The position numbers were made by a program, and so were the translations under genes. Of a DNA stretch of 64,000 nt, positions 1-64,000 are shown one piece after another. Location: NCBI RefSeq assembly GCF_027913215.1, contig NZ_CP115780.1:1-64000 (forward strand). The letters are read 5' to 3'. Each line of letters starts with the position of its first letter. The stretch's first letter is position 1. A model generated the notes under the pieces. It was not told the origin of the DNA, ran no database searches, and was given only the letters and a program-made list of their open reading frames with translations. The DNA is from Paracoccus aerodenitrificans (GTDB lineage: Bacteria > Pseudomonadota > Alphaproteobacteria > Rhodobacterales > Rhodobacteraceae).

Positions 1-104
1 ACACCAAATCTAGAAAGAGCTTGCACGAATCTGATAGCTCGGGCAATAGTCTCGATAAATAACGCGCGATCACATAAAAAACGCGCCCACGAATCGAGGC
101 AGAG

Positions 105-1298
105 ATGAGCGAAGCTGAGCAGGACCTGGACATTGCCATCGGGCACTACGCAGAGCTTCTTGCGTCCAATCTTCATGCGCAACGTGCTGCCCACTTCCCT
201 CCCGACGCCAAAAAAGTCATGCGCAGCCTGACCAGCGGCGAGGCGGCCGAGTTGCTTGGCGTCGATCATACCTACCTTCGCAAGCTTCATCGAGAAGGAA
301 AGATCGCTGACGTCGAAACCACTGCGGGCAGCCACCGGCGATATACCCTCGATGATATCTGGGAGATTCGCCACGCTCTTGAGGCAAACGCGAAGAAGCC
401 TGGAACCTACGTTCCGGGGCGTCGTGCCGGTGACGAGCTTCAGATTGTTTCTGTTGTGAACTTCAAAGGCGGGTCCGGGAAAACGACAACATCCGCTCAC
501 CTTGCACAGCGCTTGGCTCTCAAGGGATATCGTGTCCTTGCGATCGATCTGGACCCCCAGGCATCCCTTTCCGCGCTGCATGGCATCCAGCCTGAGCTGG
601 ACCTGATGGAGGGTGGCACGCTGTATGATGCGGTTCGCTACGATGAACCGGTCCCGATCTCGGACGTGATCCGCAAGACCTACATCCGTGGTCTTGACCT
701 GATTCCCGGGAACCTCGAGCTCATGGAATTCGAACATGAGACACCGGCAGCCATTCAGCGTGGCGGCGCCCGCGCATTCTTTGCCCGTGTGCGCGACGCG
801 CTCGACAGTGTCGAAGCGGACTATGACGTCGTCGTCATCGACTGTCCGCCGCAGCTTGGTTTTTTAACCATGTCCGCCCTTTCAGCATCTTCAGGGGTGC
901 TTGTTACCGTTCACCCCCAAATGCTCGATCTGATGTCCATGTCGCAGTTTTTGCGCATGACCGCTGATCTGCTTGGCGTCATCCGGGATGCTGGCGCAAA
1001 CCTTCGCTTCGACTGGCTGCGCTTTCTGCCGACCCGCTACAAGGTGGGTGATGCCCCGCAGACCGAGGTCATTGCTTTCATCCGGGGTCTGTTCGGCAGG
1101 TCAGTCCTGACCAACCACATGGTTGAGTCTACTGCGATCTCTGATGCAGGGCTGACGAAGCAGACGCTCTACGAGGCCGACAAGAAGGACTTCACGCGTC
1201 AGACTTTCGATCGTGCAATCGAATCCATGAACGCCGTCAACGACGAGATCGCGGCGATCATCCAGAACACGTGGGGACGCAATGGCAAGAAAGCCTAA
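105..1298 (+). CDS. repA: RepA, ParA-type partition ATPase of the repABC unit
   Basis: This 397-residue protein is a plasmid partition ATPase. It binds ATP, positions plasmid copies together with RepB and, in this family, represses the repABC operon. The N-terminal part (about residues 40-90) carries a winged-helix/MerR-like DNA-binding segment. The deviant Walker A motif KGGSGKTTT sits at residues 121-129 and the Walker B-like segment (VVVIDCPPQ) near residue 246. The length is normal for RepA of repABC plasmids. The ATG follows a GAGG ribosome-binding site (GAGGCAGAG). The gene overlaps repB by 17 bp, so the two are translationally linked. The order repA-repB-repC and the antisense RNA further on make the assignment secure. 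Confidence 0.95.
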   Translation: MSEAEQDLDIAIGHYAELLASNLHAQRAAHFPPDAKKVMRSLTSGEAAELLGVDHTYLRKLHREGKIADVETTAGSHRRYTLDDIWEIRHALEANAKKPGTYVPGRRAGDELQIVSVVNFKGGSGKTTTSAHLAQRLALKGYRVLAIDLDPQASLSALHGIQPELDLMEGGTLYDAVRYDEPVPISDVIRKTYIRGLDLIPGNLELMEFEHETPAAIQRGGARAFFARVRDALDSVEADYDVVVIDCPPQLGFLTMSALSASSGVLVTVHPQMLDLMSMSQFLRMTADLLGVIRDAGANLRFDWLRFLPTRYKVGDAPQTEVIAFIRGLFGRSVLTNHMVESTAISDAGLTKQTLYEADKKDFTRQTFDRAIESMNAVNDEIAAIIQNTWGRNGKKA

Positions 1299-2214
1299 AC
1301 TGGGACTGCCACTGCAGACCCTGCGCAACGCGCCCGACGCTCTTGAAGGGCGCAGGCTGCGCGGCGGCGTTTTCGAAATCGAGCCTGACCAAATCGAAAC
1401 CACAGGTCGGCTCGATGACAGGCTGCAGATTGAGACTGCGGGCCTCAAGGCGTCAATTTCCAAGAACGGACAGCGAGTACCAATCCTCGTCCGGCCGCTT
1501 GATGGTGATCGCTACAGCCTGATCTATGGCCGTCGTCGACTGGAAGCTTGCAGAGAACTTGGGATCAAGGTCCGCGCCATTGTCACAGAGATGGAGGGCG
1601 ATCAGGCACTTCGTGATCAGCTGTTAGAGAACCAGGAGCGGCGGGATCTAAGCTTCATCGAACGAGCGCTTGTTGCCGCAGCCTTGCTCGACGGTGACCA
1701 TCTGAGCGCATCCGAACGCACTAACAAGGGTGTCGCCGAGGTTCTCAATCTGACCGAGGCAGGAGTGTCGCAGCTGTTAAGCGTGGTCCGCACCGTTGGG
1801 GAGGACTTGGTCCTCGCCATCGGTGCCGCTCCGGGCATTGGTCGGCCCAGGTGGGAAGAGCTCAAGAAGTTGCTGGGGGCTACGGATGCCGATCGCGAAC
1901 TGCTTGCAGCTTTGGCGGGTGAGGCCAAGACATCCTACCAAGGCGGTATTGACGAGAAATCCGATCATGCATTTTTGGCCGTCCTCTCTGCTGCAGGGAA
2001 GCCCGAACAGACCACATCCTCGTCTCGCCCTCGCGGGCGGCCCGGCACGGTGATTCCGGGGGTCGGTGCCGCCACTGTCACGATCGGACGTCGTGGAAAG
2101 CAACTCAAGCTCGAGTTGAAGGCCGAGGAGAGCGATTTTGTCAGCTGGCTTGAGGGCAACGCCCCGCAGCTGATCACCGAGCTTCACGAGCGCTGGAAGC
2201 GTTCGGAAGACTGA
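1282..2214 (+). CDS. repB: RepB, ParB-type partition protein of the repABC unit
   Basis: This 310-residue ParB-family protein is expected to bind the centromere (parS) and stimulate the RepA ATPase during plasmid segregation. The ParB/Srx nuclease-like fold is seen around residues 55-110, with the conserved segments RVPILVRPL, YGRRRLEACREL and ENQERRDLSFIERALVA. A central helix-turn-helix region follows (LNLTEAGVSQLLSVVRTV). The start codon lies inside the end of repA. A probable target is the pair of CAGCTG-centred palindromes just after repC. A degenerate half-copy of that palindrome (GCAGCTGTTAAGC) also occurs within this gene near position 1770, but it is not symmetrical. Confidence 0.94.
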   Translation: MARKPKLGLPLQTLRNAPDALEGRRLRGGVFEIEPDQIETTGRLDDRLQIETAGLKASISKNGQRVPILVRPLDGDRYSLIYGRRRLEACRELGIKVRAIVTEMEGDQALRDQLLENQERRDLSFIERALVAAALLDGDHLSASERTNKGVAEVLNLTEAGVSQLLSVVRTVGEDLVLAIGAAPGIGRPRWEELKKLLGATDADRELLAALAGEAKTSYQGGIDEKSDHAFLAVLSAAGKPEQTTSSSRPRGRPGTVIPGVGAATVTIGRRGKQLKLELKAEESDFVSWLEGNAPQLITELHERWKRSED

Positions 2215-2254
2215 GGAAGAGCAACAATCAAAAAGGAGGCACGAGACAGGCAGA

Positions 2255-2342
2255 AAAGAAAAAGGCCCCGAGAAGCAAGCTTCACGAGACCTTTCTTAGG
2301 TTTCGCACGGGACCAGCCCGCTACAAAACTTCAGTTTTCGCA
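2255..2342 (-). ncRNA. Antisense countertranscribed RNA (incompatibility factor) between repB and repC
   Basis: On the minus strand a promoter TTGCGG (2377-2372), 17-nt spacer and TACATT (2354-2349) would start a transcript near 2342. About 60 nt later there is a strong intrinsic terminator: AGGTCTCG (2292-2285) pairs with CGGGGCCT (2270-2263), an inner stem GAAGC/GCTTC lies between them, and a T-rich tract follows. The product would be about 80-90 nt. repABC plasmids carry exactly such a countertranscribed RNA in the repB-repC gap; it base-pairs with the repC leader and limits RepC synthesis. Promoter, terminator, strand and place all agree, but transcription itself is inferred. Confidence 0.8.
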
Positions 2343-2415
2343 CCTCTGAATGTAGCGATCTGGCCCCTTTCCCGCAAGCGCAAAGCGATTCGCGGGCCAG
2401 GGAAATTTTGCCTTC

Positions 2416-3639
2416 GTGAATGACATCATGGATTACACACCGATTTCGCCGTTTATGCGGCCGATCTCGCACGCCCATCTGCGCGTGGTCGAGCGTCCTG
2501 AGGCGTCTGTTCCCGGCAAGCCCGTCAACAAGTGGGAGCTCCTCCGTGAGCTGTCCAAGGCACAGGCCGCCTTCGGGGTTTCCGAGCGCGATCTGACCGT
2601 TCTTCAGGGACTTCTCAGCTTTTTTCCGGACGATGCGCTTGGCGGGAACACCGAAATGGTCGTCTTCCCATCCAACAAGGCGATCTGCGAGCGGCTGAAC
2701 GGCATGCCTTGCTCGACGATGCGCCGTCACCTCGCCCGGTTGGTAGAGGCACGCTTGCTCATGCGGCGCGATAGCCCCAATGGGAAGCGGTATGTGCGCA
2801 AGCGTGGCGAAGATCGGGTGGCCTTCGGCTTTGATCTCTCCCCGCTCTATTGCCGGGCCGAGGAAATTGCACGGGCTGCAGAGGCTGTGCGTGAGGCCGA
2901 GGACCGTGTGCGGCGACTGAGGGAGGTAGTGAGCCTTATGCGTCGCGACTTGGCCGCTCTGGCGGAGTTCGGCGAGGAGATCCAGCCCGGGCTTGGCCTA
3001 TGGGACCAGCTCCGCGACAAGGCAGCCCTCACCGCCCGCGCTCTTCGCCGCAAACTCTCGCTTGAGGATCTGTCGGCATTTCGGACTGAACTGGAGACCC
3101 TTCTTGACCAGGCGCGTAATGTGATTGACGGTCCTGAAACAGAAGAAATGAACACCAATGATGCCCAATGTGAGCGTCACCATCATAATTCAAATAAAGA
3201 ATCTATAGATCTTGAACCTGCCTTAGAAAAAGGCGGGGCGGCGGGACGCGCGCCTGATGATGATACGGGTGAGCCCGTGGCTGACCTTGAAGAGTCTGAC
3301 ACGAGGCGGGTGCCGAAAATCCCACTCCACCTGGTAATCGCCGGCTGTCCCTCGCTCAAGACTTTCTATCAGGGCGACATTCGACACTGGCACCAACTTT
3401 TCGACGCGGCTTGTCATGTAAGGCCGGCCATGGGGATCAGTGTTTCCGCGTGGGAAGAAGCGCAACGCTGCATGGGACCAGAGCAAGCCTCGATCGTCGT
3501 CGTGGCCATGCTGGAACGATTCTCTGACATCAGATCACCGGGTGGATACTTGCGGGCGCTGACGTCCAAGGCCGCGGCGGGCGAATTCTCTTGCGGTCCG
3601 ATGGTCATGGCTTTGATCGGTCGGCGAAGTGCGGCTTAA
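2416..3639 (+). CDS. repC: RepC, replication initiator of the repABC unit
   Basis: This 407-residue protein is the initiator that opens the plasmid origin. The N-terminal half contains the RepC winged-helix domain (about residues 30-145: TPISPFMRPISHAHLR, DLTVLQGLLSFFPDD, FPSNKAICERLNGM, STMRRHLARLVEARLL). An Arg/Glu-rich helical linker follows, then a C-terminal domain ending GGYLRALTSKAAAGEFS. The start shown is a GTG at 2416; an in-frame ATG at 2428 is the alternative, and neither has a close Shine-Dalgarno sequence. This fits translation that is limited by the antisense RNA and leader folding. The stop codon lies inside the first parS palindrome. Confidence 0.93.
   Translation: MNDIMDYTPISPFMRPISHAHLRVVERPEASVPGKPVNKWELLRELSKAQAAFGVSERDLTVLQGLLSFFPDDALGGNTEMVVFPSNKAICERLNGMPCSTMRRHLARLVEARLLMRRDSPNGKRYVRKRGEDRVAFGFDLSPLYCRAEEIARAAEAVREAEDRVRRLREVVSLMRRDLAALAEFGEEIQPGLGLWDQLRDKAALTARALRRKLSLEDLSAFRTELETLLDQARNVIDGPETEEMNTNDAQCERHHHNSNKESIDLEPALEKGGAAGRAPDDDTGEPVADLEESDTRRVPKIPLHLVIAGCPSLKTFYQGDIRHWHQLFDAACHVRPAMGISVSAWEEAQRCMGPEQASIVVVAMLERFSDIRSPGGYLRALTSKAAAGEFSCGPMVMALIGRRSAA
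3130..3230. other. Probable oriV, AT-rich stretch inside repC
   Basis: The segment has many A/T runs (for example CATCATAATTCAAATAAAG and ATCTATAGATC) in a gene that is otherwise GC-rich. In characterised repABC plasmids the origin lies within the repC coding sequence in an AT-rich region. The location is inferred from that rule and from base composition only. Confidence 0.5.
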
Positions 3640-3650
3640 CAGCTGTTAAG
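3635..3650. other. parS-like palindrome 1, overlapping the repC stop codon
   Basis: CTTAACAGCTGTTAAG is a perfect 16-bp palindrome with a CAGCTG centre. It contains the TAA stop of repC and is repeated 28 bp further on in a longer form. repABC centromeres are palindromes of this size next to the rep genes. Confidence 0.75.
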
Positions 3651-3678
3651 TTTCAACGCCGCGGTGCTCAGTTGGCAT

Positions 3679-3698
3679 GACTTAACAGCTGTTAAGTC
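3679..3698. other. parS-like palindrome 2, 20 bp and perfect
   Basis: GACTTAACAGCTGTTAAGTC is a perfect 20-bp palindrome sharing its core with the copy at 3635. The two sites are about 45 bp apart centre to centre. They are the most likely RepB-binding centromere. The site lies upstream of the start chosen for the next gene. Confidence 0.78.
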
Positions 3699-3807
3699 GC
3701 CTCTTGGCAACCATACGATCATCGAGAGGGAAAGGAGTGTTGGTTTGAGGGTGACGGGAAATGAGATCGGGAGAGTGGCTTCCGGCGCCCGTCGTGGAGA
3801 AGATCTG

Positions 3808-5439
3808 ATGACGAAAGCTGTCCGGAAAATCACCCTGTCCCCTTCGCGGGATATCCCTTTTGACAAGCTGGTCCTGAGCCAGTCCAACGTGCGGCGCATC
3901 AAGGCTGGCGTGTCTGTCGAGGAACTGGCCGAAGACATCGCCCGCCGCGGTCTGTTGCAGAGCCTGAGCGTGCGGCCCGTCTTGGCTGACGACGGCACCG
4001 AGACCGGCAAGTTCGAGATCCCGGTCGGTGGCCGTCGGTTCCAAGCATTGTCCCTGCTGGTGAAGCAGAAGTGTTTGGCAAAGACCCCGCCCATTCCTTG
4101 CATCGTGCGCGATGCTGCGTCCGACATCCTGGCCGAGGATGATTCCCTTGCAGAAAGCATGCATCGCGTCGCCCTGCACCCGCTCGACCAATTCCGCGCG
4201 TTTGTGGCGCTGAGGGACAAGGGCCAGAGCGATGCAGAGATTGCCGCCGCCTTCTTCGTGACGCCGCAGATCGTGAAGCAGCGCTTGAAACTCGCTTCCG
4301 TCGCCCCTGCCCTGCTTGAGGTCTATGCCGAGGATGGCATGACGCTGGAGCAGCTCATGGCCTTCACCGTGAACCCCGATCATGCGCGTCAGGTTCAGGT
4401 CTGGGATGTGATCCATTCATCCTGGAACAAGGAGCCATTCCAGATCCGGCGCATGCTGACCGAGACCTCGGTCCGGGCGTCTGACCGGCGCGCGGTCTTT
4501 GTGGGTGCTGAGGCCTACGAAGCGGCGGGCGGCACGATGTTGCATGACCTCTTTCAGGGCGATGACGGTGGCTGGCTCGAGGACCCTGCCCTGCTCGATC
4601 GGCTGGTGACGGAAAAACTCCAGGCCAAGGCTGAGACGGTTGCCGTTGAGGGCTGGAAGTGGATCGAGGTCGCGCTTGACCTGCCCTACGGCTACAGCCA
4701 CGGCCTGCGGTCCCTGTCAGGTGATCCGGCACCGATGACGGATGACGAAGGCGCGGCCCATGCCAAGCTGCTCGCCGAATACCGGGCGCTGGAAGAGGAA
4801 TACGCGGGTCAGGATGAAATCCCCGACGGGATCGACACGCGGCTTGGCGTGTTGGAAACGGAGATGGAAAAGATCGAGACCCGGCCGTTGATCTTCGACG
4901 CGGAGGAGATCGGGCGGGCAGGGGCGTTCGTCACGCTCGACCGCTACGGCGCGCTGGCCGTCTATCGCGGCTATGTGCGTCCAGAGGATGAGCCGGTTGA
5001 CGTGACAGCGGTCCAGGATGGTGCTGATCCTGCGGTGGCGGGGCAGGGGGATGATCGTGATCTCACCGATGGCTATGACAGTGCCGCTCATGCCGGAACC
5101 GTCATCATGTCGGGAGGCCAGCCGATTGGCGGCGATCTGCCGGAGGATGAGGATGACGGAGCGCTGAAGCCACTGCCCGAGCGGCTCGTAATCGAGTTGA
5201 CGGCACACCGGACGCTGGCGCTGCGTGAAGCGATCGGGCGCTCGCCCGACGTGGCGTTGATTCTGCTGCTGCTGAAGATTGTGACGGACACCTTCCGCAC
5301 TTCCTCTGCTTCGGGAAGCTGTCTCGAAGCCTCAGTGCGTCACATCTACATGCCGGCGCAGGCGAGCGATCTGAAGGACAGCGTGGTGGCAAAGCTGGTC
5401 GACGAGCGTCATGCGCCGGAACGATCTCGTGGCGCTTGA
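3808..5439 (+). CDS. ParB/Srx-domain plasmid protein, C-terminally broken
   Basis: This 543-residue protein belongs to the large ParB-like proteins of alphaproteobacterial plasmids, distinct from RepB. The ParB N-terminal fold is at about residues 12-105 (LVLSQSNVRR, SVEELAEDIARRGLLQSLSV, IPVGGRRFQAL). A helix-turn-helix follows (DAEIAAAFFVTPQIVKQRLK), and then a long acidic region. The ATG at 3808 has GGAGA upstream; an earlier in-frame ATG at 3664 would place the second parS inside the gene. A full-length paralogue of 660 residues lies at 19705. Compared with it, this copy stops after DERHAPERSRGA and lacks about 150 C-terminal residues. An acidic reading frame continues at once in frame +2, which indicates a frameshift or deletion. 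The exact function of the family is not known. Confidence 0.8.
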   Translation: MTKAVRKITLSPSRDIPFDKLVLSQSNVRRIKAGVSVEELAEDIARRGLLQSLSVRPVLADDGTETGKFEIPVGGRRFQALSLLVKQKCLAKTPPIPCIVRDAASDILAEDDSLAESMHRVALHPLDQFRAFVALRDKGQSDAEIAAAFFVTPQIVKQRLKLASVAPALLEVYAEDGMTLEQLMAFTVNPDHARQVQVWDVIHSSWNKEPFQIRRMLTETSVRASDRRAVFVGAEAYEAAGGTMLHDLFQGDDGGWLEDPALLDRLVTEKLQAKAETVAVEGWKWIEVALDLPYGYSHGLRSLSGDPAPMTDDEGAAHAKLLAEYRALEEEYAGQDEIPDGIDTRLGVLETEMEKIETRPLIFDAEEIGRAGAFVTLDRYGALAVYRGYVRPEDEPVDVTAVQDGADPAVAGQGDDRDLTDGYDSAAHAGTVIMSGGQPIGGDLPEDEDDGALKPLPERLVIELTAHRTLALREAIGRSPDVALILLLLKIVTDTFRTSSASGSCLEASVRHIYMPAQASDLKDSVVAKLVDERHAPERSRGA

Positions 5440-5569
5440 CGATGAGGACCATGCCGAAGGGCAGGGGGCGGATGCCGAAGCGGCTGACAGCGTCAGTGAA
5501 GCTGACCTTCCTGCATTTCTGACGGATGACCTGCCTGCTGAAGGCGCGTCGATGCTGGCCTCGGAATAA
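5411..5569 (+). pseudogene. Frame-shifted acidic tail of the preceding ParB-like gene
   Basis: In the frame one base off from the preceding gene, an open stretch of 52 codons begins at an ATG and reads NDLVALDDEDHAEG, followed by a Glu/Asp/Ala-rich tail ending LASE and a TAA. Composition and acidity are typical of the C-termini of these ParB-like proteins. I read it as the original C-terminus, now out of frame after loss of the DNA that encoded the missing domain. It has no evident ribosome-binding site of its own. Confidence 0.5.
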
Positions 5570-5581
5570 CGTGATCCAGCG

Positions 5582-5602
5582 GGGGGCGGAGATTCCGCCC
5601 CC
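5582..5602 (+). terminator. Hairpin after the ParB-like gene
   Basis: GGGGGCGG and CCGCCCCC form a perfect 8-bp GC stem around a short AGATT loop, 13 bp after the TAA of the frame-shifted tail. There is no T-run, so termination would be weak or Rho-assisted. Confidence 0.4.
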
Positions 5603-5668
5603 AATCACCCTATAGTGTAATAATATCAATGGGATGAGCGCGATTACTCGCATTCAGAATGAAGAATC

Positions 5669-5725
5669 ATGTCTACAACAACCATCATCGACACCGCACC
5701 CCTCGGGGCGCTGCGACGTGAGACT
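5669..5725 (+). pseudogene. Possible truncated 5' end of a backbone gene at the island border
   Basis: An ATG begins the peptide MSTTTIIDTAPLGALRRE, after which the frame runs antisense into the histidine kinase gene and loses protein-like character. The first 15 residues look like the start of a plasmid backbone protein. If so, insertion of the redox island cut the gene near 5715. The evidence is only the short plausible N-terminus and its position between backbone and cargo. Confidence 0.3.
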
Positions 5726-7093
5726 TCAAGGCCAATGCTCCCGATCTTTCACATGGGCATTTGGAGCATCCGTTGGCAATCTGACGGATGCCTGAAATCC
5801 AGAAGTTTCACCGGGACGTGGTGACTGGAGCAAGAGAGAGGTTTCGATCCGTTCTGCGATGGCTGAGACGATAGCGAGGCCAAGCCCGCTACCATCAGTT
5901 TTTGCATCTGCCCTCTCGAAGCGCCCTGTCAGGCGTTCGAGTGTTTGGGTTGCTACCGCGGGGCCCTCGTTCGCCACGATCAACTGCCCGTCGCTCGTGA
6001 GTGTAACCTCGACTGGGGCATTCTGCGCCCCGTGGCGTAGGGCGTTTTCCACCAGATTCCGGCACAGAATTCCCAATGCGTCGGGGTCGATATCAGACAA
6101 GACAGGCGTGTCCGGCAAGTTCAACATAAGGCGCCCGTTCTCTGTGCTGCGCGCAATATCTTCCACCACGACCCGAGTGATGGTTCTGACATCAGCGCTC
6201 TGGTCCATCCGAAGTCTACCGCCTTCCGCCCGCGCAAGCTGCAGGAGACGTTCGGACAGCCGAGCGAGACGCTTGAGCGTCGCCTCGATCTCGGCGGCGC
6301 GCGCGTCGATGGTCGGATCTTTGGTCTCTGACCGCAGTCGCTGCGCCTGGGCGATAGCGCCCGCCAATGGTGTCCTTAGTTCATGAGCCGCATTGGCTGC
6401 AAAACTTCGCTCAGCCTCGAACGCGTCGCGCAACCGAGCCAAAAGGCTGTTCAAGGTTGCAGCCAGCGGTCCGATTTCTGTCGGCAGGTCGGCCGCGGGT
6501 ACTTCTGACAGGTCGCGCACGCCGCGCGCTTCAAGCCGCGTACGGAACCGATGGAGAGGGGCGAGGCTAAAGCGCACAGCGAGAATAATCGACGCGAGCG
6601 CCAACGGCAGCACAACCAGCAGCGGCAGGCCGAGGCTCATCTGGATTTCCCGAGCAACCGAAGCGCGATGCGCCAACGGTTCGGCCACGGTGATGCTGAT
6701 CGTCCCCTGGAGCGCCGCGTCGCTGTAGAGGCGATGTGTGGCGTTCTGCCCAAATCCCGGACCGCCGTATGGAGGAAACACGGCAGGGTCCGCCGCATGG
6801 GATTGCAGCAAAATGCGTCCCTCGGCATCGCGTACGATGTAGGTGAAGAACTCGTCATGCTCCCGGATCGGCGCGAGGCGCTGCGTCACACCCTGATCTT
6901 CTTGCCCGACGATGTCGGTCACGGCCAGCGGCAGGATGCGCTCGGCGGTTTCGCGTAGGGCGCTGTCGAAGACCTCATCCATCTCGCCCCGAACGATCAC
7001 CGCGGTAACCGTGGCGGCGGCGAGCCAGAGGATCGTCAGCACAAGGCCGAGTGACAAGCCGAGCCGTACCTGAAGGCTGGATGGCCACATCAT
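5726..7093 (-). CDS. Sensor histidine kinase of the QseC/PmrB type
   Basis: This is a 455-residue membrane sensor kinase. Transmembrane segments are at about residues 8-35 ([24 protein letters not shown]) and 160-185, with a periplasmic sensor region between them. The H-box [14 protein letters not shown] holds the phospho-accepting His. The ATP-binding domain shows an N-box ([13 protein letters not shown]) and a G-box ([14 protein letters not shown]). The start ATGATG overlaps the stop of the response-regulator gene, so the two form one operon. The kinase is intact while its regulator carries an in-frame stop. The likely role is control of the divergent PepSY/ferric-reductase genes in response to metal or redox state, inferred from context. 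Confidence 0.88.
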
Positions 7094-7749
7094 GGCTTGC
7101 CCAGCCGGTAACCCATGCCGCGCTCGGTCTCGATGATGGCGCTCCCCAGTTTCTTGCGCAGGCGGCTCACGTGCACCTCGATGGTGTTGCTCTCGACTTC
7201 GGCGTCGAAAGCGTAGAGCTTCTCCTCCAACTGCGCCTTGGACAGGAGCTGCCCGGGACGCGCCAGGAAGGCCTCGAAGAGCGCCCATTCCCGCGCCGTC
7301 AGCGGCACATGTCTGCCATCCCGATGGACGCTGCGCGCGGCAAGGTCGATGTCGAGCGGTCCGTGGGTCAGGATCGGGTTGGGGTTGCCGCTGTAGCGCC
7401 GCGCGACCGATCCGATCCGTGCCGACAGTTCCGACAGGTCGAAGGGCTTCACAAGATAGTCGTCAGCGCCCGCATTGAGGCCTTCGATCCTATCGGACAC
7501 CTGGTCGAGCGCCGTCAGGATGATGACCGGCGTCACGTCTCCACGCGTCCTGAGGCCCTTGAGGAACCCGATACCACGTCCGTCTGGCAGCATGAGGTCG
7601 AGCAGGAGCAGGTCTTAAGAGGTTGCGCTCATCGCGTCTGCCGCCGCGTCTAGCCGCGTGACCCAGTCTACTGACTGGCCATCAGCTGCGATCTGGTCGC
7701 GCACGGCAGCGCCAAGAGTCGTGTCGTCCTCGATCAGCAATATGCGCAT
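7090..7749 (-). pseudogene. OmpR-family response regulator interrupted by an in-frame TAA
   Basis: Read through, the gene encodes a normal 219-residue OmpR-type regulator. The receiver starts MRILLIEDD, the phospho-acceptor Asp51 lies in [11 protein letters not shown], a Lys occurs in DDYLVKPF, and the C-terminal winged helix includes [11 protein letters not shown] and GYRLGKP. Codon 45 is TAA (7617-7615), directly before DLLLLD; TAT or TAC (Tyr) would be one base away. The frame is otherwise intact on both sides (207 nt, a multiple of three). The upstream piece is only 44 residues. A downstream ATG (7593) could give a fragment lacking the acidic pocket and the phosphorylation site. It is a recent nonsense mutation or a sequencing error. 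Confidence 0.85.
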
Positions 7750-7793
7750 GGTCGTACCCGTCCTTTCCTGATGTCCCTCCATGATCCGTCTGG

Positions 7794-7810
7794 CTGACAC
7801 GAAGCTGAAG
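7794..7810 (+). promoter_or_regulatory. Response-regulator box, copy 1 (PepSY gene side)
   Basis: CTGACACGAAGCTGAAG is a direct repeat of CTGA(C/A) half-sites spaced 11 bp start to start, as bound by tandem OmpR-type dimers. The box ends 85 bp before the ATG of the first PepSY gene. Confidence 0.6.
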
Positions 7811-7826
7811 CTTGTGGGTCGAGCCC

Positions 7827-7843
7827 CTTCAGGCTGCCGTCAG
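7827..7843 (-). promoter_or_regulatory. Response-regulator box, copy 2 (autoregulatory side)
   Basis: On the minus strand the sequence reads CTGACGGCAGCCTGAAG. It has the same half-sites and 11-bp spacing as copies 1 and 3. It ends 78 bp before the ATG of the response-regulator gene, so it suggests autoregulation. Confidence 0.6.
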
Positions 7844-7894
7844 CTTCGCGGCGCATGAATGGCATCAAGAGGCGAGCCACTAGGAGTGTGCCCC

Positions 7895-8212
7895 ATGAAG
7901 AAGACATTGACAATTATCGGCTTTCTCGCGGTCTTTACGGCCGGCGCGGCGCTGGCTGACGACGATTGCTTCGTGCCGATGGCCGACTGGCAGCCGCGCG
8001 ATGCTGTTGCCATGCTGGCCGAGGAAAATGGTTGGACGGTGCGCCGGATCAAGATCGATGACGGCTGCTACGAGATCGACGGGAGGGATGCCGAGGGGCG
8101 TGCGATCGAGGTGACTGTCCACCCGGCCACGCTGGAGGTAATCGAGTTCGAATACGAGGACGACGAGGATGATCGCCGCGAGCGGGATCACGAGAGACGC
8201 GACGATGACTGA
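7895..8212 (+). CDS. Exported PepSY-domain protein 1
   Basis: This is a 105-residue secreted protein. The Sec signal peptide MKKTLTIIGFLAVFTAGAALA ends at about residue 21. A PepSY domain follows, with the conserved line WTVRRIKIDDGCYEIDGRD and VTVHPATLEVIEFE, and then an acidic/basic tail (DDEDDRRERDHERRDDD). A near-paralogue lies at 9737. PepSY proteins of this kind often accompany two-component sensors and membrane reductases and are thought to modulate sensing or electron transfer outside the cytoplasm. The ATG has AGGAG upstream (TAGGAGTGTGCCCC). The next gene begins inside the last codons (8-bp overlap). Confidence 0.85.
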   Translation: MKKTLTIIGFLAVFTAGAALADDDCFVPMADWQPRDAVAMLAEENGWTVRRIKIDDGCYEIDGRDAEGRAIEVTVHPATLEVIEFEYEDDEDDRRERDHERRDDD

Positions 8213-9554
8213 TGCAGCGCGTCGCGACGGTATTGTCCCGGTGCCGAGCCTGCCGCCACTCTCCCGGCTTTCCCTAAACTCTCCTCTAGCCCTGACGGGC
8301 CCGGTGCTGGTTGCGTTGCCATGCCTGCTGGCGGCTTTGCTCGGTTTCAACACCTATGCGACTTATGGTGCGGATGCCGCGCTCGGCATCGCCGTCGGGG
8401 CCGCGGCAGTTGTCGCGATGGCACAGACCCTGATCCTCGCCGCACGGCCGCCGCTGGTGGAGCCGTTGTTCGGCGGTCTCGATCGCATGTACCGGGTCCA
8501 CAAGTGGCTTGGTATTTCCGCAATGGTCCTGATGATCCTGCACCAGCAGATCGAGCCGGATTTCGAGCGTTTGGTGCGTGAAACCTCCCTTGGTGAACTT
8601 GGTGAAGAGGCGGGCGAACTTGCCTTCAACGCGCTTCTTGCCCTGGTTGCTGTCAGCTGGTTCCGGAGATTGCCCTTCACCCCACTGGAAATCCCCTATC
8701 AAATCTGGCGGTTCAGCCATCGTTTCATGGGGGCCCTTTTTGCAATCGTGGTCTTTCACCAGTTCTTCGTCGACCTGCCGACAGAGGTAGATCCATCGCT
8801 CTCGGTGCTTCTGAACACATTCGGCATCGCCGGAGTGATCGCGTGGATATTCACCGAGCTGGTCGCCCCGTACCTGCGGCGTAGAGAATTCACCGTCACA
8901 GAGATCAGCCAGACCAAGGACACCACCACGCTAACCCTCCGCCCCGAGGGGCGGGCCATGCGGTGGCGGCCGGGGCAATTCGCCTTCTTCCGCGCGCCAG
9001 AGGCAGGACTGTCCGAGCCGCACCCTTTCACGATTGCCAGCGCCCCGCGCCCTGACGGCACCCTGACGTTCTGCATCAGGGGGTTGGGTGGCTGGACACG
9101 AAGCCTGCCCGCCATCTTGCGGACCGGAACGCGCGTGCAGGTCGAAGGGCCATATGGACGGTTCAATTTCCGCAAGGGCGGTGCGCGCCAAATATGGCTT
9201 GCCGGCGGCATCGGTATCACGCCGTTCCTCGCCTGGGCGGAAAGCCTGACAGAGGCGGAGAGTCGCGACATTCACCTCATCTACTGCGTTCCGACACAAG
9301 AGGAGGCGATTGGCGTAGAGACGTTGCGCGCTGCGGCTGCCCGCAACCCGAGGTTCAGTTTCGAGGTGGTCGTTACGACGCGCGATGGCAGGCTCACGGC
9401 CGAGCGCCTGATTGGCGCGGTCCCTTTCGCGATCCGGCAAGCCGATCTGTGGTTCTGCGGCCCAACCGGTCTGAAGGACGGGATTCTCAAGGGCTTGAAA
9501 GCACAAGGCCAAACGCCTCGCCGTGTCCGCTTCGAGCAGTTCGAATTCACCTGA
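8205..9554 (+). CDS. Ferric-reductase-like transmembrane flavohaem oxidoreductase
   Basis: This 449-residue protein would carry electrons from NAD(P)H across the membrane. The N-terminal half (about residues 25-220) has six hydrophobic segments with conserved His residues typical of a ferric-reductase-like haem domain (YRVHKWLG, MILHQQI, RFSHRFMG, VFHQFF). The C-terminal half is a ferredoxin-NADP reductase module with an FAD-binding HPFTIASAP motif, an NAD-binding GGIGITPFLAW motif and FCGPTGLKD. The start ATG at 8205 overlaps the PepSY stop (ATGACTGATG), so it belongs to the PepSY operon. Substrate could be ferric iron or another extracytoplasmic acceptor; sequence alone does not decide. Confidence 0.87.
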   Translation: MTDAARRDGIVPVPSLPPLSRLSLNSPLALTGPVLVALPCLLAALLGFNTYATYGADAALGIAVGAAAVVAMAQTLILAARPPLVEPLFGGLDRMYRVHKWLGISAMVLMILHQQIEPDFERLVRETSLGELGEEAGELAFNALLALVAVSWFRRLPFTPLEIPYQIWRFSHRFMGALFAIVVFHQFFVDLPTEVDPSLSVLLNTFGIAGVIAWIFTELVAPYLRRREFTVTEISQTKDTTTLTLRPEGRAMRWRPGQFAFFRAPEAGLSEPHPFTIASAPRPDGTLTFCIRGLGGWTRSLPAILRTGTRVQVEGPYGRFNFRKGGARQIWLAGGIGITPFLAWAESLTEAESRDIHLIYCVPTQEEAIGVETLRAAAARNPRFSFEVVVTTRDGRLTAERLIGAVPFAIRQADLWFCGPTGLKDGILKGLKAQGQTPRRVRFEQFEFT

Positions 9555-9612
9555 ACGCGGGGCAGGGCGCATAGCCATGCCAGCCCTGTAGCCTGCGCTC
9601 GCATCTTTTTTT

Positions 9613-9641
9613 GGCTCCGCCCTCATCGGCGGGGCCATTTT
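9613..9641 (+). terminator. Possible intrinsic terminator after the reductase gene
   Basis: GGCTCCGCC and GGCGGGGCC form a 9-bp stem with one G-T pair around CTCATC, followed by ATTTTCC. It lies 60 bp after the stop of the reductase gene and just before the third response-regulator box. Confidence 0.5.
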
Positions 9642-9642
9642 C

Positions 9643-9659
9643 CTGACGGCAAGCTGAAG
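9643..9659 (+). promoter_or_regulatory. Response-regulator box, copy 3 (second PepSY operon)
   Basis: CTGACGGCAAGCTGAAG differs from copy 2 in only two positions and has the same 11-bp half-site spacing. It ends 78 bp before the ATG of the second PepSY gene, so the second operon should be under the same regulator. Confidence 0.6.
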
Positions 9660-9736
9660 CAGGAATCGCTGGGGCGTCAGGATGCCCTCAGGTCGGGGTG
9701 CCAGATTGGTCTCATCAAACGAAAGGACCCCTTGCC

Positions 9737-10117
9737 ATGAAAAAGACCCTGACCGCCCTTGCCCTGATCGCACTTTTGCCCGCCAGCGCTGCGCTGGCCG
9801 ACGACGATGATTGCAATGCGCCCCGTGACCAGTGGCAGCCGCGCGAGGCCGCCATGCAGATGGCCGAACAGAACGGTTGGACGGTGCGCGACTTCGAGAT
9901 CGACGACGGCTGCTACGAACTCGAAGGCCGAGACCAGGATGGCCGCGAGATCGAGGTGAAGCTCGATCCGGCGACGCTGCAGATCGTCGAGATGGACTAC
10001 GAGGATGATGACGACGACCGCGGTGGCGCCCGCAATCCCGCGCCCGCTGGAACGGTCGCTCCTCCGCAGAACGGCCTCTTCGGAAACGGCGCCCCTCCGC
10101 AGGTTCAGGTGAACTGA
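9737..10117 (+). CDS. Exported PepSY-domain protein 2
   Basis: This is a 126-residue secreted paralogue of the protein at 7895. The signal peptide MKKTLTALALIALLPASAALA is followed by an Asp-rich start, the PepSY signature WTVRDFEIDDGCYELEGRD and LDPATLQIVEMDYE, and a Pro/Gly-rich tail (about residues 100-126) that the other copy lacks. It starts a second operon with the DUF2271, PepSY-TM reductase and apbE genes. A purine-rich GAAAGGA lies upstream of the ATG. The conserved Cys in DDGCYE and the Cys near the N-terminus (DDCNAP) occur in both copies and could form a disulfide. Confidence 0.85.
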   Translation: MKKTLTALALIALLPASAALADDDDCNAPRDQWQPREAAMQMAEQNGWTVRDFEIDDGCYELEGRDQDGREIEVKLDPATLQIVEMDYEDDDDDRGGARNPAPAGTVAPPQNGLFGNGAPPQVQVN

Positions 10118-10152
10118 ACAGCTCCGAAGCACCCTGAACAAGGATCATTCCC

Positions 10153-10623
10153 ATGAAATCACTTCTCGCAACGCTCGCGCTGACCACCGCACTCACGCTT
10201 CCCGGCCTCGCTATGGCACGGCCCGTGACGCTCACAACCACCCTTAACAACTATGGTGGCGACGGCGCTTACCTCGCGCTTTACGTTACCGACGCCTCGG
10301 GCGCCTATGTCGGCAGTCTCTGGATGGCTGGTGGCAAGTCCAAGTACTACGAGCATCTGAGCGACTGGTACCGTGCCACGGGCGGCGATACCGCGCAGGT
10401 AAACGGTATCACCGGCGCCAGCGTCGGCGCGGGCCGCAGTCTCGAGATCACGCTCGATCTGGCCGACGCGCTGTTCGATACGGGCTACACGCTGCACATC
10501 GACGCGGCGGTCGAGGATATGCGCGATAGCCCGAACGAGGTGGCCGTGCCGCTGACGACGGCGGGCGCGGGCACGCCGGTGAGCGGGCGGCGCTACATCT
10601 CCAACTTCTCCTACGACATGTGA
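10153..10623 (+). CDS. DUF2271 protein, probable covalent FMN carrier
   Basis: This is a 156-residue exported protein. The Sec signal peptide MKSLLATLALTTALTLPGLAMA is followed by a beta-rich DUF2271 domain. It contains NGITGAS at residues 84-90, which fits the D/N-x-x-S/T-G-A-T/S flavinylation motif recognised by ApbE in NqrC and RnfG; Ser90 (codon 10420-10422) would be the FMN acceptor. DUF2271 proteins have been reported as flavinylation substrates. The neighbouring apbE and the PepSY-TM reductase support a role as an extracytoplasmic electron shuttle. Ser in place of the usual Thr is a variant. Ribosome-binding site AAGGA precedes the ATG. Confidence 0.83.
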   Translation: MKSLLATLALTTALTLPGLAMARPVTLTTTLNNYGGDGAYLALYVTDASGAYVGSLWMAGGKSKYYEHLSDWYRATGGDTAQVNGITGASVGAGRSLEITLDLADALFDTGYTLHIDAAVEDMRDSPNEVAVPLTTAGAGTPVSGRRYISNFSYDM

Positions 10624-10634
10624 GGGGCAGGGCC

Positions 10635-12842
10635 ATGATCCGTACACTCCATCGCTGGCCGGGTCTTCTGGCACTCGCGCTCGTCACGATCCTGAGCCTG
10701 AGCGGCGCTGCGCTCTCGGTCTTTCCGGCAGTCGAGCGCATCACCGCGCCGCAGGTGGAGACTGGCCTGACAGTCGCCACCCTCGCGGACCGCATCCAGG
10801 TCGTCTATCCGGGCGTCGAGCAGATCCGGCGGTCGCCCTCCGGTCGGATCACCGCCTATTGGTTCGATCAGGGCGCGCCTGGTGCTGCCGTGATCGACCC
10901 GGCGACGGGCGCGGGCGTTGCCTCGGCCGACCCGAACCAAGCCCTTCGCTGGCTCACCAACTTTCATCGCTCGCTCTTCCTCGGGGATGGCGGGCGCATC
11001 GCCATGGCCGCCGGGGCCGCAGCGATGCTGGTCCTCTCGCTCTCGGGTGCTGTGCTGGTCGCGCGGCGGGCGGGGGGATGGCGGCACTGGTTCGCGCCTC
11101 TGCGCGGACCGCTCGCGGGCCGGCTGCACGTCGAGATCGCCCGGATCGCCGTCATCGGCCTCGTTCTGTCCTCCACCACCGCCCTCTGGATGACAGCTTC
11201 CACCTTCGATCTTCTGCCGGACGGTGGCGTCCTGCCGGCTGATCCCACCGAAGTGAGCGGAGAGATTGGGTTCGCTCTCGATCAGATGGCCACGCTGCTG
11301 CAGACCCCCGTCGCCGAGCTGCGCGAACTGAGCTTTCCCTATCCCGGCGATGCGACGGACGTGTTCACACTGAAGACCGACCGGGGCACCGGCTATCTTG
11401 ACCAGGGAACCGGCGCGCTCATGGCATGGGCCGACCTGACCGGGTGGGAGCGCGTCTCGGAAACCATTTACATGCTGCACACGGGGCAGGGGGCCGCGAC
11501 GCTCGGCCTTGTGCTCGGGATGATGGCGCTCGGAGTGCCGGCGATGGGCGTGACCGGCGTCCTGATCTGGTTTGCCGGGCGGCGCGGGCGGCCGCGCATC
11601 CGCGGCAACCAGCCCGCGGGCCGTGCCGAGACGATCCTTCTTGTCGGCAGCGAGGGTGGCAGCACCTGGGGCTTCGCCGCGACCCTGCATGCCGCGCTGA
11701 CGGCAGCGGGGCAGGGCGTCCATGTTGGCCCGATGTCGGGCTTCGCGCCAGAGCGCTACGCCCGAGCCGAGCGCATCATCGTGCTCGCCGCGACCTATGG
11801 CGACGGGGCTGCGCCGGCCTCGGCGAAGGGCTTCCTCGACCGGTTGAACGCCCTCGACGGAGCGCCGGATATTCCCATGGCTGTGCTTGGTTTCGGAGAT
11901 CGGAGTTTTCCGGCCTATTGCGCCTTTGCCAAGGACGTTGCGGCAGCAGCGCAAGCGAAGGACTGGCCGGAGCTTCTGCCGCTTGACGCAATCGACCGCC
12001 AGTCCCCGCAGGATTTCGCGCGCTGGGGCCGCGCTCTTGGCGAGGCGCTTAGCATCTCTCTCGAGCTTTCTCACCAGCCCGTCTCGCCGCGCACCGAAAC
12101 ATTGACCCTCGTCTCGCGGCGCAACTACAGGGCCGAGATGCAGGCGGGGGCCGCGATCCTGCGCTTCGCCCTGCCGCGCGCGACGCTGTGGCAGCGGCTG
12201 ACCGGGGCGGGTTTCGCACGGTTTCAGGCGGGCGACCTGATCGGTGTCCTGCCGCAGGGCAGCGCCGTGCCACGTCTCTACTCGCTGGCCTCGGGTCGCC
12301 GCGACGGCTTCGTGGAGATCGTTGTGCGCAAGCATCCGGGCGGGCTGGCCTCGGGCCAGCTGACCGCCTTGGAGCCGGGCGCTAGGGTCACGGCCTTCCT
12401 GCGCCGCAATCCCGGCTTTCACGCCGACCGCGGTCGCACCCCGCTGATCCTGATCGGGGCGGGCACCGGCATCGGGCCGCTGGCGGGCTTCATCCGCGGC
12501 AATGCGCGGCACAGGCCCGTGCACCTGTTTTTCGGGATGCGGCATGCGGACAGCGATTTCTTCTATGGCGAAGAGATGCCCGGCTGGCAGGCTGAGGGGC
12601 GGTTGACCCGGCTTGTCACCGCCGTCTCGCGCGGCGCGCGGCGCAGTTATGTGCAGGACGCCTTGCGCGCCGACGCGGCGCAGGTGGCCCGGCTTATCTG
12701 CGACGGGGCGCGTGTGATGGTCTGCGGCGGGCGCGACATGGCCACGGGCGTGAGCGATGCGTTGGCCGAGATCCTCGCACCTGCCGGGCTTACGCCCGCA
12801 GTCCTAAAGGCAGAGGGGCGGTATGTCGAAGATGTCTACTGA
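10635..12842 (+). CDS. PepSY-TM / flavodoxin / ferredoxin-reductase fusion protein
   Basis: This 735-residue membrane protein can move electrons from NADPH to the periplasm. Residues 1-310 form a PepSY-associated transmembrane module with four membrane helices and the motif FHRSLFLGDGGR. A flavodoxin-like FMN domain follows at about 330-470 (ILLVGSEGGSTWGFA, AATYGDGAAPASAKGFLDRL). A CysJ-like reductase module runs from about 490 to the end, with FAD motif RLYSLAS, NADP motif GAGTGIGPLAGF, VMVCGGRDMATGV and C-terminal EGRYVEDVY. The ATG at 10635 is preceded by GAGGGGCAGGG. An apbE gene overlaps the end by 20 bp. The chain NADPH-FAD-FMN-membrane-DUF2271 is inferred. Confidence 0.86.
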   Translation: MIRTLHRWPGLLALALVTILSLSGAALSVFPAVERITAPQVETGLTVATLADRIQVVYPGVEQIRRSPSGRITAYWFDQGAPGAAVIDPATGAGVASADPNQALRWLTNFHRSLFLGDGGRIAMAAGAAAMLVLSLSGAVLVARRAGGWRHWFAPLRGPLAGRLHVEIARIAVIGLVLSSTTALWMTASTFDLLPDGGVLPADPTEVSGEIGFALDQMATLLQTPVAELRELSFPYPGDATDVFTLKTDRGTGYLDQGTGALMAWADLTGWERVSETIYMLHTGQGAATLGLVLGMMALGVPAMGVTGVLIWFAGRRGRPRIRGNQPAGRAETILLVGSEGGSTWGFAATLHAALTAAGQGVHVGPMSGFAPERYARAERIIVLAATYGDGAAPASAKGFLDRLNALDGAPDIPMAVLGFGDRSFPAYCAFAKDVAAAAQAKDWPELLPLDAIDRQSPQDFARWGRALGEALSISLELSHQPVSPRTETLTLVSRRNYRAEMQAGAAILRFALPRATLWQRLTGAGFARFQAGDLIGVLPQGSAVPRLYSLASGRRDGFVEIVVRKHPGGLASGQLTALEPGARVTAFLRRNPGFHADRGRTPLILIGAGTGIGPLAGFIRGNARHRPVHLFFGMRHADSDFFYGEEMPGWQAEGRLTRLVTAVSRGARRSYVQDALRADAAQVARLICDGARVMVCGGRDMATGVSDALAEILAPAGLTPAVLKAEGRYVEDVY

Positions 12843-13803
12843 GCGCGCGCGCATCGCCCTGAACGGCCCCACCATGGGCACGCGCTGGTCGGCGCTGTTC
12901 TTCGCGGATCGGGGCCGCGACACGGATGCAATCCGTGCCGCCCTTCAGGCGGCTGTCGACGAGGTGGACAAGCAGATGTCGACGTGGAACGCGGAGAGCG
13001 CGCTCATGCGGATCAATGCGGCGCCGGTGGACGATTGGGTGGTGGTGCCGGAGCAACTGCGGGCGGTCCTGCGCCTCGGGCTCGAGATCGGGCGCGCCTC
13101 GGGCGGGGCCTTCGATATCGGCATGGGCGATGCGGTGACGGCCTGGGGTTTCGGGCCCGGGGCCGCCGCGCCCGAGGGTATCCGCGCCGTGATGGACGCC
13201 CCCCGCCGCCCGGCGCAGGAGGTGCTGGAGATCGAGGGGATGCAGTTGCGCAAGACCGCGCCCATTGCGCTGGATTTGAACGGCATCGCCAAGGGCTATG
13301 GCGTCGACCGGCTCGCCGAGACCTTGCGCGATCATGGGATTGCCGACGCCCTTGTCGGCATCGACGGTGAGATGCGTGCCATGGGCCTGCGCCCCGATGG
13401 CGAGGCATGGATCATCGCGGTAGAAGCGCCGGACCCTGATCGCCGGACGCCGCATTCGGTTCTGGCGCTGCAGGACGCCGCCGTGGCGACCTCCGGTGAC
13501 TACCGCCATTGGGTCGAGGTTCAGGGGCGCCGCCTGTCGCATACCATGGATCCGAGACGTGGCGCGCCGCTGATCGCCTCGCCGGCCTCCGTCACCGTGG
13601 TGGCCCGCACCTGTGCCGAGGCCGATGCTTGGGCGACGGCGCTCATGGTGCTTGGTGCGGAGAGGGGTGCGGACCTCGCGAGACAACGTGGACTCGACGC
13701 CCTGTTTCTTCTGTGCGATGATGAAGGCAATGCAATGGGCGTGGGAGTCGGGCGTCTTTTTTCCGAAGAACCAGCGGCAATCGCCTCAGCCGGGGGAAGA
13801 TGA
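12823..13803 (+). CDS. apbE: ApbE, FAD:protein FMN transferase
   Basis: This 326-residue enzyme attaches FMN from FAD to a Thr or Ser of target proteins. Family motifs are clear: NGPTMGTRWSALF at the N-terminus, DLNGIAKGYGVDRLAE, GIDGEMRAMG, VATSGDYRHW, LSHTMDPRRGAP and EADAWATALMVLG (metal-binding). The partner is probably the DUF2271 protein in the same operon. Unusually there is no visible signal peptide or lipobox, although ApbE normally works outside the cytoplasm in Gram-negative bacteria. The start codon lies within the end of the reductase gene, and the stop overlaps the ATPase start (ATGA). Confidence 0.93.
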   Translation: MSKMSTERARIALNGPTMGTRWSALFFADRGRDTDAIRAALQAAVDEVDKQMSTWNAESALMRINAAPVDDWVVVPEQLRAVLRLGLEIGRASGGAFDIGMGDAVTAWGFGPGAAAPEGIRAVMDAPRRPAQEVLEIEGMQLRKTAPIALDLNGIAKGYGVDRLAETLRDHGIADALVGIDGEMRAMGLRPDGEAWIIAVEAPDPDRRTPHSVLALQDAAVATSGDYRHWVEVQGRRLSHTMDPRRGAPLIASPASVTVVARTCAEADAWATALMVLGAERGADLARQRGLDALFLLCDDEGNAMGVGVGRLFSEEPAAIASAGGR

Positions 13804-15716
13804 GCCGCATGGAACAGACCCGTACCGATCGCTTCAAGACCGCACTCCTGCTGATGGCCGCAACCGGGCTGATCGTGGGACTCGCATTCTACCTTGCGGG
13901 CCAACCAGAGGTTGCGAACCTGATCTGGATTGCAGGAGTTGTTCCCGCGCTGGCAGCGCTTGTGGTCGAAATCGTCCGCAGCATTGGGCGCGGCGAGGTG
14001 GGCCTCGATATCGTTGCCGCGCTGTCGATGTCGGCGGCGCTTGTCTTCGGCGAGACCTTGGCTGCGGCTGTCGTCGCAGTCATGTATTCTGGAGGCACTT
14101 TCCTCGAAGCCTTCGCTGAGGGCCGTGCACGTCGTTCGATGAAGGATCTTCTATCTCGCGTACCCCGGACCGCGACGCGGCACCGGAACGGCGGTCTTGA
14201 GGATGTGCCTCTCGAGGAGATCGCACCGGGCGATCGCCTGCTGATCCGGCAGGGCGATGTCGTTCCCGTGGACGGTTCGGTTACGTCCGACACCGCCTTC
14301 CTCGACACCGCGGCGCTGACCGGCGAATCCCTCCCAGTCCGGCTGGCGCGCGGGGCCGACGCCATGAGCGGATCGACCAACGCGGGCGAGGCCTTCGACC
14401 TGACGGCGACGCGCGAGGCCAAGGACAGCACCTATGCCGGGATCGTTCGCCTGGTCGAGGAAGCGCAGGCGTCCAAAGCGCCGATGTCCCGGCTGGCCGA
14501 CCGCTGGTCGCTGGGCTTTCTGGTCGTCACCGTCAGTATCGCCTTCGCGGCCTGGTGGTTCACAGGCGATCCGATCCGCGCGGTCGCCGTGCTGGTGGTC
14601 GCCACGCCCTGTCCGCTGATCCTTGCCGTGCCGGTTGCGCTGGTCGCGGGTCTCTCGCGTGCGGCGCATTTTGGCGTTTTGATCAAGGGCGCAGGGCCGC
14701 TCGAGACAATGGCGCGCATCCGTACGCTGATCCTCGACAAGACGGGGACGCTGACAGATGGCCGTCCGCAGATCATCTCGATCGACAGCCACGATGGCAT
14801 GAACGAGGACGACATCCTGCGCCTCGCGGCCGCGCTCGATCAGGCCTCCAAGCACCCTGTCGCGCAAGCGATCGTCACCGCCGCCAAGGCACAGGGCTTC
14901 ACACTGCCCGTTCCGACAGAAGTGGCTGAGATCCCGGGCGAAGGGGTCTTGGGTCGTGTGGAGGACCGCGAGGTGATCGTCGGGGGCGACGGCTTCGTGG
15001 CGTCCCGGGTCGGGCGGATGGTGGGCGATCACCCCGCCAAGGGCGCCGGATCGGTCCTTGTCGCAGTGGCAGTTGACGGTCACATGGCCGGGCACCTCGT
15101 CATGTCCGACCCGCTGCGCGAGGGAGCGGGTGCCATGCTGGACGGTCTGCGCCGCCAAGGGATCTCGCGTATCCTGCTGGCCACCGGCGACCGCGCGGAC
15201 GTGGCCGAGCGTGTGACGGAAGGGCTGGGCCTCGACGGGCTGCGGGCCGGTCTGACGCCGGATCAAAAGGTGTTGCTGGTGCTCTCTGAGCGTAAACACG
15301 GGCCGGTGATGATGGTGGGTGATGGTGTCAACGACGCGCCCGCCCTGGCCGCAGCCGATGTAGGCGTGGCAATGGGGGCACGGGGCGCCGCGGCCTCGGC
15401 CGAGGCCGCCGACGTGGTGCTGCTCGTCGACCGGATCGACCGGCTGGGGCCCGGCATCGAGATCGCGCGGGCTTCACGCCGGATCGCGGTCGAAAGCGTT
15501 GTCGCCGGGATCGGCCTGTCTGTCATGGGCATGATCGCGGCCGCTTTCGGCTACCTCACGCCGGTTCAGGGCGCGCTCCTGCAAGAAGTGATCGACGTTG
15601 CCGTGATCCTGAACGCCCTGCGCGCGCTGCGCATCGCGCCACAGGAGCCAGCTACGGGCAAACCCCAGGCGATCATTTCAGAGCAAGCTGACATCGTTCA
15701 AGGAGCCACGCCATGA
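13800..15716 (+). CDS. P1B-type heavy-metal-transporting ATPase with TPCP motif
   Basis: This is a 638-residue metal pump with all catalytic motifs: TGES (phosphatase), TPCPL in the metal-translocating helix, DKTGTLTDG (phosphorylated Asp), SKHPVAQAI (HP locus) and GDGVNDAPALAAADVG. There is no N-terminal CxxC metal-binding domain; the protein starts directly with membrane helices. The TPCP form of the translocation motif differs from the CPC of Cu/Zn/Cd pumps and is found in a less studied subgroup linked to Ni or Fe. The next gene encodes a VIT1/CCC1 iron/manganese transporter with a 4-bp overlap, which also points to Fe or Mn. Metal specificity is an inference. Confidence 0.88.
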   Translation: MSRMEQTRTDRFKTALLLMAATGLIVGLAFYLAGQPEVANLIWIAGVVPALAALVVEIVRSIGRGEVGLDIVAALSMSAALVFGETLAAAVVAVMYSGGTFLEAFAEGRARRSMKDLLSRVPRTATRHRNGGLEDVPLEEIAPGDRLLIRQGDVVPVDGSVTSDTAFLDTAALTGESLPVRLARGADAMSGSTNAGEAFDLTATREAKDSTYAGIVRLVEEAQASKAPMSRLADRWSLGFLVVTVSIAFAAWWFTGDPIRAVAVLVVATPCPLILAVPVALVAGLSRAAHFGVLIKGAGPLETMARIRTLILDKTGTLTDGRPQIISIDSHDGMNEDDILRLAAALDQASKHPVAQAIVTAAKAQGFTLPVPTEVAEIPGEGVLGRVEDREVIVGGDGFVASRVGRMVGDHPAKGAGSVLVAVAVDGHMAGHLVMSDPLREGAGAMLDGLRRQGISRILLATGDRADVAERVTEGLGLDGLRAGLTPDQKVLLVLSERKHGPVMMVGDGVNDAPALAAADVGVAMGARGAAASAEAADVVLLVDRIDRLGPGIEIARASRRIAVESVVAGIGLSVMGMIAAAFGYLTPVQGALLQEVIDVAVILNALRALRIAPQEPATGKPQAIISEQADIVQGATP

Positions 15717-16414
15717 GCCGTCTATCACATTCTGAAATCCATATGGTGCATCGCATCGGCTGGCTGCGGGCCGCCGTTCTCGGCGCCAACGATGGTCTTG
15801 TCTCGACCGCGAGCCTCGTCGTCGGCGTCGCCGCAGCCGGGTCCGGCAAGCCCGAGGTCATGATCGCCGGGCTGGCCGGGCTTATGGCTGGCGCGATGTC
15901 GATGGCGGCGGGGGAGTATGTCTCGGTCAGCTCGCAAACTGACGCCGAACAGGCGGACCTCGCCCGAGAGAGCCGTGAACTCGAGGAAACGCCCGAGGCC
16001 GAGCTCGAGGAACTAACCCGGATTTATGTTGAAAGGGGGCTGGACCGCGACCTGGCGGAAAAGGTTGCCGTGCAACTGACTGAACGTAACGCGCTCGGAT
16101 CGCATGCGCGCGACGAGCTCGGCATTTCGGAAACCGTTACCGCCCGCCCTGTCCAGGCGGCTCTGGTGTCCGCACTGACCTTCGCCGTTGGGGCGGTGCT
16201 GCCCCTGATCGTCGTGCTGCTGGTCTCGGAGGCGCAGATCGCTCCCCTGGTGGCGGGATCGACGATCCTTGGCCTTGCGGTTCTTGGCGGATTGGGCGCT
16301 TCGGCCGGCGGCGCAGGCGTCGTCCGTGGGGCCACGCGGGTCACGCTATGGGGAGCGCTTGCAATGGCGGCGACAGCCGGGGTCGGTGCGCTGTTCGGGG
16401 TCGCCGTAGGCTAG
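15713..16414 (+). CDS. VIT1/CCC1-family iron/manganese transporter
   Basis: This 233-residue membrane protein belongs to the vacuolar iron transporter family. Typical segments are HRIGWLRAAVLGANDGLVSTASLVVGVA in the first helix and GLMAGAMSMAAGEYVSVSSQ in the second. A Glu-rich cytoplasmic metal-binding region follows (EETPEAELEELTRIYVERGL), and then three more helices. Family members export Fe2+ or Mn2+ from the cytoplasm in exchange for protons. The start codon overlaps the ATPase stop, so it is the last gene of the redox island operon. Together with the reductases it suggests iron or manganese homeostasis. Confidence 0.9.
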   Translation: MSRLSHSEIHMVHRIGWLRAAVLGANDGLVSTASLVVGVAAAGSGKPEVMIAGLAGLMAGAMSMAAGEYVSVSSQTDAEQADLARESRELEETPEAELEELTRIYVERGLDRDLAEKVAVQLTERNALGSHARDELGISETVTARPVQAALVSALTFAVGAVLPLIVVLLVSEAQIAPLVAGSTILGLAVLGGLGASAGGAGVVRGATRVTLWGALAMAATAGVGALFGVAVG

Positions 16415-16420
16415 GAGTTA

Positions 16421-16711
16421 ATGGGGTGTACCCGAACCCCGCTCCGGCTGCTTGTTGCGGCAACGCTCGTCAACATCGTGCTGATCATCGAGGTGCCACA
16501 GATCGAGTCGCAGCGCGTGGGGTCATAAACCCATGTCCGCAAATGGGTCATGCTGGACGAGATCAACACCGATGTTCTGGAGCGGTCCTTTGTCTGGGAG
16601 GACCGCACGCCCATCGGCACGTTCAGTTCCGTCTTCACATCCAAAATCCAGTCCAGCCTGATCGCGCTTGCCAAGTCGGGCGGGGCATCCGTTGTCGATC
16701 GGCCGAAGTAA
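16421..16711 (+). pseudogene. Degraded small reading frame with one internal stop
   Basis: From the ATG at 16421 a single frame runs 96 codons with one TAA at 16526-16528. The first part reads like a membrane anchor (LRLLVAATLVNIVLIIEV). The second part (KWVMLDEINTDVLERSFVW and onward to VVDRPK) reads like protein but matches nothing I recognise. It lies between the VIT gene and the backbone. It may be a remnant at the right border of the redox island. Confidence 0.3.
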
Positions 16712-16739
16712 TCTCGATCAGCGCGGGGTCTACCCAGCT

Positions 16740-17033
16740 TCACTTGTTCCCATCGATCCACTTCGACATCAGCTCCTTGTCGCGGAAGCATTCGTCCGGC
16801 ACGGCGCGGCGCTTGATGCGGGCGAGGCGCTCGGCAAAGGCGACCTGCTTTGATGTCGGGCGGCTGTCCTGCGTGCCCGGCTTCAGCTTGGCCTGTGCGT
16901 CGATCCAGGCGCTCAAGGAGCGCCGATCTTGCTGAACCTCACACGGCAGAAGCGTCTGGTTGCGAAGGGCCAGTGCGCGCGCATAGGCGATCTGCTTTGG
17001 CGTCGCGGGCAGGGCGTAAGTGGTGCTTTCCAT
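16740..17033 (-). CDS. Small plasmid protein with two related repeats, LexA-controlled
   Basis: This is a 97-residue protein of unknown function. It contains two similar helical segments, ATPKQIAYARALALR near residue 10 and PTSKQVAFAERLARIKR near residue 59, each followed by an Arg/Lys-rich stretch and a Ser-x-Trp-Ile-Asp element (SAWIDA, SKWIDG). The duplication suggests a small nucleic-acid-binding fold. The ATG is preceded by AAGGGAG. A LexA box lies between the -35 and -10 of its promoter, so it should be induced by DNA damage or by single-stranded DNA on plasmid entry. The specific role is unknown. Confidence 0.75.
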   Translation of the reverse strand: MESTTYALPATPKQIAYARALALRNQTLLPCEVQQDRRSLSAWIDAQAKLKPGTQDSRPTSKQVAFAERLARIKRRAVPDECFRDKELMSKWIDGNK

Positions 17034-17062
17034 CGGGGATCTCCCTTCTTAGCGTGGCTTTC

Positions 17063-17091
17063 AACATAGAACATAACAGGAACAAAATCAA
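17063..17091 (-). promoter_or_regulatory. SOS promoter: LexA box GTTC-N7-GTTC between -35 and -10
   Basis: On the minus strand TTGATT (17091-17086), a 17-nt spacer and TATGTT (17068-17063) form a promoter for the small gene starting at 17033. The spacer contains GTTCCTGTTATGTTC (17083-17069), an exact match to the alphaproteobacterial LexA site GTTC-N7-GTTC. The geometry is that of direct repression. Confidence 0.78.
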
Positions 17092-17139
17092 GCCACCTGC
17101 GGAAATCATGGGGTTTGAGAGGAAGAGGAGGGCCGGGGG

Positions 17140-17345
17140 AGGTCAGGCCTGAGGATGCCCGAAAGAGGGTGTCCGGGCCTGATCCTGTTCCTCATTGGGG
17201 TCTGATGCCGGAAAGTGGAGGATCCTACGTTCTCATGAGCTTTGCATTTAACGCTCCTCGGCATCAGATCCCTAAAGAGTGAAAGTGTTCTTCGGGTTTT
17301 GTGACTGACGGATGAGGGCCTTTGGGGTCCCTCAGATGGGTCCGG
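17140..17345. other. Hairpin-rich noncoding stretch before the backbone gene block
   Basis: Three inverted repeats follow one another: TCAGGCC (17143) with GGCCTGA (17176), TCTGATGCCG (17201) with CGGCATCAGA (17259), and TGAGGG (17313) with CCCTCA (17329). No gene is seen. It could be a structured leader, a terminator cluster or a promoter active on single-stranded DNA at the start of the ArdC-like gene block. The function is not shown by the sequence. Confidence 0.4.
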
Positions 17346-17385
17346 GCCGGATTCCGGTCTGCTGTTCCTGATGAAGGGCATTCCC

Positions 17386-17856
17386 ATGCAAACAGGTGTC
17401 TTGCGCGTGTTGCGCGCGACCGCTGCCTCGTGGTGGCGACACAAGGAACTACGCCGATCCGGCCAGACGGGGCAGGCACAGCGGCTCGAGCGCGAGACCG
17501 TCCTGCGTGATCTCGGCTATCTGAAGCAGGCGGCGATATTGCCAAACGCGCATGTGATCTGCGGAGAGGGTGGGACTTTCCTCCATCTCGGTTGGACCAC
17601 CGTGTCGACCTTCGCGCCGATCGAGCGCTTTCCCTTGGCCGCTCTTGCGGTCGCACGTGGCACGCCGTTCATCGATATCCGACCCGTCACCGATGTCATC
17701 ACCTTCGCGAACCTGCCGCGGGTGGCGCGGGACGGATCGGTCGACCCTGACTCTTCGGGTCCCGGTAAGTCCGTGTCGCTGACCACCTACATCGACATGG
17801 CCGAACAGCTCGGCGCGAGCATCACCAACGATCCGCGGCTCTGTCGGTCAACCTAG
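17386..17856 (+). CDS. Conserved plasmid protein of unknown function
   Basis: This is a 156-residue soluble protein with a basic N-terminus (RVLRATAASWWRHKELRRSG) and no recognised motif. The start at 17386 is chosen because AAGGGCATTCCC precedes it, the same leader pattern as the following genes; an ATG at 17371 is the alternative. It lies 40 bp upstream of the ArdC-like gene in the same direction, probably in one operon. No function is proposed. Confidence 0.65.
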   Translation: MQTGVLRVLRATAASWWRHKELRRSGQTGQAQRLERETVLRDLGYLKQAAILPNAHVICGEGGTFLHLGWTTVSTFAPIERFPLAALAVARGTPFIDIRPVTDVITFANLPRVARDGSVDPDSSGPGKSVSLTTYIDMAEQLGASITNDPRLCRST

Positions 17857-17896
17857 TCACCACTCCCTCTCACCAAAACTCGAAAGGACGCCAGCC

Positions 17897-18835
17897 ATGG
17901 CCCGATCCCGCACGCCCAAATTCGATGCCTCCGAGGTCATCACAAACGAAATCATCCGCATCATCGAGCGCGGCGTCCTGCCGTGGCGCGAGCCATGGAC
18001 CGCAGGTGGCAGGTCTCGTCCCCTGCGCGTGGGCGGAGAACCCTACCAAGGGGTGAACAACTTCCTGCTGACCATGCGGACTGTGATGGCGGGCCACAGC
18101 TCTCCCTTCTGGATGACGTTGCCGCAAGCCAATGCGTTGGATGCAAAGGTCCGTAAGGGCGAGAAGTCCTCTGTCGTTGTTTACTACGGTCAAAGCCGGA
18201 AAGACGCCGGCGATGAGCATGATCATAGCGACGGGGATGATCACTCCGAGGAAGCCCGTATCTTCCGCTTCCAGAAATCCTATCGCGTGTTCAATGCCTG
18301 CCAGATCGATGGCCTGCCCGACAGTTTCTACCCTGACCCGGAGCCCGTACCCGAGCATCCGCCGTCCGAGCCCATCCCGCACATGCAGGCGTTTTTCGAT
18401 GCCATCGACATCACAACCGTCTTCACGGGCACGGAGGCGTACTATTTGCCCCCCGTGGACAAGGTTTACATGCCATCCATCACGCGGTTCCAGGACCCGC
18501 GCAATTTCTACGGGGTCTGGGCCCATGAGCTGGCCCATGCCACGAAAGCTCCCCATCGACTGAACCGCGATTTCGGGTTCTCGAAGTTTGGCAACACGTC
18601 CTATGCGCGCGAGGAGATCGTCGCGGAATTGACCTCGGTGTTCCTGGGTCAGACGCTCGGCTTCACGGCGCATACGCTCGAGATGAATGCCGCCTATCTC
18701 CACAACTGGTTGCGCGTCCTGCGCTCGGACAAGGGTGCGATCTTCAAGCACGCCGCGGACGCGCAGCGCGCTTGCGACTACTTGATCGCCAGATCGGAGG
18801 CGGGCAGGGCAGGGCGCAGCGCCAAGGCGGCCTGA
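17897..18835 (+). CDS. ardC: ArdC-like antirestriction protein with zincin domain
   Basis: This is a 312-residue protein. The N-terminal ArdC domain (about residues 10-140) is expected to bind single-stranded DNA (ASEVITNEIIRIIERGVLPW, LPWREPW, YQGVNNFLL). A C-terminal zincin-type metallopeptidase domain follows, with HELAH at residues 210-214 and the downstream EEIVAELTSVFLG that supplies the third metal ligand. Characterised ArdC proteins protect incoming plasmid DNA from host restriction during conjugation. A His/Asp-rich insert (residues 107-117) is unusual. The gene has a good AAAGGA ribosome-binding site and stands in a block of plasmid-specific genes. Confidence 0.87.
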   Translation: MARSRTPKFDASEVITNEIIRIIERGVLPWREPWTAGGRSRPLRVGGEPYQGVNNFLLTMRTVMAGHSSPFWMTLPQANALDAKVRKGEKSSVVVYYGQSRKDAGDEHDHSDGDDHSEEARIFRFQKSYRVFNACQIDGLPDSFYPDPEPVPEHPPSEPIPHMQAFFDAIDITTVFTGTEAYYLPPVDKVYMPSITRFQDPRNFYGVWAHELAHATKAPHRLNRDFGFSKFGNTSYAREEIVAELTSVFLGQTLGFTAHTLEMNAAYLHNWLRVLRSDKGAIFKHAADAQRACDYLIARSEAGRAGRSAKAA

Positions 18836-18858
18836 CCACACGGAGAACGGAGAGTCCC

Positions 18859-19068
18859 ATGTCACGCAAGGAACCCAAGACGCTGCGGGTGGTCTGCTTC
18901 GAAGACGGCCGCCGCAAGATCATCACCTTCAAACGCGGTGCCTATTGGTGGAGCACGTCCGAGGGCGCGTATCCTCTCTCGGCAGCGCTCGGAACCATCA
19001 AGGAACAGGGTGGCTGGGTCGAAACCATCCCTAACCCGAATTACAGACCCAAGGGGCTGTTCGGGTAG
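18859..19068 (+). CDS. Small conserved plasmid protein, 69 residues
   Basis: A short basic protein (RRKIITFKRGAYWWSTSEGA) of unknown function. The ATG at 18859 is preceded by GGAGAGTCCC, in line with neighbouring starts. It is 23 bp downstream of the ArdC-like gene and probably cotranscribed. Aromatic and basic residues could form a small nucleic-acid-binding beta fold, but this is only an impression. Confidence 0.6.
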   Translation: MSRKEPKTLRVVCFEDGRRKIITFKRGAYWWSTSEGAYPLSAALGTIKEQGGWVETIPNPNYRPKGLFG

Positions 19069-19155
19069 GGCACCTTCTGCTTCGGCCCTTCCGCCAAGCA
19101 GAAAAGAAAAAGCAGGCTTTGGGAAGGGTGTTTCAACTTCTCAAAGGAGAGCCCT

Positions 19156-19545
19156 ATGACCATCACTGCACAGCCCCAGACAGAATGCCCGGATCCGAGT
19201 GTGATCGCCGCGCAGAACGACGCGTTCCGCAAGCTCGCGTGCCTTGGAGTGCCGCCCGCGCAGCCCATCCAAGGCCGGATGCATGTCACCCGCTCGCTCA
19301 TGGAGGCCGGTGACGGCTTTATGGCCGAGGCGGTGAAAGCCACCGGTGAGTTTACCACCTTTGAGCAGGACAATGATCCCGAGGGATGGCATGATTTCGG
19401 GGCGGTCGAGATCCGGGGCGAGACCGTGTTCTGGAAAATCGATCTCTATGAAGCGGATTCGGATTTCCGCTACGGGGCCGAGACCCCGGGCAATCCCGTG
19501 ACCACAATGCGCGTACTGACCGTCATGCTGGCGCGCGACTGGTAG
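19156..19545 (+). CDS. DUF3768 family protein
   Basis: This 129-residue protein has the family core IAAQNDAFRK near the N-terminus, RSLMEAGDGFMAEAVKATGEF in the middle and ETVFWKIDLYEADSDF followed by RVLTVMLARDW at the end. DUF3768 proteins are common on alphaproteobacterial plasmids and have no known function. AAAGGAG precedes the ATG. A strong terminator 40 bp downstream closes this transcription unit. Confidence 0.8.
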   Translation: MTITAQPQTECPDPSVIAAQNDAFRKLACLGVPPAQPIQGRMHVTRSLMEAGDGFMAEAVKATGEFTTFEQDNDPEGWHDFGAVEIRGETVFWKIDLYEADSDFRYGAETPGNPVTTMRVLTVMLARDW

Positions 19546-19584
19546 AAGGGCAGGGGACGCCTCCCCGTGACATCTCAGACGACT

Positions 19585-19625
19585 AAGGCCCGCTGCCCCC
19601 AAAAAAGGCAAAGCGGGCCTTTTTT
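19585..19625 (+). terminator. Strong intrinsic terminator after the DUF3768 gene
   Basis: AAGGCCCGCT (19585-19594) pairs perfectly with AGCGGGCCTT (19612-19621) and is followed by a T-run. It separates the ardC-like operon from the ParB-like gene. Confidence 0.85.
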
Positions 19626-19704
19626 CGTGGTGATCCCCGAAGCCGGGGATTGGTCCCGCGCGTAGAGGCGCGGGCCACACCTAACCCATCTGGAAGGATA
19701 TCCC

Positions 19705-21687
19705 ATGACCACAAGTTTTGCCCCCCTCACCGTCGCTATCGGCGATCTCGTCCCGCATGCCGCCAATGTGCGCAGCAACGCGCCGGAAACCTATGACCCC
19801 GAGAACATCGCGCATCTGAAGGCCAGCATCGCTGTGCTGGGCCTCCTGCAGCCGCTCCTCGTCCAGAAGTTCGACGGCAAATACGCCGTGCTGGCCGGTG
19901 GCCGGCGCCATGCAGCCCTGAAGGAGCTGATCGCCGAAAATGCCAGCAAGGGGTTCACTGCGAAAACCAAGGTCGACTGTCGGCTTGTCCCTGACGACTG
20001 CGACGTCACCACTGCCCTGTCGCTCGCCGAGAACATCACCCAGGCGCCGATGAACGCCATCGACGAGTTCGAGGCTTTCGCCCGGATGATGGAAGTCGAC
20101 GGCCAGACGCCCGAGACGATCGCCAAGACCTTCGGCACCACGGTGGCGGCCGTGAAAGGCCGGTTGCGCTACGGTCTGATCCACCCCGAGATCCGCGCTG
20201 CGGCCCGGGCTAAGACCATCACGCTCGACACGATGAAGGCCTTTGCGGAGCATCCGAGCCAGGAGGTGCAGCGCGAGGTCTTCGAGGCGCTCACCAAGGA
20301 AGATAGCTACCTGCAGGCCTATACAGTCCGCCAGGCGCTCAAGTCCCGCGGCGTCCAGGTCAGCGACGATATCGGGGCCTTCGTGCGCGAGGACTATGAG
20401 GCCCGCGGCGGCGCCGTTGCGGCTGACCTTCTGGAAGAGCATTCTGTGCTCGAGGATGCGGCGCTGGTCGAGACCATCCTGCTTGAGAAGCTCGGTGCCG
20501 CCGCCGAAGAGGCCCGTATAAAGCTGGGCTTTGCCTGGGCCGATGCGATGGTGCGGTATGACTACGCGACCATGGCCGACTACGGCCGCGTCTATCCCGG
20601 CCCGATCGAGCCTGATGAGGCTGCGCAAAGGTGCGTGGATGAAATCACCGCCGAGCTTGAGAAATTGCAGCTCGAGATGGAGGATGAGGGGCTCGAGGAC
20701 GGTGCCTACAATGCCCTTTACGAGCGCGTGGACGCCTTGGAAGAGGAAGCCCGCGACCTGCAGGAGGCCTACAGCGCCGAGGACCTCGCGCGGTCTGGGG
20801 TGATCGCGTCCTGGTCGGCCGGTAAGGTCACACTCCATGTGGGTCTCGTCCGCCCGGAGGACACCGTGAAAGACGAGGGCGCGCGCGGCTCCTCAGCTAA
20901 CCCGACCGGGCAGGAGGCCCCGGACGACGGTGAAATCAGCTACCCGGCCTCGCTGGCCGAGGACCTCAAGACCGAGCGGGCCATGGCCCTCGGCGCCGCG
21001 ATGGCGCTGCATCCGGAGGCCACGCTCGATCTCACGCTCTTCAAGCTGGTCAGTGATGTTCTGGCCAGCGGAATGAGTGTCACGCAGGCAATCAAGATCG
21101 ATGCCCGCAAGGAATACCGCAGCCATGCCAAGATGGACGAGATCGACGAGATCTCGCTCGAGCAGGTGGCGGCGGCGCATGATGCGCTTGATCTGTCCTG
21201 GCTCGATGACGCCCGCGCGCCCGCCGATCAGTTCGCGGCGTTTCGCGCGCTGGAGGCAGGTGAAAAGGCCAAGCTCGTCGCCTATGCCACCGCCAGCACC
21301 ACGCAATCCTGCTTCGCGCGGGACCGCCAGCGCGACAGCCTGATGCATGCATTTGAGATCGAGATCATGCCCGACATTCGCGCCCACTGGACACCGAATG
21401 CGGCCCTCTTCAACCGCTTCAAGAAGGCCTGGCTCCTGAAGATCCTCGGCGAGGATCTGGGTCTCGCCCAGGAGGCTGTGACGCTGGCCTCGTCGAGCAA
21501 AAAAGAGATCGTCGCCTTCTGCGACAAGCTCTTTTCAGAGCCCTTCGCCACACTCACGGACGCGCAGCGCGCTGCCGTGGCTGCCTGGTGCCCGCCGATG
21601 ATGCAGACCGCCGGTATCGCCTTTGATGAGGCGGAGCCCACTGCGGAAGCCCCGGAGCCTGACAGCGAGGTCGCGCAAGCGGCCTGA
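19705..21687 (+). CDS. ParB/Srx-domain plasmid protein, full-length paralogue
   Basis: This 660-residue protein has the same design as the broken gene at 3808. The ParB N-terminal fold is at about residues 10-110 (LVPHAANVRSN, HLKASIAVLGLLQPLLV, LAGGRRHAALKEL). A helix-turn-helix lies near 135-160 (TPETIAKTFGTTVAAVKGRL). A long acidic middle follows, and then a C-terminal region of about 200 residues (for example LMHAFEIEIMPDIRAHWTP and LFNRFKKAWLLKILGEDLG). It is not next to a ParA gene, so it is probably not the partition protein. Some large ParB-like proteins act as nucleases or regulators; the role here is unknown. AAGGA precedes the ATG. Confidence 0.82.
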   Translation: MTTSFAPLTVAIGDLVPHAANVRSNAPETYDPENIAHLKASIAVLGLLQPLLVQKFDGKYAVLAGGRRHAALKELIAENASKGFTAKTKVDCRLVPDDCDVTTALSLAENITQAPMNAIDEFEAFARMMEVDGQTPETIAKTFGTTVAAVKGRLRYGLIHPEIRAAARAKTITLDTMKAFAEHPSQEVQREVFEALTKEDSYLQAYTVRQALKSRGVQVSDDIGAFVREDYEARGGAVAADLLEEHSVLEDAALVETILLEKLGAAAEEARIKLGFAWADAMVRYDYATMADYGRVYPGPIEPDEAAQRCVDEITAELEKLQLEMEDEGLEDGAYNALYERVDALEEEARDLQEAYSAEDLARSGVIASWSAGKVTLHVGLVRPEDTVKDEGARGSSANPTGQEAPDDGEISYPASLAEDLKTERAMALGAAMALHPEATLDLTLFKLVSDVLASGMSVTQAIKIDARKEYRSHAKMDEIDEISLEQVAAAHDALDLSWLDDARAPADQFAAFRALEAGEKAKLVAYATASTTQSCFARDRQRDSLMHAFEIEIMPDIRAHWTPNAALFNRFKKAWLLKILGEDLGLAQEAVTLASSSKKEIVAFCDKLFSEPFATLTDAQRAAVAAWCPPMMQTAGIAFDEAEPTAEAPEPDSEVAQAA

Positions 21688-21763
21688 GCCATCAAGTGAC
21701 CCGCGCGTGGACCATGCCACCCGCGCGGGTCGACCCTCCCACACCCAACGGAAAGACATCCCC

Positions 21764-22357
21764 ATGGCTATTCTCAAGTTCTCTGCCTCCGCAGTTGCGG
21801 CGCAAATCGCGCATGCGCGCGCCTGCAAAACCTTCCTGCCGAACTGGAACGGGCCCGTGGACAGGCCGGCCCTGATCCTCATCGTCGGCAATGGTGTGCA
21901 TCTGCGCTCAAACGGGATCGACGGCAAGACCACCCGCATCGTCACCACCGAACAGGCCGATCCGTCCTTCGCCTTCGCCGACGGCATGAACCCGTTTCGG
22001 GATACCGACTGGATGGCGCAGCGCCGCATGGCGTTTCGTGATCTGACCGGCCAGTTTTACACCGACATCCTGGATGACGTGCAGGTTCTCATCGACCGGG
22101 GGCGGGGTGCGATCCGGCTCGCCACCGATGGCCACAGCATCCGCGTCTTCGTGCGCCGGGCCTCGGACTATCTCATCGGCGGAACCTACGAGGTGCCCTC
22201 GGGCCTCGGCGGCACCTTCCGGGTCATTCTCAAGGATGCCTGCGACACCTTCGCGATCGTGCAGAACTGCGGCAATTGCGAGGATTTCGACGCCATGCAG
22301 CCCTACCGCGTGCCGCTGGATGCGCTGATGGAAATCGATGACCGGAGGGCGGCGTGA
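21764..22357 (+). CDS. Conserved plasmid protein of unknown function, 197 residues
   Basis: A soluble protein of mixed alpha/beta character with motifs FLPNWNGPVDRPALILIVGNG and, near the C-terminus, FAIVQNCGNCEDFDAM with a Cys-x2-Cys pair. I do not recognise a functional family. The ATG at 21764 follows GAAAGACATCCCC, the leader pattern of this block. It overlaps the next gene (TGATG), so the two are cotranslated. Confidence 0.65.
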   Translation: MAILKFSASAVAAQIAHARACKTFLPNWNGPVDRPALILIVGNGVHLRSNGIDGKTTRIVTTEQADPSFAFADGMNPFRDTDWMAQRRMAFRDLTGQFYTDILDDVQVLIDRGRGAIRLATDGHSIRVFVRRASDYLIGGTYEVPSGLGGTFRVILKDACDTFAIVQNCGNCEDFDAMQPYRVPLDALMEIDDRRAA

Positions 22358-23010
22358 TGGGTTGGCTCTTCTACACCGACGGCCGCGTCCAGACCTACGC
22401 AGATGAGAAAGCGGAGATTGCTCGGCTGTGCACCTTCGAGGGCGAAAGGCGCAAGACGGAACTGGTCAAAGCCTGCAAGGTGGGTTCGACTTGGTACGCG
22501 GCGGCAAAGGTCACAAATATCGACGGCACCCCTGTCGAAGACACGACCTATGTCACCGATGCGGATGGCTCCATCACTTTCGCCGCCGTATTCCTTACCC
22601 GATATGATGACGGCTGCTGGGGCTACAAGGACATGGAGGAAAGCGCTGGCCCGAACGAGTCGCGTGCTCCCCTTGGGCTGATCGAGCTCCTCTCCGATCT
22701 GAAAGACCCAGACAGCTATGCTCATGCCTGGCGCCAGCGCTGCCAGGACTGGGCTGCGATCCCGGACTACGAGGAAGGCGACAAGATCAAGCTCGCAGCA
22801 CCTGTGACGCTCACTGATGGCAGTACCTGCCAGATTGTCACCGCGACCCACTACAGGCGCGGGCGGCAAAAGCGCCGCTGCTACCGCATCGAGGAAACTG
22901 GTGGGCTCGTACGCCTGTCGAAGGCCTCGCTTGCGGGCTCGGAGTTGCTCAGCTCCGCGAAAGGTGCGGCTAGCCCGGTGCTGGCGGAGTTCCTGGCGGG
23001 GCGAAATTAG
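22357..23010 (+). CDS. MGWLF-type plasmid protein (probably DUF6927)
   Basis: This 217-residue protein starts MGWLFYTDGRVQTYADEKAE, the opening of a family seen on alphaproteobacterial plasmids. It ends with a small RNA-binding-like domain (GDKIKLAAPVTLTDGSTCQ, then an Arg/Lys-rich HYRRGRQKRRCYRI). The start codon overlaps the previous stop (TGATG); a GTG three bases upstream is also in frame. Function unknown. The family name is given from memory. Confidence 0.6.
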   Translation: MGWLFYTDGRVQTYADEKAEIARLCTFEGERRKTELVKACKVGSTWYAAAKVTNIDGTPVEDTTYVTDADGSITFAAVFLTRYDDGCWGYKDMEESAGPNESRAPLGLIELLSDLKDPDSYAHAWRQRCQDWAAIPDYEEGDKIKLAAPVTLTDGSTCQIVTATHYRRGRQKRRCYRIEETGGLVRLSKASLAGSELLSSAKGAASPVLAEFLAGRN

Positions 23011-23067
23011 GTCCTGCGCCGGACGGTTCATCGACCTGCCCGGCGACAGCAGATGCTGCGGCTTGTC

Positions 23068-23096
23068 TTGACAAGGCAATGCAAATGCATTACCTA
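23068..23096 (+). promoter_or_regulatory. prlF-yhaV promoter with operator-like inverted repeat
   Basis: TTGACA (23068-23073), a 17-nt spacer and TACCTA (23091-23096) form a near-consensus promoter 39 bp upstream of prlF. The inverted repeat AATGCA-AA-TGCATT (23078-23091) fills the spacer and touches the -10, the expected place for autorepression by the antitoxin. Confidence 0.7.
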
Positions 23097-23134
23097 TCGC
23101 GGGCAGCAAAGAACCTTTTCTTCAGGAGACTGCC

Positions 23135-23461
23135 ATGACAGCCCTCGCACAAGATGTCTCGAAACTCACGGATCGGTATCAGACGACCGTGCCGGCGGGT
23201 GTGCGCAAGCAGCTCAAGCTGGGCAAGGGCGACCAGATTCGCTACTGCACCGAGCCGAGTGGCAGGGTCTATATCGAGCCCGTCCGCAGCGACGAGGAAG
23301 ATCCCGTGCTCGGAGCCTTTCTCGATTTTGTCGAGGCCGATATCAAGGCGCATCCGGACCGCATTCGGGCATTCGATGGGGCTTTGCATGACCGTCTTGC
23401 AGCACTGGTCGGAGACGTTGACGTCGATCTCGATGCGCCGCTATCGCTCGAGGATGAATGA
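23135..23461 (+). CDS. prlF: PrlF antitoxin (AbrB/SpoVT fold) of a type II toxin-antitoxin system
   Basis: This is a 108-residue antitoxin. The N-terminal swapped-hairpin domain is seen in SKLTDRYQTTVPAGVRKQLKL and GDQIRYCTEPSGRVYIEPV. The C-terminal acidic part (VDVDLDAPLSLEDE) would bind and neutralise YhaV. It should repress its own promoter through the inverted repeat just upstream. AGGAG lies at the right distance from the ATG. The stop overlaps the toxin start (ATGA), as is usual for such pairs. Its role is probably plasmid maintenance. Confidence 0.92.
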   Translation: MTALAQDVSKLTDRYQTTVPAGVRKQLKLGKGDQIRYCTEPSGRVYIEPVRSDEEDPVLGAFLDFVEADIKAHPDRIRAFDGALHDRLAALVGDVDVDLDAPLSLEDE

Positions 23462-23976
23462 GCGGCGATAGCGTGCCCGCCCAAGCGCCCCTTGTCGTAA
23501 ACGGATGGTCGATATATGCGCATCCGCTCTTTCTGGACCAGCTCGAAGGGCTGACCCTGGAGGTCGAGGCGCGTAAGGCGCGCGATCCCAAGACCTGGCG
23601 CAAGAAAAATTCCACGAAACGGCTGGCCGCCATCTTCAAGCTGGTGACCGAGGCCATACCGGCAGATCCGGGTGCCGCAGCCTTCCGGCAAGGCGGCACA
23701 CTCGGCGACCACCGCAAGCACTGGTTCCGGGCGAAATTCTTCCAGCAGTATCGGTTGTTTTACCGCTTCAACAGCGATGCGAAGGTCATCGTGGTGGCAT
23801 GGGTGAATGACGACAAGACCCTGCGCGCCTACGGCAGCAAGACGGATGCATATGCGACGTTCAAAGGGATGTTGGAAGATGGCAATCCACCTGACAATTT
23901 CGACGCGCTCTTGAAAGAAGCTGCAGCGGCGGACAAGCGGTTCGAGAAATCCCTTGAAGCGGTGCCCGATCGGTAA
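23458..23976 (+). CDS. yhaV: YhaV ribonuclease toxin of the PrlF-YhaV system
   Basis: This is a 172-residue RelE-like ribonuclease toxin. Family segments include NGWSIYAHPLFLDQLEGL, KNSTKRLAAIFKLV, HWFRAKFFQQYRLFYRF and VVAWVNDDKTLRAYGS. The enzyme cleaves mRNA when PrlF is lost, so cells that lose the plasmid are inhibited. Length and gene order match the Escherichia coli pair. Confidence 0.93.
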   Translation: MSGDSVPAQAPLVVNGWSIYAHPLFLDQLEGLTLEVEARKARDPKTWRKKNSTKRLAAIFKLVTEAIPADPGAAAFRQGGTLGDHRKHWFRAKFFQQYRLFYRFNSDAKVIVVAWVNDDKTLRAYGSKTDAYATFKGMLEDGNPPDNFDALLKEAAAADKRFEKSLEAVPDR

Positions 23977-24070
23977 GTGGGCCAGCTTGCTGTGACCCTT
24001 TGGCATTATCGTTTACGACGCCACGCTGGAAGATGTAGCATCGGCTGATAATACGGTCGGAGAAAGCACA

Positions 24071-24235
24071 ATGAATGAGACGGAAAAGGATAGGCAGCAC
24101 CTCGGGCTAGAGGAGCAATGCGCGCCTGACCTCACGGGGCACCGTTTCCCAATTGCTGTGCGCGTTGCAGACATGCCCGATGACCTCGGCAAGCTGCTGG
24201 ATATCGGGCTCGAGGAGCATTTCCGTGGCCGCTGA
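24071..24235 (+). CDS. Small acidic protein upstream of an antitoxin-like gene
   Basis: A 54-residue protein with no recognised motif; its C-terminal half (FPIAVRVADMPDDLGKLLDIGLEEHF) could form a short strand and helix. The end overlaps the next gene by 11 bp, so the two form a translationally coupled pair, as toxin-antitoxin partners do. It is too short for a known toxin family. Confidence 0.5.
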   Translation: MNETEKDRQHLGLEEQCAPDLTGHRFPIAVRVADMPDDLGKLLDIGLEEHFRGR

Positions 24236-24377
24236 AGCGAATTCGTATGACACGTGGTTTCGCATGAAGGTAAAGGCCGCGCTTGAGGATGCACGCGCCG
24301 AAACTTCACAGGTTCAGGTAATGCAGGCCGCACAGGCATTGATTGATGCGAAGCGGCAGGTCGAACCCAAGTCCTGA
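24225..24377 (+). CDS. Stability-determinant / RelB-like small protein
   Basis: A 50-residue protein read from a GTG with GAGGAG eight bases upstream. The core YDTWFRMKVKAALEDARAE followed by VMQAAQALIDAKR matches the small plasmid stability-determinant or antitoxin type, in which a Tyr-Asp-x-Trp-Phe motif precedes a helix. No RelE-type toxin follows; the next gene is a large helicase. It may be an orphan antitoxin or the partner of the 54-residue protein it overlaps. Confidence 0.6.
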   Translation: MAAEANSYDTWFRMKVKAALEDARAETSQVQVMQAAQALIDAKRQVEPKS

Positions 24378-24479
24378 CCAAGCCTTGGAGGTCAGCGCGG
24401 TCTGATCCCGTCACCCTGAAAAGCAAAAGTGGGCTTTTTGTCCTTTGGAACTCAGACCCTGATCCAAAGGAAAATCCCC

Positions 24480-27400
24480 ATGACCAAGCCCAAACCGGCA
24501 AACCCGGCTCTCTCGATCTCCCACCCTGATCTCGCCTCTGCCCTCGCGCAGATCGGCGCGGAGGTCGACAACCAGCCCCTGCGCAGTTCAGCGATCGCGC
24601 GTATCATGCGCGAGACGTTCCATGGCAACGATGCCGGCGGTGCCTGGGACTGGCGCATGGCATATGACCTGACGCAGGCCGCGGCTGTGCAGGTGCTGCT
24701 GCGTGGGGAAGGTGCTTCAGGTGACGTCGCCGCTGCAAGGCTGCTTGCCTCGCGGCTCCTGACGGAAACCCGCCGCTCCGAGCAGCAGATCCGGCTGCAG
24801 CAGTTTTCCACGCCGCTGCCATTTGCGGCGCTGGTCTTGCGGGCCGCGGCGATCCGCAAGGGCGAGACCGTTCTGGAGCCCTCGGCGGGCACCGGTGCAC
24901 TGGCCGCTTTCGCCGCCCGGGCTGGTGCCACGCTTTTGCTCAACGAGATCGACCCCTTTCGCCAGCGCCTCCTGCGCGCGGTTTTCGGCGGCGAGGTGAC
25001 GGGCCATGACGGCGAGCATATCGACGATCTGCTGCAGTCGCCGGTTCTACCCGACGTCGTGGTGATGAACCCGCCCTTCGCCTCCTCGGTCGATCGGTCC
25101 CGGGACAAACACATCGCCGCCAAACATCTCATCGCGGCTGCAAAGCGTCTGGCACCCGGCGGGCGGCTGGTGGCGATCATGCCGCCGGGATTCACGCCCG
25201 AACGCGATGCCGCGCATTGGTCACGCGCCTGCGGTCTACTGACGCCGCGCTTGGCGTTGACGATGCCGGGGCAGGTCTACCGCAAACTCGGCACCTCTGT
25301 CGAAACCCAGCTTATGGTCTTCGACAAGGTGCAGGAGGACGGCGAGATGATCCGCGTCCCTGTGCGGGATCTGGATGAAGCCTTGGCATATGTCGATGCC
25401 GTGGCCGCAACCCGGCCCGAGATGCGCCCCGCCCAACGGGCTGAAGCGACCCCTCATGCTCGGCCGACCGTTCCAGCATCTGCCCCGCGCAAGACCGCTG
25501 CTTCGCCTGTTGCCGCCTCCAAACGCCGGGCCAATGCCGTCCGTCCGCTCAGCTTTACAAGCTTTGAGACCCCTCGCGACAACACGCCCATCTCGGACAT
25601 TTATGCGCGCTACCGTCCGCAGCGGATCGAGATCGCGGGTGCGCAAGAACATCCCACGCCGCTCGTCGAGAGCATCGCCATGGCCTCGGTTGCCCCGCCC
25701 ATGCCCTCAAACACGGGCAGTGATGACTTGGGCCTGCCCGCCCGGTTGATCGAGGAGGGACATCTCTCCGAGGCGCAGCTGGAAACCATCATCATGGCGC
25801 ATGATGCCCATGGGCGCGACCTGCCCGGTCGGTTTACCATCGATGACGACCAGACCAAGCTGACGCGCGCCGATGATGACCCGGATGCACGTGCCTATCG
25901 CCTTGGCTATTTCCTCGGCGACGGCACCGGTTGCGGCAAGGGGCGCGAATGCGCGGGCCTCATCCTTGTCAACTGGCTGGCCGGGCGCAGAAAAGCGATC
26001 TGGGTCTCCAAATCCGCCACGCTTATCGAGGACGCCATCCGCGACTGGACCGATCTTGGCGGCTCGCCCGCCGACATCCAGCCGCTCTCCAAGTGGAAAC
26101 CGGACCAGCCCGTCCCGATGGGCGACGGTATCCTCTTCGTCACCTACGCCACGCTGCGGTCCGCGGGCAAATGCGGTACCACGCGACTGAGCCAGGTTCT
26201 CGACTGGATGGGTGAAGACTTCGAAGGCGTACTGGCCTTTGATGAAGCCCATGCCATGCAGAACGCGGCCGGGTCGGAGCAGGGCAGGGGGGTCAAACCC
26301 TCCCAGCAGGGCCTTGCTGGCCTGCGGCTGCAACTGGCAGCACCCCGCGCTCGCGTCTTCTACATCTCGGCCACGGGTGCCACGAGCGTGCACAACCTCG
26401 CCTATGCCGCGCGGCTGGGGCTCTGGGGGCAGGGCCCCGAATATCCCTTCCCGAGCTGCGAGAGCTTTGTGTCGGCGATGGAAGCCGGCGGCGTTGCCGC
26501 CATGGAGGTGGTTGCGCGCGATCTCAAGACGCTCGGACTTTACACAGCGCGTGCCCTCAGCTTCGACGGTGTTGAATACGATGTGCTGGAACACGCGCTG
26601 ACCCCGGCCCAGATCGAGGTCTATGACGCCTACGCTGGAGCGTTTCGCACCATCCACCATAATCTCGAGGCGGCTCTGACGGCGACCGGTGTCAGCAATG
26701 CCTCGGGCGAGACCAATGCCTCGGCCGCACGCGCCTCTGCCAAATCTCGCTTCGAGAGCACGAAACAGCGCTTCTTCAACCATCTCCTGATGGGCATGAA
26801 GGCTCCAAGTATCATCCACGCCATCAAGGAAGATTTGGCGGCAGGCAATGCTTGCGTCATCCAGGTTGTCTCGACAGGCGAGAGCCTGCTGAAGCGTCGG
26901 CTTGAGGCGATGGACCCGGAGGATGAACTCGTCGAAGGTGCCTTGACGCCGCGCGATTATGTTCTGGGATACCTCGAACAGGCCTTCCCGATCCACGCGC
27001 AAAAGCTCGTGGAGATTGACGGCAACATGGTCGCGGAACCCTTGCGGGATGAGGCCGGCGCGCTGGTCGTCTCGCGCGAAGCGCTCGCTTTACGTGACGC
27101 GGCCATGATGGAGTTGATGACGCTGGCGCCGATCCCCTCGGCGCTCGATCAGATCCTCTGGGCCTTTGGCGACGAGGCCGTCGCTGAAGTCACGGGTCGG
27201 TCCATCCGGCCCCTCAAGGCCGAGGATGGTCATCTCTTCATCGAGAAGCGTAGCGCCAGCAGCAATTCATCCGAGACTCAAGCCTTCATGGACGGCGAAA
27301 AGGATATCCTGATCTTCTCCGATGCAGGCGGCACTGGCCGTTCCTATCATGCGGCACAAACGGCGAAGAACCAGAAACGGCGGCGGCACTACCTGCTGGA

Positions 27401-28742
27401 GCCCGGCTGGCGCGCGGATGCAGCCATCCAGGGGCTCGGCCGCACGCATCGCTCGGCCCAGGTCAGCGCACCGTTCTTTCGGGTCTGCACCTCCGATGTG
27501 CATGGCGAGAAACGTTTCACCTCGACGATCGCCAAACGCCTCGACCAGCTGGGGGCCCTGACCAAGGGCCAGCGCGAGACCGGCTCGCAAGGCATGTTCC
27601 GCGAGGAGGACAATCTCGAAAGCCCGATCGCGCGAGCGGCGCTGCGTGGGTATTTCGCCGATCTTGCCGCCGGGCGCGCCGAGGCGATGAGCTACGAGAG
27701 CTTCACCGACTGGACGGCCCTGCGGCTGATCGACAAGGACGGGGTGCTGCTCGAAGAGCTTCCCCCGATCCAGCGGTTTCTCAACCGGGTGCTTGCCCTT
27801 CCCATCCACATGCAGAACGCGCTCTTTGCCGAGTTCATGCGCCGGATTGCCGATCAGTCTGAGCGGGCGCGCGCGGCGGGCACGCTCGATCTCGGCGTGG
27901 AAACCCTACGTGGCGAAAAGATCGAGCAGGTCTCCACCGAGGATCTCTGGACCTGCCCGAAATCCGGCGCCGTGACGCGGATTATCGGACTTGAGGTGAC
28001 GGACCCAGTGTATGTCCTGGTCGCCGAAGAGGCCATATCGCGCAATCCCGACAAGCTGCCGATGGTGAATCGCGCCTCCGGTCGCGCGGCGCTCATCTCG
28101 GCGCGGCCCATGCAGATGTATGACGAGGACATTGTCACGCTGATGCGCAAGGCGGTGCGGCCAAACGGGTCGAGCTATCTCGAAGAGGCACGGTTTGAGT
28201 CCTCGGCTTGGGAAGAGATCGACAGGCCCGAATTTGCGCAGATTTGGGAGGCCGAGGCTGCGTCCCTGCCAAAAACCACCACGACCAAGCTCTACCTGCT
28301 GACCGGGCTGCTGCTGCCGATCTGGAAGGACATTCCGACCACCAATGAGCGGATCTACCGTGTCACGCCAGACGGGGCGACGGCCATGATCGGGCGGACG
28401 CTGAGTGAGGAAGGGGCGGCCTCGCTGCGCGCCCGCTTCCTCGTCTCCAATCCGCAAACGCCACAGGAGATGTTGACCGCCGCCCTCGGCACCACCGCAC
28501 CTGTCGATCTGGGCCGGGGTCTGACCCTGACCCGTCGCCGGGTCGCAGGCGAGATGCGCCTTGAGTTGGGCGGTGCGGATCGGGGCATGATCGATGGCCT
28601 CAAGGCGCTCGGCTGCTTCACCGAGATCATCGCCTTCCAGTTGCGTGTGTTCCTGCCGCATGGGGACGGGATCGACACGGGAAGCATTCTGGCCCGGATC
28701 GTGGGCCAGCGAGCCGCTAGAGCGGCAGAACAAGCCGCCTGA
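24480..28742 (+). CDS. Methylase/strawberry-notch-type helicase fusion
   Basis: This is a 1420-residue two-part enzyme. Residues of about 100-300 form an N6-adenine-type methyltransferase-like domain with the SAM motif EPSAGTGAL (near 133) and the catalytic NPPF (near 197). From about 370 a strawberry-notch helicase follows, with a P-loop-like GDGTGCGKGRE near 478, FDEAHAMQ (DEAH box) near 586, and the C-terminal helicase motif QGLGRTHRSAQ near 985. The ATG follows AAAGGAAAATCCCC. Such genes occur on alphaproteobacterial plasmids and phages. A role in modifying or remodelling incoming plasmid DNA is plausible but unproven. Confidence 0.82.
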   Translation: MTKPKPANPALSISHPDLASALAQIGAEVDNQPLRSSAIARIMRETFHGNDAGGAWDWRMAYDLTQAAAVQVLLRGEGASGDVAAARLLASRLLTETRRSEQQIRLQQFSTPLPFAALVLRAAAIRKGETVLEPSAGTGALAAFAARAGATLLLNEIDPFRQRLLRAVFGGEVTGHDGEHIDDLLQSPVLPDVVVMNPPFASSVDRSRDKHIAAKHLIAAAKRLAPGGRLVAIMPPGFTPERDAAHWSRACGLLTPRLALTMPGQVYRKLGTSVETQLMVFDKVQEDGEMIRVPVRDLDEALAYVDAVAATRPEMRPAQRAEATPHARPTVPASAPRKTAASPVAASKRRANAVRPLSFTSFETPRDNTPISDIYARYRPQRIEIAGAQEHPTPLVESIAMASVAPPMPSNTGSDDLGLPARLIEEGHLSEAQLETIIMAHDAHGRDLPGRFTIDDDQTKLTRADDDPDARAYRLGYFLGDGTGCGKGRECAGLILVNWLAGRRKAIWVSKSATLIEDAIRDWTDLGGSPADIQPLSKWKPDQPVPMGDGILFVTYATLRSAGKCGTTRLSQVLDWMGEDFEGVLAFDEAHAMQNAAGSEQGRGVKPSQQGLAGLRLQLAAPRARVFYISATGATSVHNLAYAARLGLWGQGPEYPFPSCESFVSAMEAGGVAAMEVVARDLKTLGLYTARALSFDGVEYDVLEHALTPAQIEVYDAYAGAFRTIHHNLEAALTATGVSNASGETNASAARASAKSRFESTKQRFFNHLLMGMKAPSIIHAIKEDLAAGNACVIQVVSTGESLLKRRLEAMDPEDELVEGALTPRDYVLGYLEQAFPIHAQKLVEIDGNMVAEPLRDEAGALVVSREALALRDAAMMELMTLAPIPSALDQILWAFGDEAVAEVTGRSIRPLKAEDGHLFIEKRSASSNSSETQAFMDGEKDILIFSDAGGTGRSYHAAQTAKNQKRRRHYLLEPGWRADAAIQGLGRTHRSAQVSAPFFRVCTSDVHGEKRFTSTIAKRLDQLGALTKGQRETGSQGMFREEDNLESPIARAALRGYFADLAAGRAEAMSYESFTDWTALRLIDKDGVLLEELPPIQRFLNRVLALPIHMQNALFAEFMRRIADQSERARAAGTLDLGVETLRGEKIEQVSTEDLWTCPKSGAVTRIIGLEVTDPVYVLVAEEAISRNPDKLPMVNRASGRAALISARPMQMYDEDIVTLMRKAVRPNGSSYLEEARFESSAWEEIDRPEFAQIWEAEAASLPKTTTTKLYLLTGLLLPIWKDIPTTNERIYRVTPDGATAMIGRTLSEEGAASLRARFLVSNPQTPQEMLTAALGTTAPVDLGRGLTLTRRRVAGEMRLELGGADRGMIDGLKALGCFTEIIAFQLRVFLPHGDGIDTGSILARIVGQRAARAAEQAA

Positions 28743-28864
28743 AAAGTCAAAGCGAGCTTCCGGTCGGGCGGCGTGGATCGGGACTTGGCCGATCTGCGCT
28801 TTCCGGGCGCGCGCTGACCAATGTCAGGCCCGGCCCCCCCAAATTCAGATAAGAGGACAGACCC

Positions 28865-29251
28865 ATGACCAATCCCCAAATCGACTATGCCGCAATGGCG
28901 GCTCAGTGGCGTGCAGAGCGCGAAACCACCTTGAAGGCATCCAGAGTGGAGCTGCTCGCGCAACTACGTGCGCTTGGCATCAGCGAGGTCACTGCCCAAT
29001 ACGAAGGCTATGGCGACTCCGGCAATGTCGAGGACGTGACGGTGCAGCCTGCAGAGGTCCAACTGCCGGAGGCGCTTGCCACAGAGGTTGGCGACTTCGC
29101 CTGGTTGCTCGCCTATCACCATCACCCGGGGTTCGAGAACAACGAGGGTGGCTACGGCACGCTGACCTGGGACTTGCGCAACGACAGTATCACCTTGGAT
29201 CACGCGGACGCTCAAGTCGAATATTCGCATAGCTATGACGAGGGGCTGTGA
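28865..29251 (+). CDS. DUF6878-like plasmid protein
   Basis: This is a 128-residue protein of unknown function. Characteristic elements are VTAQYEGYGDSGNVEDVTV, LLAYHHHPGFENNEGGYG and LTWDLRNDSITLDH. The cluster of His and Asn residues near residue 80-95 and the Asp-rich strand could bind metal, but this is a guess. AGAGGACAGACCC precedes the ATG. It is separated by only one base from the next gene, so the pair is cotranscribed. The family name is from memory. Confidence 0.65.
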   Translation: MTNPQIDYAAMAAQWRAERETTLKASRVELLAQLRALGISEVTAQYEGYGDSGNVEDVTVQPAEVQLPEALATEVGDFAWLLAYHHHPGFENNEGGYGTLTWDLRNDSITLDHADAQVEYSHSYDEGL

Positions 29252-29252
29252 G

Positions 29253-29714
29253 ATGGCGCATCCGCTTCACCATGCCGAAAGCTCGGCCCGGAAATTCGGC
29301 GGGGTGCCGTCTGACTATCAGGCTGTGCACGATTGGTTTGACGCCTCGAAAGAGCACCTCGCGCTCTTCACGCACCGAGCTATGCGCCATCATGCCCAAG
29401 GCCTGTTCGAGGCCGAACGTGTCTTCGGCTTGACCCTGACCAACAGTGCAGGTCGGGACATTCCCGTGCGCTGGATCGGCGAGCAGCATGTCCGCGAAGA
29501 CTGTCAGGGCCGGATCCCGAGCATGGCGGACTGGCTGCGACGGATCCAGCCCGAGCCATGGATGGCCAATGGCCACATCGACCGGTATTCCGGCTCCGAG
29601 CCCTGCGGCGACCCAAGGTTCGCTTGGGCCTCCGAGGTCGCCGCCGGAAGAACGGTTCTTGGCCTGAAGGATTGGATGGCGGCGCGCGCGACGCAAGCCA
29701 CGCAAGGTGCCTGA
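29253..29714 (+). CDS. DUF6915-like plasmid protein
   Basis: This is a 153-residue protein starting MAHPLHHAESSARKFGG. It contains YQAVHDWFDASKEHLALF, HRAMRHHAQGLFEAERVFG and RWIGEQHVREDCQGRIPSMADWL. Many His and Arg residues stand in a pattern conserved in plasmid relatives I recall (an HDWFD-RHHAxGIF-WIGEQHV signature). No biochemical role is known. The stop of the previous gene ends one base before the ATG. Confidence 0.65.
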   Translation: MAHPLHHAESSARKFGGVPSDYQAVHDWFDASKEHLALFTHRAMRHHAQGLFEAERVFGLTLTNSAGRDIPVRWIGEQHVREDCQGRIPSMADWLRRIQPEPWMANGHIDRYSGSEPCGDPRFAWASEVAAGRTVLGLKDWMAARATQATQGA

Positions 29715-29748
29715 CAGCTCTCGGCCGTTTGCCAAACAAATGCTGCAT

Positions 29749-29777
29749 AGAAGCCCGGTCGGACGATCGGGCTTCTT
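29749..29777 (+). terminator. Hairpin terminator after the DUF6915-like gene
   Basis: AGAAGCCCG and CGGGCTTCT form a perfect 9-bp stem around a GTCGGACGAT loop, directly followed by a few T residues. Confidence 0.6.
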
Positions 29778-29814
29778 GCGTCGTTTCCCCACCATTCTTC
29801 TTGAGGAGGACCCC

Positions 29815-30117
29815 ATGACACTCGATGAAATCAAGGCCGCCGTCGATGCCGGCCAGACCGTGCACTGGGCCAATACCGGCTACGTTGTCCACAAGTACCG
29901 GCTCGGTCAGTACCTCATCACCTATGTGCCGAACGGCAGCACCATCGGCCTGACCGACCGGGAAGGGCACTGGTTGAACGGCAAAGAGGCGGAGTTCTTC
30001 ATCGCGCGATCGGGGGACGGCGCGGAAAATCCGGGCAGCCAAACAAGACCAGACGGGCAGGGGAGGGGCGTAGCACCCGGAGGTGTGGGTGCATTCCCAC
30101 TCGGACGGCAGATCTGA
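29815..30117 (+). CDS. Small conserved plasmid protein, 100 residues
   Basis: The N-terminal 65 residues (MTLDEIKAAVDAGQTVHWAN, YVVHKYRLGQYLITYVPN) look like a compact alpha-beta domain. The C-terminal third is Gly/Arg-rich and probably disordered. GAGGAGGACCCC precedes the ATG at 29815. I do not recognise a functional family. Confidence 0.6.
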   Translation: MTLDEIKAAVDAGQTVHWANTGYVVHKYRLGQYLITYVPNGSTIGLTDREGHWLNGKEAEFFIARSGDGAENPGSQTRPDGQGRGVAPGGVGAFPLGRQI

Positions 30118-30241
30118 CCCGTGGGTGGGGCTGAAAGGAAAGCAGGCTTTCTGATTTGTGATCCCTCAAGGGGTCGAGAAAGCAATCCCGGATGCGTTGG
30201 CAAGAACGTCAGGCACCGGCCAATCCAAAAGGAACCATCCC

Positions 30242-30970
30242 ATGTTCGCAGGAACCCTCACCCGCAATGTCGAGACCGCAGCCGCCGAGTACACCGGCAT
30301 GATCCACTCGACGCGCTTTGACATCGCCATCCAGTTGGAGGCGCGGGCCAAGATGTCCGAACGCAGCCCGGATTTTGACGTGACGGCAGTCAACAAAACA
30401 GGCCGCAAGGTGCGCATCGGCACGGCCTGGAACGAGACCGGCAATACCAGCGGCAACCCCTACATCTCGATGCAGATCGATGTCGGCTTGGGTCCGTTCC
30501 GGGTCAACGCGGTCCAGACGAAAGAAGCGCGCGCGGCCCAGAGTGGCGAATTCGAGATCATCCCGCTGGTCTCGAACGGCCTGATGAAATCCGGCTCGAT
30601 CTCGGGCGAGCTCACCGCCATGGACGCTGACAACGCCTTCACGGGCTACATCGCCAACATGATGTTCGATCTGGAGTTCATGCTGATCGAGAACAGCTAC
30701 AAATCCGAGGAGACCCACCCAGATTACCGGATCGAGGTCAGCTCGCCCCGGGGTAAACCAATCCGCGTCGGCTCGGCGTGGATGGCCAAAAGCAGCCGCA
30801 CGGGCAATGACTACCTGTCGCTGCTGATCAACACGCCTGATGGCGACTTGCGCGTCAACGCCGTGCAGAACGAAGAACAGCGCGGCGGGCAGACCTTCTC
30901 GATCATCCCGTTCATCGACAGCGGTGAGCAGCCGCAGGACGCGGGCGCGGGGCTCTCCTTGGTCGCCTAA
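30242..30970 (+). CDS. Tandem DUF736 protein
   Basis: This is a 242-residue protein built of two related halves. The first (residues about 5-115) contains YTGMIHSTRFDIAIQLEA, VRIGTAWNETGNTSGNPYIS and FRVNAVQT. The second (about 130-230) contains FTGYIANMMFDLEFMLIE, IRVGSAWMAKSSRTGNDYLS and LRVNAVQN. DUF736 proteins usually have one domain of about 100 residues, so this is a duplication within one gene. The fold resembles small OB-like DNA-binding domains, but the function is unknown. AAAGGA precedes the ATG. A terminator lies 30 bp downstream. Confidence 0.75.
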   Translation: MFAGTLTRNVETAAAEYTGMIHSTRFDIAIQLEARAKMSERSPDFDVTAVNKTGRKVRIGTAWNETGNTSGNPYISMQIDVGLGPFRVNAVQTKEARAAQSGEFEIIPLVSNGLMKSGSISGELTAMDADNAFTGYIANMMFDLEFMLIENSYKSEETHPDYRIEVSSPRGKPIRVGSAWMAKSSRTGNDYLSLLINTPDGDLRVNAVQNEEQRGGQTFSIIPFIDSGEQPQDAGAGLSLVA

Positions 30971-31000
30971 TCGGCGCGCGAGGGGAGACGATCTGAATCG

Positions 31001-31035
31001 AAAGGGGAGCCGTGGGATCACGGTTCCCCTTTTTC
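31001..31035 (+). terminator. Intrinsic terminator after the tandem DUF736 gene
   Basis: AAAGGGGAGCCGTG (31001-31014) pairs with CACGGTTCCCCTTT (one G-T pair) around a GGAT loop and is followed by a T-rich tract. Confidence 0.85.
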
Positions 31036-31066
31036 CATGTCCGTTTGCGTAAAGGACGTCACCCGC

Positions 31067-31094
31067 TTGCGATCTGGTGTAAATGCGATACAAT
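31067..31094 (+). promoter_or_regulatory. Promoter upstream of the 178-residue gene
   Basis: TTGCGA (31067-31072), 16-nt spacer and TACAAT (31089-31094) lie in an AT-rich stretch 32 bp before the GTG start at 31126. Confidence 0.6.
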
Positions 31095-31125
31095 AATATA
31101 TTAACGCAATATCGAGGGCGAGCGC

Positions 31126-31662
31126 GTGGCGGCTAGATCAGGGACGGTTCCATGGTTCGAGAGCTTTGATGTTGAGGCAGAGGTTGCAGAACTCCTTGCT
31201 CATATCGAGCGCTGCACTGGATTTTCGCTACCCGCCCGAAAGCGTGAAGTCATCATGACCCATGCAAGGGCGAAGCTCGACAGGACAAGGCAGGCATATC
31301 AGGAGGCCAAGCCGGTGGGAAAGTCGGTGTCCACCTCGCGGCGTGCGTATCTGACCGACCTGCAGGACACGATCTTCATGGCGATCCCGGAAGAGAACCT
31401 CGCGCTGATGCCGCTAAGCCAACAGGTCCTGAACGACCCTTCATTTTACGCGGACGCCATGCATAGCGCCGCCGCGATCAGCGAGGATGAGCTCTTCATG
31501 GCGTTGTCCTCATCGCTGAACGATATGACGGTCCAAGACGCTCGGGCGTTTGTCTCGAAGCTGTGGCACAGCACGATCGATGACAATGCCCGCAAATACG
31601 CCGAAGCCCTGAAGCGCCCCGAGCGTGAAATCATGCCGCTGCGGCCTGGGAACACCGTGTAA
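31126..31662 (+). CDS. Conserved hypothetical protein, helical
   Basis: A 178-residue, mostly helical soluble protein. It starts with GTG preceded by GAGGGCGAGC. Segments such as VAELLAHIERCTGFSLPARKR and LDRTRQAYQEAKPVGKS show no known motif. It has its own promoter and stands between the backbone block and the rhomboid gene. No function is proposed. Confidence 0.6.
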   Translation: MAARSGTVPWFESFDVEAEVAELLAHIERCTGFSLPARKREVIMTHARAKLDRTRQAYQEAKPVGKSVSTSRRAYLTDLQDTIFMAIPEENLALMPLSQQVLNDPSFYADAMHSAAAISEDELFMALSSSLNDMTVQDARAFVSKLWHSTIDDNARKYAEALKRPEREIMPLRPGNTV

Positions 31663-31738
31663 GATCGGGGCCATTCTCTTGGCTTGAGCCCTACCGAGGT
31701 TGGCCGCCGCGAACCCCCTTTCCCGGAGGTGGCACCCT

Positions 31739-32392
31739 GTGCAGCGCGCGAAAGCCGTTGAAGGCGCTGTGGGGACGACTACTGTCGCCAACATGATGAA
31801 CCGGGATCACATGCGCGTCTTCTTCCGGCGCACCGCGGCGCTTGCCGCTTTTGTCGCGCTGCTCTGGGCGATCCAAGTCGTCAATTGGATCACCGGCTAC
31901 GGCCTGAACCCGGCCTTCGGCCTGATCCCCAGGCACGGCAGCGGGTTGGATGGTGTCATCGCTATGCCCCTCCTGCATGGGAGCTTCTCGCACCTGATGG
32001 CCAATACGCCGCCTCTCCTGGTGATGGGTGGGCTGCTGGTTGCCACGACCACGCGAGCCTTGCTGCCGGTGAACGCAGTGGTGATCGGCCTCGGCGGCGG
32101 ACTCGTCTGGCTGTTCGGAAGCTCCGCCATCCATATCGGTGCGTCAGGGTTGGTCTTCGGCTGGTTTGGCTTCCTCGTCGCGCGCGGCTTCGTGGATCGC
32201 TCCCCGATCACGCTGGGCGCGGCACTACTGGTCGGTGTCCTCTATAGCTCCATTCTCTGGGGCGTTCTTCCGGGCCAACCCGGCGTCTCGTGGGAGGCGC
32301 ATCTCTTCGGCGCCATCGCGGGCGCTGTCGCTGCATCCCTTGTCCGGACGCATGTCCATGTGCCGCGCCTCGGCGGTGTCGATTTGGACTGA
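31739..32392 (+). CDS. Rhomboid-family intramembrane serine protease
   Basis: This membrane protein of about 217 residues has six predicted helices. The rhomboid active site is present: the nucleophile in [14 protein letters not shown] (GASG motif) and the catalytic His in [13 protein letters not shown]. The first-loop [18 protein letters not shown] matches the family's HxxxxHxxxN element. The start is taken as the GTG at 31739 with GGAGG nine bases upstream; the alternative is ATG 31796, which would give a 198-residue protein. Rhomboids cleave transmembrane segments of other proteins; the substrate here is unknown. Confidence 0.85.
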
Positions 32393-32549
32393 AGCAGTAC
32401 ACCCTACGTTGTCGGCCCAAGGACGAAGCCGCTCGCGCGGCAATGGCGCCCGTGACGGGCGCTCGGGGCTGATCGCCACCCTGTGCATTTGGGAATGCGG
32501 GCACCTGCCTGACGATTGAGGCCTCTCAATCGACAGACAGGAGGTTCCC

Positions 32550-33437
32550 ATGACCGAGGAGAGGATTTCGCCGCTACGGGCGCGGATGATCGAAGACATG
32601 CGCATCCGGGGGATGGGCGAGAAGGCACAGAAGTCCCACATCAGGGCAATCAAGGATTTCGCCCAATTCCTTGGGCATTCACCTGATACCGCCACCCCGG
32701 AGGAGTTGCGCGCCTACCAGCTGCACATGACCGACACCGGGGTCACGGCCAGCACGTTCAACGTGAGGATCGTGGCGCTGCGGTTCTTCTTCGGCATGAC
32801 CTGCGGGCGCGAGGACATGAAGCGCTACATGCAGTTCCGCACCCAGCCGCGGAAGTTGCCTGTGGTGTTCAGCGTCGAGGAGGTTTCGGACATCCTGATG
32901 GCGGCACCCGGGCCGGGCCTGAAGTATCGGGCCGCGCTCAGCATCTCCTATGGTGCGGGGCTGCGCGCCGCCGAGGTCTGCAATCTCAAGATCGGCGACA
33001 TCGACAGCGACCGCATGCTGATCCATGTCGAGCAAGGTAAAGGACGGAAGGACCGCAAGGTCATGCTCTCTCCGGGCCTGCTGAACCTGCTTCGTGACTG
33101 GTGGCGCGAAGCGCGTCCCGAGGGCTGGCTGTTCCCGGGCAAGCCGAAGATCAATCCGATCTCGCCTCGGCAGCTGAACCGGGCTTTCACCTCGGCCAAG
33201 CACATGGCCGGGATCAGCAAGCCGGCGACACTGCACACGCTCAGGCACAGCTTTGCGACGCACCTGCTCGAGGCCAACACGGATGTGCGGGTGATCCAGG
33301 TCCTCCTCGGCCATGCCAAGCTCACCACGACGGCGCAATACACCCATGTCGCGACCAAGACGATCCGTGACACGGTCAGCCCCTACGAGATGCTGGCCAA
33401 GCTGCAGGATCAGACGGTGAAGCGAAGTCTGGAGTGA
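32550..33437 (+). CDS. Tyrosine-recombinase-type integrase of the IS91 element
   Basis: This is a 295-residue phage-integrase-family recombinase. An N-terminal SAM-like core-binding domain (about residues 5-95) is followed by a catalytic domain with Arg in ISYGAGLRAAEVCNL, the HTLRHSFATHL box, LLGHAKLTTTAQYTHV with the second His and the nucleophile Tyr. A clear AGGAGG ribosome-binding site precedes the ATG. Such genes regularly stand 5' to IS91-family transposases. Here the stop is 12 bp before the transposase start, so the two are coexpressed. Confidence 0.92.
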   Translation: MTEERISPLRARMIEDMRIRGMGEKAQKSHIRAIKDFAQFLGHSPDTATPEELRAYQLHMTDTGVTASTFNVRIVALRFFFGMTCGREDMKRYMQFRTQPRKLPVVFSVEEVSDILMAAPGPGLKYRAALSISYGAGLRAAEVCNLKIGDIDSDRMLIHVEQGKGRKDRKVMLSPGLLNLLRDWWREARPEGWLFPGKPKINPISPRQLNRAFTSAKHMAGISKPATLHTLRHSFATHLLEANTDVRVIQVLLGHAKLTTTAQYTHVATKTIRDTVSPYEMLAKLQDQTVKRSLE

Positions 33438-33449
33438 CGGGGCGCCGGG

Positions 33450-34643
33450 GTGCCCCGGCCAACGCTGGAGATCGCTGACATCTTTCGCGCTCATGGTCCC
33501 GCGTGGCGGCAGGCCAATGCGGGGCATGTCAGCCTGACCCAGCTGAAGGTGATGTCGGCGATTGAAGCCTGCCGGACCGAAGCGCTCGGCGGGCATGTCG
33601 CGGGCTGTGCCAAGTGTGGCCACCACCACATCGCCTACAACTCCTGCAAGAACCGCCACTGCCCGAAGTGCCAGGGACCGGCGGCACGCGACTGGATGGA
33701 AGCCCGCGCCGAGGACCTTCTGCCTGTGGAGTATTTCCACGTCGTCTTCACCCTGCCAGCCGAGATCGCGCAGATCGCCTTCTGGAACAAGAAGGCCGTC
33801 TACGGCCTGCTGTTCCGCGCGTCCGCGGAAACGGTCATGACCATCGCCGCCGATCCCAAGCGCCTCGGCGCCCGGATCGGCATGACCAGCGTGCTGCACA
33901 CATGGGGATCGGCCCTGACGCATCACCCCCACATCCACATGATCGTGCCGGGCGGAGGCCTGTCGCTGGATGGCACCCGATGGGTCGCCTGCAAGCGGGG
34001 GTTCTTCCTGCATGTTCGCGTGCTGTCCCGCCTGTTCCGGCGGCTTTTCCTCGACGGCCTGCTGGCCCTGCATCGGGCCGGAGAGCTGGCTTTCTACGGC
34101 GGTCTCGAAGGATTGGCGCAAGCAGATGCCTTTGCCGCTTGGCTCAAACCGTTCCGCAGATCCGAATGGATCGTCTACGCCAAACCGCCCTTCGGCGGCC
34201 CCGAGGCGGTGCTGGCCTACCTGAGCCGCTACACCCACCGCGTCGCGATCTCGAACCATCGCCTGATCAGCGCAGACGCCGAGACGGTGGCGTTTCGATG
34301 GAAGGACTACCGCATCAAGTCCGGTAACAGGCAGAAGGTCATGCGCCTCTCGACATCGGAGTTCATCCGCCGGTTCCTGATGCATGTCCTCCCCGACGGC
34401 TTCCACCGCATCCGGCACTACGGCCTGCTGGCCAGCGCGAGCCGGAAGGTCAACATCGACCGGATCCGAACCCTGCTTGGCCAGACCATGCCGGTCCGGG
34501 ATGCTCTGCCCGCCGCCGAGGCAGCGCCGCTCACCCTGCGCGAGCCGTGCCCTTGCTGCGGCGGCCCGATGCGCATCATCGAAATTTTCCGCCGCGGCCA
34601 GAAACCGATGTCGCGCGCCCCACCTCGGGAGCAGGCCGCATGA
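33450..34643 (+). CDS. tnpA: IS91-family HUH transposase
   Basis: This is a 397-residue transposase of the rolling-circle type. The N-terminal zinc-binding segment is CAKCGHHHIAYNSCKNRHCPKCQ. The HUH motif is THHPHIHMIVPGGG. The segment with catalytic Tyr (YLSRYTHRVAISNHRL) and a C-terminal Cys-rich PCPCCGGPM are present. It starts with GTG at 33450. It nicks one strand and transposes by rolling-circle replication, and can mobilise adjacent DNA when it fails to stop at the terminus. Confidence 0.92.
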   Translation: MPRPTLEIADIFRAHGPAWRQANAGHVSLTQLKVMSAIEACRTEALGGHVAGCAKCGHHHIAYNSCKNRHCPKCQGPAARDWMEARAEDLLPVEYFHVVFTLPAEIAQIAFWNKKAVYGLLFRASAETVMTIAADPKRLGARIGMTSVLHTWGSALTHHPHIHMIVPGGGLSLDGTRWVACKRGFFLHVRVLSRLFRRLFLDGLLALHRAGELAFYGGLEGLAQADAFAAWLKPFRRSEWIVYAKPPFGGPEAVLAYLSRYTHRVAISNHRLISADAETVAFRWKDYRIKSGNRQKVMRLSTSEFIRRFLMHVLPDGFHRIRHYGLLASASRKVNIDRIRTLLGQTMPVRDALPAAEAAPLTLREPCPCCGGPMRIIEIFRRGQKPMSRAPPREQAA

Positions 34644-35026
34644 CGAAACGCCCGTCACTGTCACGAACACCACTCCGGATCTTGCAGTCGGCCCGGCCCG
34701 GCTCAGCTTTGCACTACGCGGCGCCGCACCGACGAGCCGCCGACGGAATGCGCCATCCGAGACCGAACAGCATCATCTGGGCGGATCAGGGCGCCATTGG
34801 GAACGGTCTACAGCCTTCGAACCGCACACCACGCTGCACCGGCGCTGGAAACCTCAGCGCACTTTCCCCATAGACAGCACCTGGCCACCGCGGCTTCCAC
34901 CTTGGGAGGATTTCCAACGCGGGCCGACGAAGCACCGCCAGGAAATGTTGCGCCACGGCCCGCGTCGAAAATCCTTCACCTGAGCAGTCGTTGGCCTATC
35001 TCGCAGCGAAGGTCGGCTCCGAGCCG

Positions 35027-36559
35027 ATTCTGTGGAAAAACGCGTTGCCATCGGGGGCCTTTTGGACCGTTTCCTTCGGGTGCAAGCCTTTCTGGTGTCA
35101 GGCTTTTCGCGGATGCTGCGGTGCAGGAAAGATCTTGGCGAGTTTGCGGAGGTTCTGGGCGGTGGCGGCAAGGAGGAATTCGTCGTTCGCGCCGCAAGGT
35201 CCCCTTAGCCGCAGGCGCCCCAGCCCGAGGATGCGTTTCAGATGAGCAAACAGCATCTCGACCTTCTTGCGGAGCTTCATCGAGATTTCGTATTGGCGGG
35301 TCTTGGCGATGTCCCGGGCGATCTGGCGCGCATCTTCGTGTTCCTCGCGGGTGATTGATCTGGCATCGGCGTTCGGGCAGCACTTCTGTTTCGATGGGCA
35401 GGGCTGGCAGGTCAGTTTCAGTGCGCGGTATTTGGCGGTTCCCTTGCCAGTCGGGCCGCGGTTCGGGTCCGAATAGTTGCGGCGGAACTGTTTGAGCCTG
35501 TGACCTTCCGGGCAGATGTATTGATCGTTCTCTGCATCCCATTCGAAGTCTGCCCGGGTCCAGGTGCCGTCATTGCGCCCGGACTTGTCGAAGACAGGGA
35601 TATGCGGGGCAATGCCCCTGTCGACCAGCCAGCCCAACATCGGTCCGGTGCCGTAGGCGGTATCCGCGATCAGGCGTTCAGGATGCAGGTCGAACTTGTC
35701 TTTCACCCTCTTCAGCATGGTTTTGGTTGATCCGACCTCGGCCTGCCGGATGGATCGTGTCGCCTCGACATCGACAATCACGCCATGATCCGTGTCGATC
35801 AGGTAATTGTCGGAATAGCTGAAGAATGCCGGACCTTTGCGCGCCGCCGTCCATTGGCTGGCCGGGTCGGAATGTGAGGTGAATTTCGGATGGACCTCGC
35901 TGGCGGCGCCAAATGCGGCCTTGTCCAACGTGTCAAGGTATTCGCGCACGGCGCGGGGCGCATCCGAGGGGTCTATCAGCGTTGCATCCCAATCTTCCTT
36001 CGCTGTCGAGTTCTGCTTATTGGCATCCGCCTCGATCAGGCTGGCATCCACCGCCAGCCGCTGCCCGCTGACCAGCCCCTCCTCGATGCAGCGCGTGACG
36101 GTCATCTCGAACAGATGCCTCAGCAACTCGCTGTCGCGGAACCGCCCGTGCCGGTTCTTCGAAAACGTCGAATGATCCGGAACCCGGTCGCTGAGATCCA
36201 GGCGGCAGAACCAGCGATAGGCCAGATTCAGATGCACCTCTTCGCAAAGGCGCCGCTCCGAACGAATGCCGAAGCAATAGCCAACCAGCAGCATCCGGAT
36301 CAGCAACTCGGGATCGACAGACGGCCGGCCGGTGTGGCTGTAGAAATCCGAAAGATGCGCACGGATGCTGCTGAGATCGACAAACCGATCAATGGACCGA
36401 AGAAGATGCTCCTGAGGAACATGATCCTCCAGTGAGAACTCGTAAAACAGCGCCGGCTGCGCCTCCTGCCGCGGTCCCATCATCGCCAATCCTCCCACCC
36501 ATTGCAGGAATTGAATCAGCCAGATGCCCTTCAATCAAGCACGAGTTTTTCAACAAAAT
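35027..36559. mobile_element. IS1182-family insertion sequence with partial inverted repeats
   Basis: The left end ATTCTGTGGAAAAACGCGT (35027-35045) and the reverse complement of the right end ATTTTGTTGAAAAACTCGT (36559-36541) match in 16 of 19 positions and bracket one transposase gene. The true tips may lie a few bases further out. Target-site duplications were not identified. Confidence 0.75.
35098..36483 (-). CDS. tnp: IS1182-family DDE transposase
   Basis: This transposase of about 461 residues starts MMGPRQEAQPALFYEFSLED. It shows the family's N-terminal domain (VPQEHLLRSIDRFVDL, GYCFGIRSERRLCEEV, FSKNRHGRF) and a DDE domain (LAVDASLIEADANKQN, DTDHGVIVDVEATRS, LIADTAYGTGP, KKVEMLFAHLKRILGLGRLRLRG). 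Its frame is intact over the whole length, so the copy may be active. The start at 36483 is chosen at the double ATG; the frame is open to 36534. Confidence 0.92.
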   Translation of the reverse strand: MMGPRQEAQPALFYEFSLEDHVPQEHLLRSIDRFVDLSSIRAHLSDFYSHTGRPSVDPELLIRMLLVGYCFGIRSERRLCEEVHLNLAYRWFCRLDLSDRVPDHSTFSKNRHGRFRDSELLRHLFEMTVTRCIEEGLVSGQRLAVDASLIEADANKQNSTAKEDWDATLIDPSDAPRAVREYLDTLDKAAFGAASEVHPKFTSHSDPASQWTAARKGPAFFSYSDNYLIDTDHGVIVDVEATRSIRQAEVGSTKTMLKRVKDKFDLHPERLIADTAYGTGPMLGWLVDRGIAPHIPVFDKSGRNDGTWTRADFEWDAENDQYICPEGHRLKQFRRNYSDPNRGPTGKGTAKYRALKLTCQPCPSKQKCCPNADARSITREEHEDARQIARDIAKTRQYEISMKLRKKVEMLFAHLKRILGLGRLRLRGPCGANDEFLLAATAQNLRKLAKIFPAPQHPRKA

Positions 36560-36891
36560 AAGCCCAACTCGCGCTTTCGACGGACCGCAGCGAACGGCCG
36601 CTCGAACCAGTGAGCCGCAATCGTCCCACAACCCCGAAGGTTTTGCCCGAGGGTTGTGCCCGTGCTAAGGCGCTGATGTGAGGCGGAGCCGTAGAGAGGG
36701 ATAAAAACGACCGTTTTTGGCGCACAGATTCTGGCAGGGGGTTTGTGTCCGGTGTGCGGACAAAACGGGCTTTCGCTGCAGGGGCGTGAATGTCCGTACC
36801 AATCAGATACACTTGGGTTACGTTGCGGTCCTTCGAAGGAGTTGGCCCGCGCGGCCCCGTCTGCTACCGTTTTAGACTTACATTCCGTCAC

Positions 36892-36905
36892 TTGATCCAG
36901 ATCAA
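36892..36905 (+). promoter_or_regulatory. Perfect FNR box upstream of ttrB
   Basis: TTGATCCAGATCAA matches the FNR/FnrL consensus TTGAT-N4-ATCAA at all ten positions. A -10-like TAGACC lies about 30 bp downstream, which places the box near -41.5, the class II activating position. The ttrB start is 84 bp downstream. Anaerobic induction is predicted. Confidence 0.85.
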
Positions 36906-36989
36906 CTCCCGTGGTGTCCAACTGGTCTAGACCATTCCCGACATAGCAACGGACCAAAGCCGTGGTTCATCTTGTGAAGGGGGTCTCCA

Positions 36990-37769
36990 ATGGATCTTGC
37001 ACGTCGCCTATTCATGGCGCAGGCCGCGCGGATCACCGCGGGTGCAGCCTTCGTGCCGCTGGCCAGTGTTGCGCAGGCCGGTATCAACGACCAGCCGCCG
37101 CGCCGGGATGGGGATGCCGCCAAACGCTATGCCATGCTGATCGATCTGCGCCAGTGCATCGGCTGTCAGGCCTGCACTGTGTCGTGTCATATCGAAAACG
37201 AAGCGCCTCTAGGCAAGTTTCGCACCATCGTGTCGCAATACGAGGTCGAAAACGAGGAGACTGGCGATCTGGCACAATTCATGCTGCCGCGGCTGTGCAA
37301 CCATTGCGACAACCCGCCTTGCGTGCCGGTCTGCCCGGTGCAGGCCACGTTCCAGCGCGAGGATGGCATCGTCGTCGTGGATGCCGACCGCTGTGTCGGC
37401 TGCGCCTATTGCGTACAGGCCTGTCCCTATGACGCGCGGTTCATCAACGACCGCACACAGGTCGCCGACAAATGCACTTTCTGCGCCCATCGGCTTGAGG
37501 CGGGGTTGTTGCCCGCCTGTGTCGAATCCTGCGTCGGCGGTGCGCGGATTATCGGCGACATCATGGATCCCGACAGCCAGATCAGCCGGATGATCGAAGA
37601 GCACCGCGACGAATTGAAGGTACTGCAACCGGACAAGAACACGGTGCCGCATGTGTTTTATCTCGGCATGGATGAACGGTTCATCGACCGGCCGCAAGCG
37701 GCGCCGGGCCTTTGGGATGTGCGCGACAGCGCAGGGGCAGAACTGGGGTATGAATATGGAGAGCATTGA
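36990..37769 (+). CDS. ttrB: TtrB, iron-sulfur subunit of tetrathionate reductase
   Basis: This is a 259-residue electron-transfer subunit. An N-terminal signal with RR (DLARRLFMAQAARITAGAAF) resembles a Tat signal. Four Cys clusters for [4Fe-4S] centres are present: CIGCQACTVSC (56-66), CNHCDNPPCVPVC, CVGCAYCVQAC and CTFCAHRLEAGLLPACVESC. The stretch from LPRLCNHCDNPPCV through DADRCVGCAYCV is close to the Salmonella TtrB sequence as I recall it. Gene order ttrB-ttrC-ttrA equals the Salmonella operon. It passes electrons from the TtrC quinol site to TtrA. Confidence 0.88.
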   Translation: MDLARRLFMAQAARITAGAAFVPLASVAQAGINDQPPRRDGDAAKRYAMLIDLRQCIGCQACTVSCHIENEAPLGKFRTIVSQYEVENEETGDLAQFMLPRLCNHCDNPPCVPVCPVQATFQREDGIVVVDADRCVGCAYCVQACPYDARFINDRTQVADKCTFCAHRLEAGLLPACVESCVGGARIIGDIMDPDSQISRMIEEHRDELKVLQPDKNTVPHVFYLGMDERFIDRPQAAPGLWDVRDSAGAELGYEYGEH

Positions 37770-38946
37770 GATCATCGCACCGCGTTACGGCATCGCCTGG
37801 TATCCGCGCGCGGTCGAGTATTTCTTCCTTGTGGCGCTGGCCTACACTTCGCTCTGGCTGGCACTGCCCGGCGCGGTCTTTGGGGTGAACCGCTGGAAAC
37901 CCATAGCGCGGCTGGCGCTGGTGGGGGCGGTTACGACCGCCATCGCAGCCCCTGTGTCGCTACTCGCGGATTTGCATCAGCCGCTACGGTTCTGGCATTT
38001 CTACGCCCATTTCACGCCTTGGTCCTGGATGTCGATCGGATCGCTGATCCTGCCAGTTTTCGTGGTACTGACCATCGGGCTGGCCTGGCTGGTCTGGCGT
38101 GAACCCATGCAGGATTGGCGCGGCGAACGGGGTATCGTCGGTTGGGTGGCGCGTGTAGCGACGCTGGGCCATTGGGACAGCCCGCGCTGGCTGATCGTGC
38201 TGACGGGGCTGGGTGCCTTCGCCGCGTCGCTGGGAATGGCGCTCTATACCGGTTACGAGATCGCCGTTCTGAAGGGTCGTCCGCTCTGGCACACCGATTT
38301 CCTGCCGGTGATGTTTGTGGCGACGGGTCTGATCGGATCGGTTGGTATGCTGCTGGTTCTGGACCGGTTTTCCGGCATGCGTGCCGCAGAACTGGCAACG
38401 GCACCCCAGACGCCCGTCGTATCCCCCAGCCGCGCGGTGTCGCGTCAGTTGCTTGGTGTTTTGCTAGTGGCCTGCATCTTGGCGGGCATCACCGCGGCGC
38501 TGTGGTTCGCGGTAGGGCTGACCCAAGCCGACCCATCTGTTGCGGCCGCATTGGACTCGGTCAAGGGTAACCCCGATTGGCGCGCGATGACCTTCCGCGC
38601 GGTGGCCACGGGGGGCGTACTGTTCCTCGGTGTGTTGGCACTGCTGATGCGGCCGGGCATTCGGGGCCTGGGGTGGGTCTTCGGCCTGCTTGCCCTGCAT
38701 ACCGCGTGGATGTTCCGCTGGGCCGTTCTGATGAACGTGCAGACGGTGCAGCGCCAGACCGCGGGTTTCAGCGAATACCAGTTGGGCATGGGGTCGATGG
38801 GCCTTTTGGGGATCATCGGTGCCTTTGCCCTGTGGCTGACGGTGCTGATGCTGATCGAGATATTCGTGCCTTGGCGGGCGGCCCTTGACGGGCCCTCTAC
38901 CGTCCCCGTTTCCAAACCTTCAGACGGAGTGCCTTCTCATGGATAA
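37756..38946 (+). CDS. ttrC: TtrC, NrfD-like membrane subunit of tetrathionate reductase
   Basis: This is a polytopic membrane protein of about 396 residues with nine or so hydrophobic segments, of the NrfD/PsrC type that anchors the complex and oxidises menaquinol or ubiquinol. Typical segments are AVEYFFLVALAYTSLWLALP, LADLHQPLRFWHFYAHFTP and ALYTGYEIAVLKGRPLWHTD. The gene overlaps ttrB by 14 bp; ATG 37756 is used, ATG 37750 is also possible. It overlaps ttrA by 8 bp. The three genes form one tightly coupled operon. Confidence 0.87.
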   Translation: MESIEIIAPRYGIAWYPRAVEYFFLVALAYTSLWLALPGAVFGVNRWKPIARLALVGAVTTAIAAPVSLLADLHQPLRFWHFYAHFTPWSWMSIGSLILPVFVVLTIGLAWLVWREPMQDWRGERGIVGWVARVATLGHWDSPRWLIVLTGLGAFAASLGMALYTGYEIAVLKGRPLWHTDFLPVMFVATGLIGSVGMLLVLDRFSGMRAAELATAPQTPVVSPSRAVSRQLLGVLLVACILAGITAALWFAVGLTQADPSVAAALDSVKGNPDWRAMTFRAVATGGVLFLGVLALLMRPGIRGLGWVFGLLALHTAWMFRWAVLMNVQTVQRQTAGFSEYQLGMGSMGLLGIIGAFALWLTVLMLIEIFVPWRAALDGPSTVPVSKPSDGVPSHG

Positions 38947-41900
38947 GACGCGTCGCAGACTGTTGCAGGGCGGCGTTGCCGTCGCCGGGGCCACCACCTT
39001 TGCCGCCGGTTATTCCGAGCCGCTGGCGCGTATGGCGCGGGGCATCACAGGCAGTGCGGGCGAAAAGCCCGCGCATCCCATCTATGGCAACGCACCCACG
39101 CCGGAATACCGCGTGGACCCGGCCAGCGGCGATCTGGAGATCAACGAGGATCAGCGCCTGGCCTTTACCGTCTGCTATGGCTGTACGACCAAATGCGGGA
39201 TCCGCGTGCGGATCGACAATGCTACCGACACCGTGCTGAACGTGCGCGGCAACCCCTATCATCCGCTGTCCTCGGACGCGCATCTGGATCAGGAAGTGCC
39301 GGTAGCCGATGCCCTGCGGTTTGTTTCTCGGCTGAACGAGAACGGGCAAAAGCACCGCTCGACCGCCTGTGCGCGGGGCAACGCGATGATTGCACAGATC
39401 ACCAGCCCCCACCGCGTTCTGAACGTGTTGAAACGGGTCGGGCCGCGCGGGTCGGGCGAATGGCGCAGCGTCCCCTTCGAACAGGCCATCGAGGAGATCT
39501 GCGAAGGCGGCGATCTGTTCGGCGAAGGGACCGTCGAAGGTCTGCGCGCGCTCAACGATTACGATACGCCGCTTGACCCAGAGGCACCCGAACTGGGGCC
39601 AAAGACCAACCAGCTGCTGGTGATGGAGGCCACGGATTACGGGCGTTCCGCCCTGCTCAAACGCTTTGCCTTCAACGCCTTCGGCACGCGCAACTATGGC
39701 CACCACGGCAGCTATTGCGGCCTGGCCTTTCGCATGGGCGCGGGCGCGGTGATGAACGATTTGGAAAAGAACGCCCATACCAAGCCTGATTTCGCCAACG
39801 CCGAATTCGCGTTGTTCATCGGCACCGCGCCTAGCCAGGCGGGCAACCCCTTCAAACGGCAGGGTCGCATGATCGCCGATGCCCGCGCCAAGGGTCTGGA
39901 TTACGTGGTGGTGGACCCGGCGCTGAACGCCTCCGTCACCAATTCGGCCGGCGGGTCGAACTGGGTGCCGGTGCGCCCCGGCACGGATTCCGCGCTGGCC
40001 ATGGCGCTGATCCGCTGGCTGCTGGAAAACGATGGCTTTGCCGCCGATTTTCTGGCCCTGCCGTCGCAGGCCGCGGCCGATGCGGCGGGCGAGGTGGGCC
40101 ATACCAACGCAACGCACCTGGTCATCACCGAGGAGGGTCACGAAGGACAGGGCCGTTTCCTGCGCAAGTCCGACCTGGGCCTTGCCGAACCGGAAACGCC
40201 ACAGGATGGTCCGATGGTCATGGCGCAGGGCATGCTGACCGCAGCTGACACCACGGGGCGGGGCGATCTGTTCGTCGATGACACGGTCACACTTCCCGAT
40301 GGCACTGAAATTGCCGTCCGGTCCAGTCTTTTGATCCTGCGCGAAGCGGCGCAGGAGCATTCGCTGGCTGATCTGGCTGCGGAATGCGGCATACCGCAGG
40401 CGCGGATCGTCGATATCGCGCAGCGCTTCAAGGCCGCAGGCCGACGCGGCGTGGTCGATTGCCATGGCGGCATGATGTCGGCCACCGGGTTCCACGCGGC
40501 CTTCGGCATCCAGATCCTGAACCTTCTGGCTGGCTCCATGAACCACAAGGGCGGCGCGGCCCATGGCGGCGGCAGCTTCAACGGCTTCGGCGACGGGCCG
40601 CGTTATGACCTGGCCAAATTCGACGGCATGCGCAAACCCAAGGGCGTATTCCTGTCGCGCTCGCGCTTTCCTTACGAAAAATCGTCGGAATACAAGCGCC
40701 GTGTCGCGGCAGGCGAGAACCCCTACCCATCCAACGCTCCGTGGCGCAAGCTGGCCCCGCCGGTGCTGACCGAACATCTGGCCTCGGCGCTCGATGGCTA
40801 TCCCTATCCGATCAAGGCGGTGATCGGCGTCATGGCAAACCCGCTATATGGACAGGCCGGGCTCAACGACCTGATCGCCGACAAGCTGGCCGATCCGAAA
40901 CGCTTGGGGCTTTACGTGTCGATCGACGGGTTCATCAACGAAACCAATCGCTACGCCGACTATATCTTCCCGGACTCTGTGATGTACGAGGTCTGGGGTT
41001 TTACCGGGGCGTGGTCGGGCAACCTGACCAAGATGACGACCGCCTGTTGGCCCGTGGTCGAGCCGCGCCAGGCCAGAACCGCCGAGGGCGATCCGGTGAG
41101 CATGGAAAGCTTCTTTATTGCCGTGGCCAAACGGCTGAACCTTGCCGGTTTCGGTGCAGGCACAATCCAGGGGGCGGATGGTCTCGCCCATGACCTGAAC
41201 CGGGCCGAGGATTTCTTCCTTCGCGCCGCGGCCAACGTGGCCTATCAGGGTGAAAGGCTGCCCGATGCCAGCACGGAGGACATAGCGCTTGGCGGCATTG
41301 CCCGTCTGATGCCCGAAATCGACGCCACGCTGCCGGTCGAGGAACGCGGCGCGGTCGCGCATCTTTATTCGCGCGGCGGGCGGTTCCAGACCTTCGATCA
41401 GGCTTATGACGGCCAAAAGCTCGGCAATCGCTGGGCGCGGACGCTGTGCCTTTACAATGAGGATGTCGGCACCGCCATCGACAGCGAAACCGGGCGGCGC
41501 CACCGCGGTGTGCCCGAATTCCGCCGCGCCGCACTGTCGGACGGCACACCGATGCGCGACGTGTTCACCGAGGATGACTGGCCGCTGCTGGCGTTCTCGT
41601 TCAAGTCGAACATGATGAACTCCTATTCGGCGGGGCTGGACCGGCTGCGGATGATCAAGCCAAACAACCCGGTGATGGTGAACACCCACGACGCACGCCG
41701 TGCGGGCGTGGCCCATGGCGATACCATCGAAATCGAAAGCCCCGGCGGCCGCGTCATCGGCGTGGCGCTGGTCAGCGAGGGGGTGATGCGCGGTGCGCTG
41801 GGGATCGAACACGGGTTCGGTCACAGCGAACTGGGCGCGGGCAAGCATGTGATCGACGGGCAATCCTATGGGGGCAACCCTTGGGTCGGCGCCGGCGTGA

Positions 41901-42031
41901 ACCTGAACGCGCTCGGCTTTGCCGACCCCACGCGCCGCGTTGCCGGAACCTGGCTGGAGCCGATCAGCGGCGCCAGCATCCGTCAGGGCCTGCCGACGCG
42001 CATCAGAAAGGTGCAACAGGCCGTCGCCTGA
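38939..42031 (+). CDS. ttrA: TtrA, molybdopterin catalytic subunit of tetrathionate reductase
   Basis: This is a 1030-residue periplasmic molybdoenzyme. A Tat signal (MDKTRRRLLQGGVAVAGATT) begins it. Cys79-Cys82-Cys86 and Cys144 bind a [4Fe-4S] centre (CYGCTTKC, STACARG). Cys260 in HHGSYCGLAFRMG is the likely Mo ligand. The C-terminal MGD-binding domain ends with GNPWVGAGVNLNALGF and TWLEPISGASIRQGLP. Length and organisation agree with TtrA, which reduces tetrathionate to thiosulfate. A related arsenate- or selenate-reducing enzyme is a less likely alternative. The substrate call depends on the ttrBCA order and the TtrB likeness. Confidence 0.85.
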   Translation: MDKTRRRLLQGGVAVAGATTFAAGYSEPLARMARGITGSAGEKPAHPIYGNAPTPEYRVDPASGDLEINEDQRLAFTVCYGCTTKCGIRVRIDNATDTVLNVRGNPYHPLSSDAHLDQEVPVADALRFVSRLNENGQKHRSTACARGNAMIAQITSPHRVLNVLKRVGPRGSGEWRSVPFEQAIEEICEGGDLFGEGTVEGLRALNDYDTPLDPEAPELGPKTNQLLVMEATDYGRSALLKRFAFNAFGTRNYGHHGSYCGLAFRMGAGAVMNDLEKNAHTKPDFANAEFALFIGTAPSQAGNPFKRQGRMIADARAKGLDYVVVDPALNASVTNSAGGSNWVPVRPGTDSALAMALIRWLLENDGFAADFLALPSQAAADAAGEVGHTNATHLVITEEGHEGQGRFLRKSDLGLAEPETPQDGPMVMAQGMLTAADTTGRGDLFVDDTVTLPDGTEIAVRSSLLILREAAQEHSLADLAAECGIPQARIVDIAQRFKAAGRRGVVDCHGGMMSATGFHAAFGIQILNLLAGSMNHKGGAAHGGGSFNGFGDGPRYDLAKFDGMRKPKGVFLSRSRFPYEKSSEYKRRVAAGENPYPSNAPWRKLAPPVLTEHLASALDGYPYPIKAVIGVMANPLYGQAGLNDLIADKLADPKRLGLYVSIDGFINETNRYADYIFPDSVMYEVWGFTGAWSGNLTKMTTACWPVVEPRQARTAEGDPVSMESFFIAVAKRLNLAGFGAGTIQGADGLAHDLNRAEDFFLRAAANVAYQGERLPDASTEDIALGGIARLMPEIDATLPVEERGAVAHLYSRGGRFQTFDQAYDGQKLGNRWARTLCLYNEDVGTAIDSETGRRHRGVPEFRRAALSDGTPMRDVFTEDDWPLLAFSFKSNMMNSYSAGLDRLRMIKPNNPVMVNTHDARRAGVAHGDTIEIESPGGRVIGVALVSEGVMRGALGIEHGFGHSELGAGKHVIDGQSYGGNPWVGAGVNLNALGFADPTRRVAGTWLEPISGASIRQGLPTRIRKVQQAVA

Positions 42032-42041
42032 GGCACAAGAG

Positions 42042-42066
42042 CCAGCCGTGACATCATCGCGGCTGG
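42042..42066 (+). terminator. Hairpin after ttrA
   Basis: CCAGCCGTGA and TCGCGGCTGG form a 10-bp stem with one G-T pair around CATCA, 10 bp after the ttrA stop. No T-run follows. From here to 42295 no gene is seen. Confidence 0.45.
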
Positions 42067-42295
42067 TCAAGGTTTCCGATCTCGATGCTGCACCGATTTT
42101 GTTGGGAACGATTCTGCTTCTGTGAAATTGCGTTCCAGAGCAGTTCCCACAATCAGATTGCCAAACAGAACCGCTGCCAATAGCGAGCATTCGTTGATCC
42201 GTGAAGGCTTTGCATAAGCTGAGCCAAAAAGTATCGTTCTAAAACCACCGATTTCGCCGCTTTGCTGCGCCCGACCCCTTTCGTATTCGCTTTGG

Positions 42296-43165
42296 TCAAT
42301 TGTCCTGAGGAGGCGGACCTCCGCGGTCTCCGCCTGGCGGCGGTGCCATGTTTGCGCCACGCTCGGCAGTGAAGTCTATCGGGATGGTCAGCGTTCCGCG
42401 GTAGCCGCTAATTGGGTCACCGGTCAGGCTCAATGTCTGCTGCTCGATCTGCGCCTCGGTATTGTCCGCGAATACATTGTCGCTGGCCAGCGTGATCCGG
42501 CCGAGGTTCCGCGTGCCGTTGGAATAGCGCGCGTCGGCGGCGTAGACGTCTGCGGACTCGGCTTCGGGCAAGGCTATCTGGGCGGTCAGTACAGAGGCTT
42601 CCCCACTCACCGCGGCTTCCGCGCTCGTGAACACCTCGAAGTGAATGTGCGGCCAGCGGCCATCATAACAGCCGGGAAAGATCGTCGTGAACCGCACGAG
42701 ACCGCTCTCATCGCTGATGCCGACGCCGCGCAGGTAGTTGGCGTCGACAATATCATAGAGCGAGTAGTTTCCTGTCGTGTCGCAGGCCCAGACATAGATC
42801 GCATGGCCCGCGAGCGGCGTGCAGGAAGCTGCATCCTGTAAAGTCAGCTCGATGTCCAGAGGAAGGCCATCGGCCGTTCCGGAGAAGGCTCCGAAGGAGG
42901 CCCGCAGGTCTTCCCGGATCACGCCTTCCTGCGTCAATACATTGACGATCTGACCGGCCTTGGAATTGGTCCCGTCCCCGGGATAGGGACCGGCGGTCTC
43001 CCATGGAAGGGCAACGCAGTCGAGTGCCGAGGCGGGTGCGGCCGCCACGCCCGCGGTAAGAGCGCCGAGCATGGTCAGGACCCGACGGCGACCCAGCATT
43101 CTCTGCAGGTCGTCCGCAAAACCGGCGTCGTGGGCGTGATGGCCATTGTCGTGATGAATAGTCAT
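42296..43165 (-). CDS. Secreted intradiol-dioxygenase-like protein
   Basis: This is a 289-residue protein with a Tat-like signal (GRRRVLTMLGALTAGVAAAPASA). The core has the intradiol dioxygenase fold signature: PWETAGPYPGDGTNSK near the start, then GNYSLYDIVDANYLRG and FTTIFPGCYDGRWPHIHFEVF, which holds a Tyr and the His-x-His iron ligands. Cytoplasmic relatives open catechol or protocatechuate rings. Exported versions with few known substrates exist. The C-terminus is Pro/Gly-rich (APPPGGDRGGPPPQDN). It is last in an operon with a cytochrome b561 and an EF-hand protein. Natural substrate unknown. Confidence 0.82.
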   Translation of the reverse strand: MTIHHDNGHHAHDAGFADDLQRMLGRRRVLTMLGALTAGVAAAPASALDCVALPWETAGPYPGDGTNSKAGQIVNVLTQEGVIREDLRASFGAFSGTADGLPLDIELTLQDAASCTPLAGHAIYVWACDTTGNYSLYDIVDANYLRGVGISDESGLVRFTTIFPGCYDGRWPHIHFEVFTSAEAAVSGEASVLTAQIALPEAESADVYAADARYSNGTRNLGRITLASDNVFADNTEAQIEQQTLSLTGDPISGYRGTLTIPIDFTAERGANMAPPPGGDRGGPPPQDN

Positions 43166-43177
43166 TACCCGATCCTT

Positions 43178-43720
43178 TCAGATTTGCTGAGCCATAGGCT
43201 CGTCTTCGCGCGCAACGCGCAACCACAGGTGCTTCAGGCCCGCGATGATATGAAGCGCCAGAACCCCCGTTATGAACAATCCTAGCGTCCCGTGCATCCA
43301 ATCCGCCAGTGCATCCAGCCAGGCGATCTCACCCAGCGACGGCAAGAGTGTCACGCCAAACACCTGAAGCTCCCGACTACCGGCCACAGTCATGAGAATG
43401 CCGCTGAGGGGCATGAGCAGGATGGCGGCCAGGAGGGCGATATGGACACCGCGGGCGATGCGGCGCTGCCAGACAGGCGTGGACAGATGGTCCGCGGCGA
43501 AGCCCTGAAGTATTCGCCAGCCGACACGCCAGAGGCCAAAGGCGAAGACAAAGACGCCGAGGGCCTTGTGCCAGTCCATCAAACCGCCGACCGCTTCGCG
43601 GTCAAGGCCACCATAGGCCATGACAAGGCCAAGGCCGAGCGCCCCCATGAAGCCGACGGCGGCCACCCAGTGATTGACGCGGGCGAGAAGGTCATAGCCA
43701 TTTCTTTGCGCACGTTCCAT
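43178..43720 (-). CDS. Cytochrome b561-type membrane protein
   Basis: This is a 180-residue protein with four membrane helices and His residues placed for two b-type haems: ARVNHWVAAVGF, LMDWHKALGVFVF, GVHIALLAAI, DWMHGTLGLFITGVLALHIIAG. Bacterial cytochromes b561 move electrons between quinol or periplasmic partners. The start at 43720 (MERAQRNGYDLLARVN) is typical of the family. The position between an EF-hand protein and a secreted dioxygenase suggests it supplies electrons to an extracytoplasmic reaction. No partner c-type cytochrome is seen nearby. Confidence 0.86.
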   Translation of the reverse strand: MERAQRNGYDLLARVNHWVAAVGFMGALGLGLVMAYGGLDREAVGGLMDWHKALGVFVFAFGLWRVGWRILQGFAADHLSTPVWQRRIARGVHIALLAAILLMPLSGILMTVAGSRELQVFGVTLLPSLGEIAWLDALADWMHGTLGLFITGVLALHIIAGLKHLWLRVAREDEPMAQQI

Positions 43721-43733
43721 TGTCTCAACTCCC

Positions 43734-44234
43734 TTAGACCCAAACAAAGCTCAACAGCGTGGCGAAGGTCGGCGATCCGATCGCGAGGTCGCGGGCATTG
43801 ACTTGGCCGTCGCCGTCCGCATCGGCGTTGGTGAACTCCCATAGAGCCTGTTCCCGGGCTTCCGCGGAACTGATCACACCATCTCCGTCGCCGTCCCAAA
43901 CAGCGAAGACGTCCAGTTTTGCCTGCGCATAGGCGCTCGCTTTGCCGCGCTCATCGGCGAGATGGGCAAAGCCCATGTCCCAGGCAAAAAACTCGTCGCC
44001 ATCGATTGTGTAGCTTTCGTCACTGTCCATGGACAGGAACGCCACTTCGGTGAAGTCACGGTGCTCCGCAGCAGCGACGACCCCGTCATTGGTCGCGTCG
44101 ATGCTGGCCGCGATGTTTTCCAGCGTCTGGACGGGTTCTGGCACCTCCGTAGCGGAGCCTAACGTGGCGGCGAGGGCAACAGCGGACGCGGCTGCATAGC
44201 CGAGGGCCAGGCGTTTGGCGGATGTCGTGTTCAT
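43734..44234 (-). CDS. Exported EF-hand calcium-binding protein
   Basis: This is a 166-residue protein with a signal peptide (LALGYAAASAVALAATLGSA) and four EF-hand-like loops at about residues 46-57, 70-81, 114-125 and 138-149. The third and fourth (DGDGDGVISSAE, DADGDGQVNARD) are canonical; the first and second are degenerate. It probably binds calcium in the periplasm. It is the first gene of a three-gene operon, divergent from marR and separated from it by operator-like repeats. Such EF-hand/b561/dioxygenase sets are not assigned to a pathway that I know. Confidence 0.85.
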   Translation of the reverse strand: MNTTSAKRLALGYAAASAVALAATLGSATEVPEPVQTLENIAASIDATNDGVVAAAEHRDFTEVAFLSMDSDESYTIDGDEFFAWDMGFAHLADERGKASAYAQAKLDVFAVWDGDGDGVISSAEAREQALWEFTNADADGDGQVNARDLAIGSPTFATLLSFVWV

Positions 44235-44268
44235 GGCTCGGTTCCTTCTTGCATGATTTAGCTTTCTG

Positions 44269-44304
44269 GAAAGATATATAGAGCGCACTATCTTTCTTGC
44301 AAGA
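44269..44304. promoter_or_regulatory. Operator-like repeats between marR and the EF-hand operon
   Basis: GAAAGATA (44269-44276) and TATCTTTC (44289-44296) are perfect 8-bp inverted arms. The palindrome TCTTGCAAGA (44295-44304) overlaps the right arm. They lie in the AT-rich gap between two divergent genes, where a MarR dimer would control both. Confidence 0.6.
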
Positions 44305-44331
44305 TATTTCTTCACCAGCTACAAATCCGGC

Positions 44332-44757
44332 ATGACCGACAGCATCGAAGAGATCGTGGAAAGAATGCGCAGGAACTGGCCGGACGTATCTGCCGATCAG
44401 ACGCGCGAAGTAATGTCGCTCACGCGTCGCACGAGGCTATTGCAGGAAGCTGCACAGACGGCTCTTAAGGCTTTCAGCCTGACCCGGTCGGAGTTTGAAC
44501 TTCTGGCTGCGCTCAGGTCGCATGATCCTCCCCATATTCTGACACCGACCGATCTCTACGATGCGATTCTCATGTCTTCGGGAGGATTGACAAAGTTGCT
44601 AAAAGGCATGGAGGCTCGCGGGCTCGTCTCGCGCCCGGCAGGAGAAGGCGACGGTCGCTCCAAGCCTATTCAGCTGACGCACGCCGGTTGTGATCTGGTC
44701 GAGAAGGCAATGCCCGCCGTCCAGAAGGCAGAGGCACTGCTACTCGCAAAGCGGTAG
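44332..44757 (+). CDS. MarR-family transcriptional regulator
   Basis: This is a 141-residue winged-helix regulator. The HTH is in LTPTDLYDAILMSSGGLTKLLKGMEARGLV and the wing in SRPAGEGDGRSKPIQLTHAG. Divergent orientation to the EF-hand operon and the inverted repeats in between indicate that it controls that operon and itself. MarR proteins often release DNA on binding phenolic compounds, which would fit the dioxygenase-like gene. The inducer is unknown. Confidence 0.88.
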   Translation: MTDSIEEIVERMRRNWPDVSADQTREVMSLTRRTRLLQEAAQTALKAFSLTRSEFELLAALRSHDPPHILTPTDLYDAILMSSGGLTKLLKGMEARGLVSRPAGEGDGRSKPIQLTHAGCDLVEKAMPAVQKAEALLLAKR

Positions 44758-44759
44758 CC

Positions 44760-45537
44760 TGGAACTGTCGATGAAGCGCCAAGCGTGCCAAAACCCATAC
44801 GCTTCTGTCACCGGCGATAACGATCGTTTCTGTCGCGCACCGAAAGCTGCCGTTCGTCGGAAGTCCGCTTTGTCCGCATTGCTGCCGTTCGTTCAGAACG
44901 CAGCGAACGTCTACTCCCCGCCCATCACGTCGAATGCCTGGACAAGCAATCCCTATAGTCGGCAGCGTAGTCCCTGCACATCAACCGTGGCCAGAGCCTT
45001 GCGGCCTCCCCTGCTCGGCTTCGCGTGTCGCAGGGGAGAACGGCCCTTCGGTCCGTCGCGCATTCGGCCATGCGGCCTCACCGCGGCGTCGTACCCGGCA
45101 TCCCGGTTTGCCCGCCTCGCGAGCACGTTCCTCCCCGGCCGCTCCGCCGGATTGCGCTTTGGTCTGTTTTGCTTGAGAGCAAAACGATCCCGCCACTCCA
45201 TCCGTCTCCCGCGTCCGGTCGGGCCGTTTGCCTGCTCGGGTCGGTCAAACCTACCGTCAAAACACACACACATGAGTGCGGAAGCATATCCTCCGGATGG
45301 CCCCCAAATCAGCCCGCGTCAAGGATCGCAAAACTTTTCGGCGAGGGCGGGGCCAGTGGTGCGGGGCGGTCCTGTGCGTGAGGCCGCGCATGTGTCGGGT
45401 GTTGTGCACGGAAAACTTTTGCGCCCGGCAAGCCGGCGGCTGCGCCGTCCCTGACCCGGGCAGATTCGGAAACCAAGCATTCGGCCATGCCCCCGCACTC
45501 ACGTGGTGGCCTAGAAACCGAACACTGGAGACCAGAC
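44760..45537. other. Gene-free stretch before the DUF2493 gene
   Basis: About 780 bp contain no gene I can support. Open frames here are GC-driven and lack ribosome-binding sites and protein-like composition. The sequence CGCATTCGGCCATGCGGCC near 45060 forms a short hairpin. The last 300 bp (from about 45280) may be a long leader for the next gene. Confidence 0.4.
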
Positions 45538-46467
45538 ATGGCTTACGACACTGCGAACACCTACGAGACCATCGAGCTTTTCGGGCTGACCGAGAAGGAT
45601 GCACAACTCCCGATCCCCGAGGATCACATCCTGACCGACCACATCATCCGCGAGAGCTTCGAGGCTTTGCTCGGGCAGCTGCGCGGGACTGGGCTTGAAG
45701 CAGAGATCGAACCGCTGGCCCATGGGCTCGCCACGATCCTGCAGCGGCGCAAGGTGGCGCTTGGCAAGGAGGTCGACCGCACCGCCGACAAGATCGGCGC
45801 GCTGGCAAAATCCCACGACGGATCGGAGATCGCTGAGACCGCGCTCGAAGAGGCGCAGGCGCGCTTCCTGCAGTTGCGCGAGATTGTCGGCGCCATCGAG
45901 GTGATGAGCGAGGCGGCGGCGGAATGCTACGAGATCGAGACGGGCCACGCTTTCATCCCGGCAGCCGGGTCGCGCGCAAGCGTCCGGGCGCAGGAGACCG
46001 GGGCAGTCTTCGAGGCACGGCAGCTCCTTGAACAGCACGACCGTGAGACTGCCGAGAAGTCGAAAGTCGAGGGGGTGCCCCTGATCGTCTCAGGCGCCAC
46101 CGACTGGACCGATGTCGATGTGATCTTCAACACGCTCGACAAGGTTCGCGAACGGATCAAGCAGAACCGCAACCAGGAGATCTTCCTCTGCCACAAGGGT
46201 GGCAAGCACGGGGCAGAGATGATTGCGGCTCGGTGGGCCCGGGCACGCGGGATAGCACAGGCGCGCTTCGATCCGCGCTGGTCCGCGCATGGGCGGGCGG
46301 CACCGTTCAAGTGCAACGATGAGATGCTGGACGACAAGTTCGCGGCGACGGGGGTTGTACTCTTCGGCGGCAATGGGGTCGCGCTGAACCTCGGGCAGAA
46401 GGCGGAAGCAAAAGGCCTGACGGTCATGCGGGTTGCGGACCCTGCGAAGAAGACTGCGCAGGATTGA
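45538..46467 (+). CDS. DUF2493-domain protein
   Basis: This is a 309-residue protein of alphaproteobacterial plasmids. A helical N-terminal part is followed from about residue 180 by the Rossmann-like DUF2493 domain: VPLIVSGATDWTDVDVIFNTL, NQEIFLCHKGGKHGAEMIAARW and GVVLFGGNGVALNLGQKAEAKG. The domain is related to SLOG proteins that bind nucleotide-type ligands. The function on plasmids is unknown. The last 98 bp of the gene are repeated downstream of the next gene. Confidence 0.82.
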   Translation: MAYDTANTYETIELFGLTEKDAQLPIPEDHILTDHIIRESFEALLGQLRGTGLEAEIEPLAHGLATILQRRKVALGKEVDRTADKIGALAKSHDGSEIAETALEEAQARFLQLREIVGAIEVMSEAAAECYEIETGHAFIPAAGSRASVRAQETGAVFEARQLLEQHDRETAEKSKVEGVPLIVSGATDWTDVDVIFNTLDKVRERIKQNRNQEIFLCHKGGKHGAEMIAARWARARGIAQARFDPRWSAHGRAAPFKCNDEMLDDKFAATGVVLFGGNGVALNLGQKAEAKGLTVMRVADPAKKTAQD

Positions 46468-46513
46468 AGAGAGGGGGTCGCGCTTGGCGCGGCCCTTTCG
46501 TCGTTTCTCATGG
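46370..46513 (+). repeat. 144-bp direct repeat, left copy (3' end of the DUF2493 gene)
   Basis: This segment covers the last 98 bp of the DUF2493 gene and 46 bp after its stop. It recurs at 47624-47767 at a constant offset of 1254 bp, without gaps and with only about five mismatches. Confidence 0.95.
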
Positions 46514-46568
46514 GCGTGGCAATTCTCCAAGAACCTTTTGCCTAGCAATTTCCTGTTTTGATAGGTAT

Positions 46569-47618
46569 ATGCGTGCCAAGCAAAACTTGGAAATGATTGG
46601 CATGACCCCACTCAGCAGCATCGCGATGAGCGCCTACACCGATCTGGTACGTCTTTTGAAGGACGACGCCTTGTCCGGTGTTGAAGGCAAGCCGACGCTC
46701 AAAGAGCGCGGCGACAAGGCCTATTGGTATGCCGCGCGGCGCGTCGGAACCGAGATGCGGTTCATCTATATCGGCGAGGACAGTGACGAGACGCGTGCAC
46801 GTATCAACCGGATTGAGGAGCTGCGCTCGACCGCCAAGGATCGGCAGGCGGAACGGTCTCGGCTTGTCCGCCTCTTGCGCGCCGAAGGCATGACCCCCAC
46901 CGACCGGGCAACCGGGTCCATCCTGTCGGCGATGGCGGCAGCCGGGACTTTCCGTTTGGGTGGCACCATCGTTGGAACCAATGCGTTTCGCCTCTATGAA
47001 GGCGAGCTTGGTATCCGTCTGCCCATTGGCGGTATGGCCAACACCGGCGACATCGACATCGCCCAGTTCGAAAAGCTGAGCGTGGCGCTGCAAGATCAGG
47101 TTGACCCGGGTCTGGCGGAGACCTTCTCGGCGCTCAAATTTGATCCCCTACCGGCCCTTGACCAAGGCCGGACCTGGCGATGGGCCCAGGGTGGCAGTGG
47201 CCAGTTGGTCGAGTTCCTCACACCGGCGTTCGGGGATGAGACCATTCGTGATCTGCCAGCATTGGGCGTGAATGCCCAAGGATTGAACTATCTCAACTTC
47301 CTGATTGCCGAACCGATCCACGCGGCGGCGATCTATCGTTCCGGCGTTCTGGTGCAAGTGCCGCGCCCGGAGAGATACGCGATCCATAAACTGATCATCG
47401 CGGATCGGCGGCGGGACGGGGCGGGGAGCCTCAAGTCTGCCAAGGACCGCGAGCAGGCGGCTTTCCTGATCGCGGCGATGGTCGAGGACCGGCCCGATGA
47501 TCTGGCCCGCGCCTATGCCACTGCGCTGGAGGTTGGCCCACGCTGGCGCGAGCACATCGGCAACTCGCTGAAGCGGATGCCTGAGACGAAACTAATCCTC
47601 GACGGGTTGGGAGTGTGA
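46569..47618 (+). CDS. GSU2403-family nucleotidyltransferase-fold protein
   Basis: This is a protein of about 349 residues with a DNA-polymerase-beta-type nucleotidyltransferase core. The Gly-rich GGTIVGTNAFRLYEGELG is followed by the catalytic-type TGDIDIAQFEKLS. The C-terminal half is helical (VPRPERYAIHKLIIADRRR, DREQAAFLIAAMVEDRPDD). Relatives are AbiEii-like transferases known from phage defence and toxin systems, but the activity of this family is not established. The start is uncertain: ATG 46569, 46593 and 46602 are possible. The gene sits exactly between two 144-bp direct repeats. Confidence 0.75.
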   Translation: MRAKQNLEMIGMTPLSSIAMSAYTDLVRLLKDDALSGVEGKPTLKERGDKAYWYAARRVGTEMRFIYIGEDSDETRARINRIEELRSTAKDRQAERSRLVRLLRAEGMTPTDRATGSILSAMAAAGTFRLGGTIVGTNAFRLYEGELGIRLPIGGMANTGDIDIAQFEKLSVALQDQVDPGLAETFSALKFDPLPALDQGRTWRWAQGGSGQLVEFLTPAFGDETIRDLPALGVNAQGLNYLNFLIAEPIHAAAIYRSGVLVQVPRPERYAIHKLIIADRRRDGAGSLKSAKDREQAAFLIAAMVEDRPDDLARAYATALEVGPRWREHIGNSLKRMPETKLILDGLGV

Positions 47619-47623
47619 TTACC

Positions 47624-47767
47624 GCAACGGGGTCGCGCTGAACCTCGGGCAGAAGGCGGAAGCGAAAGGCCTGACGGTCATGCGGGTTGCGGACCCGGCG
47701 AAGAAGACTGCGCAGGATTGAAGAGAGGGGGTCGCGCTTGGCGCGGCCCTTTCGTCATGTCTCATGG
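47624..47767 (+). repeat. 144-bp direct repeat, right copy
   Basis: This is a near-identical copy of 46370-46513 located six bases after the stop of the nucleotidyltransferase gene. It still encodes the last residues of DUF2493 in a frame without a start. It marks a duplication or insertion event. The next 490 bp contain no supported gene. Confidence 0.95.
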
Positions 47768-48259
47768 CGCGTGCGATCGGTCACGCGTGATCGGCAGTCT
47801 GCGGCAGCCAGCACCGTTATCCCTCTACCAAGTCCGTCAGAGTGCGGCCCATCCGCATCGGTATGGGCTCGGGATGGTGCGCACCTCACGCACATCGTCA
47901 GCATCGCAAGACACGAAGGCTCGAAACGTCGCACTTGAGGCTAAAGACTTGCGCGTCCCTCGGGTGGTGTTTCGGAACATCGCATCCACGCGGGCGGGCT
48001 CCGTCAGCACCCCGGCCAGGATCGGCGGGACGCGGACGCGGATGGTGGCGGCTGCGTGATGGCAAGGGTCAACCGGGTCTCTCCTTTTTGCTTATAGATG
48101 TGGATCGCACGGGGTCGGCCCAATCGTGCCCTCAGCATACGCTTCGGCAAGCACAAATACGGCTTCCACGGCTGGCCGCGGACCCTCCGCATTTGCGCTT
48201 GCGACCGGGCCTCTTGCCCCCGTGCCGGGTGATCCCCATCGCAACAAGGAGTAACCCAA

Positions 48260-48466
48260 ATGACCAACCACTACGTCGCCACCGTCCCAGTCAAGTTCAC
48301 CGACACCGATGGCCAGGAGCGCACCCGTTTTCAGCGCGTGGGTGCGATGTTCCGCAACACCCGCAACGGGGATGGATCGGAGTTCTTCAGCCTCAAGCTC
48401 GACTTCCCGGTCGCGGTCTCGGAGCTGGTGATGTTCCCGCCGAGCGCGAAGGATCCCCAGGACTGA
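48260..48466 (+). CDS. Small conserved plasmid protein, 68 residues
   Basis: A short protein, MTNHYVATVPVKFTDTDGQE, then RTRFQRVGAMFRNTR and EFFSLKLDFPVAVSEL, with the look of a small beta-barrel. A clear AAGGAGT ribosome-binding site precedes the ATG. It stands in front of the mobilization genes. I recall similar small proteins in front of plasmid mob regions, but no function. Confidence 0.65.
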   Translation: MTNHYVATVPVKFTDTDGQERTRFQRVGAMFRNTRNGDGSEFFSLKLDFPVAVSELVMFPPSAKDPQD

Positions 48467-48866
48467 ATCCTCTGACGAGGATGGGCCGCCCCAGGACGAT
48501 CTTGGGGCGGCCCGATCCCTGTTCCAGGGATGCCGGTCCCTACGCGTTCAACGGACGCACTCCGCCCGGAATGATCAGGCCGCGACAGACCGGCCAGTCA
48601 GCCTCAAGGGGGCCATCCACAAAAACCTATCGGCCAGGGCCTCCCGGTTTTTGCGGCAGAGATTTGGCAAGCCAAATCTGGCCCTCCTTGACCCTGCCTG
48701 TCCGCCCTGTCGGTGAGGTTTGCGCCCGCCCGCGCTTCCGTCCGAACACATGCGTGTTCGGCCAGAGCCTCGGGCGGGGCTGGCGGACGGGACCCCTAGG
48801 ACAGGTGGGTCGCCCGGTGGTGAGGGCGGCAGAGCCGCGTCCCTGCGGGCCGCGGCGTGAAGCGGA
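48467..48866. other. Gene-free stretch upstream of the oriT candidate
   Basis: About 400 bp without a supported gene. It contains several local hairpins, for example GGTTTTTG and CAAAAACC around 48622-48651, TTTGGC and GCCAAA near 48665, and CGAACACATGCGTGTTCG near 48752 (8-bp arms CGAACACA/TGTGTTCG-like). Such structure is common next to transfer origins. Confidence 0.35.
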
Positions 48867-48951
48867 CACCAAGGCTGCCTGAGCCTGGATGCGACGTAAG
48901 TATATAATTGACAGCTTGGTATAATATCGTAAGGTAGGGGCAGCCTTGGTG
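48867..48951. other. Candidate origin of transfer (oriT)
   Basis: CACCAAGGCTGCC (48867-48879) and GGCAGCCTTGGTG (48939-48951) are perfect 13-bp inverted repeats around a 59-bp AT-rich stretch with two CGTAAG elements. It lies directly upstream of mobC and the relaxase gene, the usual place of oriT. An extended -10 promoter (TGGTATAAT, 48917-48925) inside it could drive mobC. The nick site is not identified. Confidence 0.5.
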
Positions 48952-48984
48952 GAAGGTGGCAGGAAATAGGGGGTCTTTCTTCGC

Positions 48985-49578
48985 ATGTCGCGCTCAAAAC
49001 GTCTCACAGATGCGGACCGCATGGAGATCGTTCGCGAAGCTGCGGAAGGCGTTTCCACTTCAGTGCTGGCGGAACGGTTTGGCGTTTCGGTGCGGGCGAT
49101 CCAGTACACGCTCAAAGCCGATGCCGAGCGCCAGACGGATGCCGCAATTCCGGTCTCAGCGGTCAGTGTGAAAGTGACGGCCGCGGAGCTGGCGGCGCTC
49201 GACGAGGTGTTGGCGAAGGCGGGGATCGAGAGCCGTGCCGAGGGGCTCAGGCGGCTCATTCAGGCGGCGGGCGGGGTGTTCGTTCCAGACGCGCAGATGG
49301 CAGCAGAGATGGCGCGCTACCGCGCCTCTCTACACGAGGTCGGCAATGGGGTCGGGCAGATCGCCAAGCAGATGACGCGGGCCAACCGGATGGGGCAGGG
49401 GGCCGTGGGGGGCACGAGTGCCGAGTTCACCGAATTGCGCCTTGCGCAGATGCGCGGGCTGGCGCGGTTCATTCTCGATTCCGCGGACGAGATCGATCTG
49501 CTTCTGCGCCGCCGTCGAGACGCGATGCAGCTCGAGGCCACGGCCGTGCTGAGGGAGTTTGCCCATGCGGCTGAATGA
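48985..49578 (+). CDS. mobC: MobC-like relaxosome accessory protein
   Basis: This is a 197-residue DNA-binding protein. The N-terminal third contains a helix-turn-helix (MEIVREAAEGVSTSVLAERFGVSVRAIQYTL). The middle shows a ribbon-helix-helix-like segment (VSVKVTAAELAALDEVLAKAGIESRAEGLRRLI) and a MobC-type helix (EVGNGVGQIAKQMTRANRMG). The protein would open oriT and help the relaxase. The end overlaps the relaxase start by 14 bp. Confidence 0.82.
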   Translation: MSRSKRLTDADRMEIVREAAEGVSTSVLAERFGVSVRAIQYTLKADAERQTDAAIPVSAVSVKVTAAELAALDEVLAKAGIESRAEGLRRLIQAAGGVFVPDAQMAAEMARYRASLHEVGNGVGQIAKQMTRANRMGQGAVGGTSAEFTELRLAQMRGLARFILDSADEIDLLLRRRRDAMQLEATAVLREFAHAAE

Positions 49579-51898
49579 TGCCGTCCATGCCGTCACGGGC
49601 GAGGTCTTCCGGGATGGCTGGAGCCGGATCCGGGGCTCGATGCAGGGGCTGCATGTCGCCAAGCAGAGCCAGCTTGTGCGCGCGGCGGCAGGGCATCGGC
49701 CAGCCGTCTTCAAGGCGATCCGGGGCGGCGGCACGCATACCAAATCGCAGCTGATGAACCAGCTCGATTACCTCACCACCAAGTCCACGCATATCGTGGA
49801 CAGTAGCGGGTTCCTGGATGGCAAGGCGAAGCTCGAGGCGGGTGACATCAAGGATCTGACTGAGCGCTTCGCCAAGCGGTGGGATGCGGGCTTCAAACCC
49901 AAGCTGGGCCAGACCACCCATATGCTCATGTCCTTCCCTATCGGCACGCGCGGCGAGGATGTGCGTGACATCGCGACGGATGTGGCCGAGCGGGTCTTCC
50001 AAACCGACGAAGGTCATTTCGATTACATCATCGCGGTGCATGAGGATCGCGATCACCCGCATGCGCATCTGGTGCTGAACCGCCGCTCGCAGGAAGGCGA
50101 GTTCTTCTTTCTGGGGCGCAACCATCGCTTCAACTATGACGACTTCCGCCTCGCCATGGTCGAAGAGGCGGAGAAGTATGGTGTGCGCCTAGAGGCCACA
50201 CGGCGGGTGGAGCGCGGGGTTGTGCATTACCCGGCCCCTACCCGCGAGGTTTATGCGGCGAAAGAAGAGGGTCGCGCGCCCCGCGAGCGGGAACGTGTAG
50301 GGGCCGACTTGACGCGAACGCTGGCCCAGATCGCCAACACCAGAACTGTCTACCATTCGCTTGCCGCGGAAGCCTCCCGCGAGGCCCGCGAGGATATTGC
50401 CGCGGCCCTCTTCCGCGCAGGCGAGGTGCTGGCGCATGGCGGGCAGGTGGACCGAACAGGAGATGTGTATATGGCCGAGGATCAAAGTTTCGAGGATCTG
50501 AGAAGCCTCTATGCGGAGAAGCTGGCGCGGGTGCAGGGCATGATCGCCGAGAAGTCTGACGCGGAACGTCCCGTGCTGGAAAAACGTCTCATCGAGATCC
50601 AGACGCAGGTCCAGCACATGCAGCCTCTCGGTTTGCGATCATCCACGCTGTCAGAGACCCCCTCGGAGGGCGGGATCTATTCCGAGGCCAATATTGACGC
50701 CAGCCAGCTCGCGCGTCTGGCTACGCCCGACTTGAGATCGCGGATTGACGCGGCACTACACGGCACCGGGATCAGCACATCGGAAGTGGTGGCCCGGATC
50801 GAGACGGGCGCCTCAAATGCAGCGCTCGAGCATCAATGGATCGCAGATGATCTTTCCAAGGTGGCCGAGGCGCGCGATCTCAACCTTGAGCGCCGCGCCG
50901 ATCTGGAACAGGCGCGCGACAGTCTCAACGATGTGCATGTCGCGCTCGGCACGCTTCTGGAGCGCGAGAACGTGCTGCGCCGGGATGGCGTCATGGAAGC
51001 GGAATCGGTCAGCGAGCGGTTCCATTATCATGAGGGCGCGGTCCGGGCGATGGAAGGGACAATCCGTCAGGAGATGCGCGCAGAGGGCCTGACAGCGCAG
51101 CAGATCGAGGACCGGGACTGGGAGGTTGTCTCAAGGGCGGAGCGCCGGATCGAGACCGAGCAGCGCGCATATCTCGAGGCACACCCGGACTTGCTCGCAC
51201 GTCCCGGCGATGTGATCGACCGGTCTGAGCCCTACAGGGAGACCATCACCGATGCGGCCCGCGCCGGCGAAATCGCCCGCGATGTCGACCGGATCATGGA
51301 GGGGCGCGACCTCCGCGTGCCCGTTGCAGATGCTGTCACGGATGACTTGCGCGCGCGCTATCCGGACATGCCGTCCCACCTCGCCCGCGGGCTTGGCGCG
51401 ACCTATGCCGCCGTCGTCGAGATACGCGACACAGAGGCCATCAATCAGGTCCGCCGCGAAACCGATATGCGCGACGAACTCGGGTTTGGAACGCGCGACG
51501 ACGTCCTCGCAACCCCCGAAGAAACTGCGCCGCAGTCTGACCGTGCCGACCGCCTCTCAAGCGAGATTGCGCGTGTTTTGGACCATGAGCGGGCCGGGGA
51601 GCTGTCCGCACCCTTCGAGACCGAGGCGGAGCGGGACGCCTTCCGCGAGGAGATCGCGCGGGTGCTGGATGACCGCCAACTTGAGCGGCTCACATCCGGC
51701 GATGCCGATGCGCTGGACAAGGTTCTCGAGGACCGCCTCGACCGGCTTTATGTCGCCAAGGTCTACCTGCAATCGGATGCAGCAACGGCCAACACGGAGG
51801 CCTTGCGCCAGGTGGTCGATGATCTTGCCGACACCGAATACGAAAAACACCGCGCGACAGACGTGGATGGCGAGACCGAGCGGGGTCAGGTCCATTGA
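49565..51898 (+). CDS. Relaxase/mobilization nuclease
   Basis: This is a 777-residue relaxase. The N-terminal catalytic domain (about residues 50-250) contains a candidate nucleophile Tyr69 (NQLDYLTTKS) and the metal-binding His triad HEDRDHPHAHLVLN at 159-172. The long C-terminal part is helical and charged and probably contacts the coupling protein. The enzyme nicks oriT and pilots the strand into the recipient. The final codons overlap the coupling-protein start (ATGA-type overlap). MobC, relaxase and coupling protein form one operon. No type IV secretion genes are in this window. Confidence 0.9.
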   Translation: MRLNDAVHAVTGEVFRDGWSRIRGSMQGLHVAKQSQLVRAAAGHRPAVFKAIRGGGTHTKSQLMNQLDYLTTKSTHIVDSSGFLDGKAKLEAGDIKDLTERFAKRWDAGFKPKLGQTTHMLMSFPIGTRGEDVRDIATDVAERVFQTDEGHFDYIIAVHEDRDHPHAHLVLNRRSQEGEFFFLGRNHRFNYDDFRLAMVEEAEKYGVRLEATRRVERGVVHYPAPTREVYAAKEEGRAPRERERVGADLTRTLAQIANTRTVYHSLAAEASREAREDIAAALFRAGEVLAHGGQVDRTGDVYMAEDQSFEDLRSLYAEKLARVQGMIAEKSDAERPVLEKRLIEIQTQVQHMQPLGLRSSTLSETPSEGGIYSEANIDASQLARLATPDLRSRIDAALHGTGISTSEVVARIETGASNAALEHQWIADDLSKVAEARDLNLERRADLEQARDSLNDVHVALGTLLERENVLRRDGVMEAESVSERFHYHEGAVRAMEGTIRQEMRAEGLTAQQIEDRDWEVVSRAERRIETEQRAYLEAHPDLLARPGDVIDRSEPYRETITDAARAGEIARDVDRIMEGRDLRVPVADAVTDDLRARYPDMPSHLARGLGATYAAVVEIRDTEAINQVRRETDMRDELGFGTRDDVLATPEETAPQSDRADRLSSEIARVLDHERAGELSAPFETEAERDAFREEIARVLDDRQLERLTSGDADALDKVLEDRLDRLYVAKVYLQSDAATANTEALRQVVDDLADTEYEKHRATDVDGETERGQVH

Positions 51899-53907
51899 GC
51901 GCCGCCATGGGAAAAGCGCGGATCGCCACGGGCGTCCTGCTTGTGACGCTGGTGACCGGGGCCATGGGCTATACCATCGCCTCGGCGGTGCTGACTTACC
52001 AGGATCTCGGCTTCGGCGCCGAGATCGACTTTGCCTATATCGCGCAGAACTATCTTGCGATCCTCGATCGCCGCCCGGAGGACGCGCAACTTATTCACCT
52101 GATCATCGGCAGCTTCGCTGCCGCCGGCCTCATGCTGAGCCTCGCCCTCTCGGGGTCCGCCCTGACACGCTTTGGCCAGACCCATTGGCAGAGTGCGCGC
52201 GAGATGAAGGCCAACGGGTTTTTCGGCGCGCCCGGCACCGGCTTCATCCTCGGCAAGCTCGGTTCCCCGAAGTCCCGCGCCAAGTACATCTGCTCCAAGG
52301 TCTTCCCGCATGCGCTGATCGTGGCGCCGACGGGCCGGGGCAAGACCTCCGGGTTCGTCATTCCGAACCTGCTGACCTGGCAAGGCTCCGCCGTGACGCT
52401 CGATGTGAAGGGGGAGTGTTTCGAGGCCACGGCCCGCCACCGTGCGGCCCAAGGCGACAAGGTCTATCGCTTTGCCCCCACCGATTGGGAGGGCAAGCGC
52501 ACGCATCGCTACAATCCGCTCCTGCGCATCTATCAATTGAAGGATCCCGCGCGCCAGCAGATGGAATTGCAGCTCCTGGCGACGCTCTTCCTGCAAAGCG
52601 ACAATGACCGGGTTCAGGGTCTCCTGAAGGGCGGGATCGATCTCTTCGTCGCCGCAGGGCTTTTGGCCTTCCAGCGTAAGCGCCCGACCCTAGGCGAAAT
52701 CTACCGCATCGCCGCCTCGGGCGGGAACAAGCAGAAGGAATACTTCGCGCGGGGTCACGAGGTCGACAACAGGGCCGCCAAATTGATCTTCACGCGGCTC
52801 GCTTCGACCAACAACGATACGCTGACCTCCTACGTCTCGCTTCTGATGACCTCGGGGCTCGATCAATGGCAGAATCCGGCCATCGATGAGGCGACGGCGG
52901 TGTCGGACTTTGATTTCCGCACGATCCGCAAGAAGCCCTTCTCCGTCTACCTCGTCGTCCAGCCGCTGATGGTGAAGCCGCTCGCGCCGCTGATCAGGCT
53001 CTTCTTCTCTGACCTTCTCTCGGCCATGCAGGAAAAGGACCCCGGGCCGGATGAGCCCTGGCCGGTGATGATCATGCTCGACGAGTTCAATCGTCTCGGC
53101 AAAATGCCCATCGTGGTCGAAAGCATCGAGACGCTGCGCACCTATCGTGGTCACCTCGCCGTTGTCACCCAAACCATCCCCGCCCTCGATGAAATCTACG
53201 GCGAAAACACCCGCCGCGCCTTGCAGGGGAATGCGGGCGTGAAGCTCTACCTGACGCCCTCCGATGAAAAAACCGTCGAGGAGCTGAGCAAGGCGGTCGG
53301 CAAGACCACGAAGACCGTCATCACGCGCTCCCAGTCTATCGGCAAGAACCCCTTTGAAGGGCGCAGCCAGTCGACCCGGACCGAAGAAAGCTCCTTGCTC
53401 CCTGAAGACGAGGCGCGCCGCCTGCCGCTCGATGAGATCGTCATGGTGATCGATGCGCAGATGCCGGTCCGTGCAAAGCGGATTCAGTATTTTGACGACC
53501 GGCTGTTCAAGGCGATCCACGCGGCGCAGACGGGTGAATTGCCGTTTCCAGAGCCGGGGGGAGGGGGATCGCAAGGCACGCTGCCGCTGAGTGTGCGCGC
53601 CATGCCGATGACGCCGCCGTCGGATGGGCCAGGGGGAACAGAAGCCGATGTGGAGAGGGCGAGCCAGGCTGGCGATGGTCAACCGTCAGGTCAAGCCGAC
53701 GCCGCTCCAAAGAAGACCGCGCCTGTCGTTCAAGCCGTCATCGCCGAGGAACAGCGCCAGATGGAGATGGATTTTGGCAGCGGCGTCGTGGATTCTGAAG
53801 CTGCGAGCGTAGCTGATGAGGCGCAGATGCGCTCTGCAGTCGATGGCTTGGACGAAATGGAAGCGATGCTGCGAGAGGAGGATGGTGAAAGGCTGGTTGC
53901 GCGATAG
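51895..53907 (+). CDS. VirD4/TraG-type conjugative coupling protein
   Basis: This is a 670-residue ATPase that links the relaxosome to a type IV secretion channel. Two N-terminal membrane helices (about residues 8-33 and 66-88) are followed by Walker A APTGRGKT (144-151), DVKGECFEATA, Walker B MIMLDEF (392-398) and TQTIPALDEIYGENTRRALQGN. The last 130 residues are Pro/Gly/Glu-rich and variable. The presence of a coupling protein means the plasmid encodes more than a minimal mob unit. Confidence 0.93.
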   Translation: MSAAMGKARIATGVLLVTLVTGAMGYTIASAVLTYQDLGFGAEIDFAYIAQNYLAILDRRPEDAQLIHLIIGSFAAAGLMLSLALSGSALTRFGQTHWQSAREMKANGFFGAPGTGFILGKLGSPKSRAKYICSKVFPHALIVAPTGRGKTSGFVIPNLLTWQGSAVTLDVKGECFEATARHRAAQGDKVYRFAPTDWEGKRTHRYNPLLRIYQLKDPARQQMELQLLATLFLQSDNDRVQGLLKGGIDLFVAAGLLAFQRKRPTLGEIYRIAASGGNKQKEYFARGHEVDNRAAKLIFTRLASTNNDTLTSYVSLLMTSGLDQWQNPAIDEATAVSDFDFRTIRKKPFSVYLVVQPLMVKPLAPLIRLFFSDLLSAMQEKDPGPDEPWPVMIMLDEFNRLGKMPIVVESIETLRTYRGHLAVVTQTIPALDEIYGENTRRALQGNAGVKLYLTPSDEKTVEELSKAVGKTTKTVITRSQSIGKNPFEGRSQSTRTEESSLLPEDEARRLPLDEIVMVIDAQMPVRAKRIQYFDDRLFKAIHAAQTGELPFPEPGGGGSQGTLPLSVRAMPMTPPSDGPGGTEADVERASQAGDGQPSGQADAAPKKTAPVVQAVIAEEQRQMEMDFGSGVVDSEAASVADEAQMRSAVDGLDEMEAMLREEDGERLVAR

Positions 53908-54075
53908 GGTGGCGGACATCGCCTGTTTGTCGGGGAGGGCGGGGAGCCGACCTTCGCCGCGGGTGCGAGCACCGCGCGTTTTCACGATCTGAGCGGACAT
54001 TCAGCCTGACTTGCTCCGCCGGGTCTGGGTTGATTGATACTAAGGCCGGGAGCCAACTGTTCGCTGCGGGTGAGA

Positions 54076-54534
54076 ATGCCCCTGACCGAGGAGCCGCTTG
54101 AGGTGCAGACCGAGGCGTGGCTAATGAAGCGTATCGCAGTCTGCCCCCGCGGCCATGCGGCGGAGGCGGCGGTCTTCGATCCCATCATCGCGGCAAGCGG
54201 CGAGCCGGCCTGCAGGGACCTCGCCCAAGCCACCCGCATCGCGCTTTCCATGGAAACCAATCTCGGCCTCGGTGCCGACCATCCGCTGGTCCACCGCAAC
54301 ATCGATCTCGCGGGGCATCCGCCGCTGCGGGACGGCGATCTCCTCGACCTTGTCGATGCGCGGCTCCAGGCGGCCACGCAGATGGCGCAATGCTTCGTTG
54401 AGGCTCCTCGTAACCGACTTCTGAAGCTTGCAGACGCTCTCGAGACGGCAGGCACGCTCGACGCGGGCGACATCGCCGAGATCTTCAATGGAGGGAAGGG
54501 CGGGATACCGTGCAACCCGCAGCCATCGCGATAA
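54076..54534 (+). CDS. Hypothetical plasmid protein, about 152 residues
   Basis: A helical protein with no recognised motif (AVFDPIIAASGEPACRDLAQA, LGADHPLVHRNIDLAGHPPL, LLDLVDARLQAATQMAQCF). The start is uncertain; ATG 54076 is used, ATG 54124 also fits. It follows the mobilization operon by 170 bp. Its reading direction agrees with its neighbours and the composition is protein-like, but I have no independent support. Confidence 0.45.
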   Translation: MPLTEEPLEVQTEAWLMKRIAVCPRGHAAEAAVFDPIIAASGEPACRDLAQATRIALSMETNLGLGADHPLVHRNIDLAGHPPLRDGDLLDLVDARLQAATQMAQCFVEAPRNRLLKLADALETAGTLDAGDIAEIFNGGKGGIPCNPQPSR

Positions 54535-54676
54535 TGGCCGCAAGCATCGTCCGGCATTCGCGACGTCCGGAACGGTCAGGCTCCCGCTGCGCGTCTTGGC
54601 GGCTGCCGCCAGCGTCGCATCAGTCTCCAACCCCGAGATCACAGCCAGCCATCACCGCTTAAGAGAGGTTTGTCCC

Positions 54677-54772
54677 ATGAGCATCAGCATCGCCGCCGAC
54701 GGCAGCCCGGGCCGCTTGGACGAGGAGCTCAAGCGCCCGCACCATCTCGTCGCCAACCTCAAGCGCATCTGA
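54677..54772 (+). CDS. Very short or truncated reading frame, 31 residues
   Basis: MSISIAADGSPGRLDEELKR and an HHLVANLKRI end. It has a good leader (AGAGAGGTTTGTCCC before the ATG), the same pattern as the backbone genes, so it may be the broken start of a backbone gene cut by the oleate hydratase insertion. A genuine micro-protein cannot be excluded. Confidence 0.35.
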   Translation: MSISIAADGSPGRLDEELKRPHHLVANLKRI

Positions 54773-54810
54773 TTGGCCCGTCACCCAAATCCGACCATTT
54801 CACGTATCAC

Positions 54811-54838
54811 TTGATATTTGAATATCGAACACTATCTA
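54811..54838 (+). promoter_or_regulatory. Oleate hydratase promoter with inverted repeat
   Basis: TTGATA (54811-54816), 16-nt spacer and TATCTA (54833-54838) form a promoter about 56 bp before the ATG. GATATT-TG-AATATC (54813-54826) overlaps the -35 and is a likely operator for the TetR regulator encoded downstream. Confidence 0.55.
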
Positions 54839-54893
54839 TTGTCTTCAAGGTCGTCACGTTTGACACGGCCAGATACAGATAGCGGAGCCTCAC

Positions 54894-56876
54894 ATGACCC
54901 ATGGCGCACACTCCGGCCTTTACGGCCCTTCCACCGCTCCGGATGGTTTCGAGCACGAACCTGACGCTACAGCCGGCTACTGGAGCCATCGGGCCAAAAA
55001 CACCTTGCCGCCCCCCGACTTCATTGGCCCCTATGCCCGGCACCGCCCGCTCCCCACGCCGGGCGTGGAAGACCGGAGAGCCTGGATAATCGGTGGCGGA
55101 ATTGGCGGGCTCGCCGCAGCATTTTACCTAATCCGGGACGGCCATATGCCGCCCGCCCAGATCACCGTTCTTGAAGAGATGGATATCGAAGGCGGCTCAA
55201 TGGACGGCGCCGGCAACCCCGAAGACGGCTACCTTATCCGGGGCGGCAGGGAGATGAACTGGAACTATGACACGCTGTGGGACATGTTCCAGGATGTCCC
55301 AGCCGTAGAGCTCCCTGAAGGCTATTCGGTATTGGATGAATACCGCCTGCTGAATGACAACGACCCCAATTATTCCAAGGCGCGTCTGATGCGCAATCAG
55401 GGTGAAATCGTTGATTTCACTGATATGGGGCTGACCCACTCCCAGCAATGGGAAATGATCCGTCTGATGCTTAAGAGAAAAGAAGACCTCGATGATATAA
55501 CCATTGAGGAATACTTCTCCGAAGGTTTTCTGAGCAGCAATTTCTGGGCGCTGTTCCGCTCCATGTTCGCGTTCAAGAACTGTCACAGCCTTCTGGAAAC
55601 CAAGCTGTACATGCACCGCTTCCTAGATTCCGTTGACGGTTTCGGGGATTTGTCAGCCCTCGTTTTTCCCAAGTACAATCAATATGATACCTTCATCAAA
55701 CCGCTGGCGGGCATGCTGCGCGAAAAAGGCGTGCGCTTTCAGTTCGGCACGCGCGTGCAGGATCTGGAGCTGAGCGAGACCGGCGCCCAAAAGACCGTGA
55801 CAGGCATTGTCTGCACTGTCGCAGGTCAGCCGCAACGACTGGAGGTTGGGGAACCCGATCTTGTCTTTGCGCTGACAGGCTCGATGACGGAGAACACGGC
55901 CTATGGCGATCTGGATACTGTGCCCCAACTGACGGTCGGACGCCACGAGCCCGGCCAGGACAGCGGCTGGACGCTCTGGCGGAACCTGGCGGAAAAATCT
56001 GATGTGTTCGGCCATCCCGAAAAATTCTATGGCGACACCGACCAGTCGATCTGGGAGTCCGCCACCCTGACCTGCAAACCCTCGCCGCTTGTCGACAAGC
56101 TCAAGACGCTTTCGGTCAATGACCCGTATTCGGGACGCACAGTGACAGGCGGTATCATTACCTTCACGGACTCAAACTGGCTGCTGAACGTGACGTGCAA
56201 CCGTCAGCCCCATTTTCCCGATCAACCTGAAGACACGCTTGTCTTGTGGGTCTATGGCCTCTTGATGGACCAGCCGGGCAATCATGTCGGCAAGGCCTTG
56301 CCGGAGTGCACAGGACGCGAGATTCTCAGCGAACTCTGCTATCATCTGGGGATTGAAGACCAGATCGATGATGTGGTCGCCAACACCAAGGTGCGTACCG
56401 CGCTGATGCCCTATATCACGGCGCAATTCATGAAACGCGCCGCCGGCGACCGGCCCCGGGTCGTGCCGGAAGGATGCACGAATCTGGGCCTGATCGGGCA
56501 ATTCGTCGAAACCCGCAACGACATAATATTCACAATGGAGGCCTCTATCCGCACCGCCCGGATCGGCGTCTACAAATTGCTGAACATTCCCAAGCAGGCG
56601 CCCGACATCAGCCCAACCCAGTATGACATCCGCAATCTACTCAGGGGCGCGCGCGCCCTGAATAGCGGCAAGCCGTTCCTGGGCGAGAGGTTGCTGCACC
56701 GGTTGCTGGATCGGACGTATTATGCGCATATCCTGCCTCCCTTGCCTGAACCCGAGACCCAGCGTGATGAAGCCTTCGAGGCCGAAGTCGATACTCTGGC
56801 CGCCAAAGGCGGTGCCGCGCTGAAGGCCCTGGGGAGCTGGATCAGCAACGTCCGCAAAGGCTTCTCGAGCGAATGA
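54894..56876 (+). CDS. ohyA: Oleate hydratase (FAD-dependent)
   Basis: This 660-residue enzyme adds water to the cis-9 double bond of oleic and similar acids, forming 10-hydroxystearate. The FAD-binding motif [19 protein letters not shown] is near residue 65. Family segments include [71 protein letters not shown] and [20 protein letters not shown]. The length is usual for the family. In bacteria it detoxifies unsaturated fatty acids. It is followed 37 bp later by a TetR gene in the same direction. Confidence 0.93.
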
Positions 56877-56913
56877 CCGCTGATCCCAGAGCCACAGCCA
56901 GAAGACTCTCGCC

Positions 56914-57540
56914 ATGACAGATGCCCCCCGTCGACTGTCGCGACAGGAACAGCAACAGCGCACACGCGAGTGCCTTCTGGATGCGGCTGAAATGCTGTTC
57001 GCCGAAGGCGGGGTCAATGCGTCCTCGCTTCGAAACGTATGCGAGCGGGCCGGGTTCTCCCAGGGGGCTTTCTATTCCAACTTCGCGAGCAAACAGGACC
57101 TTTTGCTTTCGGTTCTCGAACGTCATATCGAACGCGAAGCGGCCCTGCTGCAGTCTCTGGTGAAATCGGTGTCAAGCGATACGCTTGATCACGCTCTGGA
57201 AGGGTTTTCAGAGCACCTCACGGCCATCGCGGAGCAAACACAATGGTCCCTGTTGGCGATCGAACTGCAATTGCAGGCGCAGCGTGACGCCGATTTCGCC
57301 GCTCAGTGCGCTCACGCGCGCAACGCTAGCTATGACGCCCTAGCCTCGGTTCTGGAAACGCTGAAAACGCGCTTCGAGCTGAGCTATCAGCTTCCAACAC
57401 GCCAGCTTGCGATCAGCCTTTACGCCCTGTGGTCCGGACTCGTGCTGTCTCGGGCCGGGGGTGAGACCATATCTCGCGCCGACTTACTTCTGACCCATTT
57501 CAGAGGATTGGTGGCCTCACCCAAATCTTTGAAGGGTTGA
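56914..57540 (+). CDS. TetR-family regulator next to oleate hydratase
   Basis: This is a 208-residue regulator. The N-terminal HTH is RTRECLLDAAEMLFAEGGVN and SLRNVCERAGFSQGAFYSNFASKQDLLLSVL. The ligand domain is helical with no known signature. It probably senses fatty acids or acyl-CoA and represses the hydratase promoter through the inverted repeat at 54813. This is inferred from adjacency. Confidence 0.88.
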   Translation: MTDAPRRLSRQEQQQRTRECLLDAAEMLFAEGGVNASSLRNVCERAGFSQGAFYSNFASKQDLLLSVLERHIEREAALLQSLVKSVSSDTLDHALEGFSEHLTAIAEQTQWSLLAIELQLQAQRDADFAAQCAHARNASYDALASVLETLKTRFELSYQLPTRQLAISLYALWSGLVLSRAGGETISRADLLLTHFRGLVASPKSLKG

Positions 57541-57920
57541 GACAGTATTGGTGCCGAGAGCTAGCCTTCCGCCTCCGCCGGGGTTCGCAAGCGCAGCGAA
57601 TGGCGGCTTCGACGGGCAGCGCTGCAGCATCCTGAGCCGAGACTGAAGGTCGGCTCCGGGCCGTCTCTGCCGGGCGGACCCACTCGCCTGGGCGTCCAGC
57701 ACGCCGCGCCGCCGCATGACCGCCTCGAGCCCTTTTTGACGAATGCTGCCGAGCGACTGGACGGCCGCTTCGGCGGACCCGCAGCTTAGCGAGGTGTTCT
57801 CCGTTCGGGTCTAGACATACTCCGTAATGCGTTTCAACAAGGCGACACCGGCACCTGATAGAACGCCGCAAGAAGACGTAAGCTCTTGACGACGCCCGGT
57901 GTCGAGCGGGTGGGGTCCTG
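57541..57920. other. Gene-free stretch between the TetR gene and the oxidase stump
   Basis: About 380 bp without a supported gene; short GC-driven frames only. It probably contains debris from the deletion that shortened the multicopper oxidase gene. Confidence 0.4.
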
Positions 57921-58109
57921 TTATGTGACCGTAAACTGCCCCATCATGCCCGCATCCTCGTGTTCGAGGATGTGGCAGTGATACATGAATGGTGTCTCTT
58001 CCGAAGCCAGCTTGTCGAACCTCAGCAGGATTCCGGTCGGACCCTGCACACGGACAACATCTTTCCAACCGATCTGCGCCGAGTCGACCGGCCGTCCGTT
58101 CTGACTCAC
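57921..58109 (-). pseudogene. C-terminal stump of a multicopper oxidase
   Basis: About 60 residues are left of a CueO/CopA-type oxidase that is normally 450-600 residues. The reading begins SQNGRPVDSAQIGWKDVVRV and contains the C-terminal copper motif YHCHILEHEDAGMMGQF (His-Cys-His, His and the axial Met). The reading starts only three bases from the end of the ArsR-type gene, so the oxidase was cut off at that point. It cannot be functional. Confidence 0.8.
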
Positions 58110-58450
58110 GCCTCACGATAATTGTCACACGCCTCAACACCCTTTGCGACCACGTCGAGAAGTGCGTCCACATCGTTCAGAAGGACCGTGATGCGCGGGT
58201 TGCTGATACGGTAACGGATGAAGCGCCCTTCGCGGTCGCTGGCGACAAGCCCGCAGTCCAGCAGGCACCTCAGATGGTTGGAGACGTTGGGTTGCGATAG
58301 TTCGGTCCGCTCGACGAGCTCGTGAACGGCCAATGGCTCGTTGCAAAGTGCACCGAGGATGGCCAGGCGGCTCGGGTCCGCGAAGCCGCGGAACAGCTTC
58401 GCCCGTCGCTCGATGGTTGCGCTCTTGCGGTCATCGACCAATTGCGCCAT
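58106..58450 (-). CDS. ArsR/SmtB-family metal sensor of the CmtR type
   Basis: This is a 114-residue winged-helix repressor. The recognition helix region is ELSQPNVSNHLRCLLDCGLV. Two Cys in HLRCLLDCGLV (x3 spacing) and a Cys near the C-terminus (VEACDNY) copy the Cys pattern of mycobacterial CmtR, which senses Cd(II) and Pb(II). It is divergent from the CDF transporter gene and probably represses it. The gap between them is only 56 bp. Confidence 0.86.
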   Translation of the reverse strand: MAQLVDDRKSATIERRAKLFRGFADPSRLAILGALCNEPLAVHELVERTELSQPNVSNHLRCLLDCGLVASDREGRFIRYRISNPRITVLLNDVDALLDVVAKGVEACDNYREA

Positions 58451-58506
58451 ATCACTCCTCGCTGATATGTTGTTCTTCGATTCATCCTAGCAGGAATAGC
58501 GCGACC

Positions 58507-59361
58507 ATGGCCAACACCGAAAATGCCGGATCGACGGCAGATGTCCCGCCCGTCCGTTACCGGGTTTCCGGTATGGATTGCGCCAAGGATGCCGCGCAGA
58601 TCGAGCGGGCGGCACAGGCAGCCGGGGTCGCGCCCGGCGATGTGAAAGTGTCGGCCGCGACGCACATCATGACACTGACTGCACCCGAAGTGCGCCTGCC
58701 GGACATCGAAAAGGCAGTCGCGGTGACAGGCTATGGCTTCGACCGGATCGAGGGCGATGAAGACATTCCGCCGAATCCCGCCCATCAGGACCCGGCCTAC
58801 CGCCGTGCCCTCTGGATCGTCGTGATCCTGAACGTGGGATACGGGGTCCTCGAAATGATCGGCGGTTTCATTTCCGGATCGCAGGCCGTGAAGGCCGATG
58901 CGCTCGATTTCATCGGCGACGGCGCGATCACCTTCCTTGGCCTGCTGGCCATCGGCTGGAGCCTCGCCTGGCGGGCACGGTCGGCCTTGATCCAAGGCAT
59001 CTTCCTCGGCCTGCTCGGCCTTGGCGTCCTCGGCACGACCATCGTGCGAGTCTTCGAACGGACGACGCCGGATGCAGGTCTAATGGGCCTGCTTGGCATG
59101 ATCGCCCTTGTCGTCAACGTCATCTCCGTTCTGCCGCTGCTGCGGTTCCGCAAGGGCGACGCGAACATGCGGGCCGTCTGGCTATTCTCGCGCAACGACG
59201 CCATCGGCAATGCGGCGGTTGTCGTTGCCGCCGGTCTCGTGGCGTGGCTGGGCAGCGCCTGGCCGGACCTCATCGTCGCCTTCGGCATCGCCGGACTGTT
59301 CCTGCACTCGTCTTGGGCAATCATCCGCGATGCGCGGGCCGATCTGAAGGCAGCGGCATGA
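58507..59361 (+). CDS. CDF-type cation transporter with N-terminal HMA-like domain
   Basis: This is a 284-residue protein. Residues of about 15-78 form a heavy-metal-associated-like domain (YRVSGMDCAKDAAQIERAA), but with a single Cys, CxxD instead of CxxC. A cation diffusion facilitator follows, with about six membrane helices and metal-site residues KADALDFIGDG (Asp-x4-Asp) and FSRNDAIGNAAVV. CDF proteins export Zn, Cd, Co or related ions. It is the first gene of the operon with lspA. The HMA-CDF combination is unusual, since HMA domains normally belong to P-type ATPases. AGGA lies upstream of the ATG. Confidence 0.86.
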   Translation: MANTENAGSTADVPPVRYRVSGMDCAKDAAQIERAAQAAGVAPGDVKVSAATHIMTLTAPEVRLPDIEKAVAVTGYGFDRIEGDEDIPPNPAHQDPAYRRALWIVVILNVGYGVLEMIGGFISGSQAVKADALDFIGDGAITFLGLLAIGWSLAWRARSALIQGIFLGLLGLGVLGTTIVRVFERTTPDAGLMGLLGMIALVVNVISVLPLLRFRKGDANMRAVWLFSRNDAIGNAAVVVAAGLVAWLGSAWPDLIVAFGIAGLFLHSSWAIIRDARADLKAAA

Positions 59362-59858
59362 ACAGCCGCGTTCTGGGCGGGCTCTGCGCGATCGCGGCGT
59401 TCGGCCTCGATCAGGGTACCAAGGCGCTTGCGCTGAACACACCGGCGCTTGAGCGCGGCGTCGAGGTTCTACCCTTTCTCAATCTCGTGCGGGTTCTGAA
59501 CGATGGAGTCAGCTTCGGTATGCTGGGCGGGATCGTGCCTTGGTGGGGTCTCATCGCGCTTGCTGGCGTGATCGTGGCATGGCTGCTGATCTGGTTGTGG
59601 CGCGCGCCGGACAGGCTGACGGCTGCCGCTCTCGGTCTGATCATCGGCGGCGCGCTCGGCAATGTCCTCGACCGGCTGCGTTATCAGGCCGTCCCGGATT
59701 TTCTGGATTTCCATTACCGAACATACCACTGGCCGTCCTTCAATCTTGCGGATGTGGCGATTTTCTGCGGTGCGGCCCTGCTGTTCTGGGACAGCTTCCG
59801 CTCGGCGCAGAACAAGCCCGAACGTAACCACCGAGAAGAAAACGTTACGGGGAAATAA
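59358..59858 (+). CDS. lspA: Signal peptidase II (lipoprotein signal peptidase)
   Basis: This is a 166-residue membrane protease. The catalytic Asp pair is in GGALGNVLDRLRYQAVPDF and WPSFNLADVAIFCGA; four hydrophobic segments are present. Plasmid-borne lspA genes accompany Cd/Pb/Zn resistance pumps (the pbrC type). The start overlaps the CDF stop by 4 bp. It is an extra copy, presumably linked to the metal island. Confidence 0.93.
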   Translation: MNSRVLGGLCAIAAFGLDQGTKALALNTPALERGVEVLPFLNLVRVLNDGVSFGMLGGIVPWWGLIALAGVIVAWLLIWLWRAPDRLTAAALGLIIGGALGNVLDRLRYQAVPDFLDFHYRTYHWPSFNLADVAIFCGAALLFWDSFRSAQNKPERNHREENVTGK

Positions 59859-59861
59859 TCG

Positions 59862-61142
59862 ATGTCCAGCATTCCATCCGCAAAGGGCATCGACAGCACG
59901 CTTGCCCTGCTGCGCAACCCATATGAGTTCATTCCGGACACATGCCGCGATCTTGAGGGCGACCTGTTCGAGACCCGCATCCTCTTTCAAAAGACGATCT
60001 GCATGACTGGTGCCGCAGCTGCGGAGGTCTTCTATTCCGAGGATGGGCTCGTGCGCGCAGGCTCGATGCCGAAGCGTATCCAGAGAACCCTGCTCGGCGA
60101 AAAGGGCATCCAGGGGCTCGATGGCGAGGCGGCGGCCCGCACGACCCATGTCGCCTTCGACAAGACCGGGACGCTCACACATGGCAGGCCCCGCGTGACA
60201 GATGTCTCTGTGTTGAGTGGAAGCGGCGACGACCTCATGGCGCTTGCCGCCGGGGTCGAGAGCGGCGCGAGCCACCCGCTCGGACAGGCGATCTGCGCCG
60301 AAGCCGAGCGGCGAGGCGTGGGCGCGGCGACGGCCACCGGCGGCCGCGCGCTTCCCGGCAAGGGGGCGGAAGCCTCCATCGACGGCGTGACCGTCATCGT
60401 GGGCTCCCCGCGGCTGGCGAACGAGCGCGGCGCACTCACGGACGACCTGCGGACCCGCGTGGCGGCGCTGGAAGCCGAGGGCAAGACGGTGGTCATCGTG
60501 TTGCGCGAAGACGTGCCTCAGGGCCTCATCGCGCTCAGGGACGAGCCGCGCGCCGATGCGGCGAACGCTATCGCGCAACTGCGCGGGCTCGGCATATCTT
60601 CGGTCATGCTGACGGGGGACAACCCGCGCACGGCCCAAGCCATCGCTGAAGGGCTCGGGATCGAACATCGTTCGGACCTGATGCCGGAGGACAAGGTGAC
60701 AGCGATCCGCGACCTGAGGGCGGAGGCCCGCGTGATGATGATCGGCGACGGGATCAACGATGCGCCGGCGCTCGCCGCCGCGCATGTTGGCGTTGCCATG
60801 GGCTCGGGCACCGACGTGGCGCTCGAGACGGCCGACGCGGCGATCCTGCGCAACCGTGTGACCGATGTGCCGGGCAAGATCCGCCTCTCCCGTGCGACCA
60901 TTTCGAACATCCGCCAGAACATCGCGATTGCGCTCGGCCTCAAGGCGATATTCCTCGTGACTACCGTGCTCGGGATCACCGGCCTTTGGATCGCAATCCT
61001 CGCGGATACCGGTGCCACCTTGCTGGTGACGATGAACGCCCTGCGGCTGCTGTTCTTCCGTCCTACCGGCACGCCTGAACCTGCGGGTCACGTCGATCTG
61101 ACCGCTGAGACACGCCCCGATCGCGCCGCCGCAAAGACCTGA
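59862..61142 (+). pseudogene. In-frame chimera: CYP152 P450 N-terminus fused to the C-terminal half of a metal P-type ATPase
   Basis: The reading frame is 426 codons. Residues 1-88 match the start of a fatty-acid peroxygenase P450 (DSTLALLRNPYEFIPDTCRD, LFQKTICMTGAAAAEVFY, LPKRVQ-like MPKRIQRTLLGEKGIQGLDG). From about residue 91 it is a CadA/ZntA-type ATPase: HVAFDKTGTLTHGRPRVTDV, SHPLGQAI, MLTGDNPRTAQAIAEGLG, GDGINDAPALAAAHVGVAMG, and the last two membrane helices. Missing are the P450 haem-binding part and the ATPase metal-binding domain, first six helices and CPC motif. The junction is near 60126-60140. It cannot pump metal as it stands. It may be expressed as a soluble domain. Confidence 0.85.
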
Positions 61143-61153
61143 AAGGAACCCTG

Positions 61154-61621
61154 ATGACCCTCACCCGCCGCGCCGTGATGGCCTCCGCCGCTTGCTTCGC
61201 CGCGACGGCACCGACCGCCGGACTGTCTCAAAGCTCTCCCGCGATCCACGTTCTGAAAGACCCGAACTGTGGCTGCTGCACAGCTTGGATCGAGATCCTC
61301 AAAGAGAACGGATTTAAGGTCACCACCGAGCGCAGCTTCGGCACCCTCCTGATCCGGCACAAGCTCGAGAACGGCATCCCCCAGAACATGACCTCCTGCC
61401 ACACCGGCGAAATCGAGGGCTACATGATCGAAGGACACGTGCCGACGGCCGACATTCGACGGCTGCTATCCGAGCGCCCCGATGCCGTCGGTCTCGCCGT
61501 GCCTGGGATGCCTTACGGATCACCGGGCATGGGGCCAGAGGATGAGCGGGAAGCCTACGACGTGTTCCTGATCCTCGGAGATGGCAGGACGGAAATCTTC
61601 TCCAGCTACGAGGCTGCCTGA
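61154..61621 (+). CDS. DUF411 metal-binding protein
   Basis: This is a 155-residue exported protein. A Tat-like start (TLTRRAVMASAACFAATAPTA) is followed by the DUF411 motif IHVLKDPNCGCCTAWIEILK with Cys39, Cys41 and Cys42, then SCHTGEIEGYMIEGHVPTAD. DUF411 proteins accompany copper- and cadmium-resistance genes and are proposed to bind the metal. It follows the ATPase chimera by 11 bp and is probably cotranscribed. Confidence 0.86.
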   Translation: MTLTRRAVMASAACFAATAPTAGLSQSSPAIHVLKDPNCGCCTAWIEILKENGFKVTTERSFGTLLIRHKLENGIPQNMTSCHTGEIEGYMIEGHVPTADIRRLLSERPDAVGLAVPGMPYGSPGMGPEDEREAYDVFLILGDGRTEIFSSYEAA

Positions 61622-61810
61622 CGGCGCCGATCTCAGGATCGCTGTGGGGCCACTGCACAAACCTCACACCGCGCAGTCGCAGCGAAAGTCAGGAAAGTCC
61701 CGCACTGCTGACCTTGAAGCCCTGAACGATGCTGCAGGTGCCACGAAGGTCAGGTATGGGGAAGCCGCACTGCGGCGATGTCCACGCTGGCGAACGGCTG
61801 CTCAGGGCCG

Positions 61811-62890
61811 TCAAATTCCGATCCGCGCTTGCGCAGTAGCAGTCTTGTGCAGTTGCGAAGCAAACTCTGTTGTGGGCGCGGTCAGGTCTATCGTTCTAAA
61901 CGAAATAGGGTGTCCTTGAATAACCAGGGTTTCGTCAACGCTGCCGCCAACTTGCGGATGGAGCAGAATTCCTTCCGAGGTCAGACTGGGAGGCTGCTCC
62001 ATGTGTTCCTGTGTACGCAAATATGCATACATCTGGTATAGATACCCGCTTCGCAAGATTTCGTCCCTGTGGTTCGATCTGGTCAGAATTCGGGTGAACT
62101 TGGTGTCGATGACCACGTGACGTTCGGTTTCGGGATGGGTCAGTTCGATGTCGGTCTGCATGCCAGGAAGGATCGCGGACAGGCCTGGGGTTGTGCCGGA
62201 CACAGGCCAAGCGAGGCGTCGCCCCTGGGCAATGGACCACCCCTCTGGCTTCAGGGCTATACGGAGCGCATTGCCGATGGCGCGTTCGAAGAGACGGCGG
62301 ATCAGGTGCTCGGTCGTCTCATCACCGGGCTGTAGCGAGGCCCCTTTGGTTTCGGTCGGTATCGTCCCATCGAAGACCATCCGGGCAAGTGCCACCATCA
62401 TTCTGTCCGCATTCTCGTTCCTGCCTATCTGGTCGGTCGCCAGTTCGGCGCGAGAGGGCCTGCGCGCCGAGACGCCCGCGCGCGCGAAATCCGCCGCGAG
62501 GCTGCGACAACGATGTCCGGTCTCCCGGGCGGAGACTCGGGCAGAGAGACGTTCAAGCGCAGCGCGAACCAGCCTGTTTCGAGGCGTGTCCATGACATGC
62601 TCTTCGAACCGGCAGGCGATCTGACCGCGCTCCATGAGCTGGCCCGCCTCTGTCGCCAGCATGTCGATGCGACCGCGTACACGCGGCAGAACTGCTGTCC
62701 GCGCCTGGTAGCCACGGCTCAGGTTGCGGTGAAGTCGATCTTCGACCACGTGGGCCATCAGGCGGCCGATGAGATCCGGCAAGTCCTGGGCCTGCTCGAC
62801 ATCGCGCTCGAATCGACCCTGGAGTTGAACGAGATCCGCGGCATAGAGAAACAAGATCCAGATGTTGCGAAGCGGAATCTCGGAGGCCAT
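61811..62890 (-). CDS. mcrC: McrC, nuclease subunit of a modification-dependent restriction system
   Basis: This is a 359-residue protein with the McrC N-terminal domain (NIWILFLYAADLVQL, RVRGRIDMLATEAG, CRFEEHVMDTPRNRLVRAAL) and the PD-(D/E)xK nuclease core TDIELTHPETERHVVIDTKF. With McrB it cleaves DNA carrying modified cytosines. The ATG overlaps the mcrB stop (ATGA). The McrBC pair closes the window. Confidence 0.92.
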   Translation of the reverse strand: MASEIPLRNIWILFLYAADLVQLQGRFERDVEQAQDLPDLIGRLMAHVVEDRLHRNLSRGYQARTAVLPRVRGRIDMLATEAGQLMERGQIACRFEEHVMDTPRNRLVRAALERLSARVSARETGHRCRSLAADFARAGVSARRPSRAELATDQIGRNENADRMMVALARMVFDGTIPTETKGASLQPGDETTEHLIRRLFERAIGNALRIALKPEGWSIAQGRRLAWPVSGTTPGLSAILPGMQTDIELTHPETERHVVIDTKFTRILTRSNHRDEILRSGYLYQMYAYLRTQEHMEQPPSLTSEGILLHPQVGGSVDETLVIQGHPISFRTIDLTAPTTEFASQLHKTATAQARIGI

Positions 62891-64000
62891 CAGAGCCCGT
62901 CGCGCAGCCGCGCCTTTGCTTCGGCAGCCCTCTCGGGCGCATCAAACCAGTATTCGTCGAGCAGCGGTCCGATCTCCGTTTCTATCACGTCGTTGAACCA
63001 GCCCTTCGGATCGGCCAGCGGCTCGGTTGGCGTGATGTAGGAGTGGCCGACGCGGAACTGCTGACCTAGAGTCCTGTCGCCGGATATCTCGTCGTTCAGC
63101 GCCGTCATGCGCGCCCGGATCAGATCCACCATGTCGCTGTCGAGCCCGCGATCCGCGCACCATGCGGCCCAGGAATCGTTCAGCATGGGCTCGAGCGAGA
63201 TGAAGGCGAAGCGCCGCCGAAGCGCCAGATCTACGAGTGCCAGCGAGCGGTCGGCCACGTTCATCGTACCGATGATGTAGAGATTGTCCGGGACATGCAC
63301 GCGCTCGCCTGGCTGTTTTCGGTAGGCGAGCTCGATCGCGTCAGCGCGGCTGCGCTTGGTGTTCTCGAGTAGTGTCAGCATCTCGCCGAAGACCTGAGCC
63401 GGGTTGCCGCGATTGATCTCCTCGATGATGAGTAAATGCGCGATGTCGGGCTGGGCGCGGGCGGCCTCCACCACCTGCAGGAACACACCGTCGGTGATCA
63501 CAAGACCCGCTGAGCTGGGCCGATAGCCTCGCACGAAATCCTCGTAAGAGAGCGACGGATGGAACTGGACCGAGCGCAGTTGCTCGGGCTTCGGCGTGCG
63601 TCGCCCGATCAGCGCCTTTGCCAGGCGCTTCGCGAGCCAAGTTTTGCCGGTGCCTGGCGCACCCTGAAGGATCAGGTTCTTCTTATCCTCCAAGCGTGCA
63701 ATCAGTTTCGCGAGCGCGCCACGCGACAAGAACCCGCCCTCGGCAATGATGTCGTCGATGCCATAGGGCTCGATCGGAGGCGCATCTGTCTCGCCGTCCG
63801 CCTGCTCCTCCTCCTCGATCAGGGTGAGGGGTTCGAGGTCCTCGGCGTACTTTTCGGCCCAGTAGGGATGCGCCAGGAACCGTGCCAGGTCCTGGTTTTC
63901 TCCGTCGAAGGCGAATGCCACCAGTTGCCTCGCCATGTCGTCGTCCTCAAAGCGCGCCCTGGCGACAGTCGTGCGGTAGGTATAAAAGAACCACTCGCGT
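62890..64000 (-). CDS. mcrB: McrB, GTPase/AAA+ subunit of the restriction system (partial, runs off the window)
   Basis: The AAA+ domain shows Walker A LQGAPGTGKTWLAKRLAKAL, Walker B LLIIEEINRGNPAQVFGE and the McrB signature GTMNVADRSLALVDLALRRRF. An ATG at 63936 would give 348 residues, but the frame stays open to the window edge and reads REWFFYTYRTTVARARFEDD before it. The true N-terminal recognition domain is therefore probably outside. With the adjacent mcrC it restricts methylated or hydroxymethylated foreign DNA. Confidence 0.9.
   Translation of the reverse strand, partial: REWFFYTYRTTVARARFEDDDMARQLVAFAFDGENQDLARFLAHPYWAEKYAEDLEPLTLIEEEEQADGETDAPPIEPYGIDDIIAEGGFLSRGALAKLIARLEDKKNLILQGAPGTGKTWLAKRLAKALIGRRTPKPEQLRSVQFHPSLSYEDFVRGYRPSSAGLVITDGVFLQVVEAARAQPDIAHLLIIEEINRGNPAQVFGEMLTLLENTKRSRADAIELAYRKQPGERVHVPDNLYIIGTMNVADRSLALVDLALRRRFAFISLEPMLNDSWAAWCADRGLDSDMVDLIRARMTALNDEISGDRTLGQQFRVGHSYITPTEPLADPKGWFNDVIETEIGPLLDEYWFDAPERAAEAKARLRDGL

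Follow-up and report, generated by a model that had tools for sequence, protein, structure and literature searches.

The closest described relatives of the locus reported here are the flavinylation systems of Meheust et al. (2021), in which PepSY_TM proteins with a NAD-binding domain, DUF2271 proteins with a [S/T]GA[S/T] motif, ApbE, MsrQ-like proteins, and VIT1 transporters are clustered, as they are here (PMC8238504). VIT1 was found in 153 MsrQ-like and 167 PepSY-like flavinylation clusters; the clusters containing it were interpreted as serving assimilatory iron reduction, and PepSY-like clusters are repressed by Fur in Shewanella and Caulobacter (PMC8238504). The purpose and direction of these common clusters with iron transporters have so far been guesses. 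Among P1B-5 pumps, Nia of Sinorhizobium meliloti has been characterized and accepts Fe and Ni (PMC4932525, PMC7762939), and the known iron exporters PfeT, FrvA, and CtpD are P1B-4 ATPases (PMC7762939). An earlier, sequence-only reading of this DNA had presented the combination of flavin genes with metal transporters as undescribed, a claim not supported in this form, since VIT beside PepSY/MsrQ flavinylation genes has already been published (PMC8238504). The P1B-5-like ATPase, the regulator, and an acidic tail protein go beyond the available part of that account: uptake was inferred there, neither an operator nor an acidic tail protein appears in that part, the main text contains none of the terms P-type, efflux, export, or ATPase, and "two-component" occurs in the reference list only (PMC8238504). 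A literature search found neither the link to the ATPase nor the regulator and its operators.

The window analyzed here is a stretch of 64,000 nucleotides from Paracoccus aerodenitrificans. Within it, two gene blocks are flanked by a pair of operators of the same design and by the genes of a two-component system:

5726 to 7093, minus strand: histidine kinase (HAMP, HisKA, HATPase_c; QseC/PmrB-like), the start being the one annotated in L120, a near-identical plasmid
7090 to 7749, minus strand: PmrA/QseB-like response regulator gene of the OmpR family, codon 45 being an in-frame stop
7794 to 7843: candidate operator 1, CTGACACGAAGCTGA on the plus strand facing CTGACGGCAGCCTGA on the minus strand
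7895 to 8212, plus strand: PepSY_2 protein a (PepSY-a; Pfam), with an N-terminus that looks like a signal peptide by eye and an acidic C-terminal end
8241 to 9554, plus strand: MsrQ/ferric-reductase-like membrane flavocytochrome (Pfam Ferric_reduct, FAD_binding_8, and NAD_binding_1; open frame from 8169)
9643 to 9691: candidate operator 2, with the architecture of operator 1
9737 to 10117, plus strand: PepSY_2 protein b (PepSY-b), with an acidic stretch and the conserved C-terminal tail PAPAGTVAPPQNGLFGNGAPPQVQVN
10153 to 10623, plus strand: DUF2271 periplasmic protein (Pfam), with NGITGAS at 10402 to 10422; predicted ApbE substrate
10635 to 12842, plus strand: PepSY_TM-flavodoxin-FAD/NADPH reductase fusion (Pfam PepSY_TM, Flavodoxin_1, and NAD_binding_1; open frame from 10620)
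12823 to 13803, plus strand: ApbE FAD:protein FMN transferase (Pfam E 2.7e-78)
13800 to 15716, plus strand: P1B-5-type metal ATPase (Pfam E1-E2_ATPase/Hydrolase; TIGR01525 above its cut-off; TPCP in the membrane motif)
15713 to 16414, plus strand: VIT/CCC1-family divalent-metal transporter (Pfam VIT1, PF01988; 233 aa)

Block 1 consists of PepSY-a and the ferric-reductase-like protein, and block 2 of PepSY-b (the acidic tail protein), the DUF2271 protein, the fusion, ApbE, the ATPase, and VIT. All eight genes named in the sequence-only reading are present in the order it gave, with Pfam support for each part, as are the flavinylation motif it assigned to the DUF2271 protein (NGITGAS) and the TPCP by which it typed the ATPase. 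The overlap lengths it gave (20, 4, and 4 bp) hold with the first ATG of each gene as the start; in a 99.9% identical plasmid, the annotated ATPase start lies 9 bases later, which turns the 4-bp overlap with ApbE into a 5-bp gap. Its description of the genes as following one another without gaps is not exact, as 182 bp containing operator 2 lie between the ferric-reductase gene and the PepSY-b gene. The unit exceeds that description, since the divergent response regulator/histidine kinase pair (5726 to 7749, minus strand) belongs to it. Neither this pair nor the two operators nor the exported acidic tail protein figured in the earlier reading.

We propose that the island is a metal-responsive unit of sensor, electron-transfer chain, and exporters, which would combine metal-induced periplasmic reduction with export of Fe(II)-class metals; we rate this reading at somewhat below an even chance. 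The functional coupling of flavin reduction and export is itself a proposal, and export by the ATPase and VIT is suggested by their family membership. A surplus of metal in the periplasm, most likely of Fe(II), would be sensed by the kinase, which would turn on both blocks. Electrons would move in the fusion from NADPH through FAD and FMN to the hemes of its PepSY membrane part, which would hand them to the FMN attached by ApbE on the DUF2271 protein; this flavin protein would maintain periplasmic iron as Fe(II), to be bound by the acidic tail protein. The ATPase and VIT would transport Fe(II), or possibly Mn(II), Ni(II), or Co(II), from the cytoplasm into a reducing, buffered periplasm, from which the exported Fe(II) could exit rather than oxidize and precipitate there. 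Gene content, motifs, conserved operators, the P1B-5/VIT relationships, the recurrence of the ATPase behind ApbE, the three positions taken by VIT, and replacement by an SPC-type ATPase are consistent with this reading, and the island looks like a ready-made kit for metal stress. A more specific formulation is tentative and, taken whole, rather unlikely: that the system is mobile and that a single two-component regulator dedicated to it would act through a distinct operator (two facing CTGA-N7-CTGA sites) to switch on flavin reduction in the periplasm at the expense of NADPH, together with interchangeable exporters for Fe(II)-class metals and an exported, Asp-rich protein that would bind metal and dock by a fixed C-terminal tail, redox-metal export being coupled to keeping the metal reduced outside the cytoplasm.

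With PepSY_TM (PF03929, E 4.3e-30) and an adjacent ApbE gene, the fusion falls among the PepSY-like flavinylation systems as defined by Meheust et al., and NGITGAS in the DUF2271 protein matches their [S/T]GA[S/T] substrate motif (PMC8238504). All 79 DUF2271 matches among the best 80 of 469 confirmed relatives carry [ND]GITGAS; this set is biased to close relatives in a way that the 345-genome sample used below is not. The DUF2271 protein is the predicted carrier of covalent FMN attached by ApbE, and the enzyme set probably sends electrons across the inner membrane to this flavin protein. A fold search with the whole fusion model covered residues 331 to 740 rather than the PepSY_TM part. A sequence search with that part yielded only weak matches, at E about 0.01, to chains that bear the name NAD-binding/iron-sulfur oxidoreductase. 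PMC11334425 names a PepSY crystal structure, 7ABW; its absence among the matches listed excludes nothing.

Four histidines of the flavocytochrome (111, 125, 184, and 197 of the longer frame) are retained in 39 of 39 aligned rows, window included, and the protein itself is optional, with many loci having no match. Its presence in part of the loci would suit an oxidative-stress unit, in which electrons pass to peroxide, quinones, or oxidized periplasmic proteins, Fe(II) export lowers Fenton chemistry, and metal reduction is incidental; P-type iron exporters elsewhere respond to Fur and/or PerR (PMC7762939). However, the ten unit proteins scanned with Pfam include no MsrP beside the MsrQ-like protein and no peroxidase or thioredoxin-like partner, and the loci without a flavocytochrome match include many that bear transporters. 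We regard this explanation as quite improbable.

The ATPase resembles P1B-5 pumps. It is 53% identical to the hemerythrin-bearing P1B protein of Sinorhizobium pSymA (L104), which we take to be Nia from its replicon, hemerythrin domain, and TPCP; TPCPLILAVPVA is the same in both, and the QE..D...ILNALRAL helix nearly so. By alignment, both the TPCP membrane motif and the QE..D last-helix motif are present in the window ATPase, and we assume these motifs, taken from the hemerythrin-bearing relative, to be marks of P1B-5 (Nia) pumps. The likeness to Nia thus extends to both motifs and overall identity (PMC4932525, PMC9388753), whereas the C-terminal hemerythrin domain (PF01814) of L104, a feature of some P1B-5 members only (PMC9388753), is missing from the island ATPase, which also differs in having flavin genes in the same operon. 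An SPC-type ATPase stands behind ApbE instead of the TPCP type in four loci (L054, L059, L068, and L086), and three of these four have HEGGT in the last helix (the L054 frame is cut). SPC together with HEGGT is presumably the P1B-4 signature. Ferrosome (fez) clusters likewise have a membrane cytochrome beside an iron-type ATPase (PMC11334425). A ferrosome link was considered for the island and rejected on the basis of its ATPase, which is P1B-5-like and aligned with that class. The ferrosome ATPase FezB belongs to class P1B-6.

The VIT protein aligns to EgVIT1 (6iu3; E 2.6e-18). On what we take to be the EgVIT1 metal-ligand list, with numbering derived by hand, it retains seven of nine positions (D43, M80, E102, E105, E113, E116, and E153) and deviates at two, E72 being Gly and M149 being His. 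A VIT1-like membrane domain is also found in MbfA, the membrane-bound ferritin of alphaproteobacteria (PMC7762939). Unlike MbfA, the island VIT has no N-terminal ferritin-like domain, Pfam finding the VIT1 domain only in its 233 aa. Iron or a metal like it is probably what the two pumps expel. Alternatively, the unit might handle Ni, Co, Mn, or Zn, with the flavin chain serving a generally reducing periplasm. Mn is among the metals carried by VIT/CCC1 proteins. Nia takes Ni as well, and the substrates of P1B-4 pumps are Co, Ni, or Zn (PMC4932525); yet among these metals iron would best fit a reducing chain, and we consider a metal other than iron very unlikely.

Reductive iron uptake would have the flavin chain reduce periplasmic Fe(III) or Fe(III)-chelates for Fe(II) import, with VIT assimilatory and the ATPase an overflow valve. 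P-type ATPases of the P1B-5 class are exporters, however, and an ATP-driven exporter in the operon argues against a pure uptake role. VIT retains most of the EgVIT1 ligand set, control here probably lies with a two-component system that has operators of its own, and no TonB receptor or Feo protein is among the ten unit proteins scanned. The published interpretation of VIT1-containing clusters and the Fur repression of PepSY-like ones speak for uptake (PMC8238504), and we count the former against our main reading; overall, uptake appears unlikely.

The island is plasmid-borne, mobile, and conserved in many alphaproteobacteria, at least 80% of it being held by 46 of 62 matching plasmid records, and its location on conjugative plasmids makes it possible to transfer a defined block and assay it. 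The 345 genomes of the family contain 77 fusion loci (78 rows minus the second piece of a split gene, G416), in 19 of which a P1B ATPase lies directly behind ApbE. VIT is also present in 18 of these 19, and in nine more loci it occurs without the ATPase. On rough assumptions that ignore shared ancestry, about 0.1 loci with an ATPase within 6 kb are expected at random positions vs the 19 of 77 observed; the Fisher and Poisson values on gene association are likewise uncorrected for ancestry, and the ATPases of 7 of the 19 loci, own locus included, are 97% or more identical. The arrangement of ATPase and fusion is far more frequent than chance. When the ORFs behind ApbE in 34 loci were clustered, a single large group resulted, the P1B ATPases (15 members), the others having 2 to 3. 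The gene order recurs across loci, contrary to the refuting case named in the sequence-only reading, in which the transporters would never co-occur with the flavin genes elsewhere. The genetic link it drew between genes for flavin-based transmembrane electron transfer and two transporters from families of the Fe/Mn type is supported.

The transporters are nevertheless optional cargo of fusion loci. Neither lies within 6 kb in 49 of the 77 (contig ends may hide some), which implies that the electron chain is useful in their absence, and 44 of 63 P1B-5 loci in the 345 genomes are not near a fusion; both counts weigh against the main reading, as do loci from other families, six of seven of which have no P1B-5 or VIT match in the stretch examined (two of these six stretches are short contigs). 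Among 98 fusion rows, a table that leaves out five loci without a full fusion, the ATPase is present in 48, absent in 41, and unknown in 9, and VIT in 57, 31, and 10, respectively. Presence on the fusion tree changes at least 12 times for the ATPase and 17 times for VIT, and a tree test of their correlated presence had just 2 and 8 usable pairs. These changes, together with ATPase-VIT pairs lacking a fusion within 6 kb in 4 of the 63 P1B-5 loci and on Paracoccus sp. AK26 pAK2, would fit hitch-hiking, whereby a separate metal-tolerance cassette landed behind ApbE and shares the promoter but not the function. Against this, VIT entered the unit at three different places (behind the ATPase, ApbE, or the kinase), the ATPase was substituted in the four SPC-type loci, and the stand-alone pair L121 came out of the island, because ApbE pieces remain in front of it. 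We judge hitch-hiking improbable.

The unit is apparently controlled by one dedicated sensor-regulator, and the regulation proposed in our main reading would act through the operators. Their layout, CTGA-N7-CTGA facing its own reverse complement 48 to 49 bp apart, is kept in 165 of 167 site pairs. Upstream of PepSY-a, the plus site of operator 1 is found in 71 of 76 loci, the minus site in 71, and either in 75; both sites of operator 2 lie between PepSY-a and PepSY-b/DUF2271 in 73 of 76 (search span 170 bp if a second PepSY gene was found, otherwise the whole gap to DUF2271). Within its own genome, the narrower pattern CTGACNNNAAGCTGAMG occurs with up to one mismatch at eight places, both operators included. 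An exact match at C5:405064, considered as a further regulon site, lies inside an HSP20 gene and was rejected as chance; the five remaining places have one mismatch each. No operator precedes the stand-alone ATPase-VIT pairs in the five examined, which counts against the main reading. With a regulator and recognizable operators, the inducing signal is directly testable.

The best NCBIfam match of the regulator is PmrA, and its closest other relative within the genome is 38% identical. The in-frame stop at codon 45 is common to the window and the near-identical plasmid SCSIO 75233 p2 (L120) and is absent from 75 other loci with an orthologue (74 full length, one cut), defined by 60% identity or more, a count that includes the query source L106 and excludes L108 (38%). 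Because the gene is interrupted, control of the unit may be lost in this genome, a further point against the main reading. Of the best 80 of 469 relatives, 73 have a kinase match that covers more than half of the query. The periplasmic RETAE of the kinase is found in the window and 59 of these 73 loci and ExxE in 60, other residues occupying the rest, and we also count this incomplete conservation of the iron-sensor-like RExxE against the main reading. Like the iron-sensing systems BqsRS, PmrAB, and FirRS (PMC12666569), the island has an OmpR-type regulator and, in the window kinase, a candidate basic-ExxE sensor motif directly after the first membrane helix, but ExxE is not retained in all relatives of this kinase. 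An 11-bp direct repeat is the operator geometry of these systems and is likewise that of the island, whose operator sequence presumably differs from theirs.

In 84 of 89 loci, DUF2271 is preceded by an acidic, exported protein whose C-terminal tail is constant. In many relatives of PepSY-b, an Asp-rich region takes the place of the PepSY part, and "PepSY" in the tail count denotes a pattern rather than a Pfam call. Since the regular expression for the tail itself demands P-x-N-G-L-F, only the other tail columns are free evidence. The acidic tail protein offers a new handle on the contacts of the flavin protein.

The contig that holds the window at its start is 198,273 bases long, in a genome of 3.56 Mb and five contigs. 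Reading frames and domain matches (Pfam and NCBIfam) confirm the presence and names of all eight island genes (two PepSY, ferric-reductase-like, DUF2271, PepSY_TM-flavodoxin-reductase fusion, ApbE, P1B ATPase, and VIT) listed by the sequence-only reading. With the first start codons, the genes running from the fusion to VIT also overlap by 20, 4, and 4 bp as that reading said; the annotation of p2 of Paracoccus sp. SCSIO 75233, a 99.9% identical plasmid, begins the fusion, the ferric-reductase gene, and the ATPase further downstream. The following features also concern the unit.

5726-7749, minus strand: divergent response regulator and histidine kinase, also part of the unit
7615-7617, minus strand: in-frame stop at codon 45 of the response regulator gene (7090-7749) in the window

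Two ParB-like reading frames (ParB_N) of the plasmid backbone lie on either side of the island, at 3664-5439 (slightly below the Pfam cut-off) and 19705-21687.

We read the unit tentatively, as possible if somewhat short of probable, as a metal-stress device in which the regulator would govern the unit, periplasmic metal would be reduced, an acidic protein would buffer it, and Fe(II)-class metal would be exported. The VIT protein aligns with EgVIT1 and, at what we take to be the metal-ligand positions of that protein, retains D43, M80, E102, E105, E113, E116, and E153, with E72 and M149 changed. The island ATPase is 53% identical in alignment to a 774-residue protein of Sinorhizobium meliloti pSymA that has a C-terminal hemerythrin domain, which the window ATPase lacks. 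Because of its replicon and hemerythrin domain, we take the pSymA protein for Nia, a P1B-5 pump; the available text of two sources gives its substrates as Fe and Ni (PMC4932525, PMC7762939), and the latter, a review, places it among P1B4 pumps. Judged by their families, both transporters are predicted to export Fe(II)-class metals; uptake and another metal are the rival readings here. On rhizobial plasmids (L107:4884-6746 and L104:4950-7274, the latter on pSymA), P1B-5-like ATPase genes lie near genes for universal stress proteins and another P-type ATPase, a context unlike the flavin island for the same pump class. A second VIT gene (L118:7291-7992, minus), near 155 kb of the same contig, stands beside a divergent SPC/HEGGT (P1B-4 type) ATPase (8148-10202, plus), with an HlyD-type gene and a transposase close by.

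DUF2271 is preceded by a gene for a small protein that starts like a signal peptide (judged by eye) and whose last residues in the window are PAPAGTVAPPQNGLFGNGAPPQVQVN. Of 89 loci, 84 have this tail: it follows a PepSY-type sequence in 35 and, in 49, an Asp-rich region, with acidic runs as long as 24. Four loci are without it, and a contig end truncates one more. Searching a database with the tail region gave 615 proteins (E 0.001 or better); the 120 matches listed have PepSY_2, in a few cases together with PepSY, or else no Pfam domain. Because the same tail recurs on two unlike bodies, it may dock to a partner that is itself constant, and the acidity of the body hints that it binds hard cations, iron for instance.

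Among 72,556 plasmid records, 62 match the island, 46 of them with 80% or more of the query at a single place and 49 typed as conjugative; near-identical or similar islands occur on plasmids of Pseudosulfitobacter, Sulfitobacter, Salipiger, Roseovarius, and others. The family sample (345 genomes, 344 genera) contains 77 fusion loci at E 1e-100, spread over 71 genomes. The ATPase follows ApbE on the same strand in 19 of the 77, and VIT is present too in 18 of these. In five further loci VIT lies downstream without the ATPase, two of which (L125 and L126) have broken ATPase pieces between ApbE and VIT, and in four it lies 3-4 kb upstream on the opposite strand, after the kinase gene. Neither transporter is found within 6 kb in the other 49. 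That transporters are missing near most of the fusion loci in the family sample is among the strongest points against the metal-stress reading. Oxidative-stress repair and hitch-hiking cargo are rival explanations. In a fusion tree of 98 rows (FastTree), the minimum number of state changes is 12 for the ATPase and 17 for VIT. Four loci (L054, L059, L068, and L086) have an SPC-type ATPase 46-342 bp behind ApbE in place of the usual one; three show HEGGT in the last helix, presumably the P1B-4 signature, and the L054 frame is cut. ATPase-VIT pairs without flavin genes occur at L105:8989-11576 and L121:2963-5844; since ApbE pieces remain in front of the latter, that pair must have left an island. 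Behind the island of Paracoccus sp. AK26 pAK1 (L106:13489-16179), a further PepSY_2 gene, cytochrome b561, and a two-component pair form a smaller set of similar theme.

The motif CTGA-N7-CTGA occurs at 11 places in the window, including 7794 (plus) and 7843 (minus) before the first PepSY gene and 9643 (plus) and 9691 (minus) before the second. Upstream of the first PepSY gene, the plus and minus sites are each present in 71 of 76 loci and either in 75, against a background of 0.045 per stretch estimated from the loci as a whole; both sites of the second operator are present in 73 of 76. Facing pairs less than 200 bp apart in 94 loci are spaced 48 or 49 bp in 165 of 167 cases, and the 100 distinct sequences spaced at 48 bp follow one consensus. 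A narrower pattern with zero mismatches occurs in the own genome at the two operators, at one place inside an HSP20 gene, and nowhere else. Position and conservation lead us to infer that the island regulator binds these putative operators. The two operators split the island into a pair of blocks, and it may therefore comprise two transcription units rather than a single one. In 59 of 73 loci the first membrane helix of the kinase is followed directly by RETAE, and 60 retain ExxE (three rows read by eye). The Fe(II)-binding ExxE of BqsS occupies the same place in its kinase, according to the available text of PMC12666569, a likeness that is suggestive only.

The SCSIO 75233 plasmid p2 (NZ_CP115760) has the same stop in its regulator gene; the orthologues at 75 other loci, 74 of them full length, have none. 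The own genome has no second close regulator homologue (the next is 38% identical). In this strain, the unit may escape regulation.

The combination had been thought undescribed. Its VIT part was published in 2021, with counts of the link to flavinylation clusters (PMC8238504); the ATPase-containing operon still appears new, as no paper on it appeared among those listed from the open-licence literature on flavinylation, ApbE, PepSY, or DUF2271, on VIT1, P-type ATPases, or iron efflux, or on Rhodobacteraceae or roseobacter plasmids. The main text of PMC8238504 does not contain P-type, ATPase, efflux, or export, and the available text of PMC11334425 does not mention ATPase.

Outside the family, matches occur in four of 289 genomes of the class sample (the own genome and three of other families) and eight of 249 of the phylum sample (four from other families, three of these from other classes). 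L138 alone among the seven other-family loci has VIT, plus an ATPase remnant; the stretches read at the other six, two of them short contigs, contain no VIT or P1B-5 match, and that at L139 also no ApbE match. L140 and L141, from two same-genus genomes of another class, have no match to the island regulator in the stretches read; in each, a single CTGA-N7-CTGA site (L140:9362, minus; L141:6507, plus) lies about 90 bp upstream of the DUF2271-fusion-ApbE core.
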